Assembly: GCF_900112675.1 (NCBI RefSeq)
Contig: NZ_FOMQ01000005.1
Span: 310,001-374,000, forward strand
Source of the DNA: Paracidovorax konjaci
Lineage (GTDB): Bacteria > Pseudomonadota > Gammaproteobacteria > Burkholderiales > Burkholderiaceae_C
Reading direction: 5' to 3'
DNA length: 64,000 nt
Made by a program: the position numbers and the translations under genes. Below, one piece after another: positions 1 to 64,000 of this stretch. How positions within the stretch are numbered: position 1 is the stretch's first letter; every line of letters starts with the position of its first letter. The notes under the pieces were generated by a model. The model was not told the DNA's origin, made no database searches, and was given only the letters and a program-made list of their open reading frames with translations.

Positions 1-1239
1 GCGCGCGGCCTGCAGCTGCAGCACGTCCCATGCGGCACCGGCGGCCTGCAGGGCCTGGGTGGCAGCGGCGAGGTTCTCCAGCGTGACGAAGTTCATCACC
101 AGCCAGCCGCCGGGGCGCAGGCGCCCGAGGCACAGCGCGATCAGCTCGGCCAGCTCGCCGCCCGAGCCGCCGATGAAGACGGCGTCCGGGTCGGGCCAGG
201 CATCCAGCCCCTCGGGCGCCTTGCCGTGCACCAGCGTGTGGTTGGACACCCCGAAATCGCGCACGTTGCGGCGCGCGATCTCCACGTCGCCCTCGTTCTT
301 TTCCATGGCCCAGACATGGCCCTGCGGGCACAGGCGCGCGGCCTCCAGCCCCACCGAGCCGCTGCCGGCGCCGATGTCCCACACGCGGCTGGTGGCGCGC
401 AACTGCATGCGCGCGAGCGAGACGGCGCGCACCTCCTGCTTGGTGATGAGGCCCCCCTCTCCACCGCCTCTGGGCTGGCGCTGGTGGTAGGCCGCATCGG
501 GCAGGCCGAAGCGCACCGCGTCGGGCCGCTGGCGCGTGCGCACCAGCAGCACCACGTTGGGGTCGGCGAACTCCTGCGCGGCGGCAGCGGCCGGCGCCAT
601 GTCGGCCCACACGCGCTCGTCGGGCGTGCACAGGCGCTCGGCCACGCTGATCTGGAAATCGTCGCCCAGGCCCTCGGCCACCAGCAGGCGGGCGATGCGC
701 GCGGGCGTGTTGTCGGGGCTGGTCAGCACGGCCAGGCGGTCGTGCTGGCGCACGGCCTGGGCCAGCGCGTAGAGGCCATGCGCGGGCGCGGCGCCCACGC
801 TCCATTCGCCGGCATCCTTGGCGTGCACGGAGACGATGCGCGCGTCCTGCCAGGCCAGGCCCAGCCGCGCGCAGGCGAGCTGCAGGGTGGAGACGTTGGG
901 CATCACTTCCAGCGCCTGGATGCACAGGCGCGAGGCCAGGTAGCTGGCAATGCCGTGGCAGAGCGGATCGCCCGTGGCCAGCACCACGCAGGCCTGCTGC
1001 GCAGCGCGCGCCTCGGCGATCCAGCCGGGCACGGACGAGAGGCAGCCGGTCAGGTCGCGTCGCACGGCCTGCGGGGCGATGTCGTCTTCCAGCAGCGCCA
1101 GCGTGCGCGTGCCGCCGATCACCAGGTCGGCGCGGCGCAGCAGCGCGAGCGCGGTGGCGCTCAGGCTGGCGGCGCCGTCGTCCAGCACGCCGATCACGCG
1201 GCAGGGTTGGGGGTCTTTTTCGAGCAGTTTCGTGGTCAT
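1..1239 (-). CDS. cobL: Precorrin-6Y C5,C15-methyltransferase (CbiE–CbiT fusion), 3' end at window edge
   Basis: Methylates the corrin ring at C5 and C15 and decarboxylates the C12 acetate in cobalamin synthesis. The ATG at 1239 opens a frame that runs to base 1 without a stop. 413 codons are present, about the normal CobL length, so only the last few residues can be missing. The N-terminal CbiE half carries ATGDPLCHG (around residue 88), typical of tetrapyrrole methylases. The C-terminal CbiT half has the SAM-binding motif DIGAGSGSVGLEAA (around residue 287). It begins 2 nt after the cbiD stop, so it is the fifth gene of the operon and probably translated by reinitiation. The fusion is normal for CobL. 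Confidence 0.93.
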   Translation of the reverse strand, partial: MTTKLLEKDPQPCRVIGVLDDGAASLSATALALLRRADLVIGGTRTLALLEDDIAPQAVRRDLTGCLSSVPGWIAEARAAQQACVVLATGDPLCHGIASYLASRLCIQALEVMPNVSTLQLACARLGLAWQDARIVSVHAKDAGEWSVGAAPAHGLYALAQAVRQHDRLAVLTSPDNTPARIARLLVAEGLGDDFQISVAERLCTPDERVWADMAPAAAAAQEFADPNVVLLVRTRQRPDAVRFGLPDAAYHQRQPRGGGEGGLITKQEVRAVSLARMQLRATSRVWDIGAGSGSVGLEAARLCPQGHVWAMEKNEGDVEIARRNVRDFGVSNHTLVHGKAPEGLDAWPDPDAVFIGGSGGELAELIALCLGRLRPGGWLVMNFVTLENLAAATQALQAAGAAWDVLQLQAAR

Positions 1240-1241
1240 GG

Positions 1242-2381
1242 TCAGGCGTTGGCGGCCGGCCCGGAGGCGGCCTCGGTGATCTTGCTGCCGTCGAAGTCGC
1301 AGACCAGCACGGTGAGGTGGAAACGGTCGCCGTAGCGGTCGGGCGCGGTGAGCGTCTGCACCACGGCCTGCGCGAGCGCCTGGTGGAAGGGCTCGCCCAG
1401 GCCCAGGGCCTGCATGCGCTCGGCGCCGAAGCGGGCGGTTTCCGCGGCGGCGATCTCGGTGCAGACCTCGGGCGGCGCGCCCACGCCGGCGGCGAGATCG
1501 GCCAGCAGTTGCGTATCCACCTCGGCGCGGTTGGCGTGGGTGATGGTCTCGCCCTGGGCGATCTTCGTGAGCTTGCCCACCATGCCGCCGATCACCACTT
1601 CGCGCAGGCCCTGGGCCACGGCTTCGTCGAGCGCGTAGCGCAAGAAGTCGCCCATCTGCACGAAACAGGCCGCGGGCAGGCCGGGCCGCTCCTTCATGGC
1701 GAACTGCTCGGTGCGCCCGCCCGTGGTCAGCACCACCACGCCGTGGCCCAGCGTGGCCGCCACCTGCACGCCCTGCACCACGCTGGCGCGGTAGGCGGAG
1801 GTGGAATAGGGCTTGACGATGCCGGTGGTGCCCAGGATGGAGATGCCGCCCAGGATGCCGAGGCGCGCATTGAGCGTCTTCTTGGCCATCTCCACGCCCT
1901 GGGGCACGGAGATGGTCACTTCGAGCCCGGCCTGCGCCAGCAGCGGGCCGCCCACTGCGCGCACGTTGTCTTCGATGTTGCGGCGGGGCACGGGGTTGAT
2001 GGCCGGGCCGCCCACCTCGAGGCCCAGGCCGGCCATGGTGACCGTGCCCACGCCGAAGCCGCCGCACAGCACCACTTCGCCCGCACGGCCGGGCAGCACG
2101 CGCACGTCGGCGGTGAGGTGGGCCTTGTCGGTGCAATCGGGGTCGTCGCCCGCATCCTTGATGACCATGGCGTGCGCGGCCCGGCCGCCGTCGCCGGGGC
2201 CATCGCAGCGGCCGTCGTTCACCGCGAAGCGCACCACGTCGCCGTTGGGCAGCAGGCAGTCCACCGCCTCGGGCACGGCGCCTTCGGCCAGGCCCAGCAC
2301 GGCGGCGCGCGCGGCGGCGGCAGAGCACGCCCCGGTGGTGAAGCCGGTGCGCGTGCCGCGGCGGACGGTTTTCTCCATCAT
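1242..2381 (-). CDS. cbiD: Cobalt-precorrin-5B C1-methyltransferase CbiD
   Basis: Methylates C1 of the contracted corrin ring, a step of the cobalt-early route. The 379-residue length is normal for CbiD. The N-terminus RRGTRTGFTTGACSAAAARA is the family signature (TGFTTG[AT]CA-like), and a glycine-rich stretch GGFGVGTVTMAGLG follows in the first third. Two ATG codons stand side by side (2381 and 2378). A GGAGG Shine–Dalgarno overlaps the end of cbiC about 11 nt upstream, supporting either start. The gap to cbiC is 7 nt and to cobL 2 nt. CbiD beside CbiX indicates a cobalt-early pathway even though neighbours carry Cob-type names. Confidence 0.95.
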   Translation of the reverse strand: MMEKTVRRGTRTGFTTGACSAAAARAAVLGLAEGAVPEAVDCLLPNGDVVRFAVNDGRCDGPGDGGRAAHAMVIKDAGDDPDCTDKAHLTADVRVLPGRAGEVVLCGGFGVGTVTMAGLGLEVGGPAINPVPRRNIEDNVRAVGGPLLAQAGLEVTISVPQGVEMAKKTLNARLGILGGISILGTTGIVKPYSTSAYRASVVQGVQVAATLGHGVVVLTTGGRTEQFAMKERPGLPAACFVQMGDFLRYALDEAVAQGLREVVIGGMVGKLTKIAQGETITHANRAEVDTQLLADLAAGVGAPPEVCTEIAAAETARFGAERMQALGLGEPFHQALAQAVVQTLTAPDRYGDRFHLTVLVCDFDGSKITEAASGPAANA

Positions 2382-2388
2382 GGCGGGG

Positions 2389-3084
2389 TCAGCCTCCGGC
2401 AGTGCCTTGCTGCCGTTGCTTCTGCCGCGCCTCGGCCAGCGCCAGCAGCGCGTGCAGCGCGGCCACCACCAGCGTGGAGCCGCCCTTGCGGCCGCGGATC
2501 ACGATCCACGGCACCTCGGCCACGCCGGCCATCAGGTCCTTGGATTCGGCGGCGGAGACGAAGCCCACGGGCATGCCCACCACCAGCGCGGGGCGCACGC
2601 CCTCCTCGCGCACCAGGCGCACCAGTTCGATGAGCGCAGTGGGCGCATTGCCGATGCCCACGACGGCGCCCTGCAGCAGCCCCTGCCGGTGCGCCTTGCG
2701 CATGGCCTGCACGGCGCGCGTGGTGTCCTCGGCCTGGGCCTGGGCGATCACGTCGGCGTCGCTGATGAACTGGTGCGTGCGCATGCCGAAGTGCGCCAGG
2801 CGCGGCTGCGACAGGCCCGAGCAGATCATCTCCACGTCGGCCACCACGGGCGCGCCGCCGCGCAGCATGGCGGCGATGCCGGCCTCCACGGCCTGCGGGT
2901 GGAAGTCGGTCAGGCCGTTGAATTCGAAGTCGGCGTTGGCGTGGATCATGCGCCGCACGATGGGCCACTGCTGCGCCGTGTAGGGGTGCGGGCCGGCCTC
3001 CGCGTCGATGATGGCGAAGCTGTCGTGCTCGATGGCCTGCCCGGCACGCGTGAGCTGCTCGGTGACGGTGTTGACGGTGCTCAT
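2389..3084 (-). CDS. cbiC: Precorrin-8X / cobalt-precorrin-8 methylmutase
   Basis: Moves a methyl group from C11 to C12, yielding (cobalt-)hydrogenobyrinate. The 231-residue protein matches the CbiC/CobH family throughout: a conserved RRMIHANADFEFN segment near residue 45 with the catalytic His, the central VVADVEMICSGLS, and GNAPTAL plus VVGMPVGFVSAAESK in the C-terminal half. The ATG at 3084 overlaps the cbiX stop (ATGA), which implies translational coupling. It is the third gene of the riboswitch-led cobalamin operon. Confidence 0.95.
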   Translation of the reverse strand: MSTVNTVTEQLTRAGQAIEHDSFAIIDAEAGPHPYTAQQWPIVRRMIHANADFEFNGLTDFHPQAVEAGIAAMLRGGAPVVADVEMICSGLSQPRLAHFGMRTHQFISDADVIAQAQAEDTTRAVQAMRKAHRQGLLQGAVVGIGNAPTALIELVRLVREEGVRPALVVGMPVGFVSAAESKDLMAGVAEVPWIVIRGRKGGSTLVVAALHALLALAEARQKQRQQGTAGG

Positions 3085-4169
3085 GCCGCGGCTCCGGCCG
3101 GCTGGGGCGCGGCGTGGCCGTGGCCGTGCGCGTGTTCATGCGCGTGATCGTGTCCATGGCTGTGCCCATGGTCATGGCCGTGGCCCGGCTCGGCCGCTGC
3201 GGCGGCGGGCGCGTGGGCATGCGTGTGCTCGTGGCTGTGGCCATGCCCCAGGTCGTGCGCGATCTCGCGGTATTTGCAGCCGTCGCATGGCAGGCGGCTG
3301 TCGGGCAGGCCGGCCTGCAGGTCGGCCACGCGCTGCTCCAGCAGGGCGAAGATCTCAGGCTCCATGCCGAAGTGTCCCGACTGCGCGAAGCGCACCTGCG
3401 GGTACTGCGTGCGCAGGTGCTCCACCTGCCGGCCGATGCGCTGCATCAGCGTGCCGGTGTAGAGGTAGTACGGCAGCACCACGATCTGCTTCATGCCCAG
3501 CAGCACCTGCCGCTGCACCACGCGCTCCAGGCGCGGCCAGGTGATGCCCGTGAAAGCGATCTCCACCAGCTCGTGGTGGCCGTCTTCCTGCAGCCAGCGG
3601 GCCATCTTGGCGACGTCGCCGTTGGCCTGCCGGTCCGACGATCCCCGGCCCAGCAGCACCACGCCGGTGGTGGTGGGATCGGGCACGTCCAGCGCCTGCA
3701 TGCAGTTGCGCAACTGGCGCTGCAGGATCGCGAGGATGGGCTCGCAGGCCGTCAGGTGCGGGCCGTAGAGGAATTCGACGCCCGGGCAGTGCTCGCGCGC
3801 ATGCTCGATGGATTCGGGGATCTCCATCTTCACGTGGCCGGCCGCATTCAGGATGAGGGGCAGCACCAGCACGCGGCGGCTGCCCCGGGCGGCCTGCAAC
3901 AGGCCGTCGTGCAGGCTGGGCGGCGCGAATTCGATGAAGCAGACCTCGATGCGCCAGCCGGGCTGGCGCTTGCGCCATTGCCGCACGAAGGCATGGATCT
4001 CGTCGTTGCCCTCGGGCTCGCGCGAGCCGTGGCCGATCAGCAGCACCGTGGTGCCGGACTGCGCAAGCGCGTTCACGGCCACCGGCGCATGGCCGTGAAA
4101 GGGGTGGGCGGAGGGGCCGTGGGAATGGCCGTGCGCGGCGTCGTGGGAGGGGTCGTGCAGATGCGTCAT
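3081..4169 (-). CDS. cbiX: Sirohydrochlorin cobaltochelatase CbiX, long form with His-rich ends
   Basis: Inserts Co2+ into sirohydrochlorin at the start of the cobalt-early cobalamin route. The 362-residue protein has two CbiX domains (about 40–150 and 165–285). The first opens with TVLLIGHGSREPEG, whose His is the usual metal ligand or base, and the second with GVVLLGRGSSDRQANGD. A CDGCKYRE cysteine pair follows near residue 300. Both ends are His-rich; the C-terminal 55 residues are mostly His, Gly, Ala and Asp/Glu (repeats such as HGHDHGHSHGHDHAHEH), likely for metal storage. The ATG at 4169 overlaps the cobM stop (ATGA). An upstream extension of this frame lies antisense-like within cobM and is not real. 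Confidence 0.94.
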   Translation of the reverse strand: MTHLHDPSHDAAHGHSHGPSAHPFHGHAPVAVNALAQSGTTVLLIGHGSREPEGNDEIHAFVRQWRKRQPGWRIEVCFIEFAPPSLHDGLLQAARGSRRVLVLPLILNAAGHVKMEIPESIEHAREHCPGVEFLYGPHLTACEPILAILQRQLRNCMQALDVPDPTTTGVVLLGRGSSDRQANGDVAKMARWLQEDGHHELVEIAFTGITWPRLERVVQRQVLLGMKQIVVLPYYLYTGTLMQRIGRQVEHLRTQYPQVRFAQSGHFGMEPEIFALLEQRVADLQAGLPDSRLPCDGCKYREIAHDLGHGHSHEHTHAHAPAAAAAEPGHGHDHGHSHGHDHAHEHAHGHGHAAPQPAGAAA

Positions 4170-5044
4170 CGTGGGGTGTCCGGCAGGGGGCTGGAGGCTT
4201 CCGGGCCGCTCGGCGCATCGCTCGCGCGCCGGAAGCGGTGGGTGAAGCCCGGGTCGTAGAGCTTGGATTTGGCGAGTTGCTGCCAATGGCGCGCACCCAG
4301 CGTGGGGCTGGCGATGATCATGGCCTGGCTCACCACCTGCGCTTCGCGGCAGCGCTCGCGCACGTCGGCCAGCGTGCAGCGCACGATGCGCTCCTCGCCG
4401 GGCCAGGAAGCCTTGTGCACCACCAGCAGCGGCGCGTCGTCGGCCCAGCCGGCCTCGCGCAGCCCCGCCTGCACCTTGTGCAGCAGCGTGATCGACAGGA
4501 AGATGCACAGCGTGCAGTGGTGCCGCGCGAGTTCGGCGAGCGATTCGCCGGGCGGCATGGGCGTGCGGCCCTCCACGCGCGTGAACACCACGGTCTGCGT
4601 GACCTCGGGCAGCGTGAAGCTCTCCACCGCCGCGGCGGCCGAGGCCATGGCCGACGAGACGCCCGGCACCACGCGCACCGGCACGCCGGCCGCGTCGAGC
4701 GGCTGCACCAGTTCGACGAGCGCGCCATAGAGGGCGGGGTCGCCCGTCTGCAGGCGCACCACGGTGCGGTGCTTCTGGGCCTGCAGCACGAGCCACGCGG
4801 CCATCTGGTCCAGCGTCATGGATTTGCTGTCGGCGATGGTGCAGCCCGCGGGCGCCCACCGCGTGGCGGTTTCATCCACCAGCGAACCGGCGAACAGGAT
4901 GGCACCCGCGCGCTCGATCAGCGAGCGGCCCTTGACGGTGATGAGGTCGGGATCGCCGGGGCCGGCCCCGACGAACCAGACCGTACCCGGCCCGGGGCCC
5001 GCGGCATCGCAGGCCCCGGGGGCATGCGCCGAAGAATCTGGCAT
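4166..5044 (-). CDS. cobM: Precorrin-4 C11-methyltransferase
   Basis: SAM-dependent methylation of the corrin precursor at C11. The start at 5044 gives 292 residues. VWFVGAGPGDPDLITVKG near the N-terminus and RLQTGDPALYGALVE and VVPGVSSAMASAAA further on are the tetrapyrrole methylase signatures (SUMT/CobM family). The longer in-frame extension runs into the riboswitch and is rejected. No strong Shine–Dalgarno precedes this ATG, which fits control of initiation by the leader. First gene of the operon, about 125 nt downstream of the conserved riboswitch core. Confidence 0.93.
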   Translation of the reverse strand: MPDSSAHAPGACDAAGPGPGTVWFVGAGPGDPDLITVKGRSLIERAGAILFAGSLVDETATRWAPAGCTIADSKSMTLDQMAAWLVLQAQKHRTVVRLQTGDPALYGALVELVQPLDAAGVPVRVVPGVSSAMASAAAAVESFTLPEVTQTVVFTRVEGRTPMPPGESLAELARHHCTLCIFLSITLLHKVQAGLREAGWADDAPLLVVHKASWPGEERIVRCTLADVRERCREAQVVSQAMIIASPTLGARHWQQLAKSKLYDPGFTHRFRRASDAPSGPEASSPLPDTPR

Positions 5045-5154
5045 GAGATAAGCGACGAAGAAGAAAAGATGCGCCCGAAAGCGCGCCCGGCGCCCTGCCT
5101 CCCCGCAGGATCCGCGAATGGGGCGCGCCGGTGAAGCACGCCCCCCTGTCGGCC

Positions 5155-5214
5155 GGTATCCGGGCTGGCGGTGCGGCAGGTGTATGCCGGGCTCCGGGGC
5201 CCTTCCCGGATACC
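5155..5214 (-). promoter_or_regulatory. Perfect 10-bp inverted repeat overlapping the riboswitch 3' end
   Basis: GGTATCCGGG (5155–5164) and CCCGGATACC (5205–5214) are exact complements separated by 40 bases. The arm at 5205–5214 overlaps the conserved GGGAAGG block of the aptamer, so forming this stem would compete with the ligand-bound fold. This is probably part of the expression platform; the mechanism is inferred. Confidence 0.5.
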
Positions 5215-5395
5215 TGCAGGCATTCCAGTGGGCGTTGTTCCAGGGGCCGAAGGCGCGCCCTCGAAAAAGCGCGCCTTCCATCGCTGACCGTTGCGGGGGC
5301 AGCCCAGGCCGGGGCGGATGTCCGTGGCGGACTGGCCCTTCCTGGTTCCCGTTTAACTGCGCGGCCGGAAGCGGCCGCGCGAGCACCAACGGGCC
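5165..5395 (-). promoter_or_regulatory. Cobalamin (AdoCbl-type) riboswitch upstream of cobM
   Basis: Read on the minus strand, the leader contains the conserved cobalamin-riboswitch blocks in order: GGTGCTCG near 5381–5390, GTTAAACGGGAACCAGG (5341–5357), GGGCTGCCCCCGCAACGGT (5287–5305), the B12-box-like GCCCACTGG (5225–5233), CCGGGAAGGGC (about 5199–5210) and GAGCCCGG…ACCTGCC (about 5170–5195). Order and spacing match the Rfam cobalamin aptamer as known from the literature. It should repress the downstream operon when adenosylcobalamin is abundant. Boundaries are approximate. Confidence 0.9.
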
Positions 5396-5595
5396 GGAGT
5401 ATAGGACGGGTCCGCACCGGGGTTTCCCGGCGCCGGGCGCGGCGGCCCGGTCCAGAACGATTCAGGAGTCTTCAGGAAGGGTTCATTCCGTGAGGCATGC
5501 CTTGCCCACAGAATGAAAAGGCCTCAGCAAGAGAGGGGCGGGAGGCGCCGATCCATTCGGCGGCTCTCTGGATCAACCAACTATTCCAAACCAAA

Positions 5596-6051
5596 ATGGC
5601 ACTTACCAATCTGACCGTTCAAGCAGACAACAGCGCAGGCCCGCTGTACCAGCAGGGCTGGGATTTCTACACCACCGACCTCAACCAGGGCGCGGGCGGC
5701 AAGTACATCTACGTCGGCTACCAGCAAGGCACGAACAACCCCATCACCGACGTGAACTTCCAAGCCTACGACAGTGCGCAGAGCAACTCCATTCCGGGGT
5801 GGGAATGGTCCCCCGTGGACCTGAACGAAGGCGCGGGCGGCAAGTACATCTACATGTACTGGAAGCGCGGCGGCGCGAAGCCCGTCACGAACCTGATGTT
5901 CCTCGCCCTCAATGAGTCGTCGCCCCCGTCGATCCCGGGCTGGACGCACGTGGGCCCCGACCTCAACGAAGGTGCCGGCGGCGCCTACATCTGGGCCTAC
6001 TACTCCAACACGGTGCAGCCCTCGGCGGCCAAGGTGAAGGTCCACCGCTGA
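5596..6051 (+). CDS. Three-repeat MABP-like beta-prism protein
   Basis: Predicted 151-residue protein with no signal peptide or membrane segment. It is three copies of a 47-residue unit: GW at residues 21, 68 and 115, and DLN[QE]GAGG at 28–35, 75–82 and 122–129, each followed by a [KA]YI[YW] beta strand. The DLN.GAGGKYIY core resembles the MABP/MVB12-type beta-prism motif, also found at the C-terminus of bacterial MACPF proteins such as the Photorhabdus one. Such modules bind membranes or lipids in known cases; here function is unknown. The ATG at 5596 is chosen because the repeat begins just after it and the longer reading has no support. The next gene begins 89 nt downstream on the same strand. 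Confidence 0.8.
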   Translation: MALTNLTVQADNSAGPLYQQGWDFYTTDLNQGAGGKYIYVGYQQGTNNPITDVNFQAYDSAQSNSIPGWEWSPVDLNEGAGGKYIYMYWKRGGAKPVTNLMFLALNESSPPSIPGWTHVGPDLNEGAGGAYIWAYYSNTVQPSAAKVKVHR

Positions 6052-6140
6052 TGTGGACCGGCCCCCGCGCCGCCACGGCCGCGCGGGGGCCGGGATGCCA
6101 CGCACCCTGTGTTTCCATCCCTTGCCCCTGAAAGCCTGCC

Positions 6141-7478
6141 ATGCCGTCCCTCACCCTGAGCTTCCAGAACAACTCCACCATCGCCGACGACAGCGTCTAC
6201 ATCGGCTTCTGGGGAAGCACCCTCAACGCCACGCTCAACGGCTCCGCCATGGCGGCCGACACGTGGTATGCGCTGGACACCATCACCAGCCTGACCCTCG
6301 GCGCCACGACCAGCGGGCGCATCTATGTGGGGTACGGCATCGATCCCGCGACCACCGACCCCAACAGCTCGGTGCTGGCCGGCAACACAGATCGCTTCGA
6401 CAAGTTCGAGCTGACCTTCGACGGTACGAGCTACGGCGTCGCCGATCTGACGGCCATCGATTTCTGGAGCATTCCGATGAGCCTGTCCACGCAGCTCAAG
6501 GAGCAGGCCGTGGCCCAGCTGGACGGAGTGAAGGCCGGCGCCAGCGTAAGCGGCATCTGCACCGCGCTGAGCCAGCTCAGCCAGCCCGTGCGGTCCACGG
6601 CCACCGCCAAAGGCATCGTCGTGGCCTTCGCGTCCCAGGGCACCCCGCTGCCTGCCGGCGTGCAGACCGCTCTCACCCAGCCGGCCTCCGCGGTCGTCTC
6701 CGACGCCCAGGGCGGCTTCGTCCGCGTGATCGGGCCCAACAGCTACCCGCCCTTCGGCGACCCCGCCACCGGTGCCTACCCCGGCCTGCCGTTCACGCCC
6801 TACGACACCTTCGCCGGCTATTTCACGGACCTCATCCACACGTTCGGGCCGGGAACCGCCTCGCCAGTGCCCGGCTTCGCCAAGCTGGGCAACGGGAAGA
6901 TCGCCCACCTCCAGGGCCGGTTCGCGGGCAACCCGCAGGGATCGGGCACGGCCTGCCAGGCGCAGAGCTACGACCTGTGGGCCCACATCGATGCGCGGTG
7001 CAACCTGGCCATCACCGGCAAGACGAGCCTGCTCAGCCATGTGTCCATCGCCATCGCGCACTGGGATCTTCTCGATCCCGCATCCTGCTACGGGGCCAAT
7101 CCCACGTTCTCCCTGGACGGCGGCGCACCGCAGACCCCGCAGAACGACGTGTTCGCCTGGATCCTCGGCGACTTCTTCGCGGGGCTGAACATCGGTGCGA
7201 TCGGGTCGGCGGAAAAGGTCGGCCAGGAGGCCGTGGGCGACATGGCCAGCTCGGACTGGTTCGAGAAACTGCCGCCGCAGGGCCTGCTGTTCGACAAGCT
7301 CTGGGGCGCGGGCGTCACCGACCACTGGAACACCTGGGCCCAGGCGCTGAACCCGCTGTCCGACGCCTACAACTTCGCCTTCGCGGAGCGCTTCTCGGCA
7401 CCGCTGATCTCGCTGGACCCGGCCCGCGTCGACACGCTCACGCTGACGCTGCTCGATGCCAGCGTGGCGCCGTCCTGA
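6141..7478 (+). CDS. GH64 / thaumatin-like fold protein (beta-1,3-glucanase family, putative)
   Basis: 445 residues without a recognisable signal peptide. The first ~130 residues form a beta-rich domain with GRIYVGYGI, then DRFDKFELTFDG and AIDFWSIPMSL, the pattern of GH64-type laminaripentaose-producing glucanases (a fold related to thaumatins). The following region has TPYDTFAGYFTDLI, also GH64-like. Catalytic residues were not assigned. The C-terminal half (WAHIDARCNL to the end) was not recognised. It lies 89 nt after the MABP-like gene and may be co-transcribed. Activity on beta-1,3-glucan (fungal or plant walls) is possible but unproven; a toxin or binding role is equally open. Confidence 0.6.
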   Translation: MPSLTLSFQNNSTIADDSVYIGFWGSTLNATLNGSAMAADTWYALDTITSLTLGATTSGRIYVGYGIDPATTDPNSSVLAGNTDRFDKFELTFDGTSYGVADLTAIDFWSIPMSLSTQLKEQAVAQLDGVKAGASVSGICTALSQLSQPVRSTATAKGIVVAFASQGTPLPAGVQTALTQPASAVVSDAQGGFVRVIGPNSYPPFGDPATGAYPGLPFTPYDTFAGYFTDLIHTFGPGTASPVPGFAKLGNGKIAHLQGRFAGNPQGSGTACQAQSYDLWAHIDARCNLAITGKTSLLSHVSIAIAHWDLLDPASCYGANPTFSLDGGAPQTPQNDVFAWILGDFFAGLNIGAIGSAEKVGQEAVGDMASSDWFEKLPPQGLLFDKLWGAGVTDHWNTWAQALNPLSDAYNFAFAERFSAPLISLDPARVDTLTLTLLDASVAPS

Positions 7479-7522
7479 TCTCCGCGCAGCCGCAACCCTG
7501 GTCCGCCGCCGGGCACCCCCGC

Positions 7523-7568
7523 AGAAAAGAGAGAAGGCCGGCCGTTCCGCACCGGAATCGGCCGGCCT
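7523..7568 (-). terminator. Intrinsic terminator after the CsgG-like lipoprotein gene
   Basis: Perfect 10-bp inverted repeat AGGCCGGCCG (7535–7544) / CGGCCGGCCT (7559–7568). Read on the minus strand it is followed by TCTCTCTTTT (7525–7534), a classic rho-independent terminator just past the stop at 7583. Confidence 0.8.
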
Positions 7569-7582
7569 GCCCGCCAGTGCGG

Positions 7583-8623
7583 TCAGCGCGAGAGCGCGTC
7601 CGCCGTCGCGGTATCGAGCCGGCCCGTCACGGGCAGGCCCTTGTCCTTCTGGTAGGTGCGCAGCGCGTTCGCCGTCTTCGGGCCCATGCCGCCGTCCGGC
7701 GCGCCCACGTCGTAGCCCAGCGCATTGAGCCGCGACTGCGCCTCGCGCACCGACATCGCCGTGCCGGCCTTCGTCTGCGACGGGGCCGCGCCGCCGTCCA
7801 CGCCCAGCCGGCCGCCGCCGCCCAGGCCCTGGCCGCGCACGCTCTGCGCCTTGTAGTTGCGCAGCGCCACCACCATCTGGTTGTAGGCATCCATGAACGC
7901 GGCCGTGAGCACCTTGCCCTGCGAGGTGTTCTGGTAGCCGCCCAGCGTTCCCCCGGCCGAGCCGCCGAACAGGCCGCCGAAGCCCGCGAAATCGCTCTTG
8001 GAGGCGCTGCCTTCCGACACCGACACCTGCACGCCCGAGCGGTTGTCCACCAGCGTCAGCATGGCGCTGGCCTCGCGGGTCTTGAGCGAGCCGCCCAGCG
8101 CGCCGATGGCGCGGCCGCTGCCGCCGCCGACCAGCGCACCCAGCGCACCGCCGATACCGCCCGCGTCGCTGTTGGAGAAGATGATCTCGGGCGACATCGC
8201 ATAGTCCGACGCCACCATCTGGCCCTGGCCGAAGTTGCTGCCGCCGCGCATCTCGCCCGACTGCATGATCGCGCGCTCGCGGTTCATGGCGCCCATGCCC
8301 GCGGCGCTGCGCTCCACCACCACGAAGCAGTTGGACTGCTGCACCAGCAGGCGCAGCAGGTTCGCCGTGGGCGGCAGGCGGTATTCGTTGCGCAGGATGG
8401 TGTACCAGCCCGCCTGCTGGTTCTCCACCAGCGAGACCGTGCCCAGCGGCGATGCGCAACGCTCCAGCTGCGAGCTCGCGTTGGCCGAGGCTTCGCCGGC
8501 GGCGGCGCCGGTGGCCACGGTCTTCGATTCCGCGCTGCCCATGCGCATGTTGGTGGTTTCGCAGCCCGCCAGCAGCACGGCGGCGCAGGCAGCGGCCAGC
8601 AGGGTCAAGGTCTTTCGAGACAT
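7583..8623 (-). CDS. CsgG-like outer-membrane lipoprotein with peptidoglycan-binding tail
   Basis: 346 residues. A type II signal peptide ends in the lipobox LLAGC (Cys near 20), so it is probably a lipidated envelope protein. The middle (about 50–270) resembles CsgG/curli-assembly proteins: NCFVVVERSAAG, then glycine-rich stretches GGIGGALGALVGGGSGRA and LTLVDNRSGVQVSVSEGS. The last ~65 residues (VREAQSRLNALGYDVG…MGPKTANALRTYQKDKGLPV) are a PG_binding_1 domain. The ATG at 8623 is chosen because the signal peptide starts there; the longer frame upstream lacks one. Single gene with its own terminator. Role: envelope channel or stress lipoprotein, not established. Confidence 0.82.
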   Translation of the reverse strand: MSRKTLTLLAAACAAVLLAGCETTNMRMGSAESKTVATGAAAGEASANASSQLERCASPLGTVSLVENQQAGWYTILRNEYRLPPTANLLRLLVQQSNCFVVVERSAAGMGAMNRERAIMQSGEMRGGSNFGQGQMVASDYAMSPEIIFSNSDAGGIGGALGALVGGGSGRAIGALGGSLKTREASAMLTLVDNRSGVQVSVSEGSASKSDFAGFGGLFGGSAGGTLGGYQNTSQGKVLTAAFMDAYNQMVVALRNYKAQSVRGQGLGGGGRLGVDGGAAPSQTKAGTAMSVREAQSRLNALGYDVGAPDGGMGPKTANALRTYQKDKGLPVTGRLDTATADALSR

Positions 8624-8735
8624 GGATTGAATTCCTCTGGGATAAGAAGACGGGGGGATTCGAAGCAGCGCGCCACGGCATGCCCGCGGAGGCGGCCCGC
8701 CGCTCGAGCGGGCCGGGCCCGGTGGCGGCGCCGGA

Positions 8736-9500
8736 TCATAGCGCCGCCCCGCCAGCCGCGACAGGGGGCAGGCGGCCCACCCGGTAGACCCACACCGCAT
8801 GCCCTCCGGGTGGCCGCAGCACGGCCTGCGGCGTGGCGCCCGGGATCTCGAACGCGAGGCTCACCAGCCAGGCATCGGCCGCCATCTCGGCGCGGGCCTT
8901 GGCGGCGGCGCGGGCCATGCTCTCGGGCCGCTGGAAGAGGTAGACCATCGGATAGGCGCCCCAGCCCGCGCGCCAGATGTCGCCGCGCCGCACGCGGGCC
9001 CAGGGGCAGCGCAATGCGCACAGGCAGCGCAGCGGCCAGCTCCACTCCAGGCCTTCCAGCCGCACGGCGGGATAGGCCGAGCGCAACGCCCGCAAGCCGT
9101 CGCCCAGGCCGCAGCCGGCATCGAGCACGCGCGCTCCCGGGTCCAGGGGCGCGGCGCGTTCCAGGCCGGCCAGCGCACCGCGGGGCGTGGGAAACAGCGG
9201 CGCATCGCGCCACGCATTGAGCGGATACACCAGCAGCAGCACGCCCAGCGGCGCGAGCCAGGCCCAGGCCGGCACCTGCGCGGCCCCCGCCAGCAGGAAC
9301 GACAGCGGGAAGCCCGCCGCGATGAAGCCCTGACGCCACCGGGTGCGCCCCAGCAGACTCGCGGCCAGCCCGACCGTACAGCCCGCGAGCCCGGCGCCCC
9401 ACCACGGCAGGCCCGCCGGGCCGCTCGACAGTACGAAGGCGAACCATGCGGCGGCCCAGGCCAGGAGGGCAGGCAAAGGCCAGGGCAGGGACAGGCGCAT
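8736..9500 (-). CDS. Membrane-anchored class I SAM-dependent methyltransferase
   Basis: 254 residues. Two or three hydrophobic segments fill the first ~95 residues (LPWPLPALLAWAAAWFAFVL, then FIAAGFPLSFLLAGAA and WLAPLGVLLLVYPL). The methyltransferase motif I RVLDAGCGLGDGLRAL follows near residue 120, with GLEWSW as the acidic-loop region. The substrate is unknown. The start at 9500 is the ATG directly before the first membrane segment; the much longer frame upstream is antisense to the HAD–UbiA gene. Divergently transcribed from the arabinose-type locus, so a functional link is possible but not shown. Confidence 0.78.
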   Translation of the reverse strand: MRLSLPWPLPALLAWAAAWFAFVLSSGPAGLPWWGAGLAGCTVGLAASLLGRTRWRQGFIAAGFPLSFLLAGAAQVPAWAWLAPLGVLLLVYPLNAWRDAPLFPTPRGALAGLERAAPLDPGARVLDAGCGLGDGLRALRSAYPAVRLEGLEWSWPLRCLCALRCPWARVRRGDIWRAGWGAYPMVYLFQRPESMARAAAKARAEMAADAWLVSLAFEIPGATPQAVLRPPGGHAVWVYRVGRLPPVAAGGAAL

Positions 9501-9716
9501 GGATCGGAAGGAGGGGGAAGGCTTGGACGCCGGGCATGGCCCGCACGGCAGGCGGCACGCACCGCAGTGTAGAGAGCCCCGGGCCCCTCCTACAATCCCC
9601 GGCTGCGCTTGCGGCCCGCGGGCCGGTGCAGCGCCCTCGCCGTCCCATCCCTCCCGACTCTTCACAACGACCCAAGGGCTTTCGTGCGTTCGCCTTCCGA
9701 TCCATTGCCGCCGGCC

Positions 9717-11159
9717 ATGCCGCCTTCCCAGGAGCCCCCTCTGGTGGTCGACCTCGATGGCACGCTGCTGCTCACCGACATGCTGCACGAGACCTCGCTG
9801 CAGCTGGTGCGCGACGCCCCCTGGAAGGCGCTGGCGCTGCCCCTGTGGCTGGCGGGCGGGAAAGCGGCCCTGAAGCGCCGCATCGCGCAGCAGGTGCGCA
9901 TGGCCGTGGCCACCCTGCCCTACAACCAGCCACTCGTCGATTGGCTGCGGGCGCAGCGTGCCAGCGGCCGGCAGGTCGTGCTCTGCACGGCATCCGACCA
10001 GGTGCTGGCCGACGCCATCGCGGCGCACCTGGGCTGCTTCGATCTCGTCATGGCGAGCGATGGCGCGCGCAACCTCGCCGGCGCGGCCAAGGCCGCGGCG
10101 CTGGCCGAGCGGTTCGGCGAACGCGGGTTCGATTACGCCGGCAATTCGCGCGCCGACCTGCCGGTGTGGCGGCGGGCGCGCGCCGCCATCGTCGTGAACG
10201 CCCCGTCCGCGGTCGCCCGCCAGGCCGAGGCGCACGGCAACGTGCAGCGCAGCTTCCCGCCCGCGCGCGCAGGCCTCTCCGCCTGGCGCAAGGCGCTGCG
10301 CCTGCACCAGTGGATGAAGAACCTGCTGCTGTTCGTGCCGCTGATGGCCGCGCACCGGATCGGCGACGGTGCCGCCTGGATGCAGCTCGTGATGGCCTTC
10401 GTGGCCTTCGGGCTCTGCGCTTCGTCGGTCTACCTCGCCAACGACCTGCTGGACCTCGAAAGCGACCGGCAGCACCCGCGCAAGCGGCTGCGGCCCTTCG
10501 CGGCCGGCACCCTGCCGGCCTGGCAGGGCGCGGTGCTCGTGCCCGTGCTGGCCGGCGCGAGCCTGTGGCTGGCCTGGGCCACGGCGCCGGCCTTCCTCGG
10601 CTGGCTGCTCGTGTATTTCGGGACCACCTGGGCCTATTCGCTGGCGCTCAAGCGCTGGGCGCTCGTGGATTGCGTGGCGCTCGCGGTGCTCTACACGCTG
10701 CGCCTCGTGGCCGGTTCGGCGGCCGTGGCGCAGCCGCTGTCGTTCTGGCTGCTCGCGTGCTCGGGCTTCCTGTTCCTCTCGCTCGCCTTCGTGAAGCGCT
10801 ATGCGGAGCTGCTGGTGCAGCAGGCCGCGGGCAAGACGCAGGCCCACGGGCGCGGCTATCTGACCTCGGACGCACCCATCGTGCAGAACCTGGGCGTGGC
10901 CGCCGGCTACACGGCCGTGGTCGTGCTCGCGCTCTACCTCAACAGCGACACGGTGATGACGATGTACCGCGCGCCCGAACTGGTCTGGGCCACGGTGCCG
11001 GTGCTGGCGTTCTGGGTGAGCTGGATGTGGCTGCGCGCGGCGCGCGGCCAGATGCACGACGACCCGCTCGTCTTCGCGTTCAAGGACCGCGCGAGCCTCG
11101 TGGCGGGCTCGGTGTTCGTGCTCGCGCTGGCCGCCGCCGGCCTGGGACGGCCGTGGTAG
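9717..11159 (+). CDS. HAD phosphatase–UbiA prenyltransferase fusion (DPPR-synthase-like)
   Basis: 480 residues from the ATG at 9717. The N-terminal ~200 residues are a HAD hydrolase (LVVDLDGTLLLTDML with the catalytic DxD, then LCTASDQ, and DYAGNSRADLPVW late). The C-terminal part from about 210 is a polytopic UbiA-type prenyltransferase with the Asp motif NDLLDLESDRQHPRKRLRP and a second motif YSLALKRWALVDC. This matches decaprenyl-phosphate phosphoribosyltransferases (Rv3806c type), which transfer phosphoribose to a polyprenyl phosphate; the HAD part could remove the 5'-phosphate. A GTG at 9684 preceded by AAGGG is an alternative start. The next gene overlaps its stop. Confidence 0.85.
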   Translation: MPPSQEPPLVVDLDGTLLLTDMLHETSLQLVRDAPWKALALPLWLAGGKAALKRRIAQQVRMAVATLPYNQPLVDWLRAQRASGRQVVLCTASDQVLADAIAAHLGCFDLVMASDGARNLAGAAKAAALAERFGERGFDYAGNSRADLPVWRRARAAIVVNAPSAVARQAEAHGNVQRSFPPARAGLSAWRKALRLHQWMKNLLLFVPLMAAHRIGDGAAWMQLVMAFVAFGLCASSVYLANDLLDLESDRQHPRKRLRPFAAGTLPAWQGAVLVPVLAGASLWLAWATAPAFLGWLLVYFGTTWAYSLALKRWALVDCVALAVLYTLRLVAGSAAVAQPLSFWLLACSGFLFLSLAFVKRYAELLVQQAAGKTQAHGRGYLTSDAPIVQNLGVAAGYTAVVVLALYLNSDTVMTMYRAPELVWATVPVLAFWVSWMWLRAARGQMHDDPLVFAFKDRASLVAGSVFVLALAAAGLGRPW

Positions 11160-12460
11160 CGGTGCATTCCTGGGGCCGCCTGCGGGCGGCCGAGCACGCG
11201 CTGCATCCGCTGGCGGACCATCCGCCGGCGCGCCTGCCGCTCTCGGCCGGGCAGCACGGCCTGGCCTACGGCATGGGCCGCAGCTACGGCGACGTGTGCC
11301 TGAACCCGGGCGGCGCGCTCTGGGCCACGCGCGGGCTGGACCGCTTCATCGCCTGGGACGAGGCCACGGGCGAGCTGACCTGCGAGGCCGGCGTGCTGCT
11401 GCGCGACATCCAGCGCACCTTCATTCCGCGAGGCTGGATGCTGCCCGTGACGCCCGGGACGCAGTTCGCCACCGTGGGCGGGGCCATCGCCAACGACGTG
11501 CACGGCAAGAACCACCACGTGCACGGCAGCTTCGGCGACCACGTGCGCGCGCTGCAGTTGCTGCGCACCGACGGCCTGCTCGTGCGCTGCGGCCCCGAGC
11601 TGCGGCCCGACTGGTTCGCCGCCACCGTGGGCGGGCTGGGCCTGACCGGCGTCGTCACGCAGGCCACGCTGCGCCTGCGCCGCGTGGCCGGGCCCTGGCT
11701 CGATACCGAGACGATCGCCTACGGCAACCTGCAGGAATTCTTCGCGCTCGCCGATGCCTCGGAGGCCGGCTGGGAATACACGGTGTCGTGGATCGACTGC
11801 CTCTCGGGCCCCGAGGCGCGCGGCATCTTCATGCGCGGCAACCATGTGCAAGGCCCGGTGGCCTCTGCGCCGCCCGCACCCGGGGACCGCAGGCGCACCG
11901 TGCCGTTCACCCCGCCGTTCTCGCTGGTCAACCGCTGGAGCCTGCGGCCCTTCAACACGGCCTACTACCACCTGCACCGCCAGCGCGCGGGCCGGCGGCT
12001 GCAGCACTACGAGCCGTTCTTCTACCCGTTGGACAACCTGCTCGAGTGGAACCGCATCTATGGCCGCCGCGGCTTCTACCAGTACCAGTGCGCGGTGCCG
12101 CGCGAGGGCGGCGAGGCCGCCATCGCCGCGCTGCTGCGCGAGATCGCCGCGTCGGGCCAGGGATCCTTCCTCGGCGTGCTCAAGACCTTCGGTGAGCGCG
12201 CGCCCGCGGGCATGCTGAGCTTCCCGATGCCCGGCGTGACCCTGGCGCTGGATTTTCCCAACCTGGGCGAGCCCACGCTGCGGCTGTTCGATCGGCTCGA
12301 CGCCGTGGTGGCCGCAGCCCGCGGACGGCTCTATGCCGCCAAGGACGCGCGCATGCCCCGCACGCTGTTCGAGGCCGGCTACCCGCGCCTGGCCGAATTC
12401 CTGCCCTACCGCGACCCCCGCATCCGCTCGGCGATGTCGCTGCGGCTGCTGGGCGACTGA
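11153..12460 (+). CDS. dprE1: DprE1-like FAD-dependent oxidase (decaprenylphosphoryl-ribose 2-oxidase type)
   Basis: About 435 residues of the VAO/PCMH FAD family. YGMGRSYGDVCLNPGG near residue 40 and the GGAIANDVHGKNHHVHGSFG segment near 115–135 closely follow DprE1, as does the C-terminal SFPMPGVTLALDFPN. DprE1 oxidises the 2'-OH of decaprenylphosphoryl-ribose, the first half of epimerisation to arabinose. The GTG at 11153 overlaps the upstream stop by 7 nt and has GGGACGG before it; GTG 11162 is an alternative. The DprE2-like gene follows after 69 nt. Confidence 0.85.
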   Translation: MVAVHSWGRLRAAEHALHPLADHPPARLPLSAGQHGLAYGMGRSYGDVCLNPGGALWATRGLDRFIAWDEATGELTCEAGVLLRDIQRTFIPRGWMLPVTPGTQFATVGGAIANDVHGKNHHVHGSFGDHVRALQLLRTDGLLVRCGPELRPDWFAATVGGLGLTGVVTQATLRLRRVAGPWLDTETIAYGNLQEFFALADASEAGWEYTVSWIDCLSGPEARGIFMRGNHVQGPVASAPPAPGDRRRTVPFTPPFSLVNRWSLRPFNTAYYHLHRQRAGRRLQHYEPFFYPLDNLLEWNRIYGRRGFYQYQCAVPREGGEAAIAALLREIAASGQGSFLGVLKTFGERAPAGMLSFPMPGVTLALDFPNLGEPTLRLFDRLDAVVAAARGRLYAAKDARMPRTLFEAGYPRLAEFLPYRDPRIRSAMSLRLLGD

Positions 12461-12529
12461 CCGCCCTGCCCTGTTAGTTCTTTCCGCCAACGACCGCACG
12501 GCCGTTCCGCCTCCCCACTTCTGACCGAC

Positions 12530-13294
12530 ATGCCCGACACCTCCATCCCCCGCACCATCGCCATCGTCGGCGCCACCTCGGCCATCGCGCACCAGTGCGC
12601 CCGCCTCTGGCTCGCCGCCGGCGGCGTGGACCGCCTGGTGCTCATCGGGCGCGACGGCGCCAAGCTGCCGTCCGTCGCCGCGGACCTGCAGGTGCGCCAG
12701 CCCGGCACGCGCATCGAGGCCATCGCCGGCGACATGCTGCAGCCCGCCGCGATCACCGACACGGTGCGCCGCATCTGCGCGGACGGCGTGCCCGACCTGG
12801 TGCTGATCGCCCACGGCAACCTGCCCGACCAGCCCGCCTGTGAGGCCGATCTCACGGCAGCGCAGCAGGCGCTGGAAGTCAATGGCATCTCGCCCGTACT
12901 CTGGGCCGAGGCTTTCGCGGGAGCGCAGCATTCCCAGGGGCGCGGGCGCATCGGGATCATCGGCTCGGTGGCGGGCGACCGCGGCCGGCAGTCGAACTAC
13001 GTCTACGGCGCGGCGAAGGGCCTGGTCGAACGCTACGCCGAAGGCCTGCAGCACCGGCTGGCGGCCACGGGCGTGCGCGTGAGCCTCATCAAGCCGGGCC
13101 CCACCGACACGCCGATGACCGCCCACCTCAAGGCGCGCGGCGCGCGCCTCGCGACCCCCGACGAAGTGGCCGCTGCCATCGTGCGCGGCATGGCGCGCGG
13201 CGCGCCCGTGGTCTACGCCCCCGCCAAGTGGGCGCTCATCATGTGGGTGATCCGCAACCTGCCCCGCGCGGTGTTCCACCGCATGAAGATCTGA
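12530..13294 (+). CDS. dprE2: DprE2-like short-chain dehydrogenase
   Basis: 254 residues, the same size as mycobacterial DprE2. The NAD(P)-binding motif is IVGATSAIAHQCARLW; the active site is GSVAGDRGRQSNYVYGAAKG (Ser, then YxxxK). Together with DprE1 such enzymes reduce the 2-keto intermediate to the arabino form. It ends with a hydrophobic, probably membrane-associating stretch (WALIMWVIRNLPRAVF). It lies 7 nt before the next gene, so it is part of the same operon. Confidence 0.85.
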   Translation: MPDTSIPRTIAIVGATSAIAHQCARLWLAAGGVDRLVLIGRDGAKLPSVAADLQVRQPGTRIEAIAGDMLQPAAITDTVRRICADGVPDLVLIAHGNLPDQPACEADLTAAQQALEVNGISPVLWAEAFAGAQHSQGRGRIGIIGSVAGDRGRQSNYVYGAAKGLVERYAEGLQHRLAATGVRVSLIKPGPTDTPMTAHLKARGARLATPDEVAAAIVRGMARGAPVVYAPAKWALIMWVIRNLPRAVFHRMKI

Positions 13295-13301
13295 GCCCCC
13301 G

Positions 13302-15050
13302 ATGACCGACCGCGCCCCGATCCCCGCGCCGGCCTGGCGCCGCCGCCTGCCGCTCGCGCTGCTGCTGGCCTTCGCCGCCGTCTACGCCCTTGCCACCGCG
13401 GTGTCCGCCTGGCGCACCTACACGGCCGTGCCCATCTGGGACATGTGGGGCGCGCTGGAGTTCTACGCCGACGTGCAGCGCGGCGCGGGATGGAACGCAT
13501 GGTGGCGGCTCTTCAACGAACACCGGCTGGTGCTCGCGAAAGCGCTGTTCTGGATGGAATACGCCTGGTTCGGCGGCCAGCAGGTGTTCCTGATCGCCGT
13601 CAACTACCTGCTCGCGGGCTGCGGGGTGCTGGTGCTGTCGGCCTTCCTGCGCGCGCGCCTCGGCGGCCTGCCGCGCAGCGCCTGGGCGTTCGGCACGGTG
13701 CTGCTGGCCGTGTGGCTGTTTTCGTGGGTGCAGAAGGAAAACCTGACCTGGGCCTTCCAGAGCCAGTTCTTCCTGGCGCAACTGGTGCCGCTGGCCGGCT
13801 TCTACTGCCTCTACCGCGCAGCGCGCGGCGCCGGCTCGCCGGGCTGGTTCTCCGCGGCCTGCGCGCTGGGCGTGCTCAGCGTGGGCACGATGGTCAACGG
13901 CGTCATGGCCCTGCCGATGATGGTGCTCTATGCGCTGGTGGCGCGCCTGGGCTGGCGCCGCACGGCCGTGCTCGCGTTACTGGCAGCGGCCTGCGTGGCC
14001 GCCTACACGGTGGATTACGCCGCCCCCGCCGCGCACGGCGGCGGCGTGCTCGCGACACTGCGCGAGCGCCCGCTGGACATGCTGCACTACACGCTGATCT
14101 ACCTCGGCAGCCCGTTCCAGCACTTCACGCGGCACACGGACGCCGCATGGCTGGTGGTGGCGCGCGTGTTCGGCGCGCTGTTCGCGCTGCTGGCGCTGGC
14201 GCCGCTTCCCCGCGCGCTGCGCGAGCCGCGCGCGCACCGGCTGGAACTGGCGCTGCTGACCTTCGTCGCCTATGTGGGCGGCATCGCCTTCGCCACCGCC
14301 GGCGGGCGCCTGCTGTTCGGGTTCGACAGCGCGCTCTCCAGCCGCTACACCACCCCCACGCTCCTGGCCTGGGCCGCGCTCGCGGTGCTGCACGCGCCGC
14401 GGCTCGCGGCCCTGCGCGGCGCCGCGCGCGCCGTGGCCACCACCCTGCTGGTCCTGCTGCTGGCACAGATGCTCGTGGTGCAGACGCGCGACGTGAAGCG
14501 CAACGACCATGCCCACATGCGCATGACCGGCGCGCTGGCGCTGCAGATGGACGTGAAGGACGAACGCCGCATCGGCATGCTGATCTGGGATCCGGCACTG
14601 GGCACGCGGCTCGCGCGCATCGCCACCCCCATCCATGCCGGCGTCTTCGGCCTGCCGGCGATGGCCGCCGCCGAGCATGCCGTGGGCTCTCGCGCCGAAG
14701 CCCTGCCGGCCCGCTGCCATGCGTTCACCGACCTGGTGGAGACCCTGCCCGGAGAGCCGCGCTTCGTGCGCGTGCGCGGCGGGCTGCTGCCCGAGCCGGC
14801 CGGCACGCTCCCGGAGGCCGTGCGGCTTGTCGCGGCCGATGGCACCGTCACCGGCTACGGCCTGCCCGACCGGTGGCGCAAGCGCACGCCGCCCGCGCCC
14901 GCCACCGGGCCCACGGACCGCTACCTCATGTTCACGGCCTACCTGCAGGTGCCGCCCTCGGGCGTCCTGCCGGCCGCGCTCACGCTGCAGGCCCCCGGCA
15001 CGGCGTGCGCGGCCCCCCTGCCGCTGACACCGGCCGTGCCGGCGCCCTGA
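13302..15050 (+). CDS. GT-C-like polytopic membrane protein, candidate glycosyltransferase
   Basis: 582 residues with about ten predicted membrane segments in the first ~400, then a soluble, probably periplasmic tail of ~170 residues. After the first helix comes an acidic loop motif VPIWDMWGALEF, followed by FNEHRLVLAK, the place where GT-C transferases keep catalytic acidic residues. It was not recognised as a named family. By position directly after the DprE2-like gene it is the best candidate for the transferase that uses the lipid-linked sugar. Function is inferred from context only. Confidence 0.7.
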   Translation: MTDRAPIPAPAWRRRLPLALLLAFAAVYALATAVSAWRTYTAVPIWDMWGALEFYADVQRGAGWNAWWRLFNEHRLVLAKALFWMEYAWFGGQQVFLIAVNYLLAGCGVLVLSAFLRARLGGLPRSAWAFGTVLLAVWLFSWVQKENLTWAFQSQFFLAQLVPLAGFYCLYRAARGAGSPGWFSAACALGVLSVGTMVNGVMALPMMVLYALVARLGWRRTAVLALLAAACVAAYTVDYAAPAAHGGGVLATLRERPLDMLHYTLIYLGSPFQHFTRHTDAAWLVVARVFGALFALLALAPLPRALREPRAHRLELALLTFVAYVGGIAFATAGGRLLFGFDSALSSRYTTPTLLAWAALAVLHAPRLAALRGAARAVATTLLVLLLAQMLVVQTRDVKRNDHAHMRMTGALALQMDVKDERRIGMLIWDPALGTRLARIATPIHAGVFGLPAMAAAEHAVGSRAEALPARCHAFTDLVETLPGEPRFVRVRGGLLPEPAGTLPEAVRLVAADGTVTGYGLPDRWRKRTPPAPATGPTDRYLMFTAYLQVPPSGVLPAALTLQAPGTACAAPLPLTPAVPAP

Positions 15051-15081
15051 GCGCCGCGCGGCCCCCCGCTTTCTCCGACCG

Positions 15082-16041
15082 ATGCACCCATCCTCTTCCA
15101 TGAAGCACACCACCAAGATCGTCCTGCCCGGCGGGGCCGGCCTCGTCGGCCAGAACCTCGTCGCGCACCTCAAGCTCCATGGCTACGCCCATCTCGTGGT
15201 GCTGGACAAGCACACCGCCAACCTCGAGATCCTGCGCCGCATGCACCCGGACATCGTGGTCGAGCATGCCGACCTCGCCGAGCCCGGCGACTGGGAGCGC
15301 CACTTCGAGGGCGCCGACGCCGTGGTGATGCTGCAGGCGCAGATCGGCGCGCCGCAGGCCGAGCCCTTCGTGCGCAACAACCTCACCTCGACCGAGCGCA
15401 TCCTCGCGCTCATCCAGCGCCACGGCATTCCGCAGACCGTGCACATCAGCTCCTCGGTGGTGGAGTCGGTGGCGCAGGACCACTACACCGACACCAAGCG
15501 CGCGCAGGAGCAGATGGTGCTCGCGAGCGGCATCCCCTGCGTGGTGCTGCGGCCCACGCTGATGTTCGGCTGGTTCGACCGCAAGCACCTGGGCTGGCTC
15601 TCGCGCTTCATGCGCAAGGTGCCCGTGTTCCCGATCCCGGGCAGCGGCCGCTACATGCGCCAGCCGCTCTACGCGGCCGACTTCTGCCGCATCATCGTGC
15701 GCTGCATCGAGGAGCGCCGCGTGGGCGGCGTCTTCAACATCACGGGGCTGGAGAAGGTGGATTACATCGACATCATCCGCACCATCAAAGCCGCCACGGG
15801 CGCGAAGGCGGCCATCGTGAAGATCCCCTACGGCCTCTTCTATCTGCTGCTGAAGGTCTGGGCGCTCTTCGACCGCGACCCGCCCTTCACCGCCGACCAG
15901 CTCAAGGCCCTCGTGGCGCACGACGAGTTCGAGGTGATCGACTGGCCCGGCATCTTCGGCGTGCGCGCCACGCCCTTCGCCGAGGCCATCCACGAAACCT
16001 TCCACCACCCGGAGTACAGCCGCGTGGTGCTGGAGTTCTGA
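15082..16041 (+). CDS. NAD(P)-dependent epimerase/dehydratase family protein
   Basis: 319 residues (start 15082, or ATG 15100 six codons in). Extended SDR: the nucleotide-binding motif is [17 protein letters not shown], then HISSSVVES and [10 protein letters not shown] (YxxxK). The region [16 protein letters not shown] is typical of sugar or quinone-binding extended SDRs. The stop TGA shares its last base with the ATG of the next gene. The substrate is unknown; a nucleotide- or lipid-linked sugar fits the neighbours. Confidence 0.8.
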
Positions 16042-17393
16042 TGAGCGCCACCCCCGACACCCCCTCCGCCGGAGCCGCCGCGCCCGGCCAGCGCATCGCC
16101 GTGCTCGGCGCCGGCCCCATGGGCCTGGCCGTGGCCTACCAGCTCGCGCGCGACGGCCACCGCCCCGTGGTCTTCGAGGCCGACGACCGCGTGGGCGGCA
16201 TGACCGCGATGTTCGACTTCGACGGCCTGCCGATCGAGCGCTACTACCACTTCCACTGCACCTCGGACCACGACTTCCTGAAGGTGCTGGACGAGCTGGG
16301 CCTGGCGGACAAGATGCGCTGGCGCGCCACCCGCATGGGCTACTGGTACGGCAAGCGCCTGCAGGCCTGGGGCAACCCCGTGGCGCTGCTGCGCTTCCGC
16401 GGCCTGGGCCTGGTGGCCAAGTTCCGCTACGGCCTGCACGCCTTCCTGTCCACCAAGCGCACCGACTGGAAGCCGCTCGACGGTGTCGAGGCCACGGGCT
16501 GGATCCGCCGCTGGGTGGGCGCCGAGGCCTACGAGGTGCTCTGGCGCCGCCTCTTCGACTACAAGTTCTACGACCACGCGGGCAACCTCTCGGCCGCCTG
16601 GATCTGGAGCCGCATCCGCCGCATTGGCCGCTCGCGCTACAGCCTCATGCAGGAAAAGCTCGGCCACCTGGACGGCGGCTCGGCCACGCTGCTGGACGGC
16701 ATGGCCGCCGACATCCGCGCCCACGGCGGCGAGATCCGCCTCGGCACGCCCGTGACGCAGGTCCGCATGGAGGCGGGCCGCGTGCAGGGCGTGGAGACGG
16801 CGCAGGGCTTCGAGGCGTTCGACAAGGTGGTGAGCACCGTGCCGCTGCCCTATGTGCCGCGCCTCATGCCGGGCCTGCCGCAGGACGTGCTCGCGCGCTT
16901 CGCGGCGCTCAGGAACATCGCCGTGGTCTGCGTGATCGCCAAGCTGCGCCGCCCGCTCACCGAGAACTTCTGGCTCAACGTGAACGACCCGGACATGGAC
17001 ATCCCGGGCCTGGTCGAATACAGCAACCTGCGCCCGCTGTCCGAATCCATCGTCTACGTGCCGTTCTACATGCCCGGCGAGCACCCCAAGTACGCCGAGC
17101 CCGACCAGGCCTTCCTGGACAAGGTGAAGCGCTACCTGCGCACCATCAACCCCGCGCTGCAGGACGGCGACTTCCTCGCGATGCGCGCGAGCCGCTACCG
17201 CTACGCGCAGCCGATCTGCCCGCCCAACTACCTGGAGGGCCTGCCGCCCGTGCAATTGCCCGTGCAGGGCCTCTGGGTGGCCGACACCTCGTACTACTAC
17301 CCCGAAGACCGCGGCATCTCCGAGAGCATCGGCTTCGGCCGCCGCATGGCGCGCGACGCAGCGGCCGTGCGCCTGGACGGGCCGCGGCCGTGA
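16041..17393 (+). CDS. FAD/NAD(P)-binding amine-oxidase/UGM-like flavoprotein
   Basis: 450 residues. An N-terminal Rossmann motif [20 protein letters not shown] is followed by [15 protein letters not shown], the GG doublet of the amine-oxidase/UDP-galactopyranose-mutase superfamily. The C-terminus ends in a second FAD contact ([20 protein letters not shown]). Similar proteins in lipopolysaccharide and glycan loci are annotated as protoporphyrinogen-oxidase-like. It starts on the last base of the previous stop and its own stop overlaps the gtrA GTG, so translation is tightly coupled. Confidence 0.8.
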
Positions 17394-17821
17394 TCGCCGC
17401 CTTCCGCTCGCGGCAGTTCCTGGCCTTCCTCGTGACGGGCGGCGTGGCCGCGCTCGCCAACTTCGGCTCGCGCATCGTGTTCAGCCAGTGGATGCCGTTC
17501 TCCACCGCGGTGATCGCGGCGTACTGCGTGGGCATGTGCACGGCCTTCGTGCTCGCGCGCGCCTTCGTCTTCAAGGCCAGCACGCAGTCCACGCACAAGT
17601 CGGCAATGTTCTTCGTGCTGGTGAACCTGTTGGCCGTGGCACAGACCTGGGCCGTGAGCATGGCCCTGCTGAAGTGGCTGCTGCCCGCGCTCGGCACCAC
17701 GACCTTCGCGCCCGAGATCGCGCACGCCGTGGGCGTGGTGGTGCCCGTGTTCACGAGCTACCTGGGCCACAAGCGCTGGTCCTTCGCCGAAAAGCCCGCG
17801 CAGCCCGGCGCCCCCGGCTGA
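17390..17821 (+). CDS. GtrA-family membrane protein
   Basis: 143 residues, four membrane segments. GtrA proteins accompany polyprenyl-phosphate sugar transfer and are thought to flip or position the lipid-linked sugar. The start is GTG at 17390, overlapping the previous stop (GTGA). [19 protein letters not shown] is a typical GtrA N-terminus, and the end ([12 protein letters not shown]) is the family's C-terminal signature. Confidence 0.88.
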
Positions 17822-17831
17822 CCGCGCGGCC

Positions 17832-18785
17832 ATGACCCCGCGCGCCGCCCTCGCCGCCGCCCTCGCCTGCACGGCCGCCTACGTGGCGGCGCTGGTGTGG
17901 GCCGATGCGCACAACCAGGTCTTCGCCCAGTTGCCGCGCGTGGCCGCCTGGGTGCCCGGCATGGCGGCCATCTCCTTCGCCTCGTACGGCCTGCGCTATG
18001 CGCGCTGGCAATGGCTGCTGCGCCGCGCGGGCCACCGCGTGCCGGGTGCGGCGGGGTTCGCGGGCTACCTCGCGGGCTTTGCCTTCACGGCCACGCCGGG
18101 CAAGGTGGGCGAGCTGGTGCGAGCGCGGTACTTCGCGCGCTGGGGCGTGCCGGCCGCGCGCACGCTTTCGGCCTTCGTCTACGAGCGCGCGTTCGACCTG
18201 ATCGCGGTGGCGCTGCTCGCGGCGCTGGCCATTCCGTCGATGCGGCTCTTCGGCATCGTGCTGGGCTTCGTGGCGGGGCTGATCGGCGCCGTCGCGGTGG
18301 TGGCCGCGCGCCCCGGCGTGCTGCTGCGGCTCGCGGCCCGGCTGCGCCGGGCGGGCTGGCGGCGCACGGCGCGCGCGGGCCGCACGCTGGCGCGGGGGCT
18401 GGCGGGCTGCCGGCTCTGGCTCACGCCGCGCGACATCGCGGTTTCGTTCGCGCTCGGGCTCGCCGCGTGGACGGCCATCGCGGCGGCCTTCGCGTGGCTG
18501 CTGCAGGGCCTGGGCACCGCGCTGCCGCTGGCGGCCGCGCTCTCCACCTACCCCACGGCCATGCTGGCCGGCGCGGCATCGATGCTGCCCGCGGGCATCG
18601 GCACCACCGAGGCCACCATCGTCGCGCTGCTGGCGCTGCATGCCGTGCCGCTGGGCACCGCGGCGCTCGCCGCCGTGGGCGTGCGCTTCGCCACGATGTG
18701 GTTCGCCGTGGCCTGCGGCTTCGGTGCCATGGCCTGGCTGGAGCGCACGGGCCGCCCGCGCGCCGCCGCGGGCGAGGCGCATTAG
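17832..18785 (+). CDS. Lysylphosphatidylglycerol synthase TM-region / UPF0104 family membrane protein
   Basis: 317 residues, about eight membrane segments. The AGFAFTATPGKVGELVRARYFA motif (GK.GE) and the late MLPAGIGTTEATIVALL are characteristic of the LPG_synthase_TM family, many of which sit in glycan loci as proposed lipid-carrier transporters. It begins 10 nt after the gtrA stop and ends the locus; parB faces it from the other strand 43 nt away. Confidence 0.82.
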   Translation: MTPRAALAAALACTAAYVAALVWADAHNQVFAQLPRVAAWVPGMAAISFASYGLRYARWQWLLRRAGHRVPGAAGFAGYLAGFAFTATPGKVGELVRARYFARWGVPAARTLSAFVYERAFDLIAVALLAALAIPSMRLFGIVLGFVAGLIGAVAVVAARPGVLLRLAARLRRAGWRRTARAGRTLARGLAGCRLWLTPRDIAVSFALGLAAWTAIAAAFAWLLQGLGTALPLAAALSTYPTAMLAGAASMLPAGIGTTEATIVALLALHAVPLGTAALAAVGVRFATMWFAVACGFGAMAWLERTGRPRAAAGEAH

Positions 18786-18828
18786 AACGCCCGGGAAGGC
18801 CCTTGCGCCCCGGCGGGCACCCTCGGGG

Positions 18829-19767
18829 TCAGCCTTCCCTGCGCAGGCGTTCGATGAGGCCGTTGAGGGCCTCCAGCGAGCCGAACTGGATCGCCAGCTC
18901 GCCCACTTCCTCGGTCCGGCCACCGCGCTTGACGCGCTTTTTCACGCGCACCTCCACCTCGGCCATGAGCAGGTCGGAGAGTTCTTCCTCCACGCGCTTG
19001 AGGTCGCGCGACTTCGCATCCTTGCGCGCCTTCTGCGGCGCGAGGCTGAATTCGGCACCGATCTTCTTGACCAGCCCCTCGGCCTCGCGCACCGAGAGCT
19101 TGCGCGCCGCGATCTGGTTGCCGGCCGTGATCTGCGCGGCGCGGTCCAGCGACAGCAGCGCGCGCGCGTGGCCCATGTCGATGTCGCCCGCCATGAGCAT
19201 GGTCTGCACGGGCTCGGCGAGGTTCAGCAGGCGCAGCAGGTTGCTGGCGGCGCTGCGCGAGCGGCCCACGGCCTGCGCGGCCTGCTCGTGCGTGAGGCCG
19301 AACTCCTTCACGAGCCGCGCGAGGCCCTGGGCCTCTTCGAGCGGGTTCAGGTCCTCGCGCTGGATGTTCTCGATGAGCGCCATCGCCGCGGCGGACTCGT
19401 CGGGCACGTCGCGCACCAGCACCGGCACCTCGGCCAGCCCCGCGATGCGCGCGGCCCGGAAGCGCCGCTCGCCCGCGATGATCTCGTAGCGGCCCGCGTT
19501 CTCGCCCTGCGCCAGCCGGCGCACGAGGATCGGCTGCATGATGCCCTGGGCCTTGATGCTCTCGGCCAACTCGTAGAGCGCGCCCTCGTCCATGCGGGTG
19601 CGCGGCTGGTAGATGCCGGGCACCATGTCGTCCAGCGCCAGCGCGGCAGGCGCGCCGGCGGCCGAAGCCCCCGCGGCGCCGTCCTGCGCACCGGACGGTT
19701 CCGCGACCTTGGGGCCGAGCAGCGCTTCGAGGCCGCGCCCGAGGCCCTTGGGTTTCTTGGTTGCCAT
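18829..19767 (-). CDS. parB: Chromosome-partitioning protein ParB
   Basis: 312 residues. The start at 19767 matches the family N-terminus KKPKGLGRGLEALLG, where ParA-interacting residues lie. The CTP-binding/hydrolysis box is AGERRFRAARIAGL (C-box with GERRxRA), followed by the helix-turn-helix region (EEAQGLARLVKEFGLTHEQA, then GRSRSAASNLLRL) that reads parS, and a C-terminal dimerisation domain. It spreads from the parS sites listed at 22481–27492 and works with ParA. Unusually, two genes separate it from parA. Confidence 0.96.
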   Translation of the reverse strand: MATKKPKGLGRGLEALLGPKVAEPSGAQDGAAGASAAGAPAALALDDMVPGIYQPRTRMDEGALYELAESIKAQGIMQPILVRRLAQGENAGRYEIIAGERRFRAARIAGLAEVPVLVRDVPDESAAAMALIENIQREDLNPLEEAQGLARLVKEFGLTHEQAAQAVGRSRSAASNLLRLLNLAEPVQTMLMAGDIDMGHARALLSLDRAAQITAGNQIAARKLSVREAEGLVKKIGAEFSLAPQKARKDAKSRDLKRVEEELSDLLMAEVEVRVKKRVKRGGRTEEVGELAIQFGSLEALNGLIERLRREG

Positions 19768-19798
19768 GCGATGTGATCCGAAATGAAAGTGTGAAAAG

Positions 19799-20284
19799 TC
19801 AGCGGGCAGCGCCGGTTGCCGCGGCACCGCGGTGACGGGCCCAGCGCAGCAGCAGCGCCCGCTGCCCCCAGAAGAGCACGGCCAGGGCACCCAGCACCCA
19901 GGCCCAGTTCGACGGCTCGAAGCCGGGCTGGCCATGGCGCACGGGCAGGCCCGTGGCTTCGACCAGCAGCGCGGCCTCCAGCACCGCCAGAAGCGCCGCG
20001 GCAACGGACAGCGCAGCAGCCCGGCCCGGCGCCACGGCCGGCACGGTGCCGGCCGCGGCGCGGCGATGGCGCGCCAGCCGCACGCAGATGCCGAGGCCCA
20101 CCAGGGCGAGCAGCCCCGCCAGGGCCACCTTGCCCACCGCCAGCGCGGCCGACGCGGAAAAGAGCGCGCCGCCACCGGCGACGATCTGCACGCCCTCGGC
20201 CAGCGCGGAGGCGATGCGGGCACGCCGGCCGCCGGACGCGGATGCACGGACGGGCGGGGGCCCGCCGGAGCGCCGCCAGCGCAT
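19799..20284 (-). CDS. Small membrane protein of unknown function
   Basis: 161 residues. Hydrophobic segments around 45–70 (GKVALAGLLALVGLGICV), 90–110 (AAALSVAAALLAVLEAALLV) and 125–145 suggest three membrane helices. No family recognised. The ATG at 20284 overlaps the hydrolase stop by one base (TGATG), so the two are translationally coupled. It lies 31 nt before parB, within the parA–parB interval. Confidence 0.68.
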   Translation of the reverse strand: MRWRRSGGPPPVRASASGGRRARIASALAEGVQIVAGGGALFSASAALAVGKVALAGLLALVGLGICVRLARHRRAAAGTVPAVAPGRAAALSVAAALLAVLEAALLVEATGLPVRHGQPGFEPSNWAWVLGALAVLFWGQRALLLRWARHRGAAATGAAR

Positions 20285-20826
20285 CACCGCGGCTCCGTCC
20301 ACGGAGCCAGCAGCGCATGCCCCTCGGCCCAGTCGCCCAGCCCGGAGGCGGCATTCAGGTGGCCGCGCGCGCCCGCGTCCACGAAGCGCGCGCCCCAGGC
20401 GGACGCCAAGTCCCGCGCGCGCTCCAGGCTGCAGTACGGGTCGTCCTGGCTGCCCACCAGCGTGGCCGGGAACGGCAGCGGCTGGCGCGCGATGGGCGAC
20501 CAGCCGGGCAGCATTTCGGCAATGTCGGGCCGGTCCACGTCGCCGGGCGCCACCAGCAGCGCGCCGCGCACCTTGGCCGCGTGCCGCGTGTGCGCCGCCC
20601 ACCAGGCCGTCAGGATGCAGCCCAGGCTGTGGGCCACCAGCAGCACGGGGCCGTCGGCGTCGCCCACCACCTCCTCCAGGCGGGCCGACCAGTCGCCACG
20701 CAGCGGGTGCATCCAGTCGTGCTGCTCCACGCGCCGGTAGCCGTACAGGCGCTCCCAGCGGCTTTGCCAATGGTCGGGGCCGGAGTTCTGCCAGCCCGGC
20801 AGGACGAGGATGTTGCTGGTATTCAT
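20284..20826 (-). CDS. RBBP9/YdeN-family alpha/beta hydrolase
   Basis: 180 residues, the usual size of this family. LVLPGWQNSGPDHWQSRWE is the family N-terminal signature; the nucleophile elbow is LLVAHSLGCI (Ser near 81), the Asp lies in GSQDDPYC and the His in GARGHLNAASGLGDW. Serine hydrolase activity is expected; the substrate is unknown. A copy of the repeated intergenic element sits directly upstream (20836–20871) and could carry its promoter. Confidence 0.88.
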   Translation of the reverse strand: MNTSNILVLPGWQNSGPDHWQSRWERLYGYRRVEQHDWMHPLRGDWSARLEEVVGDADGPVLLVAHSLGCILTAWWAAHTRHAAKVRGALLVAPGDVDRPDIAEMLPGWSPIARQPLPFPATLVGSQDDPYCSLERARDLASAWGARFVDAGARGHLNAASGLGDWAEGHALLAPWTEPR

Positions 20827-20835
20827 GCTACTTTA

Positions 20836-20871
20836 TTGATAGCAAACTATTGAATGGATCCGGCGGCATGG
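20836..20871 (+). repeat. Repeated intergenic element, copy 1
   Basis: TTGATAGCAAACTATTGAAT (20836–20855) followed by GGATCCGGCGGCATGG. The same order recurs at 48777, 54996 and 57071. Read on the minus strand it contains TTTGCTATCAAT, similar to an extended –10 (TGnTATnnT), 10 nt before the hydrolase ATG, so it may act as a promoter here. Confidence 0.6.
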
Positions 20872-20936
20872 AGCACATTTCATGCCGAACCATGACTTTG
20901 GGGGCCTCGGGGCACCCGGGGTGCCGCCGGGCCGGC

Positions 20937-21707
20937 TCACATGCGCTTGACGCGCTTGACCATCTCCCGTGCGAAGTCCACGAAGGCCTGGCTCCCCTTG
21001 GCGCCAGGGTCGAACACCACGCCCGGCAGCCCGTAGCTCGGCGCCTCCGCCAGGCGCACGTTGCGCGGGATCACGGTGTCGAACACCTTGTCGCCGAAGT
21101 GGTCCTTGAGCTGTTCGCTGACCTGGTTCTGCAGCGTGATGCGCGGGTCGAACATGACGCGCAGCAGGCCGATGATCTGCAGGTCCTTGTTGAGGTTGGC
21201 GTGCACCTGCTTGATGGTGTTGACGAGGTCGGTGAGGCCTTCGAGCGCGAAGTACTCGCACTGCATCGGCACGATCACGCCGTGCGCGCTGCACAGTCCG
21301 TTGAGGGTCAGCATCGAGAGGCTGGGCGGGCAATCGACGAGGATGAAATCGAAGTCCTTGTCCACCGCCGCCAGCGCGCTCTTCAGGCGCCGCTCGCGCT
21401 GCTCCAGCGCCACCAGCTCCACCTCGGCGCCGGCCAGTTCGCGGTTGGCACCCAGCACGCGGTAGCCGCAGGCCTCCGACAGCACGGCCGCTTCCTGCAC
21501 CGACGCAGATTCCAGCAGCACGTCGTACACCGTGAGTTCGAGCGAGCGCTTGTCCACCCCCGAGCCCATGGTGGCGTTGCCCTGGGGATCAAGGTCCACC
21601 AGCAGCACGCGCTGGCCCACCTTCGCAAGCCCCGCGGCGAGGTTGACGGAGGTGGTCGTCTTGCCGACGCCGCCCTTCTGGTTGGCAATGCAGAAAATCT
21701 TGGCCAT
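20937..21707 (-). CDS. parA: Chromosome-partitioning ATPase ParA
   Basis: 256 residues. Deviant Walker A KGGVGKTTTSVNLAAGLA near residue 11, ILVDCPPSLS as Walker B and RLAEAPSYGLP in the C-terminal region identify a chromosomal ParA (Soj type) without an N-terminal HTH. It forms the nucleoid gradient that moves ParB–parS complexes. Separated from parB by two small genes on the same strand, where most genomes have them adjacent. Confidence 0.97.
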   Translation of the reverse strand: MAKIFCIANQKGGVGKTTTSVNLAAGLAKVGQRVLLVDLDPQGNATMGSGVDKRSLELTVYDVLLESASVQEAAVLSEACGYRVLGANRELAGAEVELVALEQRERRLKSALAAVDKDFDFILVDCPPSLSMLTLNGLCSAHGVIVPMQCEYFALEGLTDLVNTIKQVHANLNKDLQIIGLLRVMFDPRITLQNQVSEQLKDHFGDKVFDTVIPRNVRLAEAPSYGLPGVVFDPGAKGSQAFVDFAREMVKRVKRM

Positions 21708-21763
21708 GGAGAGAGAAGAAAGAGAGAAGCGGGAAAGACGGTGGCGTCAGCTTGCGCGCCGCG

Positions 21764-22378
21764 CTACCGGGACACGGCCAGCTTGATGCCGAACCCGATC
21801 AGGAAGACGCCTGCGAGCTTTTCCAGCGCCCGGGCCACGGCCGGCCGGGCACGCATGCGCTCGGCCATGCGGTGCGTGAGCAGCACCACGGCCAACCCGT
21901 AGAGGAAGGTGAGCGCCGCGATGGTGGCGGCCATCACACCGAAGGTCAGCAGCCCGCGGTGCCGGGCCGGATCGACGAACAGCGGAAAGAAGGCCATGTA
22001 GAAAACGATGGCCTTGGGGTTGAGCACGGTGATGAACGCGGCCTGGCGGAAGTAGTGGCGCGGCTGGATGGTGAGCACGGGCGCCGACCCGGGCCGCGCC
22101 AGCAGCATCTTCGCGCCCATCCACGCCAGGTAGGCCGCTCCGAGCCATTGCACCGCATGGAAGACGGCCGGCATCGCCGCGAGCAGGGCCGCCACGCCAG
22201 CCACGGCCATCCACAGCAGCACCTGATCGCCCGCGATCACGCCCAGCGTGGCCGCCAGTCCGGCGCGCACGCCGCCCTTGCCCGTGGAGGTGACGAGCGC
22301 CAGATTGCCCGGGCCGGGAATGGCCAGGAACAACACGATGGCGGCGACGAAGGCGCCGTAGTCCGCTATGCCAAACAT
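21764..22378 (-). CDS. LysE/RhtB-family amino-acid exporter
   Basis: 204 residues, about six membrane helices. AIPGPGNLALVTSTGKGGVR near residue 20 is the LysE signature, with LGAAYLAWMGAKML and TVLNPKAIVFYMAFFPLFV further on. Exports an amino acid or derivative; the substrate cannot be read from sequence. The start at 22378 is the ATG before the first helix. Inserted between parA and rsmG on the same strand. Confidence 0.92.
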   Translation of the reverse strand: MFGIADYGAFVAAIVLFLAIPGPGNLALVTSTGKGGVRAGLAATLGVIAGDQVLLWMAVAGVAALLAAMPAVFHAVQWLGAAYLAWMGAKMLLARPGSAPVLTIQPRHYFRQAAFITVLNPKAIVFYMAFFPLFVDPARHRGLLTFGVMAATIAALTFLYGLAVVLLTHRMAERMRARPAVARALEKLAGVFLIGFGIKLAVSR

Positions 22379-22407
22379 GAGCACCCCCGGAAAATGGAAG
22401 CGGGAGT

Positions 22408-23103
22408 TTAAGCCAGCGGTCTGCCGTGCGGCCGCATCCAGACGATGCAACGCTCGGCGTCCAGCCCCGGCACGGTCAGAGGTTCCACGTGAAACACCTC
22501 GACCTGGCGCGGCAGGGCCGCGATCTCGTCCGCGGGGTGCCTGCCCTTCATGGCGAGCCACGTACCGCCCTCGGCCAGGGCCGATTGCGACCACGTGACG
22601 AAGTCCGGCAGCGACGCGAAGGCCCGGCAGCTCACTACCTCGAACGGGCCGGACAGGCTCTCCACGCGGGCATGGATGCCGTGCAGATTGCGCAGCCGCA
22701 GCGACGCCGCCGACTGCTGGATGAACGCCGCCTTCTTGGCCACGGTGTCCACGCAACTCACGTCCAGGTCTGGGCAGCAGATGGCGAAGACCACGCCCGG
22801 CAGCCCCCCGCCGGAGCCCACGTCGAGCAGGCGGCGCACCGCGCCCGCGGGGGCGGCGCCCTGCTCCGCCAGGTGCCGGCGCAACGGCGCGACGGCGGCC
22901 AGGCTGTCGAGCAGGTGGTGCGTGAGCATCTCCTGCGGATCGCGCACGGCGGTGAGGTTGTAGACCTTGTTCCACTTCTGCAGCAGCGCGAGAAATTCGA
23001 GCAACTGCGCATGCTGCACGTCGGACAGCTGCAGGCCCAGGGCCGCGGCACCTTCGCGCAACGGAGCCGCCAGGGGCCCTGCGTCCGGTACGGCCGCCGT
23101 CAC
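22408..23103 (-). CDS. rsmG: 16S rRNA (guanine-527-N7)-methyltransferase RsmG
   Basis: 231 residues. [20 protein letters not shown] and the SAM motif [17 protein letters not shown] identify RsmG (GidB), which methylates G527 in 16S rRNA; loss gives low-level streptomycin resistance in other bacteria. The start is a GTG at 23103 overlapping the mnmG stop (GTGA), the usual coupled arrangement. A parS-like site lies inside the coding sequence near the C-terminus (22481–22496). Confidence 0.96.
22481..22496. promoter_or_regulatory. parS-like site inside rsmG
   Basis: GGTTCCACGTGAAACA differs at two positions from the consensus TGTTTCACGTGAAACA. It codes for part of VFHVEP in RsmG. Probable ParB-binding site because three more lie within 5 kb. 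Confidence 0.7.
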
Positions 23104-25067
23104 GCCGCGGCCTCCGCGGCAGGCTGGGCCGTGAAGCCCCGGAAACCGCCCTTCTTCAGATGCACCAGCAGAAGCGACACGGCGGCCGGCGTCACCCCCG
23201 AGATGCGCGAAGCCTGGCCCAACGTCTCGGGGCGGTGCTTCTGCAGCTTCTGGCGCACTTCGATGGAAAGCGCGGCCACCTGCATGTAATCCAGCTCGCC
23301 CGGCAGTTGCAGGGTCTCGTAGTGCGAGGCCCGCTGCACCTCGTCCTTCTGGCGGTCGATGTAGCCCGCGTACTTGGCGGCAATTTCTACCTGCTCGATC
23401 ACCGGAGCGCTCAGTTCACCGAGTGTTTCACGTGAAACATCCGCGGAGGCGTACTTGCCGCCATCCATGCCCATGAGGGCAGCGTAGGTGACGTCCGGGC
23501 GGCGAAGCAGGTCGAAGAGGTTGTATTCGTGCTCGATGGCCTTGCCGAGTACGCGGGCGGATTCCTCGGCCGGCAGGATGCGCGGATTCACCCAGGTGGC
23601 CTTGAGGCGCTCGGTCTCCCGCGCCACGGCATCGCGTTTGCGGCTGAAGGCGTCCCAGCGTGCATCGTCCACCAGGCCCATGCGGCGGCCGGCTTCCGTC
23701 AGGCGCATGTCGGCGTTGTCTTCGCGCAGCTGGAGCCGGAACTCCGCCCGGCTCGTGAACATGCGGTAGGGCTCGGTCACGCCCTTGGTGATGAGGTCGT
23801 CCACCAGCACGCCCAGGTAGGCCTCGCCACGGCCCGGCAGCCACGACGCCTCGCCGCGGCACTGCAGGGCGGCATTGATGCCCGCGAACAGGCCCTGTGC
23901 CGCAGCCTCTTCGTAGCCCGTGGTGCCGTTGATCTGGCCCGCGAAGAAGAGGCCCTGGATCTGCCGCGTCTCGAAACTGCTTTTGAGCGAGCGCGGGTCG
24001 AAATAGTCGTACTCGATGGCGTAGCCGGGCCGCAGGATGTGCGCGTTCTCCAGCCCGCGCATGGAGCGCACGAGGTCGTACTGCACGTCGAACGGCAGGC
24101 TCGTGGAGATGCCGTTGGGGTAGAACTCGTGCGTGGTGAGGCCCTCGGGCTCCAGGAAGATCTGGTGGCTGTCCTTGTCGGCGAAGCGGTTGATCTTGTC
24201 TTCCACGCTGGGGCAGTAGCGCGGCCCCACGCCTTCGATCTTGCCGGTGAACATGGGGCTGCGGTCGAACCCCGAGCGGATGATCTCGTGCGTGCGCTCG
24301 TTGGTGTGCGTGATCCAGCACGGCATCTGGCGCGGGTGCATGGCCGCGCTGCCCATGAAGCTGAACACCGGCACGGCGCCTTCGTTCACGCCGCCCGGCA
24401 TGCCGTCGCCGGGTTGCTCCTCGCACTGGCTGAAGTCGATGCTGCGGCCGTCGATGCGCGGCGGCGTGCCGGTCTTGAGCCGACCCTGCGGCAATTGCAG
24501 CTCTTTCAGGCGTGCCGACAGACTCACTGCCGGCGGATCGCCCGCGCGGCCGGCCGCGTAGTTGTTCAGGCCCACGTGGATCTTGCCGTCCAGGAAGGTG
24601 CCCGCCGTCAGCACCACCGTGCGCGACCGGAAGCGGATGCCCACCTGCGTGACCGCGCCCACGACGCGGTCGCCCTCCACCATCAGGTCGTCCACGGCCT
24701 GCTGGAAAAGCCACAGGTTGGGCTGGTTCTCCAGCATGCGGCGGATGGCCGCCTTGTAGAGCACCCGGTCGGCCTGCGCGCGCGTGGCGCGCACGGCCGG
24801 GCCCTTGGAGCTGTTGAGGATGCGGAACTGGATGCCGCCCTCGTCCGTGGCCAGTGCCATCGCGCCGCCCAGCGCATCCACCTCCTTCACGAGGTGGCCC
24901 TTCCCGATGCCGCCGATGCTGGGGTTGCAGCTCATCTGCCCCAACGTCTCGATGTTGTGGGTGAGCAGCAGGGTCTTGCTGCCCATGCGGGCGGCGGCCA
25001 AGGCGGCTTCGGTGCCGGCATGGCCTCCGCCGACAACGATCACATCAAATTCCTGGGGGTACAGCAT
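23100..25067 (-). CDS. mnmG: tRNA uridine-5-carboxymethylaminomethyl synthesis enzyme MnmG
   Basis: 655 residues, normal length. With MnmE it installs the cmnm5 modification on U34 of several tRNAs. The FAD motif is [20 protein letters not shown] at the N-terminus; [31 protein letters not shown], and the C-terminal [16 protein letters not shown] are family signatures. The ATG at 25067 is used because the FAD motif begins nine residues later; the longer frame has no homology. A perfect parS is embedded in its coding sequence (23424–23439). Confidence 0.97.
23424..23439. promoter_or_regulatory. Perfect parS site inside mnmG
   Basis: TGTTTCACGTGAAACA, an exact match to the universal chromosomal parS 16-mer and a perfect palindrome. 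It encodes VSRET in MnmG (within [10 protein letters not shown]). ParB from the same cluster should nucleate here. Confidence 0.93.
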
Positions 25068-25268
25068 GCAGTGGCTCCGGGGCCTCGAAAGAGGGAGCGG
25101 CCCGATAGGGACAGGGCGCAGGCCGGGCCGCCGGCGGGCGCCGTGCCCGCGCGATCCGGGGGAGGCGCGGGCGGGTAGGTTGGGAAAGCCCGCGATTTTC
25201 CCACTTCGGCCCCGGGCGCGCCACTGCCGCGGCCGATGGCCCTGCCTGCGGGCTGTCTTGGCGGGCGA

Positions 25269-25284
25269 TGTTTCACGTGGAACA
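25269..25284. promoter_or_regulatory. parS-like site between mnmG and the flavin reductase gene
   Basis: TGTTTCACGTGGAACA, one mismatch to the parS consensus, in the divergent intergenic region upstream of mnmG. Confidence 0.85.
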
Positions 25285-25328
25285 CGGCTTGCAGGAATCC
25301 TGCCCTCGGGGTGTGCTGCAATCGCGCA

Positions 25329-25910
25329 ATGCCAAAACTCCTCGTTTTCGCGGGCAGCGCCCGCCAGCAATCCTTCAACCGCCGCCTGGCGCGCGCCACC
25401 GCCGACATCGCCCGCGAGGCCGGTGCGGAGGTCACGCTGCTGGAACTGTCGGATTTAGACATCCCCTTCTACAACGCCGATCTGGAATCGCAGGGCACGC
25501 CGCGCGACGTGGTGCGCCTGAAGGAGATCCTGCACGCGCACCCGGCCTGGATCGTGTGCTCGCCCGAATACAACGGCAGCTACACGGCCCTGCTCAAGAA
25601 CACCTTCGACTGGGCCTCCAGCCCCGTTGCCGGGCACCCCGTGTGGGGCGACGGCACCCTGCCCTTCCGGGGCAAGGTGGTGGGCATGCTGAGCGCCTCT
25701 CCGGGCGGGCTGGGCGGGTTGCGTTCGCAGGGCCACTTGGCGCCCCTGCTCGTCAACCTGGAGTGCTGGCTGGCCCCCAAGGCGTTCGCACTGGGCCATG
25801 CGGGCAATGCTTTCGATGCAGAGGGCGCTCTCGTGGAGCCGGCCCACCGCGACCGCGTGCGCGCGGTGGTGGACCAGGTGCTCTGGGCCGGCCAGCGCCT
25901 GGCTGGCTGA
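25329..25910 (+). CDS. NADPH-dependent FMN reductase
   Basis: 193 residues, flavodoxin-like fold. [16 protein letters not shown] binds the FMN phosphate and [18 protein letters not shown] is the second signature of the NADPH-dependent FMN/azo reductase family. The ATG at 25329 starts just before the first beta strand; the longer reading overlaps the parS site and is rejected. Followed after 13 nt by the YkgJ-type gene. Confidence 0.9.
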
Positions 25911-25923
25911 GGGCCGCGGCGGC

Positions 25924-26220
25924 ATGGGCCAGGAGTGCCGGGCAGGCTGCGGGGCCTGCTGCATCGCCCCCTCCATCAGCAGCCCCATTCCGGGCATGCC
26001 CGAGGGCAAGCCCGCAGGCGTGCCCTGCGTGCAGCTCGATGCAGCGCTGCGCTGCAAGGTCTTCGGCCAGCCCGGCAGGCCGGCCGTTTGCGGATCGCTG
26101 CAGCCGGGCACGGCCATGTGCGGGGACACGCGGGCGCACGCCATCGCGTGGCTCGGCCGGCTCGAAGCCCTCACCGCGCCCGACTTGGGATCGGTCCGGC
26201 CACCCCGCGCCGGCCCGTAA
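25924..26220 (+). CDS. YkgJ-family cysteine-cluster protein
   Basis: 98 residues. Cysteines in [34 protein letters not shown] and MCGD follow the YkgJ/UPF0153 zinc- or iron-cluster pattern. Short form of the family. The ATG at 25924 is chosen because the cysteine cluster begins four residues later; upstream codons overlap the previous gene. Role unknown. Confidence 0.82.
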
Positions 26221-26253
26221 ACTGGGCGCTCCGCCACTGTCCAGAAAGCCGCC

Positions 26254-26724
26254 ATGTCACGCGAAGCCGAGTTTCAAGCCATTGCCCGGGAACTGGGCTA
26301 CGACTTCAACGGAGAGATCAAGATCGGCGGCAACTACACGCCCACCGTGCGCCACGGCAACGAGGTCTATGTGAGTGGCCAGATTCCCCGTGTCGGCAAC
26401 GAGGTGGTGGTGACGGGCCGCGCAGGCGGCGAGGTTCCGCTGGCCGAGGCGCAGCGCGCCGCCCGCATCTGCGCCATGCGCGCGCTCGCGCTGCTGCGGC
26501 AGACGCTGGGCTCGCTGGACCATGTAGCGCGCCTGCTGCGCATCACCGTCTATGTGCGCTCGGCCGAGGGCTTCACCCAGCAGAGCGAAGTGGCGGACGC
26601 CGCCTCCGACCTGCTGGTGCGCGTGCTGCAGGAGGCCGGCGCGCATACGCGCACTTCGGTGGGCGTGCTGGAGCTTCTCAAGGGCGCCACCGTCGAGATC
26701 GACCTGATCGCCAGCGCCTTGTAG
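26254..26724 (+). CDS. RidA/YjgF-family protein
   Basis: 156 residues. GNYTPTVRHGNEVYVSGQIP and GVLELLKGATVEIDLIASA fit the RidA family, trimeric enzymes that hydrolyse reactive enamines/imines or bind small metabolites. It is the longer YjgF subtype; the Arg usually needed for enamine deaminase activity (about 105 in RidA) aligns near RTSVGVLEL. No operon partner: 33 nt after the YkgJ gene and 89 nt before the GST gene. Confidence 0.88.
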   Translation: MSREAEFQAIARELGYDFNGEIKIGGNYTPTVRHGNEVYVSGQIPRVGNEVVVTGRAGGEVPLAEAQRAARICAMRALALLRQTLGSLDHVARLLRITVYVRSAEGFTQQSEVADAASDLLVRVLQEAGAHTRTSVGVLELLKGATVEIDLIASAL

Positions 26725-26813
26725 GCCGGCGTCTGCAACCCGGCCGGGCGGCAGCAGAGAAGCACGGTTCGCTATAGGATGCCGGGCTTGTCCATTGCCT
26801 TCAGAACCTGACC

Positions 26814-27422
26814 ATGAAGCTTTACTACAGTCCCGGTGCCTGCTCGCTTTCCCCCCACATCGCCCTGCACGAAGCCGGCCTGGCCTTCACCCCCGTGCTC
26901 GCCAGCACCAAGAGCCACAAACTCCAGGACGGCACGGACTACTACACGATCAACCCGCTGGGCTACGTCCCCCTGCTCGAACTCGACGACGGCACCCGCC
27001 TGCGCGAAGGCCCGGCCATCGTCCAGTACATCGCCGACCAGGCCCCCCTCAAGAACCTGGCCCCGGCCAACGGCACCCTGGCGCGCTACCGCCTGCAGGA
27101 GTGGCTGAACTTCATCAGCACCGAACTGCACAAGGGTTTCAGCCCGCTCTTCAACCCCGCCACGCCCGATGACTACAAGACCATCGTGCGCGAGAAGCTG
27201 CTGTCCCGCCTGCAATGGGTGGACGGGCAGTTCGCCGGCCGGGACTGGCTGCTGGGCGAGCATTTCAGCGTTGCCGACGGCTACCTGTTCACCGTCTGTG
27301 GCTGGGCAAAGCACGTGGGCCTGGACATCACCCACCTGAAGAACCTGGGCGCCTACCTGGAACGCGTCGGTGCGCGCCCCGCCGTGCAGAGCGCGCTCAA
27401 GGCCGAAGGCCTGCTGAAGTAA
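26814..27422 (+). CDS. Beta-class glutathione S-transferase
   Basis: 202 residues. KLYYSPGACSLSPHIALHEAG (Cys near 10) is the hallmark of bacterial beta-class GstA proteins. The N-terminal thioredoxin fold ends near 80 with LREGPAIVQYIADQ, and the C-terminal helical domain contains DWLLGEHFSVADGYLFTV. Cytosolic detoxification or oxidative-stress enzyme. A parS-like site follows 55 nt after the stop. Confidence 0.92.
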   Translation: MKLYYSPGACSLSPHIALHEAGLAFTPVLASTKSHKLQDGTDYYTINPLGYVPLLELDDGTRLREGPAIVQYIADQAPLKNLAPANGTLARYRLQEWLNFISTELHKGFSPLFNPATPDDYKTIVREKLLSRLQWVDGQFAGRDWLLGEHFSVADGYLFTVCGWAKHVGLDITHLKNLGAYLERVGARPAVQSALKAEGLLK

Positions 27423-27761
27423 CCCCGGGAATGCGGAGCGCGGTGCGCTTCGCCCCGGCCTAGGGTGGCGGGGTGTTGTTCCACGTGAAACCTTCCGCCG
27501 CTTCCGTTCGATGGGGTGGGCCTCTCCGGTCTGCGCAGAGCACACGCTCCCGGCTTGGCGGGCCGGCTGCCTAGCACAGCCCACCGCGGCAGGCTGACGC
27601 CTGTGCAGGCATTCCCCCGACGCCTCGGGTCTTGCGATGGCGCACTGCAGCATCCGCCGATCCGGTTTAATTTCGGTGCCGTGGCGCCCTCCTCCGGTGC
27701 CTCCTGCCGCAGCGGCACGTCTCGCCCGGCAGCCCAACGAACCGCAAGGAAACATCTGCCC
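27423..27761. other. Intergenic region with one parS-like site
   Basis: 339 bases without a supported gene. The only clear signals are the parS-like 16-mer at 27477 and a GCAAGGAAAC Shine–Dalgarno before the next start. Short in-frame readings through it lack homology and codon bias. Confidence 0.6.
27477..27492. promoter_or_regulatory. parS-like site
   Basis: TGTTCCACGTGAAACC, two mismatches to the parS consensus, intergenic; fourth member of the cluster spanning 22.5–27.5 kb. Confidence 0.72.
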
Positions 27762-28877
27762 ATGACCACTCTGTTCGATCCCGTCCAGGCCGGCGACATC
27801 GCGCTCGCGAACCGCATCGCGATGGCTCCTCTGACCCGCAACCGGTCTCCCCAGGCGATTCCCAAGGACATCACCGCCACGTACTACGCGCAGCGCGCCA
27901 CGGCGGGCCTGCTGATCACCGAGGCCACGGCCATCAGCCACCAGGGCCAGGGCTATGCCGACGTGCCGGGCCTCTACGGCACCGAGCAGCTCGACGGCTG
28001 GAAGAAGGTCACTGCGGCGGTCCATGCGCGTGGCGGCAAGATCGTGACGCAACTCTGGCATGTGGGCCGCATCTCCCACAACGACCTGCAGCCGGACGGC
28101 CAGGCTCCGGTGGCGCCTTCGGCGGTCACCGCCCAGTCCAAGACCTACCTGGTGGACCGCGCCACCGGCGAGGGCCGCTTCGTGCCCACCTCGGCCCCGC
28201 GCGCCCTGGCGCTCGAAGAGCTGCCCGGCATCGTCCACGACTACGCCGCGGCCGCACGCAACGCCGTGCAGACGGCCGGCTTCGACGGTGTGGAGATCCA
28301 TGGCGCCAACGGCTACCTGCTCGACCAGTTCCTCAAGACCGGCGCCAACCAGCGCACGGACGACTACGGCGGCAGCATCGAGAACCGCGCCCGCCTGCTG
28401 CTAGAGGCCACGCGCGCCGTAGTGGACGCCATCGGCGGCGGCAAGGTGGGTATCCGCCTGTCGCCCGTGACGCCGGCCAACGACATCGTGGACGCCGATC
28501 CGCAGCCGCTGTTCGACTATGTGATCCGCCAGCTCGCGCCGCTGGGCCTGGCCTACATCCACGTCATCGAAGGCGCCACGGGCGGCCCGCGCGATGTGGA
28601 AGGACGGCCCTTCGACTACGCCGCCCTCAAGTCCGCCTACCGCGAAGCGGGCGGCCGGGGTGCCTGGATGGTGAACAACGGCTACGACGCCCAACTGGCC
28701 GCCCAGGCCGTGGAAAGCGGCGAGGCCGACATCGTGGCCTTCGGCCGCCCCTTCATCTCCAACCCCGACCTCGTCGAGCGCCTGCGCAAGGACGCACCGC
28801 TCAATCCCTGGGATTCCAAGACCTTCTACGGCGGCGGCGAAAAGGGCTACACCGACTACCCGACCCTGGGCGGCTGA
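27762..28877 (+). CDS. Old-yellow-enzyme family alkene reductase (NemA-like)
   Basis: 371 residues, FMN-dependent TIM barrel reducing activated C=C bonds or nitro compounds with NAD(P)H. NRIAMAPLTRNRSPQAIPKD at the N-terminus, TQLWHVGRISHNDLQP, and GFDGVEIHGANGYLLDQFLK (catalytic His/Asn region) are diagnostic. AAGGAAAC upstream of the ATG at 27762 is a good ribosome-binding site. A hairpin follows the stop. Monocistronic. Confidence 0.94.
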   Translation: MTTLFDPVQAGDIALANRIAMAPLTRNRSPQAIPKDITATYYAQRATAGLLITEATAISHQGQGYADVPGLYGTEQLDGWKKVTAAVHARGGKIVTQLWHVGRISHNDLQPDGQAPVAPSAVTAQSKTYLVDRATGEGRFVPTSAPRALALEELPGIVHDYAAAARNAVQTAGFDGVEIHGANGYLLDQFLKTGANQRTDDYGGSIENRARLLLEATRAVVDAIGGGKVGIRLSPVTPANDIVDADPQPLFDYVIRQLAPLGLAYIHVIEGATGGPRDVEGRPFDYAALKSAYREAGGRGAWMVNNGYDAQLAAQAVESGEADIVAFGRPFISNPDLVERLRKDAPLNPWDSKTFYGGGEKGYTDYPTLGG

Positions 28878-28919
28878 CCGGCCGCGCCGCCGTGGCCCCG
28901 GGGCCACGGCCAGCCATGC

Positions 28920-28946
28920 ACAAGGGGCCCTCCGAGGGCCCCTTGT
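28920..28946 (+). terminator. GC hairpin after the alkene reductase gene, possible terminator
   Basis: ACAAGGGGCCC (28920–28930) and GGGCCCCTTGT (28936–28946) form an 11-bp perfect stem with a 5-nt loop. The T-run (about 28971–28978) is 25 nt away, so termination strength is uncertain. Confidence 0.5.
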
Positions 28947-28980
28947 GCCGTCCAGGCCACGATCTGGAGTGTTTTTTTGT

Positions 28981-29025
28981 CCATGCCGGCGTCTTTATTG
29001 CATGATTAGCTATCAAAACCATAGT
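28981..29025 (-). repeat. Diverged inverted copy of the repeated intergenic element
   Basis: CCATGCCGGCG at 28981 and AGCTATCAAAA further on resemble the reverse complement of the element at 20836/57071 (CCATGCCGCCG … GCTATCAA), with a changed middle. It lies directly upstream of the NIPSNAP gene, as copy 1 does for the hydrolase. Confidence 0.35.
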
Positions 29026-29038
29026 GAAGCCGAGCACC

Positions 29039-29356
29039 ATGATCACCTGCACCCTGCGCTACGTCATCGACCCGTACAAGCTCGCTGAATTCGAGCACTA
29101 CGGCCGGCTCTGGATCCCCCTGGTCGAGCGGTTCGGCGGCCGCCACCACGGCTACTTCCTGCCGTCCGAAGGCGCCAACAACATCGCGCTGGCGATGTTC
29201 ACCTTCCCCTCGTTCGCGGCCTACGAAACCTATCGCCAGCAATCGCTGCAGGACGGCGAGTGCCTGGCGGCCTTCCGCTACGCCGAGGAGACGCGCTGCA
29301 TCCTGAGCTACGAGCGCAGCTTCTTCCGGCCGGTTTTCGGCGCGGACCAGGGCTGA
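29039..29356 (+). CDS. NIPSNAP-family protein
   Basis: 105 residues; a dimeric alpha/beta-barrel (ferredoxin-like) small protein. RYVIDPYKLAEFEHYGRLWI and GRHHGYFLPSEGANNIAL fit bacterial NIPSNAP proteins, whose function is mostly unknown. The ATG at 29039 is preferred; a GTG at 29024 would add five residues. The TSUP gene begins 31 nt downstream, possibly co-transcribed. Confidence 0.82.
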   Translation: MITCTLRYVIDPYKLAEFEHYGRLWIPLVERFGGRHHGYFLPSEGANNIALAMFTFPSFAAYETYRQQSLQDGECLAAFRYAEETRCILSYERSFFRPVFGADQG

Positions 29357-29387
29357 AACGCCCGGCAGCGGCAACCGGTCCGGTCGC

Positions 29388-30140
29388 ATGGAAATCCTCT
29401 TCGTCGTCGCGCTGGGCGCGGCCGTGGCCGGCTTCGTGCAGGGCCTGTCCGGGTTCGCCTTCGGCATGGTCGCCATGTCGTTCTGGGCCTGGGTGCTGGA
29501 GCCCCGGCTGGCCGCCGCGCTGACGGTGTTCGGCGCGCTCGCCGGGCAGCTCGTGTCGGCGTTTTCCGTGCGGCGCGGCATGCGCCTGGGCCTGCTCTGG
29601 CCCTTCGTGCTCGGCGGCCTCGCCGGCATTCCGCTCGGCGTCGCCCTGCTCCCGCGGCTGGACGTGGACGCGTTCAAGGCCGTGCTCGGGACATTGCTGG
29701 TGCTCTGGTGCCCTGCGATGCTGCTGGCGCGGCACCTGCCGCGCATCACCGCGGGCGGCCGCTGGGCCGACGGCGCCGTGGGCCTGGCGGGCGGGGTCAT
29801 GGGCGGCATCGGCGGCTTCACGGGCGTGCTGCCCACGCTGTGGTGCACGCTGCGCGGCTTCGAGAAAGACACCCAGCGCGCCGTGATCCAGAACTTCAAT
29901 CTGTCCATGCTGCTGGTCACCATGGGCACCTACCTCGCGGGCGGCATCGTCACGCGCGACATGCTGCCGATGTTCGCCGTGGTGGCCCCGGCGATGCTGG
30001 TGCCCTCGCTGCTCGGCGCGCGCCTCTACATCGGCATCAGCGAGGCCCGCTTCCGCCAGGTGGTGCTGGGCCTGCTCACGGCGTCGGGGGTCGCGCTGCT
30101 GGCGGCGTCGGTGCCGCGGCTCGCGGCGCGGCTGGGCTGA
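29388..30140 (+). CDS. TSUP/TauE-SafE family membrane transporter
   Basis: 250 residues with seven or eight membrane helices. GFVQGLSGFAFGMVAMSFWA at the N-terminus and the internal repeat GGVMGGIGGFTGVLPTLWC are the TauE/SafE signatures. Proposed export or uptake of sulfonates or other organic anions; the substrate cannot be told. Converges with the kinase gene, 17 nt between the stops. Confidence 0.9.
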   Translation: MEILFVVALGAAVAGFVQGLSGFAFGMVAMSFWAWVLEPRLAAALTVFGALAGQLVSAFSVRRGMRLGLLWPFVLGGLAGIPLGVALLPRLDVDAFKAVLGTLLVLWCPAMLLARHLPRITAGGRWADGAVGLAGGVMGGIGGFTGVLPTLWCTLRGFEKDTQRAVIQNFNLSMLLVTMGTYLAGGIVTRDMLPMFAVVAPAMLVPSLLGARLYIGISEARFRQVVLGLLTASGVALLAASVPRLAARLG

Positions 30141-30157
30141 CACCGGCCAGCCGGCCC

Positions 30158-31645
30158 CTACGCGATCGCGAACACCAGCCCCGCGCGCAGCCCCTGCCCG
30201 TCCGGCCCGGTGCCCAGCACCAGGCGCGCGCCCAGCAGTTCGGCATAGCGGGCGACGATGGCCAGGCCCAGGCCCGCACCCTGGCCCAGCCGCTCGCCTT
30301 CGCGGCCCTGGGCCCAGCGCTGCAGCAGATCGGTGCGCTGCGCCTGCGCGATGCCGGGGCCGTTGTCCACCACGGCCAGCACCACGCAGCCGCCCGGCGC
30401 GCCCTCCACGGCGCCAGCCGCTTCGCGCACGATCTCCACGGTGATGCGGGGCGGCGGCCCGCCTTCCGCGGGCCGGCCGTAGCGCAGCGCGTTGTCGATC
30501 AGGTTGCCCAGCACGCCTTCGATGAGCAGCGGCTGGCCCGGCACCACCACGCGCTGCTCCAGCCCGCGCGCCCCCAGGTCCACGCCGGCCGCATCGGCAC
30601 GCGGCAGGAAGCGCAGCACGGCCTCCTGCACCAGCTCGTCCAGCGCCACGGGCTGGCGCGGCATGGCGCCGCGCACCTCGTCGGCCAGGGCCAGGGCGAG
30701 CAACTGGTCCACGAGGTGGCTGGCGCGCGCTTCGCTGTCGGCCACGCCGGCCAGTTGTTCGCGCCAGACCGCCGGGTCCTTGTGGGCGAGGCCGTAGGCG
30801 GCCAGCGCGCGGATGCCGGCGAGCGGCGTGCGCAGCTCGTGCGCGACATTGCCGGCGAATTCGCGCTGCGCGCGCACGCCCTGGGCCACGCGCTCCAGCA
30901 GGCCGTTGACGGCGGCTCCCAGCTGCTGCACGTCGCGCGTGGAGGCCTCCACGGCCACCGGGTCGAGGTCGCGCGCGGCACGCGCCGACAGCTCCGCCTG
31001 GAAGGCCGCCAGCGGCTGCAGGTCGTCCTGGATGGCGCGCCGCAGCCACAGCGCCAGCGCGACCAGCAGCAGCACCTGCGAGACCACCGAGTAGAGCAGC
31101 ACGCTGCGCAGCATGGCGCTGCGCGCATGCACAGTCTGCGCGGTGACCACCTCGAAGGGCTGAGGGTCGTTCACCAGCACGCGCACGGCCCGCAGCGCAC
31201 GGCCGCGGTGGCTGATGTCGGAGAAGCGGTAGGCATCGTCGCCCCGCGGCGGCGGCGCGGGCAGGCTGGCGTTGCCCGCCAGCAGCGTGCCATCGGGCCG
31301 CAGCACGGCGAAGTACACGGTCTCCACCTGGTCGAACAGCACCGATTTCAGCTCGCGCGAGGTCAGGGCCAGGTCGAGCGTCCCTTCCTTCAGGCGCACG
31401 TTGGCCGCCACCGCATAGGCATCGTCGAGCAGGGCGCGGTCAAAGGCACGCTGCGTGAATCCGTTGGCCACCAGCACCGAGATCGCCGTGCCGGCGAACC
31501 AGGTCAGCGCGAGCGGCACCAGCACATGGCGCAGCAGGCGCGCACGCAGCGACGGCGGTGACGGTGCCGGCCCCGCCGTCGCCGCATGCCCGGAAGGCGG
31601 CTGCGATGGCTGCTGCGGCAGGGGGTCCGGCCCGGCGGCGCTCAT
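30158..31645 (-). CDS. Sensor histidine kinase (TctE/2CSK_N type)
   Basis: 495 residues. The first membrane helix lies around 45–65, a periplasmic 2CSK_N domain spans to about 170, and the second helix around 170–190 (VLLYSVVSQVLLLVALAL). HAMP-like linker, then the phospho-acceptor EFAGNVAHELRTPLAG and HATPase boxes NLIDNAL, VDNGPGI and GAGLGLAIV. The ATG at 31645 overlaps the regulator stop (ATGA). Divergent from a CzcCBA-type efflux operon, so it may sense a divalent metal; TctE homologues sense tricarboxylates, so the signal is open. Confidence 0.9.
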   Translation of the reverse strand: MSAAGPDPLPQQPSQPPSGHAATAGPAPSPPSLRARLLRHVLVPLALTWFAGTAISVLVANGFTQRAFDRALLDDAYAVAANVRLKEGTLDLALTSRELKSVLFDQVETVYFAVLRPDGTLLAGNASLPAPPPRGDDAYRFSDISHRGRALRAVRVLVNDPQPFEVVTAQTVHARSAMLRSVLLYSVVSQVLLLVALALWLRRAIQDDLQPLAAFQAELSARAARDLDPVAVEASTRDVQQLGAAVNGLLERVAQGVRAQREFAGNVAHELRTPLAGIRALAAYGLAHKDPAVWREQLAGVADSEARASHLVDQLLALALADEVRGAMPRQPVALDELVQEAVLRFLPRADAAGVDLGARGLEQRVVVPGQPLLIEGVLGNLIDNALRYGRPAEGGPPPRITVEIVREAAGAVEGAPGGCVVLAVVDNGPGIAQAQRTDLLQRWAQGREGERLGQGAGLGLAIVARYAELLGARLVLGTGPDGQGLRAGLVFAIA

Positions 31646-32358
31646 GCGGCCTCCGTCGGCGCATCCCCGGGGGCGCCGGCCTCCAGCATGTAGCCCAGGC
31701 CGCGCAGCGTGCGGATGCCCGCGCCGCTGCCCTGCAGCTTCTTGCGCAGGCGCGAGATGAAGGCCTCCAGCGCGTTGTCGCCCAACAGGTCGTCGAAACC
31801 CGAGAGCTTGTCCGAGAGGGTGCGCTTGCTCACCACGCGGCCCGGCGGGGTCATCAGCTCCCAGAGCACTTCGAACTCGCGCGCGGGCAGCTCGAACGGC
31901 GCGTCCTGCAGGGTGAAGCGGCGTGCGCGCCGGTCCAGCACGAGCCCGCCCGCGCGGGTGCGGTCGTCGGCGCCCTGGGTGCGCCGCACCAGGGCGCGCA
32001 GGCGGGCCTCGACCTCGGCCAGGTCGAAGGGCTTGCCCAGGTAGTCGTCGGCGCCCGCATCCAGGCCGGCGATGCGCTCCTCGGTGCGGTCGCGCGCGGT
32101 GAGCACCAGCACCGGGGTGCGGTCGCCCCGCGCACGCGCCGCCCGCAGGACGGCGAGGCCGCTGCCCAGCGGGCTCGCCGGGGCCGCGTCCTGCGGCAGG
32201 TTCAGGTCGAGCAGCACCGCATCGAAGGGCTGGATGCTCCAGAAATGGTCGGCCTCGGCCACAGTGGTGGCGGCGTCCACGCGGTGGCCCGCATCGGTGA
32301 GGCTGCGCAGCATCACGCCGCGCAGCACGGCATCGTCTTCGACTACGAGGATGCGCAT
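31642..32358 (-). CDS. OmpR-family response regulator (TctD/QseB type)
   Basis: 238 residues. Receiver domain: MRILVVEDDAVLRGVML with the phospho-Asp in DAVLLDLNLP (about 50) and the Lys in DDYLGKPF. C-terminal winged helix: EFEVLWELMTPPGRVVSKR and ALEAFISRLRKKLQG. An insertion of ~10 residues (DAAPASPLGSG) after the phospho-site loop is slightly longer than usual. Likely binds the tandem repeat in the 190-bp divergent region before the efflux operon. Confidence 0.92.
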   Translation of the reverse strand: MRILVVEDDAVLRGVMLRSLTDAGHRVDAATTVAEADHFWSIQPFDAVLLDLNLPQDAAPASPLGSGLAVLRAARARGDRTPVLVLTARDRTEERIAGLDAGADDYLGKPFDLAEVEARLRALVRRTQGADDRTRAGGLVLDRRARRFTLQDAPFELPAREFEVLWELMTPPGRVVSKRTLSDKLSGFDDLLGDNALEAFISRLRKKLQGSGAGIRTLRGLGYMLEAGAPGDAPTEAA

Positions 32359-32507
32359 GGGCTGGAAGGGTCCGCAACAGGGGTTGGAAAAAGAGGGTCC
32401 GCGCCGCGGACCGTGCCTGCATTGTGGCGCGGGAACCCCGCCGCGCGGTGGCCCCGTCCCCCGGGCGGGGGCGCGCCGGGGGGTCTGCGCAGCGAAAGGA
32501 CGCTTCT

Positions 32508-32529
32508 GGTCAGGCAGCGGTCAGGCAGC
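32508..32529 (+). promoter_or_regulatory. Tandem 11-bp direct repeat upstream of the efflux operon
   Basis: GGTCAGGCAGC occurs twice head to tail (32508–32518, 32519–32529), 18 bases before the outer-membrane gene. OmpR-family dimers bind direct repeats of about one helical turn, so this is a candidate site for the regulator encoded at 31642–32358. Confidence 0.45.
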
Positions 32530-32547
32530 CCGGCCGATAAAGGCGCC

Positions 32548-33930
32548 ATGCGCCCCATCACCCTCCCCGTCCTTCGCCGTGCAGCAGGCACCCCGGCCTC
32601 GGCGGCCGCCCGCTTCGCCGCCGGCCTGCTGGCCTGCAGCGCCCTCGGCGGCCTGCCCGCAGCCCATGCCCAGGCCACGGCCCCGAACCCTCCCGCCACG
32701 GCCTCCAGCCCGGCCGGCGTGCCCCGCGGCACCGGCTGGACGCTGGCCCAGGCCCTCGCCGCCGCACGCGACAACAGCGAAGTCATGCAGGCCCGCCAGG
32801 AACTGGCCGGCGCCCGCGCCGACGTGCTGAGCGCCGACCACGCCCCGCTGCCCTCGTTGACCACCAAGGCCAGCTCCATCGATCTGCAGCACGGCCCCGG
32901 GCCGGGCAACGTGTTCACCCGCAAGCGCATCGACAAGTCGCTGGGCATCGACTGGACCTGGGAGCGCGGCGGCAAGCGGGCCCTGCGCACCCAGGCGGCC
33001 GAACGCACGGCCGATGCCGCCCACGCCGACGTGGAAGACACGCAGATCCAGCAGTTGCAGGCCGCCCTGGGGGCGTACTACGACCTGCTGGCCGCGCAGG
33101 ACCGGCTGGCGGAGGTGTCCGCCATCGAGCGCGGGCTCTCCGACGTGGCCCGCATGGCCGACCGCCGCGTGCAGGCGGGCGATCTGTCGGCACAGGATGC
33201 GGCCCGCACCCGCATCGAGGCCGACCGCGCACGCGCCGACACGCGCTCGGCCGAGCAGGCCCGCGATGACGCTGCCCTGGCCCTGGCGCAGGTCACCGGC
33301 AGCCGGGGCCCGCGCCTGGAAGCGGTGGACACGCCCTGGCCCGCGCTGGGCAGCGATGAGCCCGCCACCGACGCCGACCTGGCCAGCTGGGCCGAGACGC
33401 GCGCCGATGTGCGCGCCGCCCTGGCCCGCGCGCAAGCCGCCCAGGCCGCGCTGGAGGGGGCCGACGCGTTGCGCAAGTCCGACTGGACGGTGGGCGCTTC
33501 CATCGACCACTTCCCCGGCACGTCCACCCGGCAGGTCGAGCTGCGCGTGCAGATCCCCCTGCAGTGGGGCTACCAATACCAGGGCGAGATCGGCCGCGCC
33601 CAGGCCGACTATGCCAAGGCCCAGGACGCGCTGGACAACACCCGCCGCCTCGCGCTGCTGGACCTGCAGCACCTGCGGCAGGCCCAGGAGAGCGCCTCGC
33701 GGCGCGCCGCCGACTACGACCAGGGCGTGCTGCCGCGCGCGCGCCAGGTAGCCGACAACGCCGAGCTGGCCTACCGCAAGGGCGCCATCGCGCTCACCGA
33801 CCTGCTCGACGCCCAGCGCACGCTGCGCGCCACGCTGCTCGATGCGCTCTCCGCCCGTGCCGACTACGCCAAGGCGCGCGGCGCGTGGCTGCTGCGCACA
33901 CGGCCCCAGTCGCTCACCGGCATGCCCTGA
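32548..33930 (+). CDS. czcC: TolC-family outer-membrane efflux protein (CzcC-like)
   Basis: 460 residues. An N-terminal signal peptide (hydrophobic ~20–40, cleavage after AHAQA) leads into two OEP repeats rich in coiled coil (for example QQLQAALGAYYDLLAAQDRL and the C-terminal AYRKGAIALTDLLDAQRTL). Forms the outer-membrane exit duct for the RND pump. The ATG at 32548 is used since the signal peptide starts there. First gene of the CBA operon; the adaptor follows after 64 nt. Confidence 0.9.
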   Translation: MRPITLPVLRRAAGTPASAAARFAAGLLACSALGGLPAAHAQATAPNPPATASSPAGVPRGTGWTLAQALAAARDNSEVMQARQELAGARADVLSADHAPLPSLTTKASSIDLQHGPGPGNVFTRKRIDKSLGIDWTWERGGKRALRTQAAERTADAAHADVEDTQIQQLQAALGAYYDLLAAQDRLAEVSAIERGLSDVARMADRRVQAGDLSAQDAARTRIEADRARADTRSAEQARDDAALALAQVTGSRGPRLEAVDTPWPALGSDEPATDADLASWAETRADVRAALARAQAAQAALEGADALRKSDWTVGASIDHFPGTSTRQVELRVQIPLQWGYQYQGEIGRAQADYAKAQDALDNTRRLALLDLQHLRQAQESASRRAADYDQGVLPRARQVADNAELAYRKGAIALTDLLDAQRTLRATLLDALSARADYAKARGAWLLRTRPQSLTGMP

Positions 33931-33994
33931 AGCCGCCTGCCCGCCCCCCTTGCCTTCCGCCCCGCAACCGCATTCCTTCCCGGACATCCCGACC

Positions 33995-35203
33995 ATGATG
34001 GCTCCCCTCTCCTCCCTTTCCCCATGGCGCCCGCGCGCGCGCGGCCTGCTGGCCCTGGCCGCGATCGGTGCCGCATGCGCCCTGCTGCCGGGCTGCGGCA
34101 AATCGTCCGCCGAGGCGCCTCCCACCGCCGAACCCGCGCCGCCCGTCGTCCAGTCCGGCCAGCTCCGGTTCCCGGCGGGCCACCCGCAGCTCGCGCTGCT
34201 CGGCACCGCCGAGGCACGCGCCGCCAAGGACGTGGCCGTGGAGCTGCCCGCGCGGCTGGTCTGGAACGAGGAGCGCACCCAGCGCATCTATCCCGCCTTC
34301 GCGGGCCGCGTGACCACGATGCACGCCGACCTGGGCCAGGCCGTGAAGGCGGGCGCGCCGCTCGCGCTGCTGGCATCGCCCGATTTCGGGCAGGCCCAGG
34401 CAGATACCGCCAAGGCGACGGCGCTGCAATCGCTGTCGCAGCAATCGCTCAAGCGCCAGCGCGAGCTGTTCGAGGCCGGCATCGTCGCCCGCAAGGACCT
34501 GGAGCAGGCCGAGGCCGATGCCGCTGGCGCCCGTGCCGAAGTAGCCCGCGCCGCGGCGCGCACGCGCCTCTATGGCGGCGGCGGCGCGGTGAACCAGCAG
34601 CTCGCACTCACCGCCGGCATCGGCGGCGTGGTGGTGGAGCGCAACCTCAACCCCGGCCAGGAAGTGCGCCCGGACCAGTCCGGCCCCGCCCTCTTCGTGG
34701 TGACCGACCCCACCTCGCTGTGGGTGCAGATCGATGCGCGGGAAGCCGACCTGGCCTCCCTGCGGCCCGGGGACAGCTTCGTGCTGCAGGTGCCCGCCTA
34801 TCCCGGAACCAGCTTCACCGGCAAGGTGACGGCCACGGCCGATGCCATCGACCCCGGCAGCCGGACGATCAAGGTGCGCGGCGTGGTGCCCAACGCCGAC
34901 CGCCGCCTGAAGGCCGAGATGCTGGCCACCGCGCGCGTACAGGAAAGCCGCGCCAACGGCGTGGTGGTGCCGGCCGCCGCCATCGTGCTCGACGGCACGC
35001 AGCACGTGGTCTACGTGCGCCGCGAGGCCGGCGTGTTCGAGCCGCGCAAGGTCGCACTCGCGCAGGAAGGCCCAGGCGAGGTCATCGTCGCCTCGGGCCT
35101 GCAGGCCGGCGAGGCGGTGGTGAACCAGAACGCCCTGCTGCTGGCCCGCCAGTTCCAGGCCGCGGCCGAAGACGCCGCTCTCACGAAGAAGGCGGCCCCA
35201 TGA
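33995..35203 (+). CDS. czcB: RND periplasmic adaptor subunit (CzcB-like, lipoprotein)
   Basis: 402 residues from the first of two adjacent ATGs (33995 and 33998). A lipobox LLPGC (Cys near 33) anchors it in the inner membrane. Barrel-sandwich/lipoyl region RIYPAFAGRVTTMHADLGQA, a helical hairpin (KATALQSLSQQSLKRQRELFE), then beta-barrel and membrane-proximal domains. Links the pump to the TolC protein. The stop overlaps the czcA start (ATGA). Confidence 0.92.
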   Translation: MMAPLSSLSPWRPRARGLLALAAIGAACALLPGCGKSSAEAPPTAEPAPPVVQSGQLRFPAGHPQLALLGTAEARAAKDVAVELPARLVWNEERTQRIYPAFAGRVTTMHADLGQAVKAGAPLALLASPDFGQAQADTAKATALQSLSQQSLKRQRELFEAGIVARKDLEQAEADAAGARAEVARAAARTRLYGGGGAVNQQLALTAGIGGVVVERNLNPGQEVRPDQSGPALFVVTDPTSLWVQIDAREADLASLRPGDSFVLQVPAYPGTSFTGKVTATADAIDPGSRTIKVRGVVPNADRRLKAEMLATARVQESRANGVVVPAAAIVLDGTQHVVYVRREAGVFEPRKVALAQEGPGEVIVASGLQAGEAVVNQNALLLARQFQAAAEDAALTKKAAP

Positions 35204-38200
35204 AGCGCCTGATCCACTACGCGCTGCACCAGCCGCTCTTCATCGTGCTGGGCGTGCTGCTGTTCGCGCTCGCGGGCGTCATCGCGTTCAAGAACCTCTC
35301 GGTGGAGGCGTTTCCCGACGTGACCGACACGCAGGTCACCGTGATCGCGCTCTTTCCGGGCCGCGCGCCCGAGGAAGTGGAAAAACAGGTCACGCTGCCC
35401 ATCGAAACCGCGCTGGCGGGCCTGCCGAATTCGATCCGCGTGTTCTCGCACACGCAGTTCGGGCTGTCGTTCACCGTGGTCACGTACGACGATGCGTCCA
35501 ACGTGAACACCGTGCGCCAGCAGGTCGCCGAGCGCCTCTCCACCGTGGACCTGCCCGCGGGCGTCCAGGCCGAGATCGCACCCAACGCCACGCCGGTGGG
35601 CGAGATCATGCGCTACCGCCTGAAGGGCGACGGCCTCTCCACCACCGACATCCGCACCCTGGAGGACTGGACCGTCGAGCGCGCGCTGCGCCAGGTGCCC
35701 GGCGTGGCGGACGTGGTGGCCATGGGCGGCGCCATCAAGCAGTACGAGGTGCAGCCCGACATGGACAAGCTGCGCGCGTACAAGGTGAGCTTCCAGAACC
35801 TGCTGGACGTGCTGGGCCGCAGCAATGCCAACGCCGGCGGCAGCTACGTGGCGCAGGGCGCGCAGCAATACACCATCCGCGGCCTGGGCCTGCTGGGGTC
35901 GGCCGAGGACATCGGCCGCATCGTGGTGACTTCGCGCAATGGCACGCCCGTGCTGATCCGCGACATCGCTCAGGTGCGCATCGGCGCCGTGCCGCAACTG
36001 GGCGTGGTGGGGCAGGACCAGGACGACGACATCGTCACCGGCATCGTGGTCATGCGCAAAGGCGAGAACCCGAGCGTGGTGCTCAAGGGCGTGAAGGACA
36101 AGATCGCCGACCTGAACGCGCGCGGCCTGCCGCCGGGCGTGCAGATCGTGCCGTTCTACGACCGCACCTGGCTCATGGACAAGACGCTCACCACCGTGTT
36201 CCACAACCTCGTGGAAGGCGCGCTGCTGGTGTCGCTGGTGCTCTACATCTTCCTGTCGAACCTGCGCGCCAGCCTGGCCGTGGTGGTGGTGATCCCGCTC
36301 GCGCTGCTGTCCACCTTCATGGGCCTGAAGATCATGGGCGTGCCGGCCAACCTGCTGAGCCTGGGGGCGATGGACTTCGGCATCATCGTGGACGGCGCGG
36401 TGATCGTGATCGAAAACATCATGCACCGCCTGGCCGAGCGCGGCGAGGACATGGACGACCGCGACCGGCGCGACACCATCATCGAGGCCGCCGGCGAAGT
36501 GGGCCGGCCCACGCTGTTCTCGATGCTCATCATCATCGCAGCGCACATCCCCATCTTCGCGCTGCAGCGCCACGAGGGCCGCATCTTCCAGCCCATGGCG
36601 CTGTCGGTCACCACCGCGCTCATCGGCTCGCTGGTCTTCTCGCTCACGCTGGTGCCGCTGCTGGCCTACTGGCTGCTGCGCCGCAAGCTGCCGCACGGCG
36701 ACAACCGCGTGGTGGCGCGCGCCAAGCGCCTCTACGCGCCGGTGCTGGACTGGGCGCTCTCGCGCCGCCGCACGGTGGTCATCATCGCGCTGGCGGTGTT
36801 CGGCGTGGCGATGGTCGCGGCCTCGCGGCTGGGTTCGGAATTCCTGCCCGAGCTGGACGAAGGCACCACCTGGGTGAACTTCAGCCTCTCGCCCAACGTG
36901 TCCACCGCCGAAGCGGCACGCATCCTGCGCATGGCGCGCCGCGCGCTGCTGTCCGTGCCGGAAGTGCGCACCACCGTCTCCAAGGCCGGGCAGCCCGAGG
37001 ACGGCACCGACCCCAAGACCATCCCCATGGCCGAAATCTTCGTGGACTTGAAGCCCGAGGATCAGTGGCGCGCCGGCATGACGCGCGAGAAGATCACCGA
37101 GGAGATGGGCCGTGCGCTCTCGGCCATCCCCGGCATCGACCCCGCGTTCTCGCAGCCCATCCGCGACAACGTGCTCGAATCCATCTCGCAGATCAAGGGC
37201 CAGATCGTCATCAAGCTGGCCGGCGACGACCTGGTGGAGATGAAGCGCATCACGGAAGAAATAGCGCGCGAGGTCAAGCAGGTGCAGGGCGTGGCCCGCG
37301 CCGAGATCGACCGCGAAGGCCAGGTGCCGCAGCTGCTCATCGACATCGACCGCGACCGCGCCGCGCGCTACGGCCTGAACGTGAGCGACATCCAGGACGT
37401 GATCGAGGCGGCCCTGGCCGGCAAGGCCGCCACCAACCTGTGGGAAGGCGAGCGCAAGTTCGCCGTGGCCGTGCGCCTGCCATCGGACGAACGCACCATC
37501 GCCAACCTGCCGCGCACGCCCATCGCCACGCCCGACGGGGGCTACGTGCAACTGGGCGACGTGGCGAAGATCCGCGAAAGCTCGGGCGCCATGAACATCG
37601 CCCGCGAGGCCGGCCGCCGCACCACGGCCATCGGCATCTTCATCGCCGGGCGCGACATGGGCTCGGTGGTGGCCGACATGAAGGGCCGCGTGGAGAAGAA
37701 CGTGAAGATCCCGTCCAACTACCAGGTCAACTGGTCGGGCGAGTTCGAGAACCAGGAACGCGCCATGAAGCGCCTCTCGGTGGTCGTGCCCATCTCGCTG
37801 CTGCTGATCTTCGTGCTGCTGTTCGACGCGTTCAAGTCGGTCAAGATGGCCTCGCTCATCCTGCTGAACGTGCCCCTGGCGCTCATCGGCGGCTTCGTGG
37901 CGCTCTGGGCCTTCGGCATCCCGCTGTCGGTCTCGGCCGCCATCGGCTTCATCGCGCTCTCGGGCCAGGCGGTGCTCAACGGCGTGGTGATGCTATCGGT
38001 GTTCCAGCAACTGCAGGCCGGCGGCGCCAGCGTGGTGGAGGCCGTGCGCCAGGGCTCCATGCAGCGCCTGCGCACCGTGCTCATGACCGCCCTGCTGGCC
38101 ATGCTGGGCCTGCTGCCCATGGCCCTCTCGCACGAGATCGGCTCGGAAACCCAGCGGCCCCTGGCCATCGTGGTGATCGGCGGGCTGGTGACGGCGACGA

Positions 38201-38292
38201 TGTTGACGCTGGTGGTGCTGCCGGCGCTGTATGTGGCGTGGTTCGGGCCGAAAGAGAAGAGAAAGGGATCGCAGGCCCTGGTTGAAGCCTGA
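35200..38292 (+). CDS. czcA: Heavy-metal RND efflux pump CzcA-type
   Basis: 1030 residues, the proton-driven inner-membrane pump. The TM4 motif LGAMDFGIIVDGAVIVIENI has the DFG..DG acidic pair typical of Czc/Cnr/Ncc (Zn, Co, Ni, Cd) pumps rather than the Cus (Cu/Ag) pattern. AGREAGRRTTAIGIFIAGRD-like and VNWSGEFENQERAMKRL segments and the C-terminal LSGQAVLNGVVMLSVFQQL are HME-RND signatures. The long upstream reading of this frame overlaps czcB and is not used. A strong terminator follows. Confidence 0.93.
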   Translation: MKRLIHYALHQPLFIVLGVLLFALAGVIAFKNLSVEAFPDVTDTQVTVIALFPGRAPEEVEKQVTLPIETALAGLPNSIRVFSHTQFGLSFTVVTYDDASNVNTVRQQVAERLSTVDLPAGVQAEIAPNATPVGEIMRYRLKGDGLSTTDIRTLEDWTVERALRQVPGVADVVAMGGAIKQYEVQPDMDKLRAYKVSFQNLLDVLGRSNANAGGSYVAQGAQQYTIRGLGLLGSAEDIGRIVVTSRNGTPVLIRDIAQVRIGAVPQLGVVGQDQDDDIVTGIVVMRKGENPSVVLKGVKDKIADLNARGLPPGVQIVPFYDRTWLMDKTLTTVFHNLVEGALLVSLVLYIFLSNLRASLAVVVVIPLALLSTFMGLKIMGVPANLLSLGAMDFGIIVDGAVIVIENIMHRLAERGEDMDDRDRRDTIIEAAGEVGRPTLFSMLIIIAAHIPIFALQRHEGRIFQPMALSVTTALIGSLVFSLTLVPLLAYWLLRRKLPHGDNRVVARAKRLYAPVLDWALSRRRTVVIIALAVFGVAMVAASRLGSEFLPELDEGTTWVNFSLSPNVSTAEAARILRMARRALLSVPEVRTTVSKAGQPEDGTDPKTIPMAEIFVDLKPEDQWRAGMTREKITEEMGRALSAIPGIDPAFSQPIRDNVLESISQIKGQIVIKLAGDDLVEMKRITEEIAREVKQVQGVARAEIDREGQVPQLLIDIDRDRAARYGLNVSDIQDVIEAALAGKAATNLWEGERKFAVAVRLPSDERTIANLPRTPIATPDGGYVQLGDVAKIRESSGAMNIAREAGRRTTAIGIFIAGRDMGSVVADMKGRVEKNVKIPSNYQVNWSGEFENQERAMKRLSVVVPISLLLIFVLLFDAFKSVKMASLILLNVPLALIGGFVALWAFGIPLSVSAAIGFIALSGQAVLNGVVMLSVFQQLQAGGASVVEAVRQGSMQRLRTVLMTALLAMLGLLPMALSHEIGSETQRPLAIVVIGGLVTATMLTLVVLPALYVAWFGPKEKRKGSQALVEA

Positions 38293-38309
38293 CCATCAAG
38301 AAAAGAATG

Positions 38310-38350
38310 GCCTGTTCACGCTGCATCGGGCGGCGTGAACAGGCTTTTTT
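38310..38350 (+). terminator. Intrinsic terminator of the efflux operon
   Basis: GCCTGTTCACGC (38310–38321) pairs with GCGTGAACAGGC (38333–38344), followed by TTTTTTG. Perfect 12-bp stem and T-run 18 nt after the czcA stop. Confidence 0.92.
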
Positions 38351-38423
38351 GTTTCTGGCGCAGGCGGAGAGGCTGTGGAGCGAGCAAAGCTTGGGAACCC
38401 CAATCTTTATGCAAAGCATGATT

Positions 38424-38441
38424 GAAAGTCACGTGACTTTC
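38424..38441. promoter_or_regulatory. Perfect 18-bp palindrome upstream of the Tae4-like gene
   Basis: GAAAGTCACGTGACTTTC reads the same on both strands. It lies about 190 bases before the effector start in an AT-richer intergenic stretch (38293–38631) that otherwise holds only the efflux terminator. Candidate operator for an unknown dimeric regulator; it is not parS. Confidence 0.45.
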
Positions 38442-38631
38442 GATCGAATCACGTTATCTTCTTTGCCTGATCCCGCCGCAGCCCGCAGGCCCGGACACAC
38501 ACCACTGGCTGCGCCGGCCGCAGGCAGTGTGTCTCCGTCACACCTTTCATCGTGGATACGATCGCACACTGCCCCGTTCCAAAACGGGCTGCGGAGCAAG
38601 CCCAGCCATCCGTTTGGAACCGACAACTACC

Positions 38632-39147
38632 GTGCCCCATTTCCTGACCCTATGGAACAACCACCCATCGACCCGGGGAGAGAGCCCTCTTCTGGATCCC
38701 AGGAGCTATGAAAACCAATGCGCCATCAACCTGTCCGCCGCATTGATGCGGTCAGGCGTGGACTTCAAAAGTTTTCGGGGGGTATGGTCGTGGCAGAAGA
38801 ATGCAACGAAATACCCGATACGCGCGCAGGAGCTTGCAAGCTGGCTCGCCGCAGGGAGGTCGGGCCTGCCGATACGAGTGGAAAAATTCGGTGGAAAAGA
38901 AGCCTTCGATCAGTCCGAGGGAAGAGTCGGAATCAAAGGCCGAACCGGCATCGTCTTCTTCCAAAACTATTGGGGCCCAGGCACCCAGGGCGATCACATC
39001 GACCTTTGGAATGGCAGCCGCTGGACTGATTGGTGGTCCTGGAGCCGCGTGCATTTGCGCATAGGAAACTTTGGCCTCCACAGCCTCTTCAGCGACATAT
39101 CAGACGTGCAGAAGTCTCAATCCATCTGGTTCTGGCATTTGCCATGA
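38632..39147 (+). CDS. Tae4-like type VI amidase effector
   Basis: 171 residues from a GTG at 38632. Tae4 enzymes are papain-like amidases that cut the gamma-D-Glu–mDAP bond in rival peptidoglycan after T6SS delivery. Conserved features: N-terminal PHFLTLWNNHPS, catalytic Cys30 in YENQCAINLSAAL, RAQELASWL, GRTGIVFFQNYW and catalytic His122 in GDHIDLWNGSRW. An upstream start (38527) is possible but adds no conserved sequence. Base composition is more AT-rich than flanking genes, suggesting transfer. No T6SS structural gene and no Tai4-like periplasmic immunity gene is next to it; instead two small membrane proteins follow. Confidence 0.82.
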   Translation: MPHFLTLWNNHPSTRGESPLLDPRSYENQCAINLSAALMRSGVDFKSFRGVWSWQKNATKYPIRAQELASWLAAGRSGLPIRVEKFGGKEAFDQSEGRVGIKGRTGIVFFQNYWGPGTQGDHIDLWNGSRWTDWWSWSRVHLRIGNFGLHSLFSDISDVQKSQSIWFWHLP

Positions 39148-39374
39148 GAAAAGCCATCTACACTTTTTTTGGATCCATCTGCGGGGTTGTGTTGGCCGTA
39201 TTGCTCTTCGCTGCTTACGGATTTCTATTTGCCTCGCCGCATGGACGAGGAGAAGAGCACGCCAGTTTCTGGACCAAGGTGCTCTTTCTCGGAGTCATGC
39301 CCACAGGGGCAGTGCTGGGCGCTGCGGTGGGAGCCCGATGGGTAAGCTCCCGCAGCCGGTCAGCGAAACGATGA
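39144..39374 (+). CDS. Small two-helix membrane protein following the Tae4-like effector
   Basis: 76 residues. Two hydrophobic segments (AIYTFFGSICGVVLAVLLFAA and FLGVMPTGAVLGAAVGARW-like region) with a short charged loop between. The ATG at 39144 overlaps the effector stop (ATGA), so the two are coupled. No family recognised. Position suggests a protective role, but known Tai4 proteins are periplasmic and about 120 residues, so this is inference only. Confidence 0.6.
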   Translation: MRKAIYTFFGSICGVVLAVLLFAAYGFLFASPHGRGEEHASFWTKVLFLGVMPTGAVLGAAVGARWVSSRSRSAKR

Positions 39375-39404
39375 GATCGCGGTTGCTTCTTTCAAAGGCT
39401 TTTG

Positions 39405-39608
39405 ATGGCCACCGTGAAACGTGTTTCTAGAGCCTTATGCGGCGCGTTGATTGCAGGCGCGCTTGCCCATTGCGTCGTGGAAGCATTCGCGCATTGGTGC
39501 GGCCCCCGGTTCATACGGTCCGACTCGGACATCAATGCCGCGTACCTCTGGTCATTGATGACCTTCGCAATTTTCCTGGCACTCGGTGCGATCCTGGGAT
39601 ACCGCTGA
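39405..39608 (+). CDS. Small membrane protein, unknown
   Basis: 67 residues with two hydrophobic segments (ALCGALIAGALAHCVVEAFA and YLWSLMTFAIFLALGAILG). 30 nt after the preceding small membrane protein and similarly AT-rich. No family recognised; similar helix–loop–helix design hints at a related role to its neighbour. Confidence 0.5.
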   Translation: MATVKRVSRALCGALIAGALAHCVVEAFAHWCGPRFIRSDSDINAAYLWSLMTFAIFLALGAILGYR

Positions 39609-39647
39609 GGAAAAGGAAGCGCTTCGCCCTCCGGCAGCTGAGCCCCC

Positions 39648-41297
39648 TCAAGCCGACAGCAAGGCCGTCCGTCCGTTCCCCTGCGCCAGCGCCGGCGCAC
39701 CCACATGACCGTGCACGCCTGCATCCGCCGCGCCGCCATCCAGATGGAACTGCTGCACCACCTGCGACAGCCGCGCGGCCTGTTCGCGCAGGGATTCGGC
39801 GGCGGCGGCGGATTGCTCCACCAGGGCGGCGTTCTGCTGGGTCATGCGGTCGATCTCGCCCACCGAGCCGTTGACCTGCCCGATGCCGGCGGACTGTTCC
39901 GATGCGGCGGAATTGATCTCGCCGATGATGTCCGAGACGCGCTGCACGCTCTCCACGATTTCCTTCATGGCCGCGCCGGCGTCCTCCACGTGGCGCACGC
40001 CGCCGTTCACGGCGGTCACGCTGGAGCTGATGAGGCCCTTGATCTCGCTGGCGGCCTGGGCGCTGCGCTGCGCGAGGTTGCGCACCTCGCCGGCCACGAC
40101 GGCGAAGCCTCGGCCCTGCTCGCCCGCGCGGGCGGCTTCCACGGCCGCGTTCAGCGCGAGGATGTTGGTCTGGAAGGCGATCGAGTCGATCAGGCCGATG
40201 ATGTCGCTGATCTTGCGGCTCGACGCCGAGATCTCGTGCATGCTGGCCACGGCCTGCTCCACGACGTTGCCGCCGCGCGTGGCGATGCCCGAGGCCGATG
40301 CCACGAGCTGGTTGGCCACCTGCGAGGACGAGGCGGTCTGCTGCACGGTGCCTGTGAGTTCGGAGAGCGAAGCCACGGCTTCCTGGGCGTTGCTGGCCGT
40401 CTGCTCTGTGCGCGAGGACAGGTCCTGGTTGCCCGAGGCGATCTCCTGGCTGGCCGTGGCGATGCTGCCGCTGGCATCGCGCACCTGCGACACGAGCGCG
40501 CTCAGTCCCTGCTGCATGCCCTGCAGCGAGCGCTGCAGGTCGGCCACCTCGTCGCGGCCTTCCACGTGCAGGCGCTGCGACAGGTCGCCACCCGCGATGG
40601 CCTGGGCCATGCGGCGCGCTTCCACGAGCGGCCGGCAGATCGAATTCATGTTGAGCAGCGTGAGCGGCACCACCACCAGCACGGTGATCACCACGGCCAG
40701 AGCGAAGAGCCACTTGGTCTGCTGGGACACGGTCTGCTGGCGTTCGGTGACTTCGGCCACTTCCTTGCGCAGTGCGTCGTCGAGCTGCGCGAGCAGCTTG
40801 TCGGCTTCGGCAAACTCGGCCACGGCCCGCGTGCTCATGCGGTTGGCGATGGTGGCGCTGTCGTAGCCGCCGGCCTCCAGCTGCCGGGCCACGCTGGAGA
40901 ACTGCGCGCGGTAGGCGTCGAGCCGCTTCACGATGTCGGCGGCCAGCTGATTGTCGCGGTCCTGGCCCCCGTCCTGGAAGCGCGCGGCCACCTTCTTCGC
41001 ACGGTCGAGACTGGCCACCCACGCGGCATTGGCCTGCCGCACGCCTTCGGGCTTCTCGTACTGGATGATCATGTCCTTCTCATGCTGGCGGATGGCGCCC
41101 ATCTCGCCGCGCAGTTCGGCCATGGCGCTCACCTCGGCGAAGGAGTGGCCGATGAAGTCCTCGCTCATCGCATGGATGCGGAACATGCCCAGCATGCCCG
41201 CGCCGCCGAGCAGCCCCAGCAGCCCCAGCACCACGGCAATGGCCCCGAGCATGCGCACCCGGATCGTGAACCCGCGCATGAGCGAATCGAATTTCAT
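39648..41297 (-). CDS. Methyl-accepting chemotaxis protein
   Basis: 549 residues. First membrane helix about 12–35, periplasmic four-helix-bundle sensor to about 190, second helix about 193–213 (WLFALAVVITVLVVVPLTLL), HAMP to about 268, then the signalling domain with the hairpin tip IIGLIDSIAFQTNILALNAA and GEQGRGFAVVAGEVRNLAQR. No CheR-binding pentapeptide at the C-terminus (ends TALLSA). The ligand is unknown. The ATG at 41297 lies just before the first helix. Confidence 0.94.
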   Translation of the reverse strand: MKFDSLMRGFTIRVRMLGAIAVVLGLLGLLGGAGMLGMFRIHAMSEDFIGHSFAEVSAMAELRGEMGAIRQHEKDMIIQYEKPEGVRQANAAWVASLDRAKKVAARFQDGGQDRDNQLAADIVKRLDAYRAQFSSVARQLEAGGYDSATIANRMSTRAVAEFAEADKLLAQLDDALRKEVAEVTERQQTVSQQTKWLFALAVVITVLVVVPLTLLNMNSICRPLVEARRMAQAIAGGDLSQRLHVEGRDEVADLQRSLQGMQQGLSALVSQVRDASGSIATASQEIASGNQDLSSRTEQTASNAQEAVASLSELTGTVQQTASSSQVANQLVASASGIATRGGNVVEQAVASMHEISASSRKISDIIGLIDSIAFQTNILALNAAVEAARAGEQGRGFAVVAGEVRNLAQRSAQAASEIKGLISSSVTAVNGGVRHVEDAGAAMKEIVESVQRVSDIIGEINSAASEQSAGIGQVNGSVGEIDRMTQQNAALVEQSAAAAESLREQAARLSQVVQQFHLDGGAADAGVHGHVGAPALAQGNGRTALLSA

Positions 41298-41403
41298 GGT
41301 TGTCTTCCTCAAATCCCGACAGCGCGCCTCCCCAAGGCCGGCGCGTGGATGAAACAAAACGTAGCAGCGTGATCGCCAAGCGTAACCGAAGGGAATGGAA
41401 TTC

Positions 41404-43725
41404 TCAAAGGCGCCATCGCTTCAAAAGCAGGGCATTTGCCATCACGCTCACGGAACTGAGCGCCATGGCCGCGCCAGCCACCACCGGACTGAGGTAGCCC
41501 AGCGCCGCCAGCGGTATCCCGGCCACGTTGTACGCGAAGGCCCAGAACAGGTTCTGCCGTATCTTGCCCACCGTGCGGCGGGAAATGTCGAATGCCGCCG
41601 CCACCAGCGCCGGATCGCCGCGCATCAGCGTGACGCCGGCCGCGTGCATGGCCACATCGGTGCCGTTGCCCATGGCGATGCCCACATCGGCCGCGGCGAG
41701 CGCCGGGGCATCGTTCACGCCGTCGCCCACCATCGCCACCACGCGCGGCGCAGCCGCCCCATCCGCGCCAGGCCTCCGCAGCCGGGCGATGCACGCCGCC
41801 TTGTCGGCGGGCAGCACCTCGGCCATCACCTCGCCCGACCCGGGCCGCAGGCCGAGCCGGCGGGCCATGGCCTCGGCCGCGCCGCGGTTGTCGCCCGAGA
41901 CCATCACCGTGCGCAGGCCCCGCGCCCGCAGGGCAGCGATCGCCGCGGCCGCCCCGGGCTTGGGCTCGTCGCCGAAGGCCAGCAGCGCCCGCACGGCCGC
42001 GTTGCCGCCGGGCAACCTTTCGGCCAGCGCAGAGACGGTGGCGCCCTCTTCCTGCAGCGCCGCCGCGCGGGCGGTCAGCGCGGCGGGCACTTCGGCCGCC
42101 TGCGCCTCCATCCAGCGCAGGCTACCCACGCACCAGGCCACGCCCTCCACCTCGCCTTCGGTGCCCAGCCCGGGCACGGCGCGCACGCCCTGCGCGGCCG
42201 CGGGGGTGGGCACGCCCCGGTCCCGTGCCGCCCGCAGCGTGGCGCGTGCCAGCGGGTGCTCGCTGCCGGCCTGCAGCGCAGTCGCCACGGCCAGCAAGGC
42301 ATCGGCGTCGGCCGCCGCTTCGGGCACGGCTTCGAAGGCGCGCAGCACGGGCTGGCCCAGCGTGAGCGTGCCGGTCTTGTCGAAGGCCACGGTGTCCACG
42401 CGGTGGGCCGTCTCCAGTGCCTCCGCGTCCTTGATGAGGATGCCGTGCCGCGCCGCCACGCCCGTGCCCGCCATGATGGCGGCCGGCGTCGCCAGCCCCA
42501 GGGCGCACGGGCAGGCGATCACCAGCACCGCCACGGCATGGATGAGTGCGGCCTCCGCGCCCGCGCCGGCCGCGAGCCAGCCCAGCAGCGTGAGCAGCGC
42601 CAGCACCAGCACCACCGGCACGAACACGGCCGAGACGCGGTCCACCAGCCGCTGAATGGGCGCCTTGGCGGCCTGCGCGTCTTCCACCAGGCGGATGATG
42701 CGGGCCAGCACCGTCTCGGCGCCCACGGCCGTCACCTGCACCACCACCCGGCCCTCGCCGTTGACGGAGCCGCCCGTGAGCGCATCGCCCGGCCCGCGCG
42801 CCACCGGCAGCGGCTCGCCCGTGAGCATGGATTCGTCCACCTGCGTGCGGCCTTCCAGCACCGTGCCGTCCACCGGGATGCGCTCGCCGGGGCGCACGGC
42901 GATGCGGTCGCCGGCCATCACCTCGGCCACAGGCACGTCCACCTCGCCGTCCGGGCCCATCCAGTGGGCCGCCTCGGGCCGCAGCGCGTGCAGCGCGCGG
43001 ATCGCCGCCGTGGTCTGCCGCTTGGCGCGCGCCTCCAGCCATTTGCCGAGCAGCACCAGCGTGATCACCACGGCCGACGCCTCGAAATACAGGTGCGGCG
43101 CGTGCCCCGCCCCTGCGCCATGGCCGGCCGTGAGCCACAGCCACAGCGAGAGCCCGTAGGCCGCGCTGGTGCCGATGGCCACCAGCAAATCCATGTTGCC
43201 GGCGCGCACCCGCAGCGCATGCCAGCCCGCGCGGTAGAAGCGCGCGCCCAGCACGAACTGCACCGGCGTGGCCAGCAGCCACTGCAGCAGCGCGGGCAGC
43301 ATCCAGTCGCGGCCCGCCAGGGTGCCCGCCATCGGCAGCACCAGCGGCAGCGACAGGGCGATCCCGGCCGCCACGGGGCCGAAACCGGCCCAGGGCGAGG
43401 CGTCCTGCGGCGACTCGGGCGCATCGGCCGCGCGCGGCTCGTAGCCCGCGTTGCGCACGGCGCGGCGCAGCAGCCCGTCCATCATCCCCGCGGACGCCCC
43501 GCCTGCGGGGGCGGCATAGACCACATGGGCGCGCTCGGTGGCCAGGTTGACCTCGGCACTGCGCACGCCGGGCACCTTGCGCAGCGCGCGCTCCACGCGA
43601 CCGGAGCAGCTCGCGCAGGTCATGCCGCCGATGCCCAGGTCCAGGTGCAGGGCCGGTTCTGCGGACGGCACCGGCCCGGCAGCAGGCGGGCGGGGGGCGC
43701 CAGGGGGAGAAGGGGAAGCATCCAT
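41404..43725 (-). CDS. copA: Copper-exporting P1B-type ATPase CopA
   Basis: 773 residues. One N-terminal metal-binding domain ([18 protein letters not shown]), eight membrane helices, the transmembrane CPC motif [15 protein letters not shown], the phosphorylation site [10 protein letters not shown] and the hinge [18 protein letters not shown]. Exports Cu+ from the cytosol. The 35-residue Pro/Ala-rich leader before the metal domain is unusual. The predicted CueR promoter places the transcript start at or next to this ATG, so a leaderless message or a later start (for example a GTG about 20 codons in) should be considered. Confidence 0.94.
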
Positions 43726-43731
43726 GGAGGC

Positions 43732-43764
43732 ACCTTAACCCTTGACATCATGGCAAGGTCAAGG
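43732..43764 (-). promoter_or_regulatory. CueR-type operator/promoter for copA
   Basis: Minus-strand dyad CCTTGACcttgccatgatGTCAAGG (43740–43764, 7-bp arms, 11-bp centre). It contains –35 TTGACC and, after a 19-bp spacer typical of MerR-family promoters, –10 TAAGGT (43732–43737). Confidence 0.82.
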
Positions 43765-43786
43765 CCCCGCCGCAGGCCGGACGGCG

Positions 43787-43818
43787 CTTGACTCTGCCAC
43801 CATGTCAGGGTTCACGAT
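43787..43818 (+). promoter_or_regulatory. Second CueR-type operator, for copZ–cueR
   Basis: CTTGACtctgccaccatGTCAGG (43787–43809) has the same 11-bp centre spacing and the GCCA core of the copA site. –35 TTGACT is followed by 19 bp and CACGAT, a weak –10. Oriented toward copZ. Confidence 0.6.
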
Positions 43819-43881
43819 GGCGTCTCCGTCTTCCATCGAACCCACCCTGCCCTCCGCGGCGCACGACAAGGAGCCTTTTCC

Positions 43882-44097
43882 ATGCCAGAGCAACAGCCAC
43901 AACAGCACATCCTGCAGGTCCAGGGCATGACCTGCGGCCACTGCGAGCGCGCCGTCACGCAGGCCGTGCGCCAGCTCGATCCGGCCGCCACCGTGGCCAT
44001 CGACCGCCCCGCGGGCCGCGTCACGGTCGATACCGCCCAGCCGCGCGATGCCGTGGCCGCCGCCATCGCCGAAGAAGGCTATACGGTCGCGCCATGA
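43882..44097 (+). CDS. copZ: Heavy-metal-associated copper chaperone CopZ
   Basis: 71 residues, a single HMA domain with the Cu+ site QGMTCGHCERAV (Cys near 17 and 20) and the ferredoxin-like babbab pattern ending in EEGYTV. Carries Cu+ to CopA in the cytosol. Overlaps the cueR start (ATGA). An alternative reading that begins inside the operator is rejected. Confidence 0.93.
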   Translation: MPEQQPQQHILQVQGMTCGHCERAVTQAVRQLDPAATVAIDRPAGRVTVDTAQPRDAVAAAIAEEGYTVAP

Positions 44098-44558
44098 GCA
44101 CCGCCCGCGCCGCCCCGGCCGCCCGCTCTGCCGCGGCGGCCACCGCCGGCGGCAGGCCGGTCCCCATCGGCACGGCGGCCGAGCGCGCGGGCGTCTCCGC
44201 GCGCATGGTGCGCCACTACGAGTCGCTGGGGCTGCTGCAGAGCGTGGCCCGCACGGAAAGCGGCTACCGCCAGTACACCGAGGCCGACGTGCACACGCTG
44301 CGCTTCATCCGCCGCGCGCGCGACCTGGGCTTCTCGATGGAGGAGATCGCCGCCCTGCTCGGCCTCTGGCAGGACCAGGACCGCGCGAGCCGCCAGGTCA
44401 AACGCATCGCGCAGGCCCACATCGACGACCTGGGCCAGCGCATCGCCGCCATGCAGGCCATGCAGCGCACGCTGCAATCGCTGGTGGGCTGCTGCAACGG
44501 CGACGGGCGGCCGGACTGCCCGATCCTGGACGATCTGGCGGGGGCGGCGGGAGGCTGA
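44094..44558 (+). CDS. cueR: Copper-responsive MerR-family regulator CueR
   Basis: 154 residues. An N-terminal Ala-rich extension of ~22 residues precedes the MerR helix-turn-helix (IGTAAERAGVSARMVRHYES). Dimerisation helix from about 95, and the C-terminal Cu+ loop CCNGDGRPDCPIL holds the two Cys typical of CueR (spaced by seven). It should activate copA and its own operon by untwisting the 19-bp-spaced promoters described here. The ATG at 44094 is coupled to copZ. Confidence 0.9.
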   Translation: MSTARAAPAARSAAAATAGGRPVPIGTAAERAGVSARMVRHYESLGLLQSVARTESGYRQYTEADVHTLRFIRRARDLGFSMEEIAALLGLWQDQDRASRQVKRIAQAHIDDLGQRIAAMQAMQRTLQSLVGCCNGDGRPDCPILDDLAGAAGG

Positions 44559-44664
44559 AGCCCCGCAAAACCAACCGGCCGATGCCGCGCATCGCCGGCG
44601 GTGCCCGGGCGTGGCAATGTCATGGGAATCTCTAAACTCCGCTGCATCCCACCTCACTGCCGCC

Positions 44665-46299
44665 ATGCCCACTTCTCTTGCCCAGCTCCAACAGTGGCTG
44701 CTCGAACCCGAAGGCCGACGCCTGGAGTTCAAGGAAGCCAAGCAGCGCTACGACTTCGAAAAGCTGCTCAGGTACTGCGTGGCCCTGGCCAATGAAGGTG
44801 GCGGCACCATGGTGCTGGGCGTGACGGACCAGCGGCCACGGCGCATCGTAGGTTCGCTGGCCTTTGAAGCCCCAGAACGCACAGAGGCAGGCTTGCACCA
44901 ACGGCTGGGACATCGCATTCCTGTCGAAGAACTTCATTTGCCCGAGGGTCGCGTAGTGATAGTGCATGTCCCTGCCCGATTGCCGGGCACGGCGTGGGAG
45001 ATTGACGGTCAATATTTGAAAAGGGCGGGTGACGACCTCGTAGCACTGAAGGGGCCGGAACTAAGCGAAATCTTTGCCGAGACCGGGCCAGACTTTTCAG
45101 CCCAACCCTGCCCCGGTGCCACGCTGGCGGATCTGGAGCCCGGTTCCATCGCGCTGTTTCGCGAGCGCTGGGCCAAAAAGGGCGGCGACTTGCGCAGACT
45201 CGACCTGAGCGATCAGCAGACGCTGCGCGATGCCGAACTGCTGGTGGAGGGCGACCAGGTGAGCTATGCCGCACTCATCCTGTTTGGCACGCGCGCAGGC
45301 CTTACCCGGTGGCTGGCCCAGGCTGAGCTGGTGTTCGAATACCGCTCGTCCGAAGCAGCGGGACCGGCAGCCGACCGGGAGGAATACCGCGCAGGTTTCT
45401 TTGCTTGGCAAGATGCACTGTGGAAAAAGATCACACTGCGCAACGACCGGCAAAGCTATCAGGACGATTTCTTTCGCATGGACTTGCCCACTTTCGACGA
45501 GGTGCCCGTGCGCGAAGCGATCCTGAATGCGGTCGCCCACCGGGACTATCGCCTGGGAGGTTCGATCTTCGTGCGGCAATTTGCCAAGCGGCTGGAGGTG
45601 GTGAGCCCTGGGGGCCTGCCACCCGGCATCACACCCGAAAACATCATCGACCAGCAAAATCCGCGCAATCGCCGCCTGGCCGAGGCCCTAGCACGCTGCG
45701 GCTTGATCGAGCGGTCAGGCCAGGGCCTCAACCTGATGATGGAAAGCGCCGTGCGCCAGGGCAAACCCCTGCCCAGCTTTGCAGGCACCGCTGTGCACGA
45801 GGTACGGCTCACACTGGAGGGCGGCATTCGCAACCCGGCATTTGTGCGATTCATGGAGCGGCTGGGAGAAGAGAGACTGCGCAGTTTTTCAACGCTCGAC
45901 TACCTGGCACTGGAACGCCTGGAGCAAAACCGCCCTTTGACTCCTGAGTTGCAGGAACGCCTGCCCACACTGGCAGAGGCGGGTGTGGTGGAAGTGATGG
46001 GCCGGGGAAAAACTGCCAGGTACATCCTGGCCGCCGCGCTGTATGCGACGCTGGGCAGCAGAGGCACCTACACCCGGAAACGGGGCCTGGACCACGGCAC
46101 CAACAAGGCTCTGTTGTTGCAACACCTCAAAGATCAACGTGGGGCTGGTGCACCACTGAGTGAATTCCGCCAAGTACTGCCCTCGCTCACCATCAAGGCG
46201 GTGCAAAAGCTGCTGGATGAGTTGCGCAACGAAGGATTGATACGCGTCGTTGGCCAGAGGCGCTGGGCCCGCTGGCATCTGGCAGATGAAGCTGTTTAA
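44665..46299 (+). CDS. AlbA_2 (Schlafen-like) domain ATP-binding protein
   Basis: 544 residues from the ATG at 44665. The N-terminal AlbA_2 domain (LEFKEAKQRYDFEKLLRYCVALANEGGG, RIVGS, then YLKRAGDD) is followed by an HATPase_c_4 region (VREAILNAVAHRDY, IERSGQGLNLMME) and C-terminal winged-helix segments (KALLLQHLKDQ to KAVQKLLDELRNEGLIRV). Such proteins are predicted transcription regulators and often occur in islands or near defence genes. The gene and its 3' flank are more AT-rich than the rest, suggesting acquisition. The nucleic acid target is unknown. Confidence 0.85.
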   Translation: MPTSLAQLQQWLLEPEGRRLEFKEAKQRYDFEKLLRYCVALANEGGGTMVLGVTDQRPRRIVGSLAFEAPERTEAGLHQRLGHRIPVEELHLPEGRVVIVHVPARLPGTAWEIDGQYLKRAGDDLVALKGPELSEIFAETGPDFSAQPCPGATLADLEPGSIALFRERWAKKGGDLRRLDLSDQQTLRDAELLVEGDQVSYAALILFGTRAGLTRWLAQAELVFEYRSSEAAGPAADREEYRAGFFAWQDALWKKITLRNDRQSYQDDFFRMDLPTFDEVPVREAILNAVAHRDYRLGGSIFVRQFAKRLEVVSPGGLPPGITPENIIDQQNPRNRRLAEALARCGLIERSGQGLNLMMESAVRQGKPLPSFAGTAVHEVRLTLEGGIRNPAFVRFMERLGEERLRSFSTLDYLALERLEQNRPLTPELQERLPTLAEAGVVEVMGRGKTARYILAAALYATLGSRGTYTRKRGLDHGTNKALLLQHLKDQRGAGAPLSEFRQVLPSLTIKAVQKLLDELRNEGLIRVVGQRRWARWHLADEAV

Positions 46300-46573
46300 A
46301 CCAGGGTTTAACCCAAAAGGTTAAAGCTTTGGATTTCTTCTAGAAATCACTTTGTGAATCAATGACTTATAAAACCCGGCAGGTTTAACGAGCGAGGGCG
46401 CCCGGGCTCCGTGCCTGGCTGCCCGGGGGCCGATCAACGATCACTTTCGGCCCATTCCATCGCTTGAAGCCAGCCGCTTCGTGCCCCGATGGCACCTTTG
46501 GGCCATCGCAGGCACGGCTACAAAGGCGGAATCGACCCTTTCCGCTTTTTCTTTGATTGAAGGACCCGCAACC

Positions 46574-47761
46574 ATGACCCACCGCGACATCTACATCGCC
46601 GCCACCGCCCGCACCGCCATCGGCTCCTTCGGCGGCGCCTTGAAGGACGTGCCCAACACCCGCCTGGCCACCACCGCCGTGCAGGCGGCCCTCGCGCGCA
46701 GCGGCATCGCGGCCGATGCGGTGGGCCATGTGGTGATGGGCAACGTGATCCCCACCGACACGAAGGACGCCTACCTCGCGCGCGTGGCTGCCATCGATGC
46801 GGGCTGCCCGGTGGAGACGCCGGCCTTCAACGTGAACCGGCTCTGCGGCTCCGGGCTGCAGGCCATCGTCTCGGCGGCGCAGGCCATCGCGCTGGGCGAT
46901 TGCGATGTGGCCATCGGCGGAGGCTCCGAATCGATGAGCCGCGGCCCCTATTTCGACACCGCTTCGCGCTGGGGCGCGCGCATGGGCGATGCCACGAGCA
47001 TCGACTACATGCTCGGCATCCTGCACGACCCCTGGCAGAAGATGCACATGGGCATCACGGCCGAGAACGTGGCCGAGCGCTACCGCATCAGCCGCGCCAT
47101 GCAGGACGAGCTGGCGGCCGCGAGCCAGCAGCGCGCTGCGGCGGCCATCGCCGCCGGCCATTTCAAGGAGCAGATCGTCCCGGTGGAGATTGCCTCGCGC
47201 AAGGGCACGGTGGTGTTCGATACCGACGAGCACGTGCGCGCGGGCACCACGGTGGAGGCGCTGGCGGGCATGAAGCCCGCCTTCCGCAAGGAGAGCGGCA
47301 CGGTCACGGCCGGCAATGCGTCGGGCATCAACGATGGCGCTGCCGCGCTGGTGCTGGTGGCCGGCGACCGCGCCGCGGCCCTGGGTGCCCGGCCGCTCGC
47401 ACGCCTCGTGGGCTATGCGCATGCCGGCGTGGACCCGGCCTACATGGGTATCGGCCCGGTGCCGGCCACGCGCGCCGTGCTGCAGCGCACGGGGCTGTCG
47501 GTGCAGGATCTGGACGTGGTCGAGGCCAACGAAGCCTTCGCCGCCCAGGCCTGCGCAGTGATCCAGGAGCTGGGCCTGGACCCGGCCCACGTGAACCCGA
47601 ACGGCTCGGGCATCTCCCTGGGCCACCCCGTGGGCGCAACGGGCGCGATCATCGCCACCAAAGCCATCGCGGAGCTGCACCGCACGGGCGGGCGCTATGC
47701 GCTGGTGACGATGTGCATCGGCGGCGGACAGGGCATCGCGGCGATTTTCGAACGCGTTTGA
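46574..47761 (+). CDS. bktB: Acetyl-CoA acetyltransferase / beta-ketothiolase
   Basis: 395 residues, full thiolase. Nucleophilic Cys in [18 protein letters not shown] (near 90), the NEAFAAQ motif, and the second His/Cys set in [16 protein letters not shown] and [14 protein letters not shown]. Condenses or cleaves acyl-CoA; feeds polyhydroxyalkanoate or beta-oxidation. GAAGGA stands upstream of the ATG. The 274-bp gap before it is AT-rich at its left end (GGTTTAACC-like repeats) with no gene seen. Substrate range (BktB versus PhaA) is not certain. Confidence 0.93.
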
Positions 47762-47837
47762 AACTGTTGGAAACAGCGGGAAGAAGTGGCCCGCATCCCC
47801 CTAGCATCGCCTGTCCGCATTTCCGCACGACCGGCCC

Positions 47838-48230
47838 ATGCCCTACATCTACCAAGACGTCGATTCGCTGAACAACAAACCCAAAGTGGGGAGCAAGCAT
47901 TGCGTGGCCTTGCTGCAGCACTACGCCCACCTGCCGCATACCAGTTCGTGGAAGCCGGGAGAAACCGTCTTCGGCAACGCCAATATCAAGAAAGGAACGG
48001 CGATCGCCACGTTCAACAAGGCCGGCAAGTACGGCAACCTCCCCACCGGCAATCACGCCGCTTTCTTCGTATCGCAGGATGCGGGTGGAATACGGATCAT
48101 GGACCAGTGGCTGGACGACGACAGGAAGCCCAAAATTTCCATGCGCTACATCCGTCCGGTAGGACAACGCAAGGACGGGCAGTACACCGATCCCAGCAAC
48201 AATGCCAGCGCCTATTCGGTGATCGAATGA
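47838..48230 (+). CDS. BPSL0067-family protein, candidate T6SS amidase effector
   Basis: 130 residues matching the BPSL0067 family (NlpC/P60-like fold). Catalytic Cys22 in VGSKHCVALLQHYA and His73 in PTGNHAAFFVSQ, then IMDQWL and the C-terminal SNNASAYSVIE. Family members accompany T6SS loci and are predicted cell-wall amidases. No signal peptide, as expected for a T6SS cargo. The gene 11 nt downstream encodes an exported protein, a typical effector–immunity order. No secretion structural genes are in the window. Confidence 0.8.
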   Translation: MPYIYQDVDSLNNKPKVGSKHCVALLQHYAHLPHTSSWKPGETVFGNANIKKGTAIATFNKAGKYGNLPTGNHAAFFVSQDAGGIRIMDQWLDDDRKPKISMRYIRPVGQRKDGQYTDPSNNASAYSVIE

Positions 48231-48241
48231 AGGAGAACTCC

Positions 48242-48700
48242 ATGCCCATCGGCAGCCGAAGAATATCCTGCGCAATACTCACCAGCATGGCCTTGTTCAC
48301 ACAGGCGAGCCTTGCAGCAACACCGTCTCCCACGGCCCTGGCATGCCCTGCTTCCATCCAGTTGTCCTCTGCTCACCTGGAAGCCTCGGGTTTGCCCACC
48401 GGCACCACTCTCTCCGTGGACCGTACCCCTCTCCCTCTCAGTGGCAGCAATGTATTCAGCGGCCCTCCCGAACAGGCGGGGGCGCTGATGCCGACCGCGA
48501 CCACGAAAGGCAAAGGCGGTAACCGCGCCGTCTGGGAATTCGAGGGCAGTTATCCCGAAGGCAAGTTCATCTCGTGCGACTACGCAGGCGGAACGGTGCG
48601 CGTGGTACGGCGCGTAGACGATGCAGCCAAGCGCTGCACGTCCACATCGAGCACGACGAAGAATCCGCCTGCCCTGCAGACGCAGTTCCAGTGCGAGTGA
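48242..48700 (+). CDS. STY0301-like exported protein, candidate immunity partner
   Basis: 152 residues. A signal peptide (AILTSMALFTQASLAA) indicates the periplasm. Conserved cysteines in LACPASIQL, FISCDYAGG, AKRCTS and TQFQCE suggest disulfide bonding, as in STY0301-type proteins found beside BPSL0067 genes. Directly after the amidase-like gene, so it is the likely inhibitor. Confidence 0.7.
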   Translation: MPIGSRRISCAILTSMALFTQASLAATPSPTALACPASIQLSSAHLEASGLPTGTTLSVDRTPLPLSGSNVFSGPPEQAGALMPTATTKGKGGNRAVWEFEGSYPEGKFISCDYAGGTVRVVRRVDDAAKRCTSTSSTTKNPPALQTQFQCE

Positions 48701-48776
48701 CGGGCGCGTGCCGGGCCAAGGCGCAAAAGGTGCCCGCCGATCCCCTCGCCGGCACCCGCTCGTTCGCTATCATTTA

Positions 48777-48810
48777 TATAGCAAACTATTCAATGAAAAC
48801 GCCGGCATGA
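48777..48810 (+). repeat. Repeated intergenic element, copy 2
   Basis: ATATAGCAAACTATTCAATG followed by AAAACGCCGGCATG. Shares the ATAGCAAACTATTnAATG core and a CGCCGGCATG-like tail with the other copies. It merges into the downstream hairpin. Confidence 0.55.
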
Positions 48811-48821
48811 CCGGCTTTTTT
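48801..48821. terminator. Bidirectional terminator between STY0301-like and DUF3297 genes
   Basis: GCCGG–catga–CCGGC (48801–48815) followed by TTTTTT on plus; AAAA precedes it, giving a T-run on minus as well. Serves the convergent stops on both sides. Confidence 0.7.
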
Positions 48822-49069
48822 CATTTGTAGAACGCTTCCACGGCGCCCTTGAGGGTGATCATGAGCGGCCGGCCCTTGCGGTCCACCGTCTTGCCCGCGG
48901 GCACCTTGATCCAGCCCTCGCTCACGCAGTATTCCTCCACGTCGAAGCGCTCCTTGCCGTTGAAGCGGATGCCGATGTCGTGCTCGAACACGGCCGGCAG
49001 GTGGAACTTGCTGCGCGGGTCGATGGAGAGGTGGTCGGGGAGTTCGGGGCGTTGCGTTGCGTCGGTCAC
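48821..49069 (-). CDS. DUF3297-family protein
   Basis: 82 residues from a GTG at 49069 (start VTDATQRPELPDHLSIDPRS). HDIGIRFNGKERFDVEEYC and GWIKVPAGKTVDRKGRPLMI are typical of DUF3297, small proteins of unknown function that some annotations call glutathione-peroxidase-like without evidence. The long frame upstream is an antisense-type extension. Confidence 0.85.
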   Translation of the reverse strand: MTDATQRPELPDHLSIDPRSKFHLPAVFEHDIGIRFNGKERFDVEEYCVSEGWIKVPAGKTVDRKGRPLMITLKGAVEAFYK

Positions 49070-49158
49070 GGAAAAGCTCTCTGGCTGGGTGGAACGAAAA
49101 GCGTGGATTCTCCAGGAAACCGCCGCCGCGCGGCCCGAAGCCCTGCGCCGCGGCGGCC

Positions 49159-50412
49159 TCACCGCAGCATCGCGTAGCCCACCGCGATGGCCGCCGCCAG
49201 CCCCGCGGCATCGGCGAGCAGCGCGCAGGCCAGCGCGTGGCGTGTGTGCTTCACGCCCACGCTGCCGAAGTACACGGCCAGCACGTAGAAGGTGGTTTCG
49301 CTGGAGCCCTGCACGATGGCGGCCAGCCGGCCGGCGAACGAATCCACGCCGTGCACCTGCATCACGTCGATCATCAGCCCGCGCGCGCCCGCGCCCGAGA
49401 GCACCCGCATGAGCGCCACGGGCAGCGCCGGCAGGAAGGCGGTGTCCCAGCCCATCGCCGCCACGCCCGCGCCGATGGCGGCCATCAGCGCATCCATGCA
49501 GCCGGCCGCGCGGAAGACGCCGATGGCCACGAGGATCGCCACGAGGTAGGGCACGATCTGCACGGCCACGCCGAAGCCTTCCTTGGCACCGTCGATGAAG
49601 GCGTCGTACACGTTGATGCGGCGCACCGCACCCGCCAGGATGAAGAGCAGCACCACGCCCAGCACCACTGCCGCGCCCGTGGTGCCCACGATGCGGGCGG
49701 CCTGCTCGGCCGGCAGCCGGCCCAGCGCCCACACGGCCGCGCCCAGCAGGCCGGCCACGGCCACCACGGGCAGGAGCAGCCGCGGGCGCCAGAGCGGCAG
49801 GCGCTGGCACAGGCCCACGGCCAGCACGCCCGCGAGCAGGGAGACGAAGGTGACCACCAGCGTGGGCAGGAAGATGTCCGCCGCGTTGAAGCCCGGGCCC
49901 AGGCCCTGCTGCAGGGCCGTGCTCTGGCGGATCGCGATGACCGAGGTGGGGATCAGCGTGAGCCCGGCCGTGTTCATCACCACGAACATGATCTGCGCGT
50001 TGCTGGCCTCGTCGCGCGGGCCGGTGTGCAGCGACTGCAGCTCGCGCATGGCCGTGAGGCCGAGCGGCGTGGCCGCGTTGTCCAGCCCCAGCAGGTTGGC
50101 CGAGAGGTTCATGGTCATCGCGCCCTGGGCCGGGTGGCCCTGGGGCACGCCGGGGAACAGGTGGCGCAGCAGCGGCGCGGCCGCGCGTGCGAGCAGCTCC
50201 ACCATGCCCGCGCGCTCGCCCACGCGCAGCAGGCCCAGCCAGAGCGCCATCACGCCCGCGAGCCCCAGGGAGATCTCGAAGCCCGAGCGCGCGGCCGTGA
50301 ACATCGCCGCCAGCAGCGCCTGGAAGATGTCGGCATCGCCGAGGGCCCAGCGCACGGCGGCGGTCGCGAACGCGATGGTGAAGAAGCCGATCCAGACCCA
50401 GTTGAGCGCCAT
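49159..50412 (-). CDS. SpmA–SpmB fusion (nucleoside-recognition/Gate domain) membrane protein
   Basis: 417 residues, about ten membrane helices. The N-terminal half matches SpmA (AMTMNLSANLLGLDNAATPL, NAQIMFVVMNTAGLTLIPTS) and the C-terminal half SpmB (NVYDAFIDGAKEGFGVAVQI, GSSETTFYVLAVYFGSVG). In Bacillus the two are separate spore-maturation proteins; the fused form is common in non-sporing Gram-negatives, with an unknown, probably transport role. Confidence 0.88.
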   Translation of the reverse strand: MALNWVWIGFFTIAFATAAVRWALGDADIFQALLAAMFTAARSGFEISLGLAGVMALWLGLLRVGERAGMVELLARAAAPLLRHLFPGVPQGHPAQGAMTMNLSANLLGLDNAATPLGLTAMRELQSLHTGPRDEASNAQIMFVVMNTAGLTLIPTSVIAIRQSTALQQGLGPGFNAADIFLPTLVVTFVSLLAGVLAVGLCQRLPLWRPRLLLPVVAVAGLLGAAVWALGRLPAEQAARIVGTTGAAVVLGVVLLFILAGAVRRINVYDAFIDGAKEGFGVAVQIVPYLVAILVAIGVFRAAGCMDALMAAIGAGVAAMGWDTAFLPALPVALMRVLSGAGARGLMIDVMQVHGVDSFAGRLAAIVQGSSETTFYVLAVYFGSVGVKHTRHALACALLADAAGLAAAIAVGYAMLR

Positions 50413-50457
50413 GGGGGCGATGGTAGCCGCAGGCCCGGGGCTGGGGCCGCGCCTTGC

Positions 50458-50961
50458 CTACAGGAAACCGATCCAGCGCCCCGCCAGCACCACGCCCAGC
50501 CAGAGCACCAGCGAGGCGGCGGCCTGTGCCCGGGCCAGGGGGCCGGCCCGCCCCGCCTGCAGCGTGCGTGCCCAGCGCCCGCCCCAGTGCATGGCAGCCA
50601 CGTTGGCCAACGCCAGTGCCAGCAGGGCGAGCTTGGCCAGGAAGGCCGGGTTCTGCGCGTAGTCCACGGGGCGAACCGCGAAGAGCCACAGCCCCGTCGC
50701 CACCGCGGCCGACAGCCCCGCGGCTGCCGCGCGCGAGAGGAAGGGCCCGATCACCGCGAGCGGCAGCGCGCGGCCGATCCACCCGAGCAGGCGCAGGTCC
50801 AGCAGCAGGGCCGTGCCCACGCCCAGGCCCAGCGCGGCGATGTGCACCGCATTCACCACCAGGTAGGCCGTGCCCGAGGCCTTGAGCCACGCGGCGGGCG
50901 GCCAGCCGGCGAGTGCCTGCAGCCAGGGCAGCAGGCCGGCGGGGAGCTGCGGGACATCCAT
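50458..50961 (-). CDS. DUF6644-like integral membrane protein
   Basis: 167 residues, four membrane helices (for example VVNAVHIAALGLGVGTALLL). Resembles DUF6644 proteins, which often neighbour DUF6152 as here (38 nt downstream of it on the same strand). Function unknown. Confidence 0.7.
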   Translation of the reverse strand: MDVPQLPAGLLPWLQALAGWPPAAWLKASGTAYLVVNAVHIAALGLGVGTALLLDLRLLGWIGRALPLAVIGPFLSRAAAAGLSAAVATGLWLFAVRPVDYAQNPAFLAKLALLALALANVAAMHWGGRWARTLQAGRAGPLARAQAAASLVLWLGVVLAGRWIGFL

Positions 50962-50999
50962 CAGCGGCGGGGCGGTCGCATCGATCGGATCGATCGGGG

Positions 51000-51416
51000 T
51001 CAGCGCTTCTGGACGCGCTCGGGGTAGAGCACGTAGGCCTTGCCGCCCACCTCGATCTGCACGGCCTTCATGCGGTGCTTCGTGGCGTCCTTGTCACGGT
51101 TGCCGACGGCCTTGACCGTGTCGCCCGCGCGCGCGGACTGGGCGTTGAAGCCCGAGCGCTCGGTCTGCACGGGGTTGCCCAGCTCCACGCGCCAGACGGT
51201 GCCGTCGGCCGCGCGCACGTCCAGCAACGGATGCGGCGGGGACAGCTCCACGCGCTGCACGGTGCCGGACAGTTCGGACTGCGCCTCCTCGGCCCAGGAC
51301 CAGCCATGGTGCGCATGGGCGGGCAGCAGGCCCGGCCCGGCCAGGCAGGCCGCGGCGAACCAGGCCCCGGCGGCAAGGCGCAGGCGGCGGGAGGACGGGG
51401 GTGGCGGATGGAACAT
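51000..51416 (-). CDS. DUF6152-family exported protein
   Basis: 138 residues. A signal peptide ends at LLPAHA, directly followed by HHGWSWAEE, the DUF6152 hallmark; GNRDKDATKHRMKA and YVLYPERV also match. Probably periplasmic, with His residues near the mature N-terminus that could bind metal. The ATG at 51416 is before the signal peptide. Forms a pair with the DUF6644-like gene. Confidence 0.83.
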   Translation of the reverse strand: MFHPPPPSSRRLRLAAGAWFAAACLAGPGLLPAHAHHGWSWAEEAQSELSGTVQRVELSPPHPLLDVRAADGTVWRVELGNPVQTERSGFNAQSARAGDTVKAVGNRDKDATKHRMKAVQIEVGGKAYVLYPERVQKR

Positions 51417-51567
51417 GGAAGGCACCTTCGGTAGGAAAGACGAGGAACGGAAGGGCCGGCTGGCTGGCTGGCAGTCAGCCGGGGCGCCCATCGTGCCGCC
51501 AGACGGGCGCCCGCGCAAACCCCCGGGGCCGGCAGGGGCGTCCGGTCGGCGCGCCGCCGCAGAGGCG

Positions 51568-53592
51568 TCAGGCGGCGGAGGCCTGGAACGCGGGGGCGAA
51601 CACGCGGTCGATCAGCGGGTTCGAGAACCGCTCGCGCATGTCGGCGACCGTATAGCCGCCCGCGCTGGCGATGGCCGCGAGGTCGTGGCCGAACACCGGC
51701 CATTGGTCGGCGTAGGCCACCGTGCGCAGGTAGTCCTCGATGGGCTGGCCGCGCAGGCTGAGGCCCTGCCACTGCTTGGCCCAGTGCGGCCGGATGTTCA
51801 GCGGGCGGCCCTGCGCGTCCGTGTAGCGCGCCCAGGCGTCGGTGATCTGCTGCATGAGCTGCGCCCACTCGCCCGGATCGGTGTTCAGCGTGGTGAGCAT
51901 CTCGATCGAGCAGGTGCCGAAGTCATTGCCGCGCTGGGGCGCCAGCGTGATGCCGGAGCCGCCCATGATGCGCATCTCCAGCGTGAGGCGCATCGGCGCG
52001 ATGCCCTGCGACGCGAACACCCCGTAGATGACCGCGATCGCATCCCACCAGGCCCGCTGGCAGAGGTTCCAGTCGGGCAGGCCCGGCTGGTCCGCGCGTT
52101 CGGGGATGGGGATCTCGAACTCCATGTCCAGCACGCGCATGTTCTGGATGCCGCGCCGGAAATGCAGCCCGTCGATGAGCGGCGTGGTGGCGCCCTCGGT
52201 GGGCAGGAAGGCCATCGCGCTGTCGCCCAGCAGCTTGGCCTGCATGTCCTGGGGCAGCGCCTGGAACAGCGGGGTGTCGATCAGCAGGCCGGCCAGGTAT
52301 TCCTGCAGTTCCTGCGCGCGGGTTTCCAGGGGGCTCGGGTAATCGACGGCGTCCTGGCGCCGGCCGTCGTTCTTCCAGGTGTTGATCCAGCAGTCGGACT
52401 GGAAGGTGAACCAGAACCATTCGGCGTAGTAGTCGGTCTCGCAGCGCGAGACGAAGTCGGCGCGCGCGGCCGCCAGGTCCTGCGGCGTGATGCCGGACAT
52501 GTCGACCTGGGGCGGCACGGCGAAGCCCTCGGGCGGCGGCACCGACAGGGCCAGCCGTTCACGGCGCGGCGCCAGCGCGGCGTAGCTCATCGGGTCGAGC
52601 TTGAGCGTGAGCGCCGTCACCACGCCCAGCAGGCCGAACGCGCCTGCCGCGGAGCGCAGCAGCGCCGGGTCGCTGACGGTCTGCAGCTCGCCGCGGGCAT
52701 TGACGAATTCGATCTCGGCCACCAGGTCGCTCAGCGTCTGGTTGTCCCAGCCGGCGCCATGGCAGACCGGTGCATTGCTGCCGCCGAAGGTGATCTCCAC
52801 CATGATGACGTTCAGCGGCAGCGTCCAATCCCACTGGCCGCCCTGCGCGCTCAGGCACCACTGCCGGAACTGCTCGTTGGTGGTGGCGGCGCCGATGCGG
52901 CACAGCGCCTTGCGCACCCCCTGGTCCTGCACGTAGCCGGTGATGGCGATGCCCTGGAGTTCGTTGGTGGGGTCGATGGGCGGCTCGGAGGCGGGCAGCA
53001 GGGTCGCCACCGACAGCGGCAGCAGGGAGACCAGCACCTCCCCGTCCTCCGCGTACAGCGAGGTCCAGGTGTGGCGGTAGCCGGCGCAGCGCACGCTGCG
53101 GCCATTGGCCGCGGCCCACCGCACGATCGACTGCACGCCCGCCCGGGTCTTGGGAAAGCAGGTCAGCCCCGGCGTGCTGGACACCGTGCGCCCCCAGTTC
53201 TGGAAGGCCAGGTCCGACAGCCGATCGACCGGCTGCCCGTTGCCCTCCAGGAAATCGCTCGGGGAGAGCAGGGAGGCCGGCGGCGCGGCCGGCGCATCCG
53301 CAGCGGCAGCAGCAGCAGCAGCCCGCACGGTGGCCACCGGGCCGGCACCGCCTCGGACCGCGCCCTGCACCGCGCCGCCCACCCGGGCGGCCAGCTCGGG
53401 GTCGGCCTGCGCCAGCGCCTGCACCTGCGCCAGCGTGATGAGCGGCGCGGGCGCTCCCTGCGCGAGGGCGGTCCGGACATCCTGCAGGTAGTCCGACCAG
53501 GCGGCCAGCAGGCCCCCCTGCGCGGCGGTCTGCACGAGTGCGGACATGCGGGCGCTGTCCAAGGACGGAGGGGTGGAGGGGGTCGTCGCCAT
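51568..53592 (-). CDS. FAD-binding oxidase (VAO/PCMH family, cholesterol-oxidase-like)
   Basis: 674 residues. An Ala-rich N-terminal region of ~110 residues precedes a PCMH FAD-binding domain (FPKTRAGVQSIVRWAAANGR with RCAGYRHTWT, then GGSNAPVCHGAGWDNQTLSD as the second FAD contact) and a substrate-cap domain with many aromatic residues. Resembles type II flavin-linked cholesterol/alcohol oxidases; the substrate is not determined. No signal peptide seen. Divergent orientation from nothing nearby; downstream are the DUF6152/DUF6644 genes. Confidence 0.78.
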   Translation of the reverse strand: MATTPSTPPSLDSARMSALVQTAAQGGLLAAWSDYLQDVRTALAQGAPAPLITLAQVQALAQADPELAARVGGAVQGAVRGGAGPVATVRAAAAAAAADAPAAPPASLLSPSDFLEGNGQPVDRLSDLAFQNWGRTVSSTPGLTCFPKTRAGVQSIVRWAAANGRSVRCAGYRHTWTSLYAEDGEVLVSLLPLSVATLLPASEPPIDPTNELQGIAITGYVQDQGVRKALCRIGAATTNEQFRQWCLSAQGGQWDWTLPLNVIMVEITFGGSNAPVCHGAGWDNQTLSDLVAEIEFVNARGELQTVSDPALLRSAAGAFGLLGVVTALTLKLDPMSYAALAPRRERLALSVPPPEGFAVPPQVDMSGITPQDLAAARADFVSRCETDYYAEWFWFTFQSDCWINTWKNDGRRQDAVDYPSPLETRAQELQEYLAGLLIDTPLFQALPQDMQAKLLGDSAMAFLPTEGATTPLIDGLHFRRGIQNMRVLDMEFEIPIPERADQPGLPDWNLCQRAWWDAIAVIYGVFASQGIAPMRLTLEMRIMGGSGITLAPQRGNDFGTCSIEMLTTLNTDPGEWAQLMQQITDAWARYTDAQGRPLNIRPHWAKQWQGLSLRGQPIEDYLRTVAYADQWPVFGHDLAAIASAGGYTVADMRERFSNPLIDRVFAPAFQASAA

Positions 53593-53742
53593 GGTCGCTC
53601 CCGGGCACTGGGCCGGCTGGTTGGATGGAAGGGGAGAAAGAAGGGCGCAGTCTTGCAGCGATGGCCCCCGGCGGGGCTGAAGGCTTCTGAGCCGCGCCTT
53701 AATCCTTGTGAAAACCCGGAGCGCGGGCCCGGCCCCTCCCCC

Positions 53743-53780
53743 AAAAAGAAAAGGCCCCGCAGCCGGTTGGCTGGGGGCCT
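53743..53780 (-). terminator. Intrinsic terminator after rdgC
   Basis: On the minus strand AGGCCCCCAGCC–AACC–GGCTGCGGGGCCT (53752–53780, one mismatch/bulge) followed by TTTCTTTTT (53743–53751), about 30 nt past the rdgC stop. Confidence 0.82.
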
Positions 53781-53811
53781 AGAGGCGGAGCCGCCGCAGG
53801 GGCGGCGGTGG

Positions 53812-54813
53812 TCAGAACGGCGCGTCGTCGTCCTCCGCCCCGGCTGTGGCGGCAGCCGCAGCGGTTACTGCAGGCGCGGCAGGGGCATCGGCGCGGGCGC
53901 CCGGCACGGCGGCGGGGCCGTCCAGGCCGGTGCGCCCCTCGCCGCCCAGCGCCTCGATCAGGTCCGGGATCATCCTGGAGAGTTCGCCGGTGGCGATCGC
54001 CACGTCGGTGTCGAAGCCGCTGTCGTCCTGGCCCCGGCCCTCGAACACCGTGTCGAGGAACGACACCTTCTTGATCTGCAGCCCCTCGGTGAGCACGAAG
54101 GCGACGCGGTCGTCCCAGCTCATCGCGAGCTTGGTGGGCAGCTTGCCGGCGGCGATGTGCTCGCGGATCTCGTCGATGTCCAGCGGGTGGCGGGCGTAGC
54201 GCACCACGGCCTTGGATTCGTCGGCGCTCTTCAGCTCGCACTCGCGGTCCACGCTGAAGCCCACGGGGGGCTCCTGCTCCTTGAGCCAGTGCGCCATCGC
54301 GGCCTGCGGCGCGGTCTGCGTGTCCACCAGCGAGACCGACAGGCCCGGCAGCGCTTCCACCAGCAGGGTGACCACCTCGTCGGCGCGGCCCTGGCTGCCG
54401 GTGTCCAGCACCAGCAGGCGCGCCTCGGGATCGATCCAGACCCACATCGAGCCCTGCTTCGTGAAGGCCATGGGCAGCAGGTCGAGCTTGGCCTCGTCCT
54501 TCAGGTCGCGGGTTTCCTTCTTGCCGGGCTTGCGGCCGGTCTCGCGCTCGATGCGCGCGGCCTTCTCCTTGACCCGGCGCGCCAGCACCGAGCCCGGGAG
54601 CATCTTGGATTCGGCCATGAAGCGCAGGATCCAGTGCCCGCCCACCGATTCGGCGAGCGCGCCGTGGGCGTCGCCGCGCGGCGGGACCCAGCCGACGGAT
54701 TTTTCCTGGGTGGCGCCGCATTCCACGAACGGGGTACGGGCCAGGGCTTCTTCGAGTTGCGGCAGCTCCGCATGCCATTCGGCGATGCGGTAGACGATCA
54801 TGTTCTTGAACAC
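53812..54813 (-). CDS. rdgC: Recombination-associated protein RdgC
   Basis: 333 residues. RdgC is a ring-shaped dimer that coats DNA and restrains RecA. The start is GTG at 54813, giving the family N-terminus (V)FKNMIVYRI, with AAGGAATC eight bases upstream; the ATG at 54801 is less likely. FVECGATQEKSVGWVPPR, LDIDEIREHIAAGKLPTKLA and WDDRVAFVLTEGLQIKKVSF are conserved. The last ~40 residues are an Ala/Pro/Asp tail. Confidence 0.95.
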   Translation of the reverse strand: MFKNMIVYRIAEWHAELPQLEEALARTPFVECGATQEKSVGWVPPRGDAHGALAESVGGHWILRFMAESKMLPGSVLARRVKEKAARIERETGRKPGKKETRDLKDEAKLDLLPMAFTKQGSMWVWIDPEARLLVLDTGSQGRADEVVTLLVEALPGLSVSLVDTQTAPQAAMAHWLKEQEPPVGFSVDRECELKSADESKAVVRYARHPLDIDEIREHIAAGKLPTKLAMSWDDRVAFVLTEGLQIKKVSFLDTVFEGRGQDDSGFDTDVAIATGELSRMIPDLIEALGGEGRTGLDGPAAVPGARADAPAAPAVTAAAAATAGAEDDDAPF

Positions 54814-55199
54814 GGGGAGATTCCTTTGGTGCGTTGCGCCCGCCATGGGCAAAGGGCCCGGGCGCGCGCCGGCAGCGGTGCCGGCCGAGGGCCGCCATTG
54901 TCGTTGCTGCACGCGGCCCGCTGCCGGCCCGGGGCCGCCCGGGCGGCCCGGGCGGCCCGGCGCGGGGGGCTTTTCTCCCCGATCGCTCCTGATTCAATAG
55001 CAAACTATTCAATGGAATCGGCGGCATGGTGCTCGCCCGGGCCCCAATCGCTCCGGCAGCGCAACAAAACCCCGCAACAACTTTACACAGCCATACGCAC
55101 CCCTCATGGGGCCGAAACATGGCCCGCCGACACTGCCTTCAACCGCCGCACGAACCTACCGCGACGGCAACGCCCCCCGGGGCACGAAAGGACACCTCC
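54814..55199. other. Intergenic region between rdgC and the Spy-like gene
   Basis: 386 bases with no supported gene. A very GC-rich stretch (54900–54970) is followed by repeat copy 3 and an AT-richer segment near 55070–55090 that probably holds the promoter of the Spy-like gene. Confidence 0.6.
54996..55029 (+). repeat. Repeated intergenic element, copy 3
   Basis: AATAGCAAACTATTCAATGG followed by AATCGGCGGCATGG; near-identical to copies at 20836 and 57071. Reversed, it lies about 190 bases upstream of rdgC. Confidence 0.6.
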
Positions 55200-55790
55200 A
55201 TGACCGCCCGTTTCCTGCAACGACGCATCGCTTCCGCCACCGCTGCCGCCGCCCTGATGGCCGCCCTGGCCGTGCCGGCCTTCGCCCAGCCCGCCCCCGT
55301 GGCACCGCCCCCCGCCGGCGCCGCCGCGCCGGGCGCCGAGCGCCCGCACCGCATGCCCAGCCCCGAGGAGCGCCAGGCCCGCATGGCCCGGCACGCCGAG
55401 GCCCTCAAGCAGAAGCTGCAGCTCACGCCGGCGCAGCAGCCGGCCTGGGACGCCTTCACCGCCGCCATGCAGCCGCAGGGCCCGCGCCCGGCCCGCCTGG
55501 ATGCGCAGGGCCTGGACCAACTGACCACGCCCGAGCGCATCGACCGCATGCGGGCCCTGCGCGCCCAGCGCAGCGCCGAGGCCGACCGCCGCGACGACGC
55601 TGTGAAGACCTTCTACGCCGCGCTCAACCCGGCGCAGCAGAAGGTGTTCGACCAGGAAAGCCGGCGCATGCATGGCCACGACGGCATGCGCGGCAAGGAC
55701 GGCCGCCCCGGGCGGGACGGCAAGCCCGGCGGCCATGGGGCCCACGGCGAGCGCGCTCCGGCACCGCCCGCTCCCCCCGCGTCGCGTTGA
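55200..55790 (+). CDS. Spy/CpxP-like LTXXQ periplasmic protein with collagen-like tail
   Basis: 196 residues. A signal peptide ends at VPAFAQ; the body is helical with the LTPAQQPAWDAF motif (LTxxQ) and a second NPAQQKVFDQES, as in Spy/CpxP envelope-stress chaperones. The last ~35 residues are unusual: Gly at every third position for eight triplets (GMRGKDGRPGRDGKPGG and on), resembling a collagen-like stretch. The ATG at 55200 with AAAGGA upstream is chosen because the signal peptide begins there. Confidence 0.82.
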   Translation: MTARFLQRRIASATAAAALMAALAVPAFAQPAPVAPPPAGAAAPGAERPHRMPSPEERQARMARHAEALKQKLQLTPAQQPAWDAFTAAMQPQGPRPARLDAQGLDQLTTPERIDRMRALRAQRSAEADRRDDAVKTFYAALNPAQQKVFDQESRRMHGHDGMRGKDGRPGRDGKPGGHGAHGERAPAPPAPPASR

Positions 55791-55919
55791 TGCCCACCAT
55801 GGGCGGCGGCCGCTGTTGACGCGGTTGCCGCCTACATGGAGGCTCCCAGACCCTGTCCTACAGTGGGTTACACGGATTGTGTAACCTCACGGTCGCGTAC
55901 AAAACTGGGAATTCACAAC

Positions 55920-56507
55920 ATGCCTCATCCATTCACGAAGCGCTCCCGCGCCGCCCTGGCGGCCCGGAGCGCTTTTTTCATGCTGGCCGCCACGGCCGCC
56001 CTCGGCGTCCAGGCACAGACCGCCAACGCCCCGACCCCTTCGGTCTACGTCCAGGGAGGCTGGGCCGAGCACCAGACCGACTCCGCCACCGTGGGCGTCA
56101 CCCTGCCCTGGGCTTCCTGGCGCAGCGAACTCCTGGGCCACGAGGTGCGCGGCTACTGGGACATCTACGCCAGCCGCTGGTCGTTCGATGCGGTGCCGGG
56201 CGGCGCGAGCCACACCACCCTGGTCGGCGTGACCCCCACCTTCCGCCTGCGCCCCGACAACGGCCGCTCGGCCTTCTTCTGGGAGGGCGGCGTCGGCGTG
56301 ACCTACATGGACAAGCGCTTCCACACGCCCGAGAAGGAATTCAGCACCCGCTACAACTTCGCTACCCACCTGGGCCTGGGCTACAGCCTGGGTGCCCGGC
56401 GCGAGCACGAAGTGATGCTGCGGGTGCAGCACCTCTCCAACGCCGGCATCAAGAAGCCCAACCCGGGCGACAACTTCCTCCAGGTGCGCTACGCGTACCA
56501 CTTCTGA
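55920..56507 (+). CDS. pagL: Lipid A 3-O-deacylase PagL
   Basis: 195 residues: signal peptide (ending near VQAQT) and an eight-stranded outer-membrane barrel ending in an aromatic residue (YAYHF). The catalytic pair lies in LRVQHLSNAGIKKPNPG (His and Ser as HxS), as in PagL. Removes the 3-O-acyl chain from lipid A, reducing endotoxicity. The start at 55920 begins the signal peptide. Monocistronic with its own terminator. Confidence 0.9.
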   Translation: MPHPFTKRSRAALAARSAFFMLAATAALGVQAQTANAPTPSVYVQGGWAEHQTDSATVGVTLPWASWRSELLGHEVRGYWDIYASRWSFDAVPGGASHTTLVGVTPTFRLRPDNGRSAFFWEGGVGVTYMDKRFHTPEKEFSTRYNFATHLGLGYSLGARREHEVMLRVQHLSNAGIKKPNPGDNFLQVRYAYHF

Positions 56508-56544
56508 CCCGCCCGGGCCCCTGCGCCCTGCCGCCTTCCCCTCC

Positions 56545-56569
56545 AGCCCCGCACCGCGGGGCTTTTTTG
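56545..56569 (+). terminator. Intrinsic terminator of pagL
   Basis: AGCCCCGC–acc–GCGGGGCT (56545–56563) followed by TTTTTG. Confidence 0.92.
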
Positions 56570-56760
56570 TGCCCGCTGCCATCGCCGCCCGCAGCCCCGC
56601 CTGTGGATAACGCTGGGGATGCTTGCGGAGCAACTGCGGGCTTATCCACAGCCGCGGGCCGATGGCCGAAGTTGTTATCGCCGGGCGCGCGCCGTCACCC
56701 GACCTTCCACCACAGGGTTCCGAGCACCCCAAGTCCGCGCCCGCATTGGGAAAAAGCCGC

Positions 56761-56836
56761 TTGTCCACACGAAGTGGGTGCCCTTACTACTATTCCTATG
56801 GATTGATAAAAGCCTTAGAGGAATAACAGAACATCC
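56761..56836 (+). other. Origin-like unwinding module 1 (DnaA box, 14-bp spacer, DnaA-trio, AT-rich)
   Basis: TTGTCCACA, 14 bases (56770–56783), TTACTACTATTCCTATGG, then GATTGATAAAAGCC. The preceding bases GGGAAAAAGCCGC match module 2 closely (56748 versus 57289). Confidence 0.72.
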
Positions 56837-57070
56837 GGACACCGGGGCGCCTTGGAGGGTTGGGAAAGGCGAAAGACACCTTCCCCCGGCCGGATGGAGA
56901 CGGCAGCGTCTGGCGGGGTGTGGAAAGGGAGGCGGTCTGGGGCGCGTTTGGCGTACACCGGCCGGGCTGGCGCGGGTACTTTCCCGGGCGCCCGCCGGCC
57001 TGGCCACGGAGTGCCGGGCCAGGCCGGCGGCCCCCACGACCGGGCGCGTTGCCGCCGTTCACTATATTTT

Positions 57071-57106
57071 TGATAGCAAACTATCGAATGGATCCGGCGG
57101 CATGGA
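57071..57106 (+). repeat. Repeated intergenic element, copy 4 (between the two origin-like modules)
   Basis: TGATAGCAAACTATCGAATG followed by GATCCGGCGGCATGGA. Almost identical to copy 1 near parA (one base different in the core). Confidence 0.6.
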
Positions 57107-57302
57107 GGGCTTTTCATCCCCAACCCCTGCGGCAGGCCCTTCCCAGGACAAGTCTGGGGACATTTCCCGCACAACCGGCCGCTTGTCCACAGCAGCGGAC
57201 CGTTTCCGGGATTTGTCCCCGCCGGATGGACAGCGGCAGCCCCCACCCACCCACAGGGTTGGCACACAGCCAAGTCCCTTGTCGCGCAACGGAAAAATCC
57301 GG

Positions 57303-57374
57303 TTGTCCACAGAACGGGGCGGTGCTTACTACTACGACTATGTTTTTATAAAGACATCAAGAAGAAAACAGGAG
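57303..57374 (+). other. Origin-like unwinding module 2
   Basis: TTGTCCACA, 14 bases (57312–57325), TTACTACTACGACTATG, then TTTTTATAAAGACATCAAG. Same spacing and order as module 1, 542 bp away. Confidence 0.72.
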
Positions 57375-57646
57375 AAGAGCGCCGGGGCATCCGTCCGGGC
57401 AGGACGGGCATGCATCCGCGTCGCCGGGCAGACAGGGGAATCCCAGGGGATCGGTGCCACGGGATGGGCCAGAGGCCTGGAGATCCACGCGGCGCTTCTG
57501 CAGGGCATGGGAGGGCCGTGGAGGGCCTGACAAGCGCTGCCTGAGGGGGGGCAGTGGGGCGGAGGGGTTCGGCCCTGGACGGCGCTCTGAGGCGGCGGGC
57601 CAGGCCCCGGCTTGCCCGCGCGGCCGGGCCAGGCCCCGTCAGGCGG

Positions 57647-60600
57647 TCAGGCCGCAGGCTGCCGGGCGTCCGCCAGGAAGGTTTCGAGGGCCGCCACGGG
57701 CAGCGGCCGGCTGAAGAAGTAGCCCTGGTAGGCGAGGCAGCCCGCGCGCTCCAGCCGCTCGCGCTGCTCGGCGGTCTCCACGCCCTCGGCGATCACGTCC
57801 AGCCCGAGGCTGCGCGAGAGCGCGATGATCGTGTCCACGATGGCCGCGTCGTTCGGGTCGGTCAGCAGGTCGCGCACGAAGCTCTGGTCGATCTTGAGCT
57901 GGTCGAGCGGCATGCGCTTGAGGTAGCTGAGCGACGAGTAACCGGTGCCGAAGTCGTCCAGCGAGAAGCCCACGCCGTGCGCGCGCAGCGCCGACATGGT
58001 GGCGATGGTGGTTTCCATGTCCTCGACGAACAGGCTCTCGGTGAGTTCGAGCTTGAGGCGGGCGGCGGGCGCCCCGGTCATGGCGATGGCGCGCGCCACG
58101 TCGTCCACGAAGGCCTCGTGGTGGAACTGCCGCGAACTCACGTTCACCGCCATGCTGAGGTGCGCCCGGCCGGGCTCGCCCTGCCAGCGCGCGAGCTGGG
58201 CGCAGGCCGTGTGCAGCACCCAGCGGCCCAGCGGCAGCACGAGGCCGGTCTCCTCGGCCAGCGGGATGAATTCGCCGGGCGAGACCATGCCGCGCTGCGG
58301 ATGCGGCCAGCGCACCAGCGCCTCGACGCCGGTGACGCGGCCCTGGTGGTCCACCTGCGGCTGGTAGTGCAGCGCGAACTGCTCGCGCGCCAGGGCGGTG
58401 CGCAGGTCGTTTTCCAGCTCGGCGCGCGCCGTGACCACGGCCTGCATGCCCGGGTCGAAGAAGCGCAGCGTGTTGCGGCCCGCGGTCTTGGCCTGGTACA
58501 TGGCCAGGTCGGCCTGCTTGAGCAGCTCGCCCACGGTGGTGGCGCGCGCATCGCTGAACGGCGCCACGCCGATGCTGGGCGTGCTGCGGTAGTGGTAGCC
58601 CTGCAGCACGTAGGGCGTGGCCAGCACCGCCAGGATCTTCTCGCCCACGGTGCGGGCGCTCATGGCCAGCTCTTCGGGGCGCGCGCTCAGGGCTTCGATC
58701 ATCACCACGAACTCGTCGCCGCCCAGGCGGGCCACGGTGTCCACCGAGCGCACGCAGGTGTTCAGGCGCGCGGCCACCTGCTGCAGCAGCACGTCGCCCT
58801 GGTCGTGGCCCAGGGTGTCGTTGAGGGTCTTGAAGTTGTCCAGGTCGATGAACAGCAGCGCGCCGCCCTGGCGGCGCCGCTGCGCCGTGGCCAGCGCCTG
58901 GCGCATGCGGTCCATGAGCAGCATGCGGTTGGGCAGGCCGGTGAGCGAGTCGTAGAACGCGAGCCGCTGGATCTCGCGCTCGGTGGCCTTGCGCTGCCCG
59001 ATGTCGGTGTTGATCGCGAGGATGGCGTCCGGCTGGCCCTGCTCGCCCTTCACGAGCGTCCAGCGGCCCTCCACGTCCAGGCGGCGCCCGTCGCGGTGGA
59101 ACTGCACGATCTCGCCGGTCCACTCGCCCTGCTTGCGCGTCGTGCCGGTCGCGCGCAGGAATTCCTGCGTGTCCTGGTAGAGCAGCGTGGCGATGGACTG
59201 GCCGGTCGCCTCCTCGCGCTTCCACCCGTAGAGCCGCTCGGCGCCTTCGTTCCAGAAGGTGATGCGGTGGTCGAGGTCGCGCACGATGATCGCGTCGCGC
59301 GCCTTGTCCAGCAGCGAGGCCTGGCGCCGGATGTGCGCGTCCGAGGCCTGGCGCGCCATCTCGGCGGCGGCCCGCGCCGCGAAGATGCGCAGCGTGGAAA
59401 CCACCATGCCCGGCTGCTGCAGGGGCTCGCGGAAGACGACGAAGATCAGCCCGATGGCCCGGCCTTCGGTGTCGCGCAGCTGCAGGCCCACGTAGGCCTG
59501 CGCGCCCAGCCGCGCCACGGGCGAGCTGGGGTACAGCTCGGCGATGCCGTGCGGTATGACGCATTCGGTCTCGTTCACGAGGCGCAGGCTCGGTGTGCCT
59601 TCGAGCCCGTATTCGGCGTTGGGCTGGACCACGCCCTCCTCCACGCGCGAGAGCGTCACCGCGCGCGGCAATTGCCCCGCCGGCTGCGGCAGCAGCCGCG
59701 TGACGCAGCCGGCCTGTGCGCCCAGCGCGTCGCACATGTGGCTGGCGAGCTGCTTGAAGAACTGGGTGCCGGTGCTGGCCGACACGGCGGCCGCGGCCTT
59801 GAGCACCACGGCCTGCAGGCGCTGCTGGTCCTGGCGCGTGCGCAAGCTGCCCAGCCCGAAGGCGATGTCGTTGGCGAGCTGCTGGAGCAGCTCGGCCTCT
59901 TCGGCGCCGGTCTCCAGCACCGTCTCTGGGTAGAGGGTGAGCAGGCCGAACACCTGCTCGGCATCGCGCAGCGGCAGGCTGATGACGGCCGGCAGGCCCA
60001 GCTGCGCGAGCGGCCGCGCCCACACGTCGGCCAGGGGCGCGCGCTGCACGTCGTGCACGATCACGGGCCGGCCGCTGCGCAGCGCCTCGCCCGAGGGGCC
60101 GGGGCTGTGCGGCGTCCAGGGCGCGCCCGGGGCGCCGATGGGGCGCAATGTTTCCACGCCCACGGTGGTGAGGCCCGACCAGGCCACGGGCTCGATGCTC
60201 TGGCGCTCGGCGCCCGCGGCGTTCCAGCGGCGCACCATGCCCACCCAGGCGCTGCGGAACCCGCCCACCTCGCGGGCGATGCGGCACACCTCCGAGAGCA
60301 GCGCCGCCTCGCCGGTGGCGCGCACCAGGGCCTCGTTGCAGGCGCTCAGCAGCCGCTGCACGGTGCCCACGCGCGCCAGTTCGCGCTCCACGCGCATGCG
60401 CTGCGTCACGTCGGTGGCCAGCACCTGGCGAGCCGACAGGCCATTGAAGGTGATGTCGCCCGCGTACACCTCCATGTCGATGAAGGTGCCGTCCTTCTTG
60501 ACGTGGCGGCGGTGGACCGCGTCGCGCCGCACGCCGGGCGCCAGCGCGCGCGCCTCGAGCTCGTTGGCGGCCCGGTCCTCCTCGGGCCAGAACTGCACGG

Positions 60601-62161
60601 TGGTCATGCGCAGCAGCTCGGCCTCGCTGTAGCCGTAATGGCGCACCATCGCCCGGTTCACGGCCAGGATGCGCAGGCTGCCGCGCTCGTAGACCCACAT
60701 GGGCTGGGGATGGGCATCGAAGAGCGCGCGGTACTGCTGCTCGGAAGCGCTCAGCTGCGCGGCATAGCTGCGCAGCTGCAGCATCGCGCCCAGCGATTCG
60801 GCCAGGATCTGCACATAGGCCACGTGGCGCTGCGAGAAGGTGAACAGCGGATCGGCGTTCACCTTGAGCATGCCCAGCACGGTCTCGCCCGCGCGCAGCG
60901 GTGCGGCGACGAAGGACAGCGCACCGTGCCGGCCGCCGTCGGTGGCCATCGAGGCATGGGCCAGCGAATGCTTGCCGTCCCCGTGGAGGACGGTCTCGCC
61001 CGATTCGAGCTGGTGCCACAGCGGGTAGCCCAGCACGGGGCGGATCTCGTGCAGCGGGGCCGCGTGGCGGCCGATGCTCGCGCGCACGCGAAGCCGGTCG
61101 CCCTCGCGCAGCACCACCATCGCGCCGTGGGCATCGGCCAGGTCCATGGCCGTGCGCGCCACCAGCTGCAGCACCTCGTCCAGAGGCAGGTCGGGCGCGC
61201 TCATGCGCTGCTGCACGCGCACCAGCTCGGCATGGGCGCTCGCGTCGCGCTGCGCCTGCAGCGCGCTCTGCTTCTGGGCGCTGATGTCGGTCATGCCGCC
61301 CACCATGCGCATGGCCAGGCCCTCGTCGTCGCGGATCACGAATCCGCGGTCGCGCACCCAGGCATAGCTGCCGTCCTGGCGGCGGAAGCGGTATTCGTCG
61401 GTCCAGTGGCGCGCCGTGCCCTCGATGGCCGCATGGATGCCCTCCAGCACCATGTCGCTGTCGTCGGGGTGCAGGCGCTGGGTCCAGGAGGTGCTGTCGT
61501 GCGGCAGCGTCTGCAGCGGCACGCCGAAGAGCGTCTCCATGCCCTCGTTCCACCACATCGAATCGTCGGTGAGGTTCCAGTCCCAGATCGCATCGGCCGT
61601 GGCGCGCGCCACGAGGTGGAAGCGCTCCTCGGACAGCGCGCGGTCCTGCGCGCGGCGGGCCATGCTGCGGCGCTGGCGGCGCACTTCCAGCAGCGCCATC
61701 GCCTGGCTGGCGATGGCCTGCAGGGCTTCGAGCTGTGCCCCCTGCAGGGCACGCGGGGAGGTGTCCATCACCACCACGGCGCCCAGCACCAGCCCTTCGG
61801 CGGTGGCGAGCGGCATGCAGGCGGCCATGCGCACGCGGGGCGGCCCCTGCACCAGCGGATGGTCGCGCAGCACGGGGTGGGTGCTCGCGTCCTGCACCTG
61901 CGCCAGCCGGCCGTCCTGCGCCAGCGCGCACAGCGCATGCGCGCCGGCGAGGTGCTGCAGCGACGCGACCGGCATGCCGACGCTGGCCTTGAACCACTCG
62001 CGGTCGGCGTCCACGAAGCCGATGGCCGCCAGCGGCGCGCCGCACAGATGCGCGGCCAGCCGGGCGAGCTGGTCGAAAGACTCTTCGGTGGCGGTGTCGA
62101 GGACGGCGCACGCATGCAGCGCGTCCAGGCGCCGGCAGACCGTGTCCGAACGGGAGCCCAT
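57647..62161 (-). CDS. Multi-sensor GGDEF/EAL cyclic-di-GMP protein
   Basis: About 1504 residues from the ATG at 62161 (a GTG at 62281 would add 40 Pro/Ala-rich residues). Domain order by eye: GAF (about 10–150), PAS (175–305, WDWNLTDDSMWWNEGME), GAF (320–460), PAS (485–615), GAF (620–765), GAF (790–945), PAS (960–1080, ITFWNEGAERLYGW), GGDEF (1085–1245; RLGGDEFVVM intact) and EAL (1260–1504; GVEALVRWPHP, LKLELTESLFVEDMET, DDFGTGYSSLSYLK). Both catalytic motifs look complete, so it could make and break c-di-GMP. No membrane helices, so it is cytosolic. Single gene next to the origin-like region. Confidence 0.92.
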   Translation of the reverse strand: MGSRSDTVCRRLDALHACAVLDTATEESFDQLARLAAHLCGAPLAAIGFVDADREWFKASVGMPVASLQHLAGAHALCALAQDGRLAQVQDASTHPVLRDHPLVQGPPRVRMAACMPLATAEGLVLGAVVVMDTSPRALQGAQLEALQAIASQAMALLEVRRQRRSMARRAQDRALSEERFHLVARATADAIWDWNLTDDSMWWNEGMETLFGVPLQTLPHDSTSWTQRLHPDDSDMVLEGIHAAIEGTARHWTDEYRFRRQDGSYAWVRDRGFVIRDDEGLAMRMVGGMTDISAQKQSALQAQRDASAHAELVRVQQRMSAPDLPLDEVLQLVARTAMDLADAHGAMVVLREGDRLRVRASIGRHAAPLHEIRPVLGYPLWHQLESGETVLHGDGKHSLAHASMATDGGRHGALSFVAAPLRAGETVLGMLKVNADPLFTFSQRHVAYVQILAESLGAMLQLRSYAAQLSASEQQYRALFDAHPQPMWVYERGSLRILAVNRAMVRHYGYSEAELLRMTTVQFWPEEDRAANELEARALAPGVRRDAVHRRHVKKDGTFIDMEVYAGDITFNGLSARQVLATDVTQRMRVERELARVGTVQRLLSACNEALVRATGEAALLSEVCRIAREVGGFRSAWVGMVRRWNAAGAERQSIEPVAWSGLTTVGVETLRPIGAPGAPWTPHSPGPSGEALRSGRPVIVHDVQRAPLADVWARPLAQLGLPAVISLPLRDAEQVFGLLTLYPETVLETGAEEAELLQQLANDIAFGLGSLRTRQDQQRLQAVVLKAAAAVSASTGTQFFKQLASHMCDALGAQAGCVTRLLPQPAGQLPRAVTLSRVEEGVVQPNAEYGLEGTPSLRLVNETECVIPHGIAELYPSSPVARLGAQAYVGLQLRDTEGRAIGLIFVVFREPLQQPGMVVSTLRIFAARAAAEMARQASDAHIRRQASLLDKARDAIIVRDLDHRITFWNEGAERLYGWKREEATGQSIATLLYQDTQEFLRATGTTRKQGEWTGEIVQFHRDGRRLDVEGRWTLVKGEQGQPDAILAINTDIGQRKATEREIQRLAFYDSLTGLPNRMLLMDRMRQALATAQRRRQGGALLFIDLDNFKTLNDTLGHDQGDVLLQQVAARLNTCVRSVDTVARLGGDEFVVMIEALSARPEELAMSARTVGEKILAVLATPYVLQGYHYRSTPSIGVAPFSDARATTVGELLKQADLAMYQAKTAGRNTLRFFDPGMQAVVTARAELENDLRTALAREQFALHYQPQVDHQGRVTGVEALVRWPHPQRGMVSPGEFIPLAEETGLVLPLGRWVLHTACAQLARWQGEPGRAHLSMAVNVSSRQFHHEAFVDDVARAIAMTGAPAARLKLELTESLFVEDMETTIATMSALRAHGVGFSLDDFGTGYSSLSYLKRMPLDQLKIDQSFVRDLLTDPNDAAIVDTIIALSRSLGLDVIAEGVETAEQRERLERAGCLAYQGYFFSRPLPVAALETFLADARQPAA

Positions 62162-62405
62162 GGTCAGTGCACCGGCCCGCCGCACGGGGTCCGGCGCCCC
62201 GGGCGGGGCGGTGTCGGAAGCAGTGGCGGCGGCACCTGCATGGTTGGGCGAGGACGGGGTGGGGTGGCGTGGACGCGCCACCCGTGCCGGGGCAGCACGG
62301 AAAGGCGCGGATGTTTCCGAATGCTACACCGGCCCACCCGCTGACCGGTTCCACGAAAACGTGGAATCCGCCCAGAAAACAACAGCCGGGCGACCGGGGC
62401 GCGCT

Positions 62406-63536
<1,131 letters not shown>

Positions 63537-63631
63537 GGGCGCCGATTGTCGCGCCCCCGGCCGGCAGTCCCCTGCGCGGGCCCGAACCCGCCAGCCCCAG
63601 GCCAGCGGACGCCGCAGGGGGCGCCGAACCC

Positions 63632-64000
63632 TCAGGGTCTGCGGAATGCCGTGGGCTGCCGCGACCAGTAGCCCGAATTGAACCGGTCCAGGCGCACCGT
63701 GCCGCCCGTGGACGGCGCGTGCACGAAGCGGCCGCCTTCCACGACGATGCCTGCGTGCGTCGGGCGGCCGGACCCGAAGACCACCAGGTCGCCGGTGCGC
63801 GCCTCGTCGGCCGCCACGGGCGCACCGAAGTCGCTCAGTTGCGCCACGGTGCGCGGCGGCGCGACGCCGGCCAGGCTGCGGTACACGTAGCCGATCAGGC
63901 CGCTGCAGTCGAAGCCGCCCTCGGGCGTGTTGCCGCCGTAGCGGTACGGCGTGCCGACCAGGCCCATCGCATGGATGGCGATGTCGCTCGATTGCTCGGG
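63632..64000 (-). CDS. NlpC/P60 peptidoglycan endopeptidase, 5' end beyond window
   Basis: The last 122 codons of a gene entering from the right edge in an open frame. Catalytic Cys in GGFDCSGLIGYVY and His in RPTHAGIVVEGGRFVHAPS, with TGDLVVFG between, are diagnostic of NlpC/P60 D,L-endopeptidases. An internal ATG at 63967 is not the true start because the Cys motif lies only ~20 residues after it and the frame continues upstream. A signal peptide is expected in the missing part. Confidence 0.92.
   Translation of the reverse strand, partial: PEQSSDIAIHAMGLVGTPYRYGGNTPEGGFDCSGLIGYVYRSLAGVAPPRTVAQLSDFGAPVAADEARTGDLVVFGSGRPTHAGIVVEGGRFVHAPSTGGTVRLDRFNSGYWSRQPTAFRRP

Follow-up and report, generated by a model that had tools for sequence, protein, structure and literature searches.

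Where replication of the chromosome starts in Paracidovorax konjaci and its relatives among the Comamonadaceae is a question raised by two short, similar DnaA-box clusters located in one intergenic region, at a distance from dnaA. We consider it very probable that this region is the chromosomal oriC of this Paracidovorax-like member of the Comamonadaceae and that it comprises two complete, tandem, diverged modules for DnaA-dependent unwinding. What the analysis shows directly is the sequence and geometry of the modules, their conservation and synteny, where they lie with respect to dnaA, and the GC skew; that DnaA binds there, that either module unwinds, that replication initiates, and that having two modules is an advantage are inferred from these. 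The region thus provides a large family of environmental and plant-associated bacteria, several records of which are numbered from dnaA, with a concrete oriC candidate, and reveals a conserved case of duplicated complete unwinding modules. It bears on the rule of one start site per bacterial chromosome and makes two matters testable now, namely the natural use of more than one origin unit per chromosome and the way in which an origin becomes separate from dnaA.

The window, by which we mean the whole 64,000-nt stretch of DNA analyzed, belongs to a 5.08-Mb genome that comprises 36 contigs. Each of the two sites is a module of about 240 bp; the modules are paralogous, arranged in tandem in the same orientation, and diverged. 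In module A (56597..56833, plus strand; profile match E 5.5e-59), an inverted box and boxes 1 and 2 are followed by a 14-nt spacer, a DnaA-trio, and an AT-rich segment; module B (57138..57375, plus strand; E 3.9e-60) is its paralogue; the whole-module profile was trained on congeneric modules, A and B of the window among them. In module A, the box scan located an inverted DnaA box TTATCCACA (56602..56610, minus strand), 40 bp from box 1 (TTATCCACA, 56642..56650, plus strand), which is found 119 bp upstream of box 2 (TTGTCCACA, 56761..56769, plus strand). Box 2 stands 14 nt ahead of the trio run TTACTACTA (56784..56792, plus strand by motif scan; 3'-AATGATGAT-5' on the opposite strand), followed by a putative unwinding segment with 66% AT (56793..56833, plus strand). 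In module B, all on the plus strand, box 1 (TTGTCCACA, 57183..57191) is located 120 bp upstream of box 2 (TTGTCCACA, 57303..57311), which again precedes by 14 nt the trio run TTACTACTA (57326..57334) and a putative unwinding segment with 68% AT (57335..57375). The box scan of the 64-kb window found no consensus inverted box in module B. Further conserved blocks between the boxes align in each copy.

The five near-consensus DnaA boxes occupy 710 bp between pagL on one side and the EAL gene on the other. Allowing up to one mismatch on both strands, TTATCCACA has seven matches in the 64-kb window, five of them within 56602-57311, and TTACTACTA or its complement occurs in the window exactly twice (56784 and 57326), each time 14 bases after a TTGTCCACA box. 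The 41-nt segments behind the trios are in about the top 0.15% of the window's 41-mers for AT content. The initial annotation had proposed two duplicated units composed of a box, 14 bases, a trio run, and an AT-rich segment, with three more DnaA boxes nearby. The units are real, as confirmed by the box and trio scan and by the 300 simulations described below, and the additional boxes are those at 56602 and 56642 (TTATCCACA) and 57183 (TTGTCCACA); the duplication was likewise correctly recognized, but its extent was understated, the repeated unit being the whole module of about 240 bp according to the profile.

This organization recalls the basal unwinding system (BUS) of Bacillus subtilis, composed of a DnaA box, a spacer, and a DnaA-trio, which according to the relevant survey is broadly conserved and was reconstituted for six further species (PMC8287927). 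The survey gives a spacer peak around 10-13 with a limit of 16, and at least three trios (3'-NAN-5'), 3'-GAT-5' being the most frequent (PMC8287927). In both modules of the window the bottom-strand trios are AAT-GAT-GAT, and both conform to the BUS rule of a DnaA box at most 16 bp from at least three trios. The modules resemble the BUS in having a box, a spacer (14 nt in the window), and at least three trios, and differ from it in that there are two units per origin region, a second box 119 or 120 bp upstream, and a distant dnaA. As described in the part of the survey available, candidates were filtered to a single one in more than 99% of genomes, so that a twin would not appear there (PMC8287927).

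Several other readings of the region were examined and rejected. Chance is excluded by 300 first-order Markov simulations of the window, in none of which a TTNTNCACA box occurred with TTACTACTA at 8-18 nt, and also by conservation in relatives; the same simulations gave at most one TTATCCACA/TTGTCCACA box per 710 bp. A structured RNA found no support in Rfam (no matches up to E 0.1 for 56400-57700), nor did a coding function in Pfam, the three mechanical open reading frames across the region, of at most 303 aa, giving no matches up to E 0.01. A promoter-rich regulatory region was rejected as no sigma-70-like promoters were found in the module region; one terminator-like hairpin (56545-56563) is present behind pagL, not above shuffle level. 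A mobile copy is contradicted by the gene neighbors of the modules, which are constant within the genus, and by the modules of G020, a member of another genus of the family, which share only 48- and 85-bp similarities without long flanking repeats.

On the left, the modules are accompanied by rdgC (53812..54912, minus strand; PF04381) and a pagL-like gene of the lipid A deacylase family (55836..56507, plus strand; PF09411), and on the right by a gene encoding a PAS/GAF/GGDEF/EAL protein (57647..62281, minus strand; domain matches). In congeners, rdgC, an LTXXQ-family gene, and pagL on the left and the GGDEF/EAL gene on the right were found wherever the stretch reached them, and the same neighbors recur in part at Acidovorax, Simplicispira, Curvibacter, Comamonas, and Delftia loci. 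As a separate observation, rdgC adjoins this origin region at many loci. A parAB/parS/mnmG block about 32 kb away had been cited in favor of an origin-proximal location. MnmG, RsmG, and ParA-type proteins are indeed encoded at 20.9-25.4 kb of the window, and two parS-like sites found by consensus scan (23424, TGTTTCACGTGAAACA, and 25269, TGTTTCACGTGGAACA; together 23424..25284, no strand assigned) are located within this mnmG-rsmG-parA block, 31-33 kb from the modules; parB, however, was not found among the window ORFs tested.

The initial annotation had made conservation of the module in relatives a condition of its reading, and both modules are present in all 17 congeneric genomes, the window's included, with a 14-nt spacer in every module and an inter-module gap of 326-1555 bp. 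A DNA search of 40 relatives matched 21, including 16 of 16 congeners and five of 24 genera, one of the latter (G031) by a borderline 32-base match, and part of these matches correspond to a dispersed repeat located between the modules. With alignment rows chosen at no more than two trio mismatches, under which every genome gave both modules, the commonest base of a column made up on average a share of 0.95 in the trio of module A and 0.99 in that of module B; the corresponding values were 0.71 and 0.70 for the sequence separating the boxes, and 0.59 and 0.68 for the spacer. The AT-rich segment is maintained in both copies within the genus. Strict maintenance does not extend to every box, since five congeners (G008, G009, G012, G013, and G015) depart from the consensus at box 1 of module A, and G012 does so in module B as well.

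Beyond the genus, a sequence-only model of the 74-nt core, built from 36 rows, matches 264 of 399 genomes of the family, at least 83 of which carry two or three core matches (counted by hand with strict filters), and 13 of 200 genomes in an order-level draw, five inside the family and eight outside. Among 40 mostly complete genomes, 39 have a match at E up to 0.01, a proportion that is not to be read as a frequency, given that these genomes were largely pre-selected as earlier matches. Two or three modules occur in 25 of these 39 module-bearing genomes, and a single match at threshold in 14. Module spacing in this set ranges from 267 bp to 28.5 kb (15.0 kb for the G152 pair), and three pairs, those of G301, G340, and G398, are in opposite orientation. 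In short stretches, 18 of 22 expected modules could be read by a strict reader, 13 of them with the box pair at 118-119 bp and two, both from G151, with spacers of 11 and 15; the full-length profile recovered the remaining four (the first G330 copy, the second G205 copy, G112, and the G301 copy at dnaA).

The geometry of the module is also retained in copies that are far apart and inverted. In G340 and G398, where some 21 kb separates the two copies, both the 119-bp box pair and the 14-nt spacer are preserved, as they are in the inverted pairs of G193 (contig C1, 48934, minus strand, and 95518, plus strand; 46.6 kb apart) and G273 (C22, 58166, minus strand, and 68768, plus strand; 10.6 kb apart). 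Box 2 is TTACCCACA in three of the four G193 and G273 copies, and in one of the G193 copies the trio run is changed to CTATGACTA. In G020, three modules in the same orientation are spread over 29 kb (C1, 40049-69387; L269 and L270), and the raw skew minimum of the 200-kb stretch is located at most 0.2 kb from the first of them. Two further observations concern distribution. At a Glaciimonas immobilis locus (L085, 44-1080), three box-14-trio units occur within about 1 kb; Glaciimonas belongs to another family than Comamonadaceae, so that multiple units are not confined to the latter. A stretch labeled as an Akkermansia muciniphila MAG (L116) contains a Burkholderiales-type module, and its bin or label is probably wrong.

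The relationships of the copies were analyzed in a tree that included 66 modules of 33 loci. In the set comprising Acidovorax, Paracidovorax, Simplicispira lacusdiani, and Giesbergeria, 16 A copies form one group with support of 90/99, which is below the starred level. Modules A and B of the window join their respective Paracidovorax counterparts (100/98 and 99/95), and six A copies of Comamonas, Delftia, and a MAG form another group (100/98), while Curvibacter, Lampropedia, and Limnohabitans copies cluster by genus. Family-wide orthology of A and B was rejected, as the starred branches force at least five label changes, for which repeated duplication or homogenization across the family is needed. 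From these sequences, the duplication looks old in the Acidovorax, Paracidovorax, S. lacusdiani, and Giesbergeria set and looks repeated or homogenized elsewhere.

We propose that DnaA would bind the box pair (119 or 120 bp apart) in each module, module A offering an extra inverted box. From the trio-proximal box, DnaA would cross the 14-nt spacer and assemble into a filament along the 3'-(G/A)AT-5' repeats of a single strand, and this filament would open the AT-rich segment so that helicase can be loaded, in the manner of the B. subtilis basal unwinding system. Modules in the same orientation would engage the same strand, so that two of them would provide duplicated openings, serving as a back-up or making initiation more efficient, and not a separate opening for each fork. 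The argument about one module per fork need not hold everywhere, since the copies are inverted in some relatives.

A different view of the pair is that one module works and the other is a DnaA-titration or timing site, for which datA is the comparison system, or a relic that no longer opens; we regard this as a real possibility, if somewhat short of an even chance. It is in keeping with the 14 module-bearing genomes in which a single match was found at threshold and with the missing consensus inverted box of the window's module B. It also has a parallel in Pseudomonas aeruginosa, in which, according to a secondary account, only one of two candidate origins is essential (cited in Gao 2015, PMC4403523). 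Titration, however, needs boxes only, and that both copies have retained the trio speaks against a purely titrating role. This retention was assessed outside the genus on modules that had not been chosen for their trios. For this purpose, 109 named stretches obtained with the exact box-14-trio pattern were rescanned with the module profile, which matched 80 of them, 44 with at least two matches, some partial; the 29 stretches without a match are all labeled outside Burkholderiales. Thirty-four of the profile matches had not been selected by the pattern, and exclusion of four congeners (L035, L066, L081, and L125) left 30 outside the genus. Three trios are present in 24 of these, two in five, and one in a single, partial match, giving 29 of 30 with at least two trios, in a test that is not wholly independent because the module profile itself contains the trio. 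The spacer is 14 nt in 25 of the 29 non-genus modules having at least two trios. Among controls, two trios were found in eight of 600 shuffled segments and two of 503 other segments of the same loci, and three trios in none. The 14-nt spacing preserved in second copies, the AT-rich segment kept in both copies within the genus, and the single group formed by the A copies of the Acidovorax-containing set likewise count against only one module being functional.

The two unwinding elements might also be functional only jointly, as parts of a single compound origin. The close spacing (326-1555 bp) and shared orientation of the modules in the genus are what such an arrangement would look like, and yet in other genera the same geometry occurs at distances of 3.3-46.6 kb, sometimes inverted (G340, G398, G193, and G273), and genomes with one detected module indicate that close cooperation is not required everywhere. 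A compound origin of this kind appears rather unlikely to us. More speculative still, and in our judgment doubtful, is the extension of our preferred reading of two complete modules to the proposal that chromosomes of the family often carry two or three autonomous complete origins, each able to fire and forming an interchangeable cluster that has strayed from dnaA, in tandem in Paracidovorax and its relatives and elsewhere dispersed over 3-47 kb in either orientation.

The position of the modules relative to dnaA bears on the oriC reading itself. In eight congeners with both on one contig, the twin is located 28-129 kb from dnaA; in the window's genome and in G015, the two are on different contigs. 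A profile scan of 13 dnaA loci from the window's genome and its relatives found a module in none; five of these loci are truncated by the start of the record, and for all of these but G013 other stretches supplied the wrapped side. In about 2.8 Mb of stretches scanned with the profile, no module was detected outside origin-proximal clusters. In the seven genomes tabulated, near-consensus boxes close to dnaA number three in G023 and one in each of the others. In 31 of the 39 module-bearing genomes, dnaA is separated from the closest module by more than 10 kb, the largest distances being about 300 kb in G260, about 260 kb in G104, and about 158 kb in G398; the distance is within 1.5 kb in eight (G112, G130, G164, G205, G301, G088, G152, and G284), the distance being 0.6 kb in G152 and 0.8 kb in G284. 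A site away from dnaA, which the initial annotation had considered unusual for this group, is thus the commoner state among the module-bearing genomes examined. Graded states are observed across the family, from a module beside dnaA, single or twin, through a distant tandem twin, to two or three copies kilobases apart.

GC skew was examined in nine relatives by comparing the twin and dnaA as a single switch point in raw 1-kb bins. The fit favors the twin in nine of nine, with a summed log-likelihood difference of 51.5, a sum that is no formal test because skew bins are autocorrelated. The sign of the interval between twin and dnaA is as expected for an origin at the twin in eight of nine (G019 is the exception), with bootstrap intervals clear of zero in G007 and G020 alone. 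The cumulative skew minimum, by which the initial annotation had proposed to judge the site, is nearer the twin in four genomes (G007, G003, G016, and G020) and nearer dnaA in five (G010, G023, G019, G008, and G005). The outcome that would have spoken against the initial annotation, a minimum clearly elsewhere together with no conservation of the module in relatives, was not observed. In the gene-strand-corrected third-position analysis, the twin is better than dnaA in eight of nine genomes, G008 excepted; the optimum is elsewhere in most, the support interval holding the twin in three of nine and dnaA in one of nine, and the best fit for G020 is wrong in sign. Sparse sampling of skew along the G007 chromosome gave predominantly positive values as far as 2.4 Mb and predominantly negative ones beginning at 2.9 Mb. 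The polarity of GGGNAGGG as a finer origin marker was uninformative, with too few sites around the origin. Taken together, skew places the region as origin-proximal and fits the twin better than dnaA, at a resolution that is coarse and not base-accurate.

That the origin is located at dnaA, as in the textbook arrangement, and that the twin is a conserved DnaA-binding cluster with another purpose is highly improbable: the eight genomes with a module within 1.5 kb of dnaA attest to such an arrangement in the family, and the raw minimum favors it in five of nine genomes, but the 13 dnaA loci without a module, the small number of near-consensus boxes close to dnaA in the seven genomes tabulated, and the single-switch fits all oppose it. 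The initial annotation had left open whether the site is the chromosomal oriC or a second DnaA-titration or origin site, and the completeness of both modules in 17 of 17 genomes, together with the dnaA loci and the skew switch just described, favors oriC over a mere titration site.

In the bipartite origins of B. subtilis and Helicobacter pylori, box clusters flank dnaA and there is one unwinding element. The two species are named as cases of this type (PMC4403523), and the region described here is similar to theirs in having two DnaA-box clusters in one origin region. In contrast to them, each of the window's clusters has its own trio and AT-rich segment, and neither adjoins dnaA; by the criterion of box clusters flanking dnaA, neither the window's twin nor the twins of eight congeners are of the bipartite type. 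Within the same order, Burkholderiales, the predicted origin of Cupriavidus metallidurans CH34 chromosome 1 is characterized, in the part of the report available, by a GC-skew switch some 90 kb away from dnaA and, ahead of it, a 213-nt region in which three perfect DnaA boxes occur (PMC2864759). Compared by description only, and as far as this part of the report goes, the 213-nt region resembles one module of the window; the description there mentions neither trios nor a second complete module (PMC2864759). Putative double origins, at hemE and dnaA 291 kb apart, were proposed in silico for Ralstonia pickettii 12D, one of several such cases (PMC4403523), which likewise amounts to a two-origin proposal for one chromosome in Burkholderiales; in that proposal, which relied on box counts and Z-curves, the two sites adjoin different genes, and the modules described here are paralogous and conserved across genera. 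The possibility that multiple origins occur is also acknowledged in the available part of the Ori-Finder 2022 description (PMC10225481). Among the matches listed in a search of the open-licence literature, there was no description of a twin module in Comamonadaceae.

The dispersed repeat between the modules (57056-57133) is about 50-80 bp long and includes a short palindrome, GATAGCAAACTATC. Another copy is present near 20833-20891 of the window, and, among the matches listed, the repeat occurs in at least 12 further places in the same genome and in others in G010 and G011.
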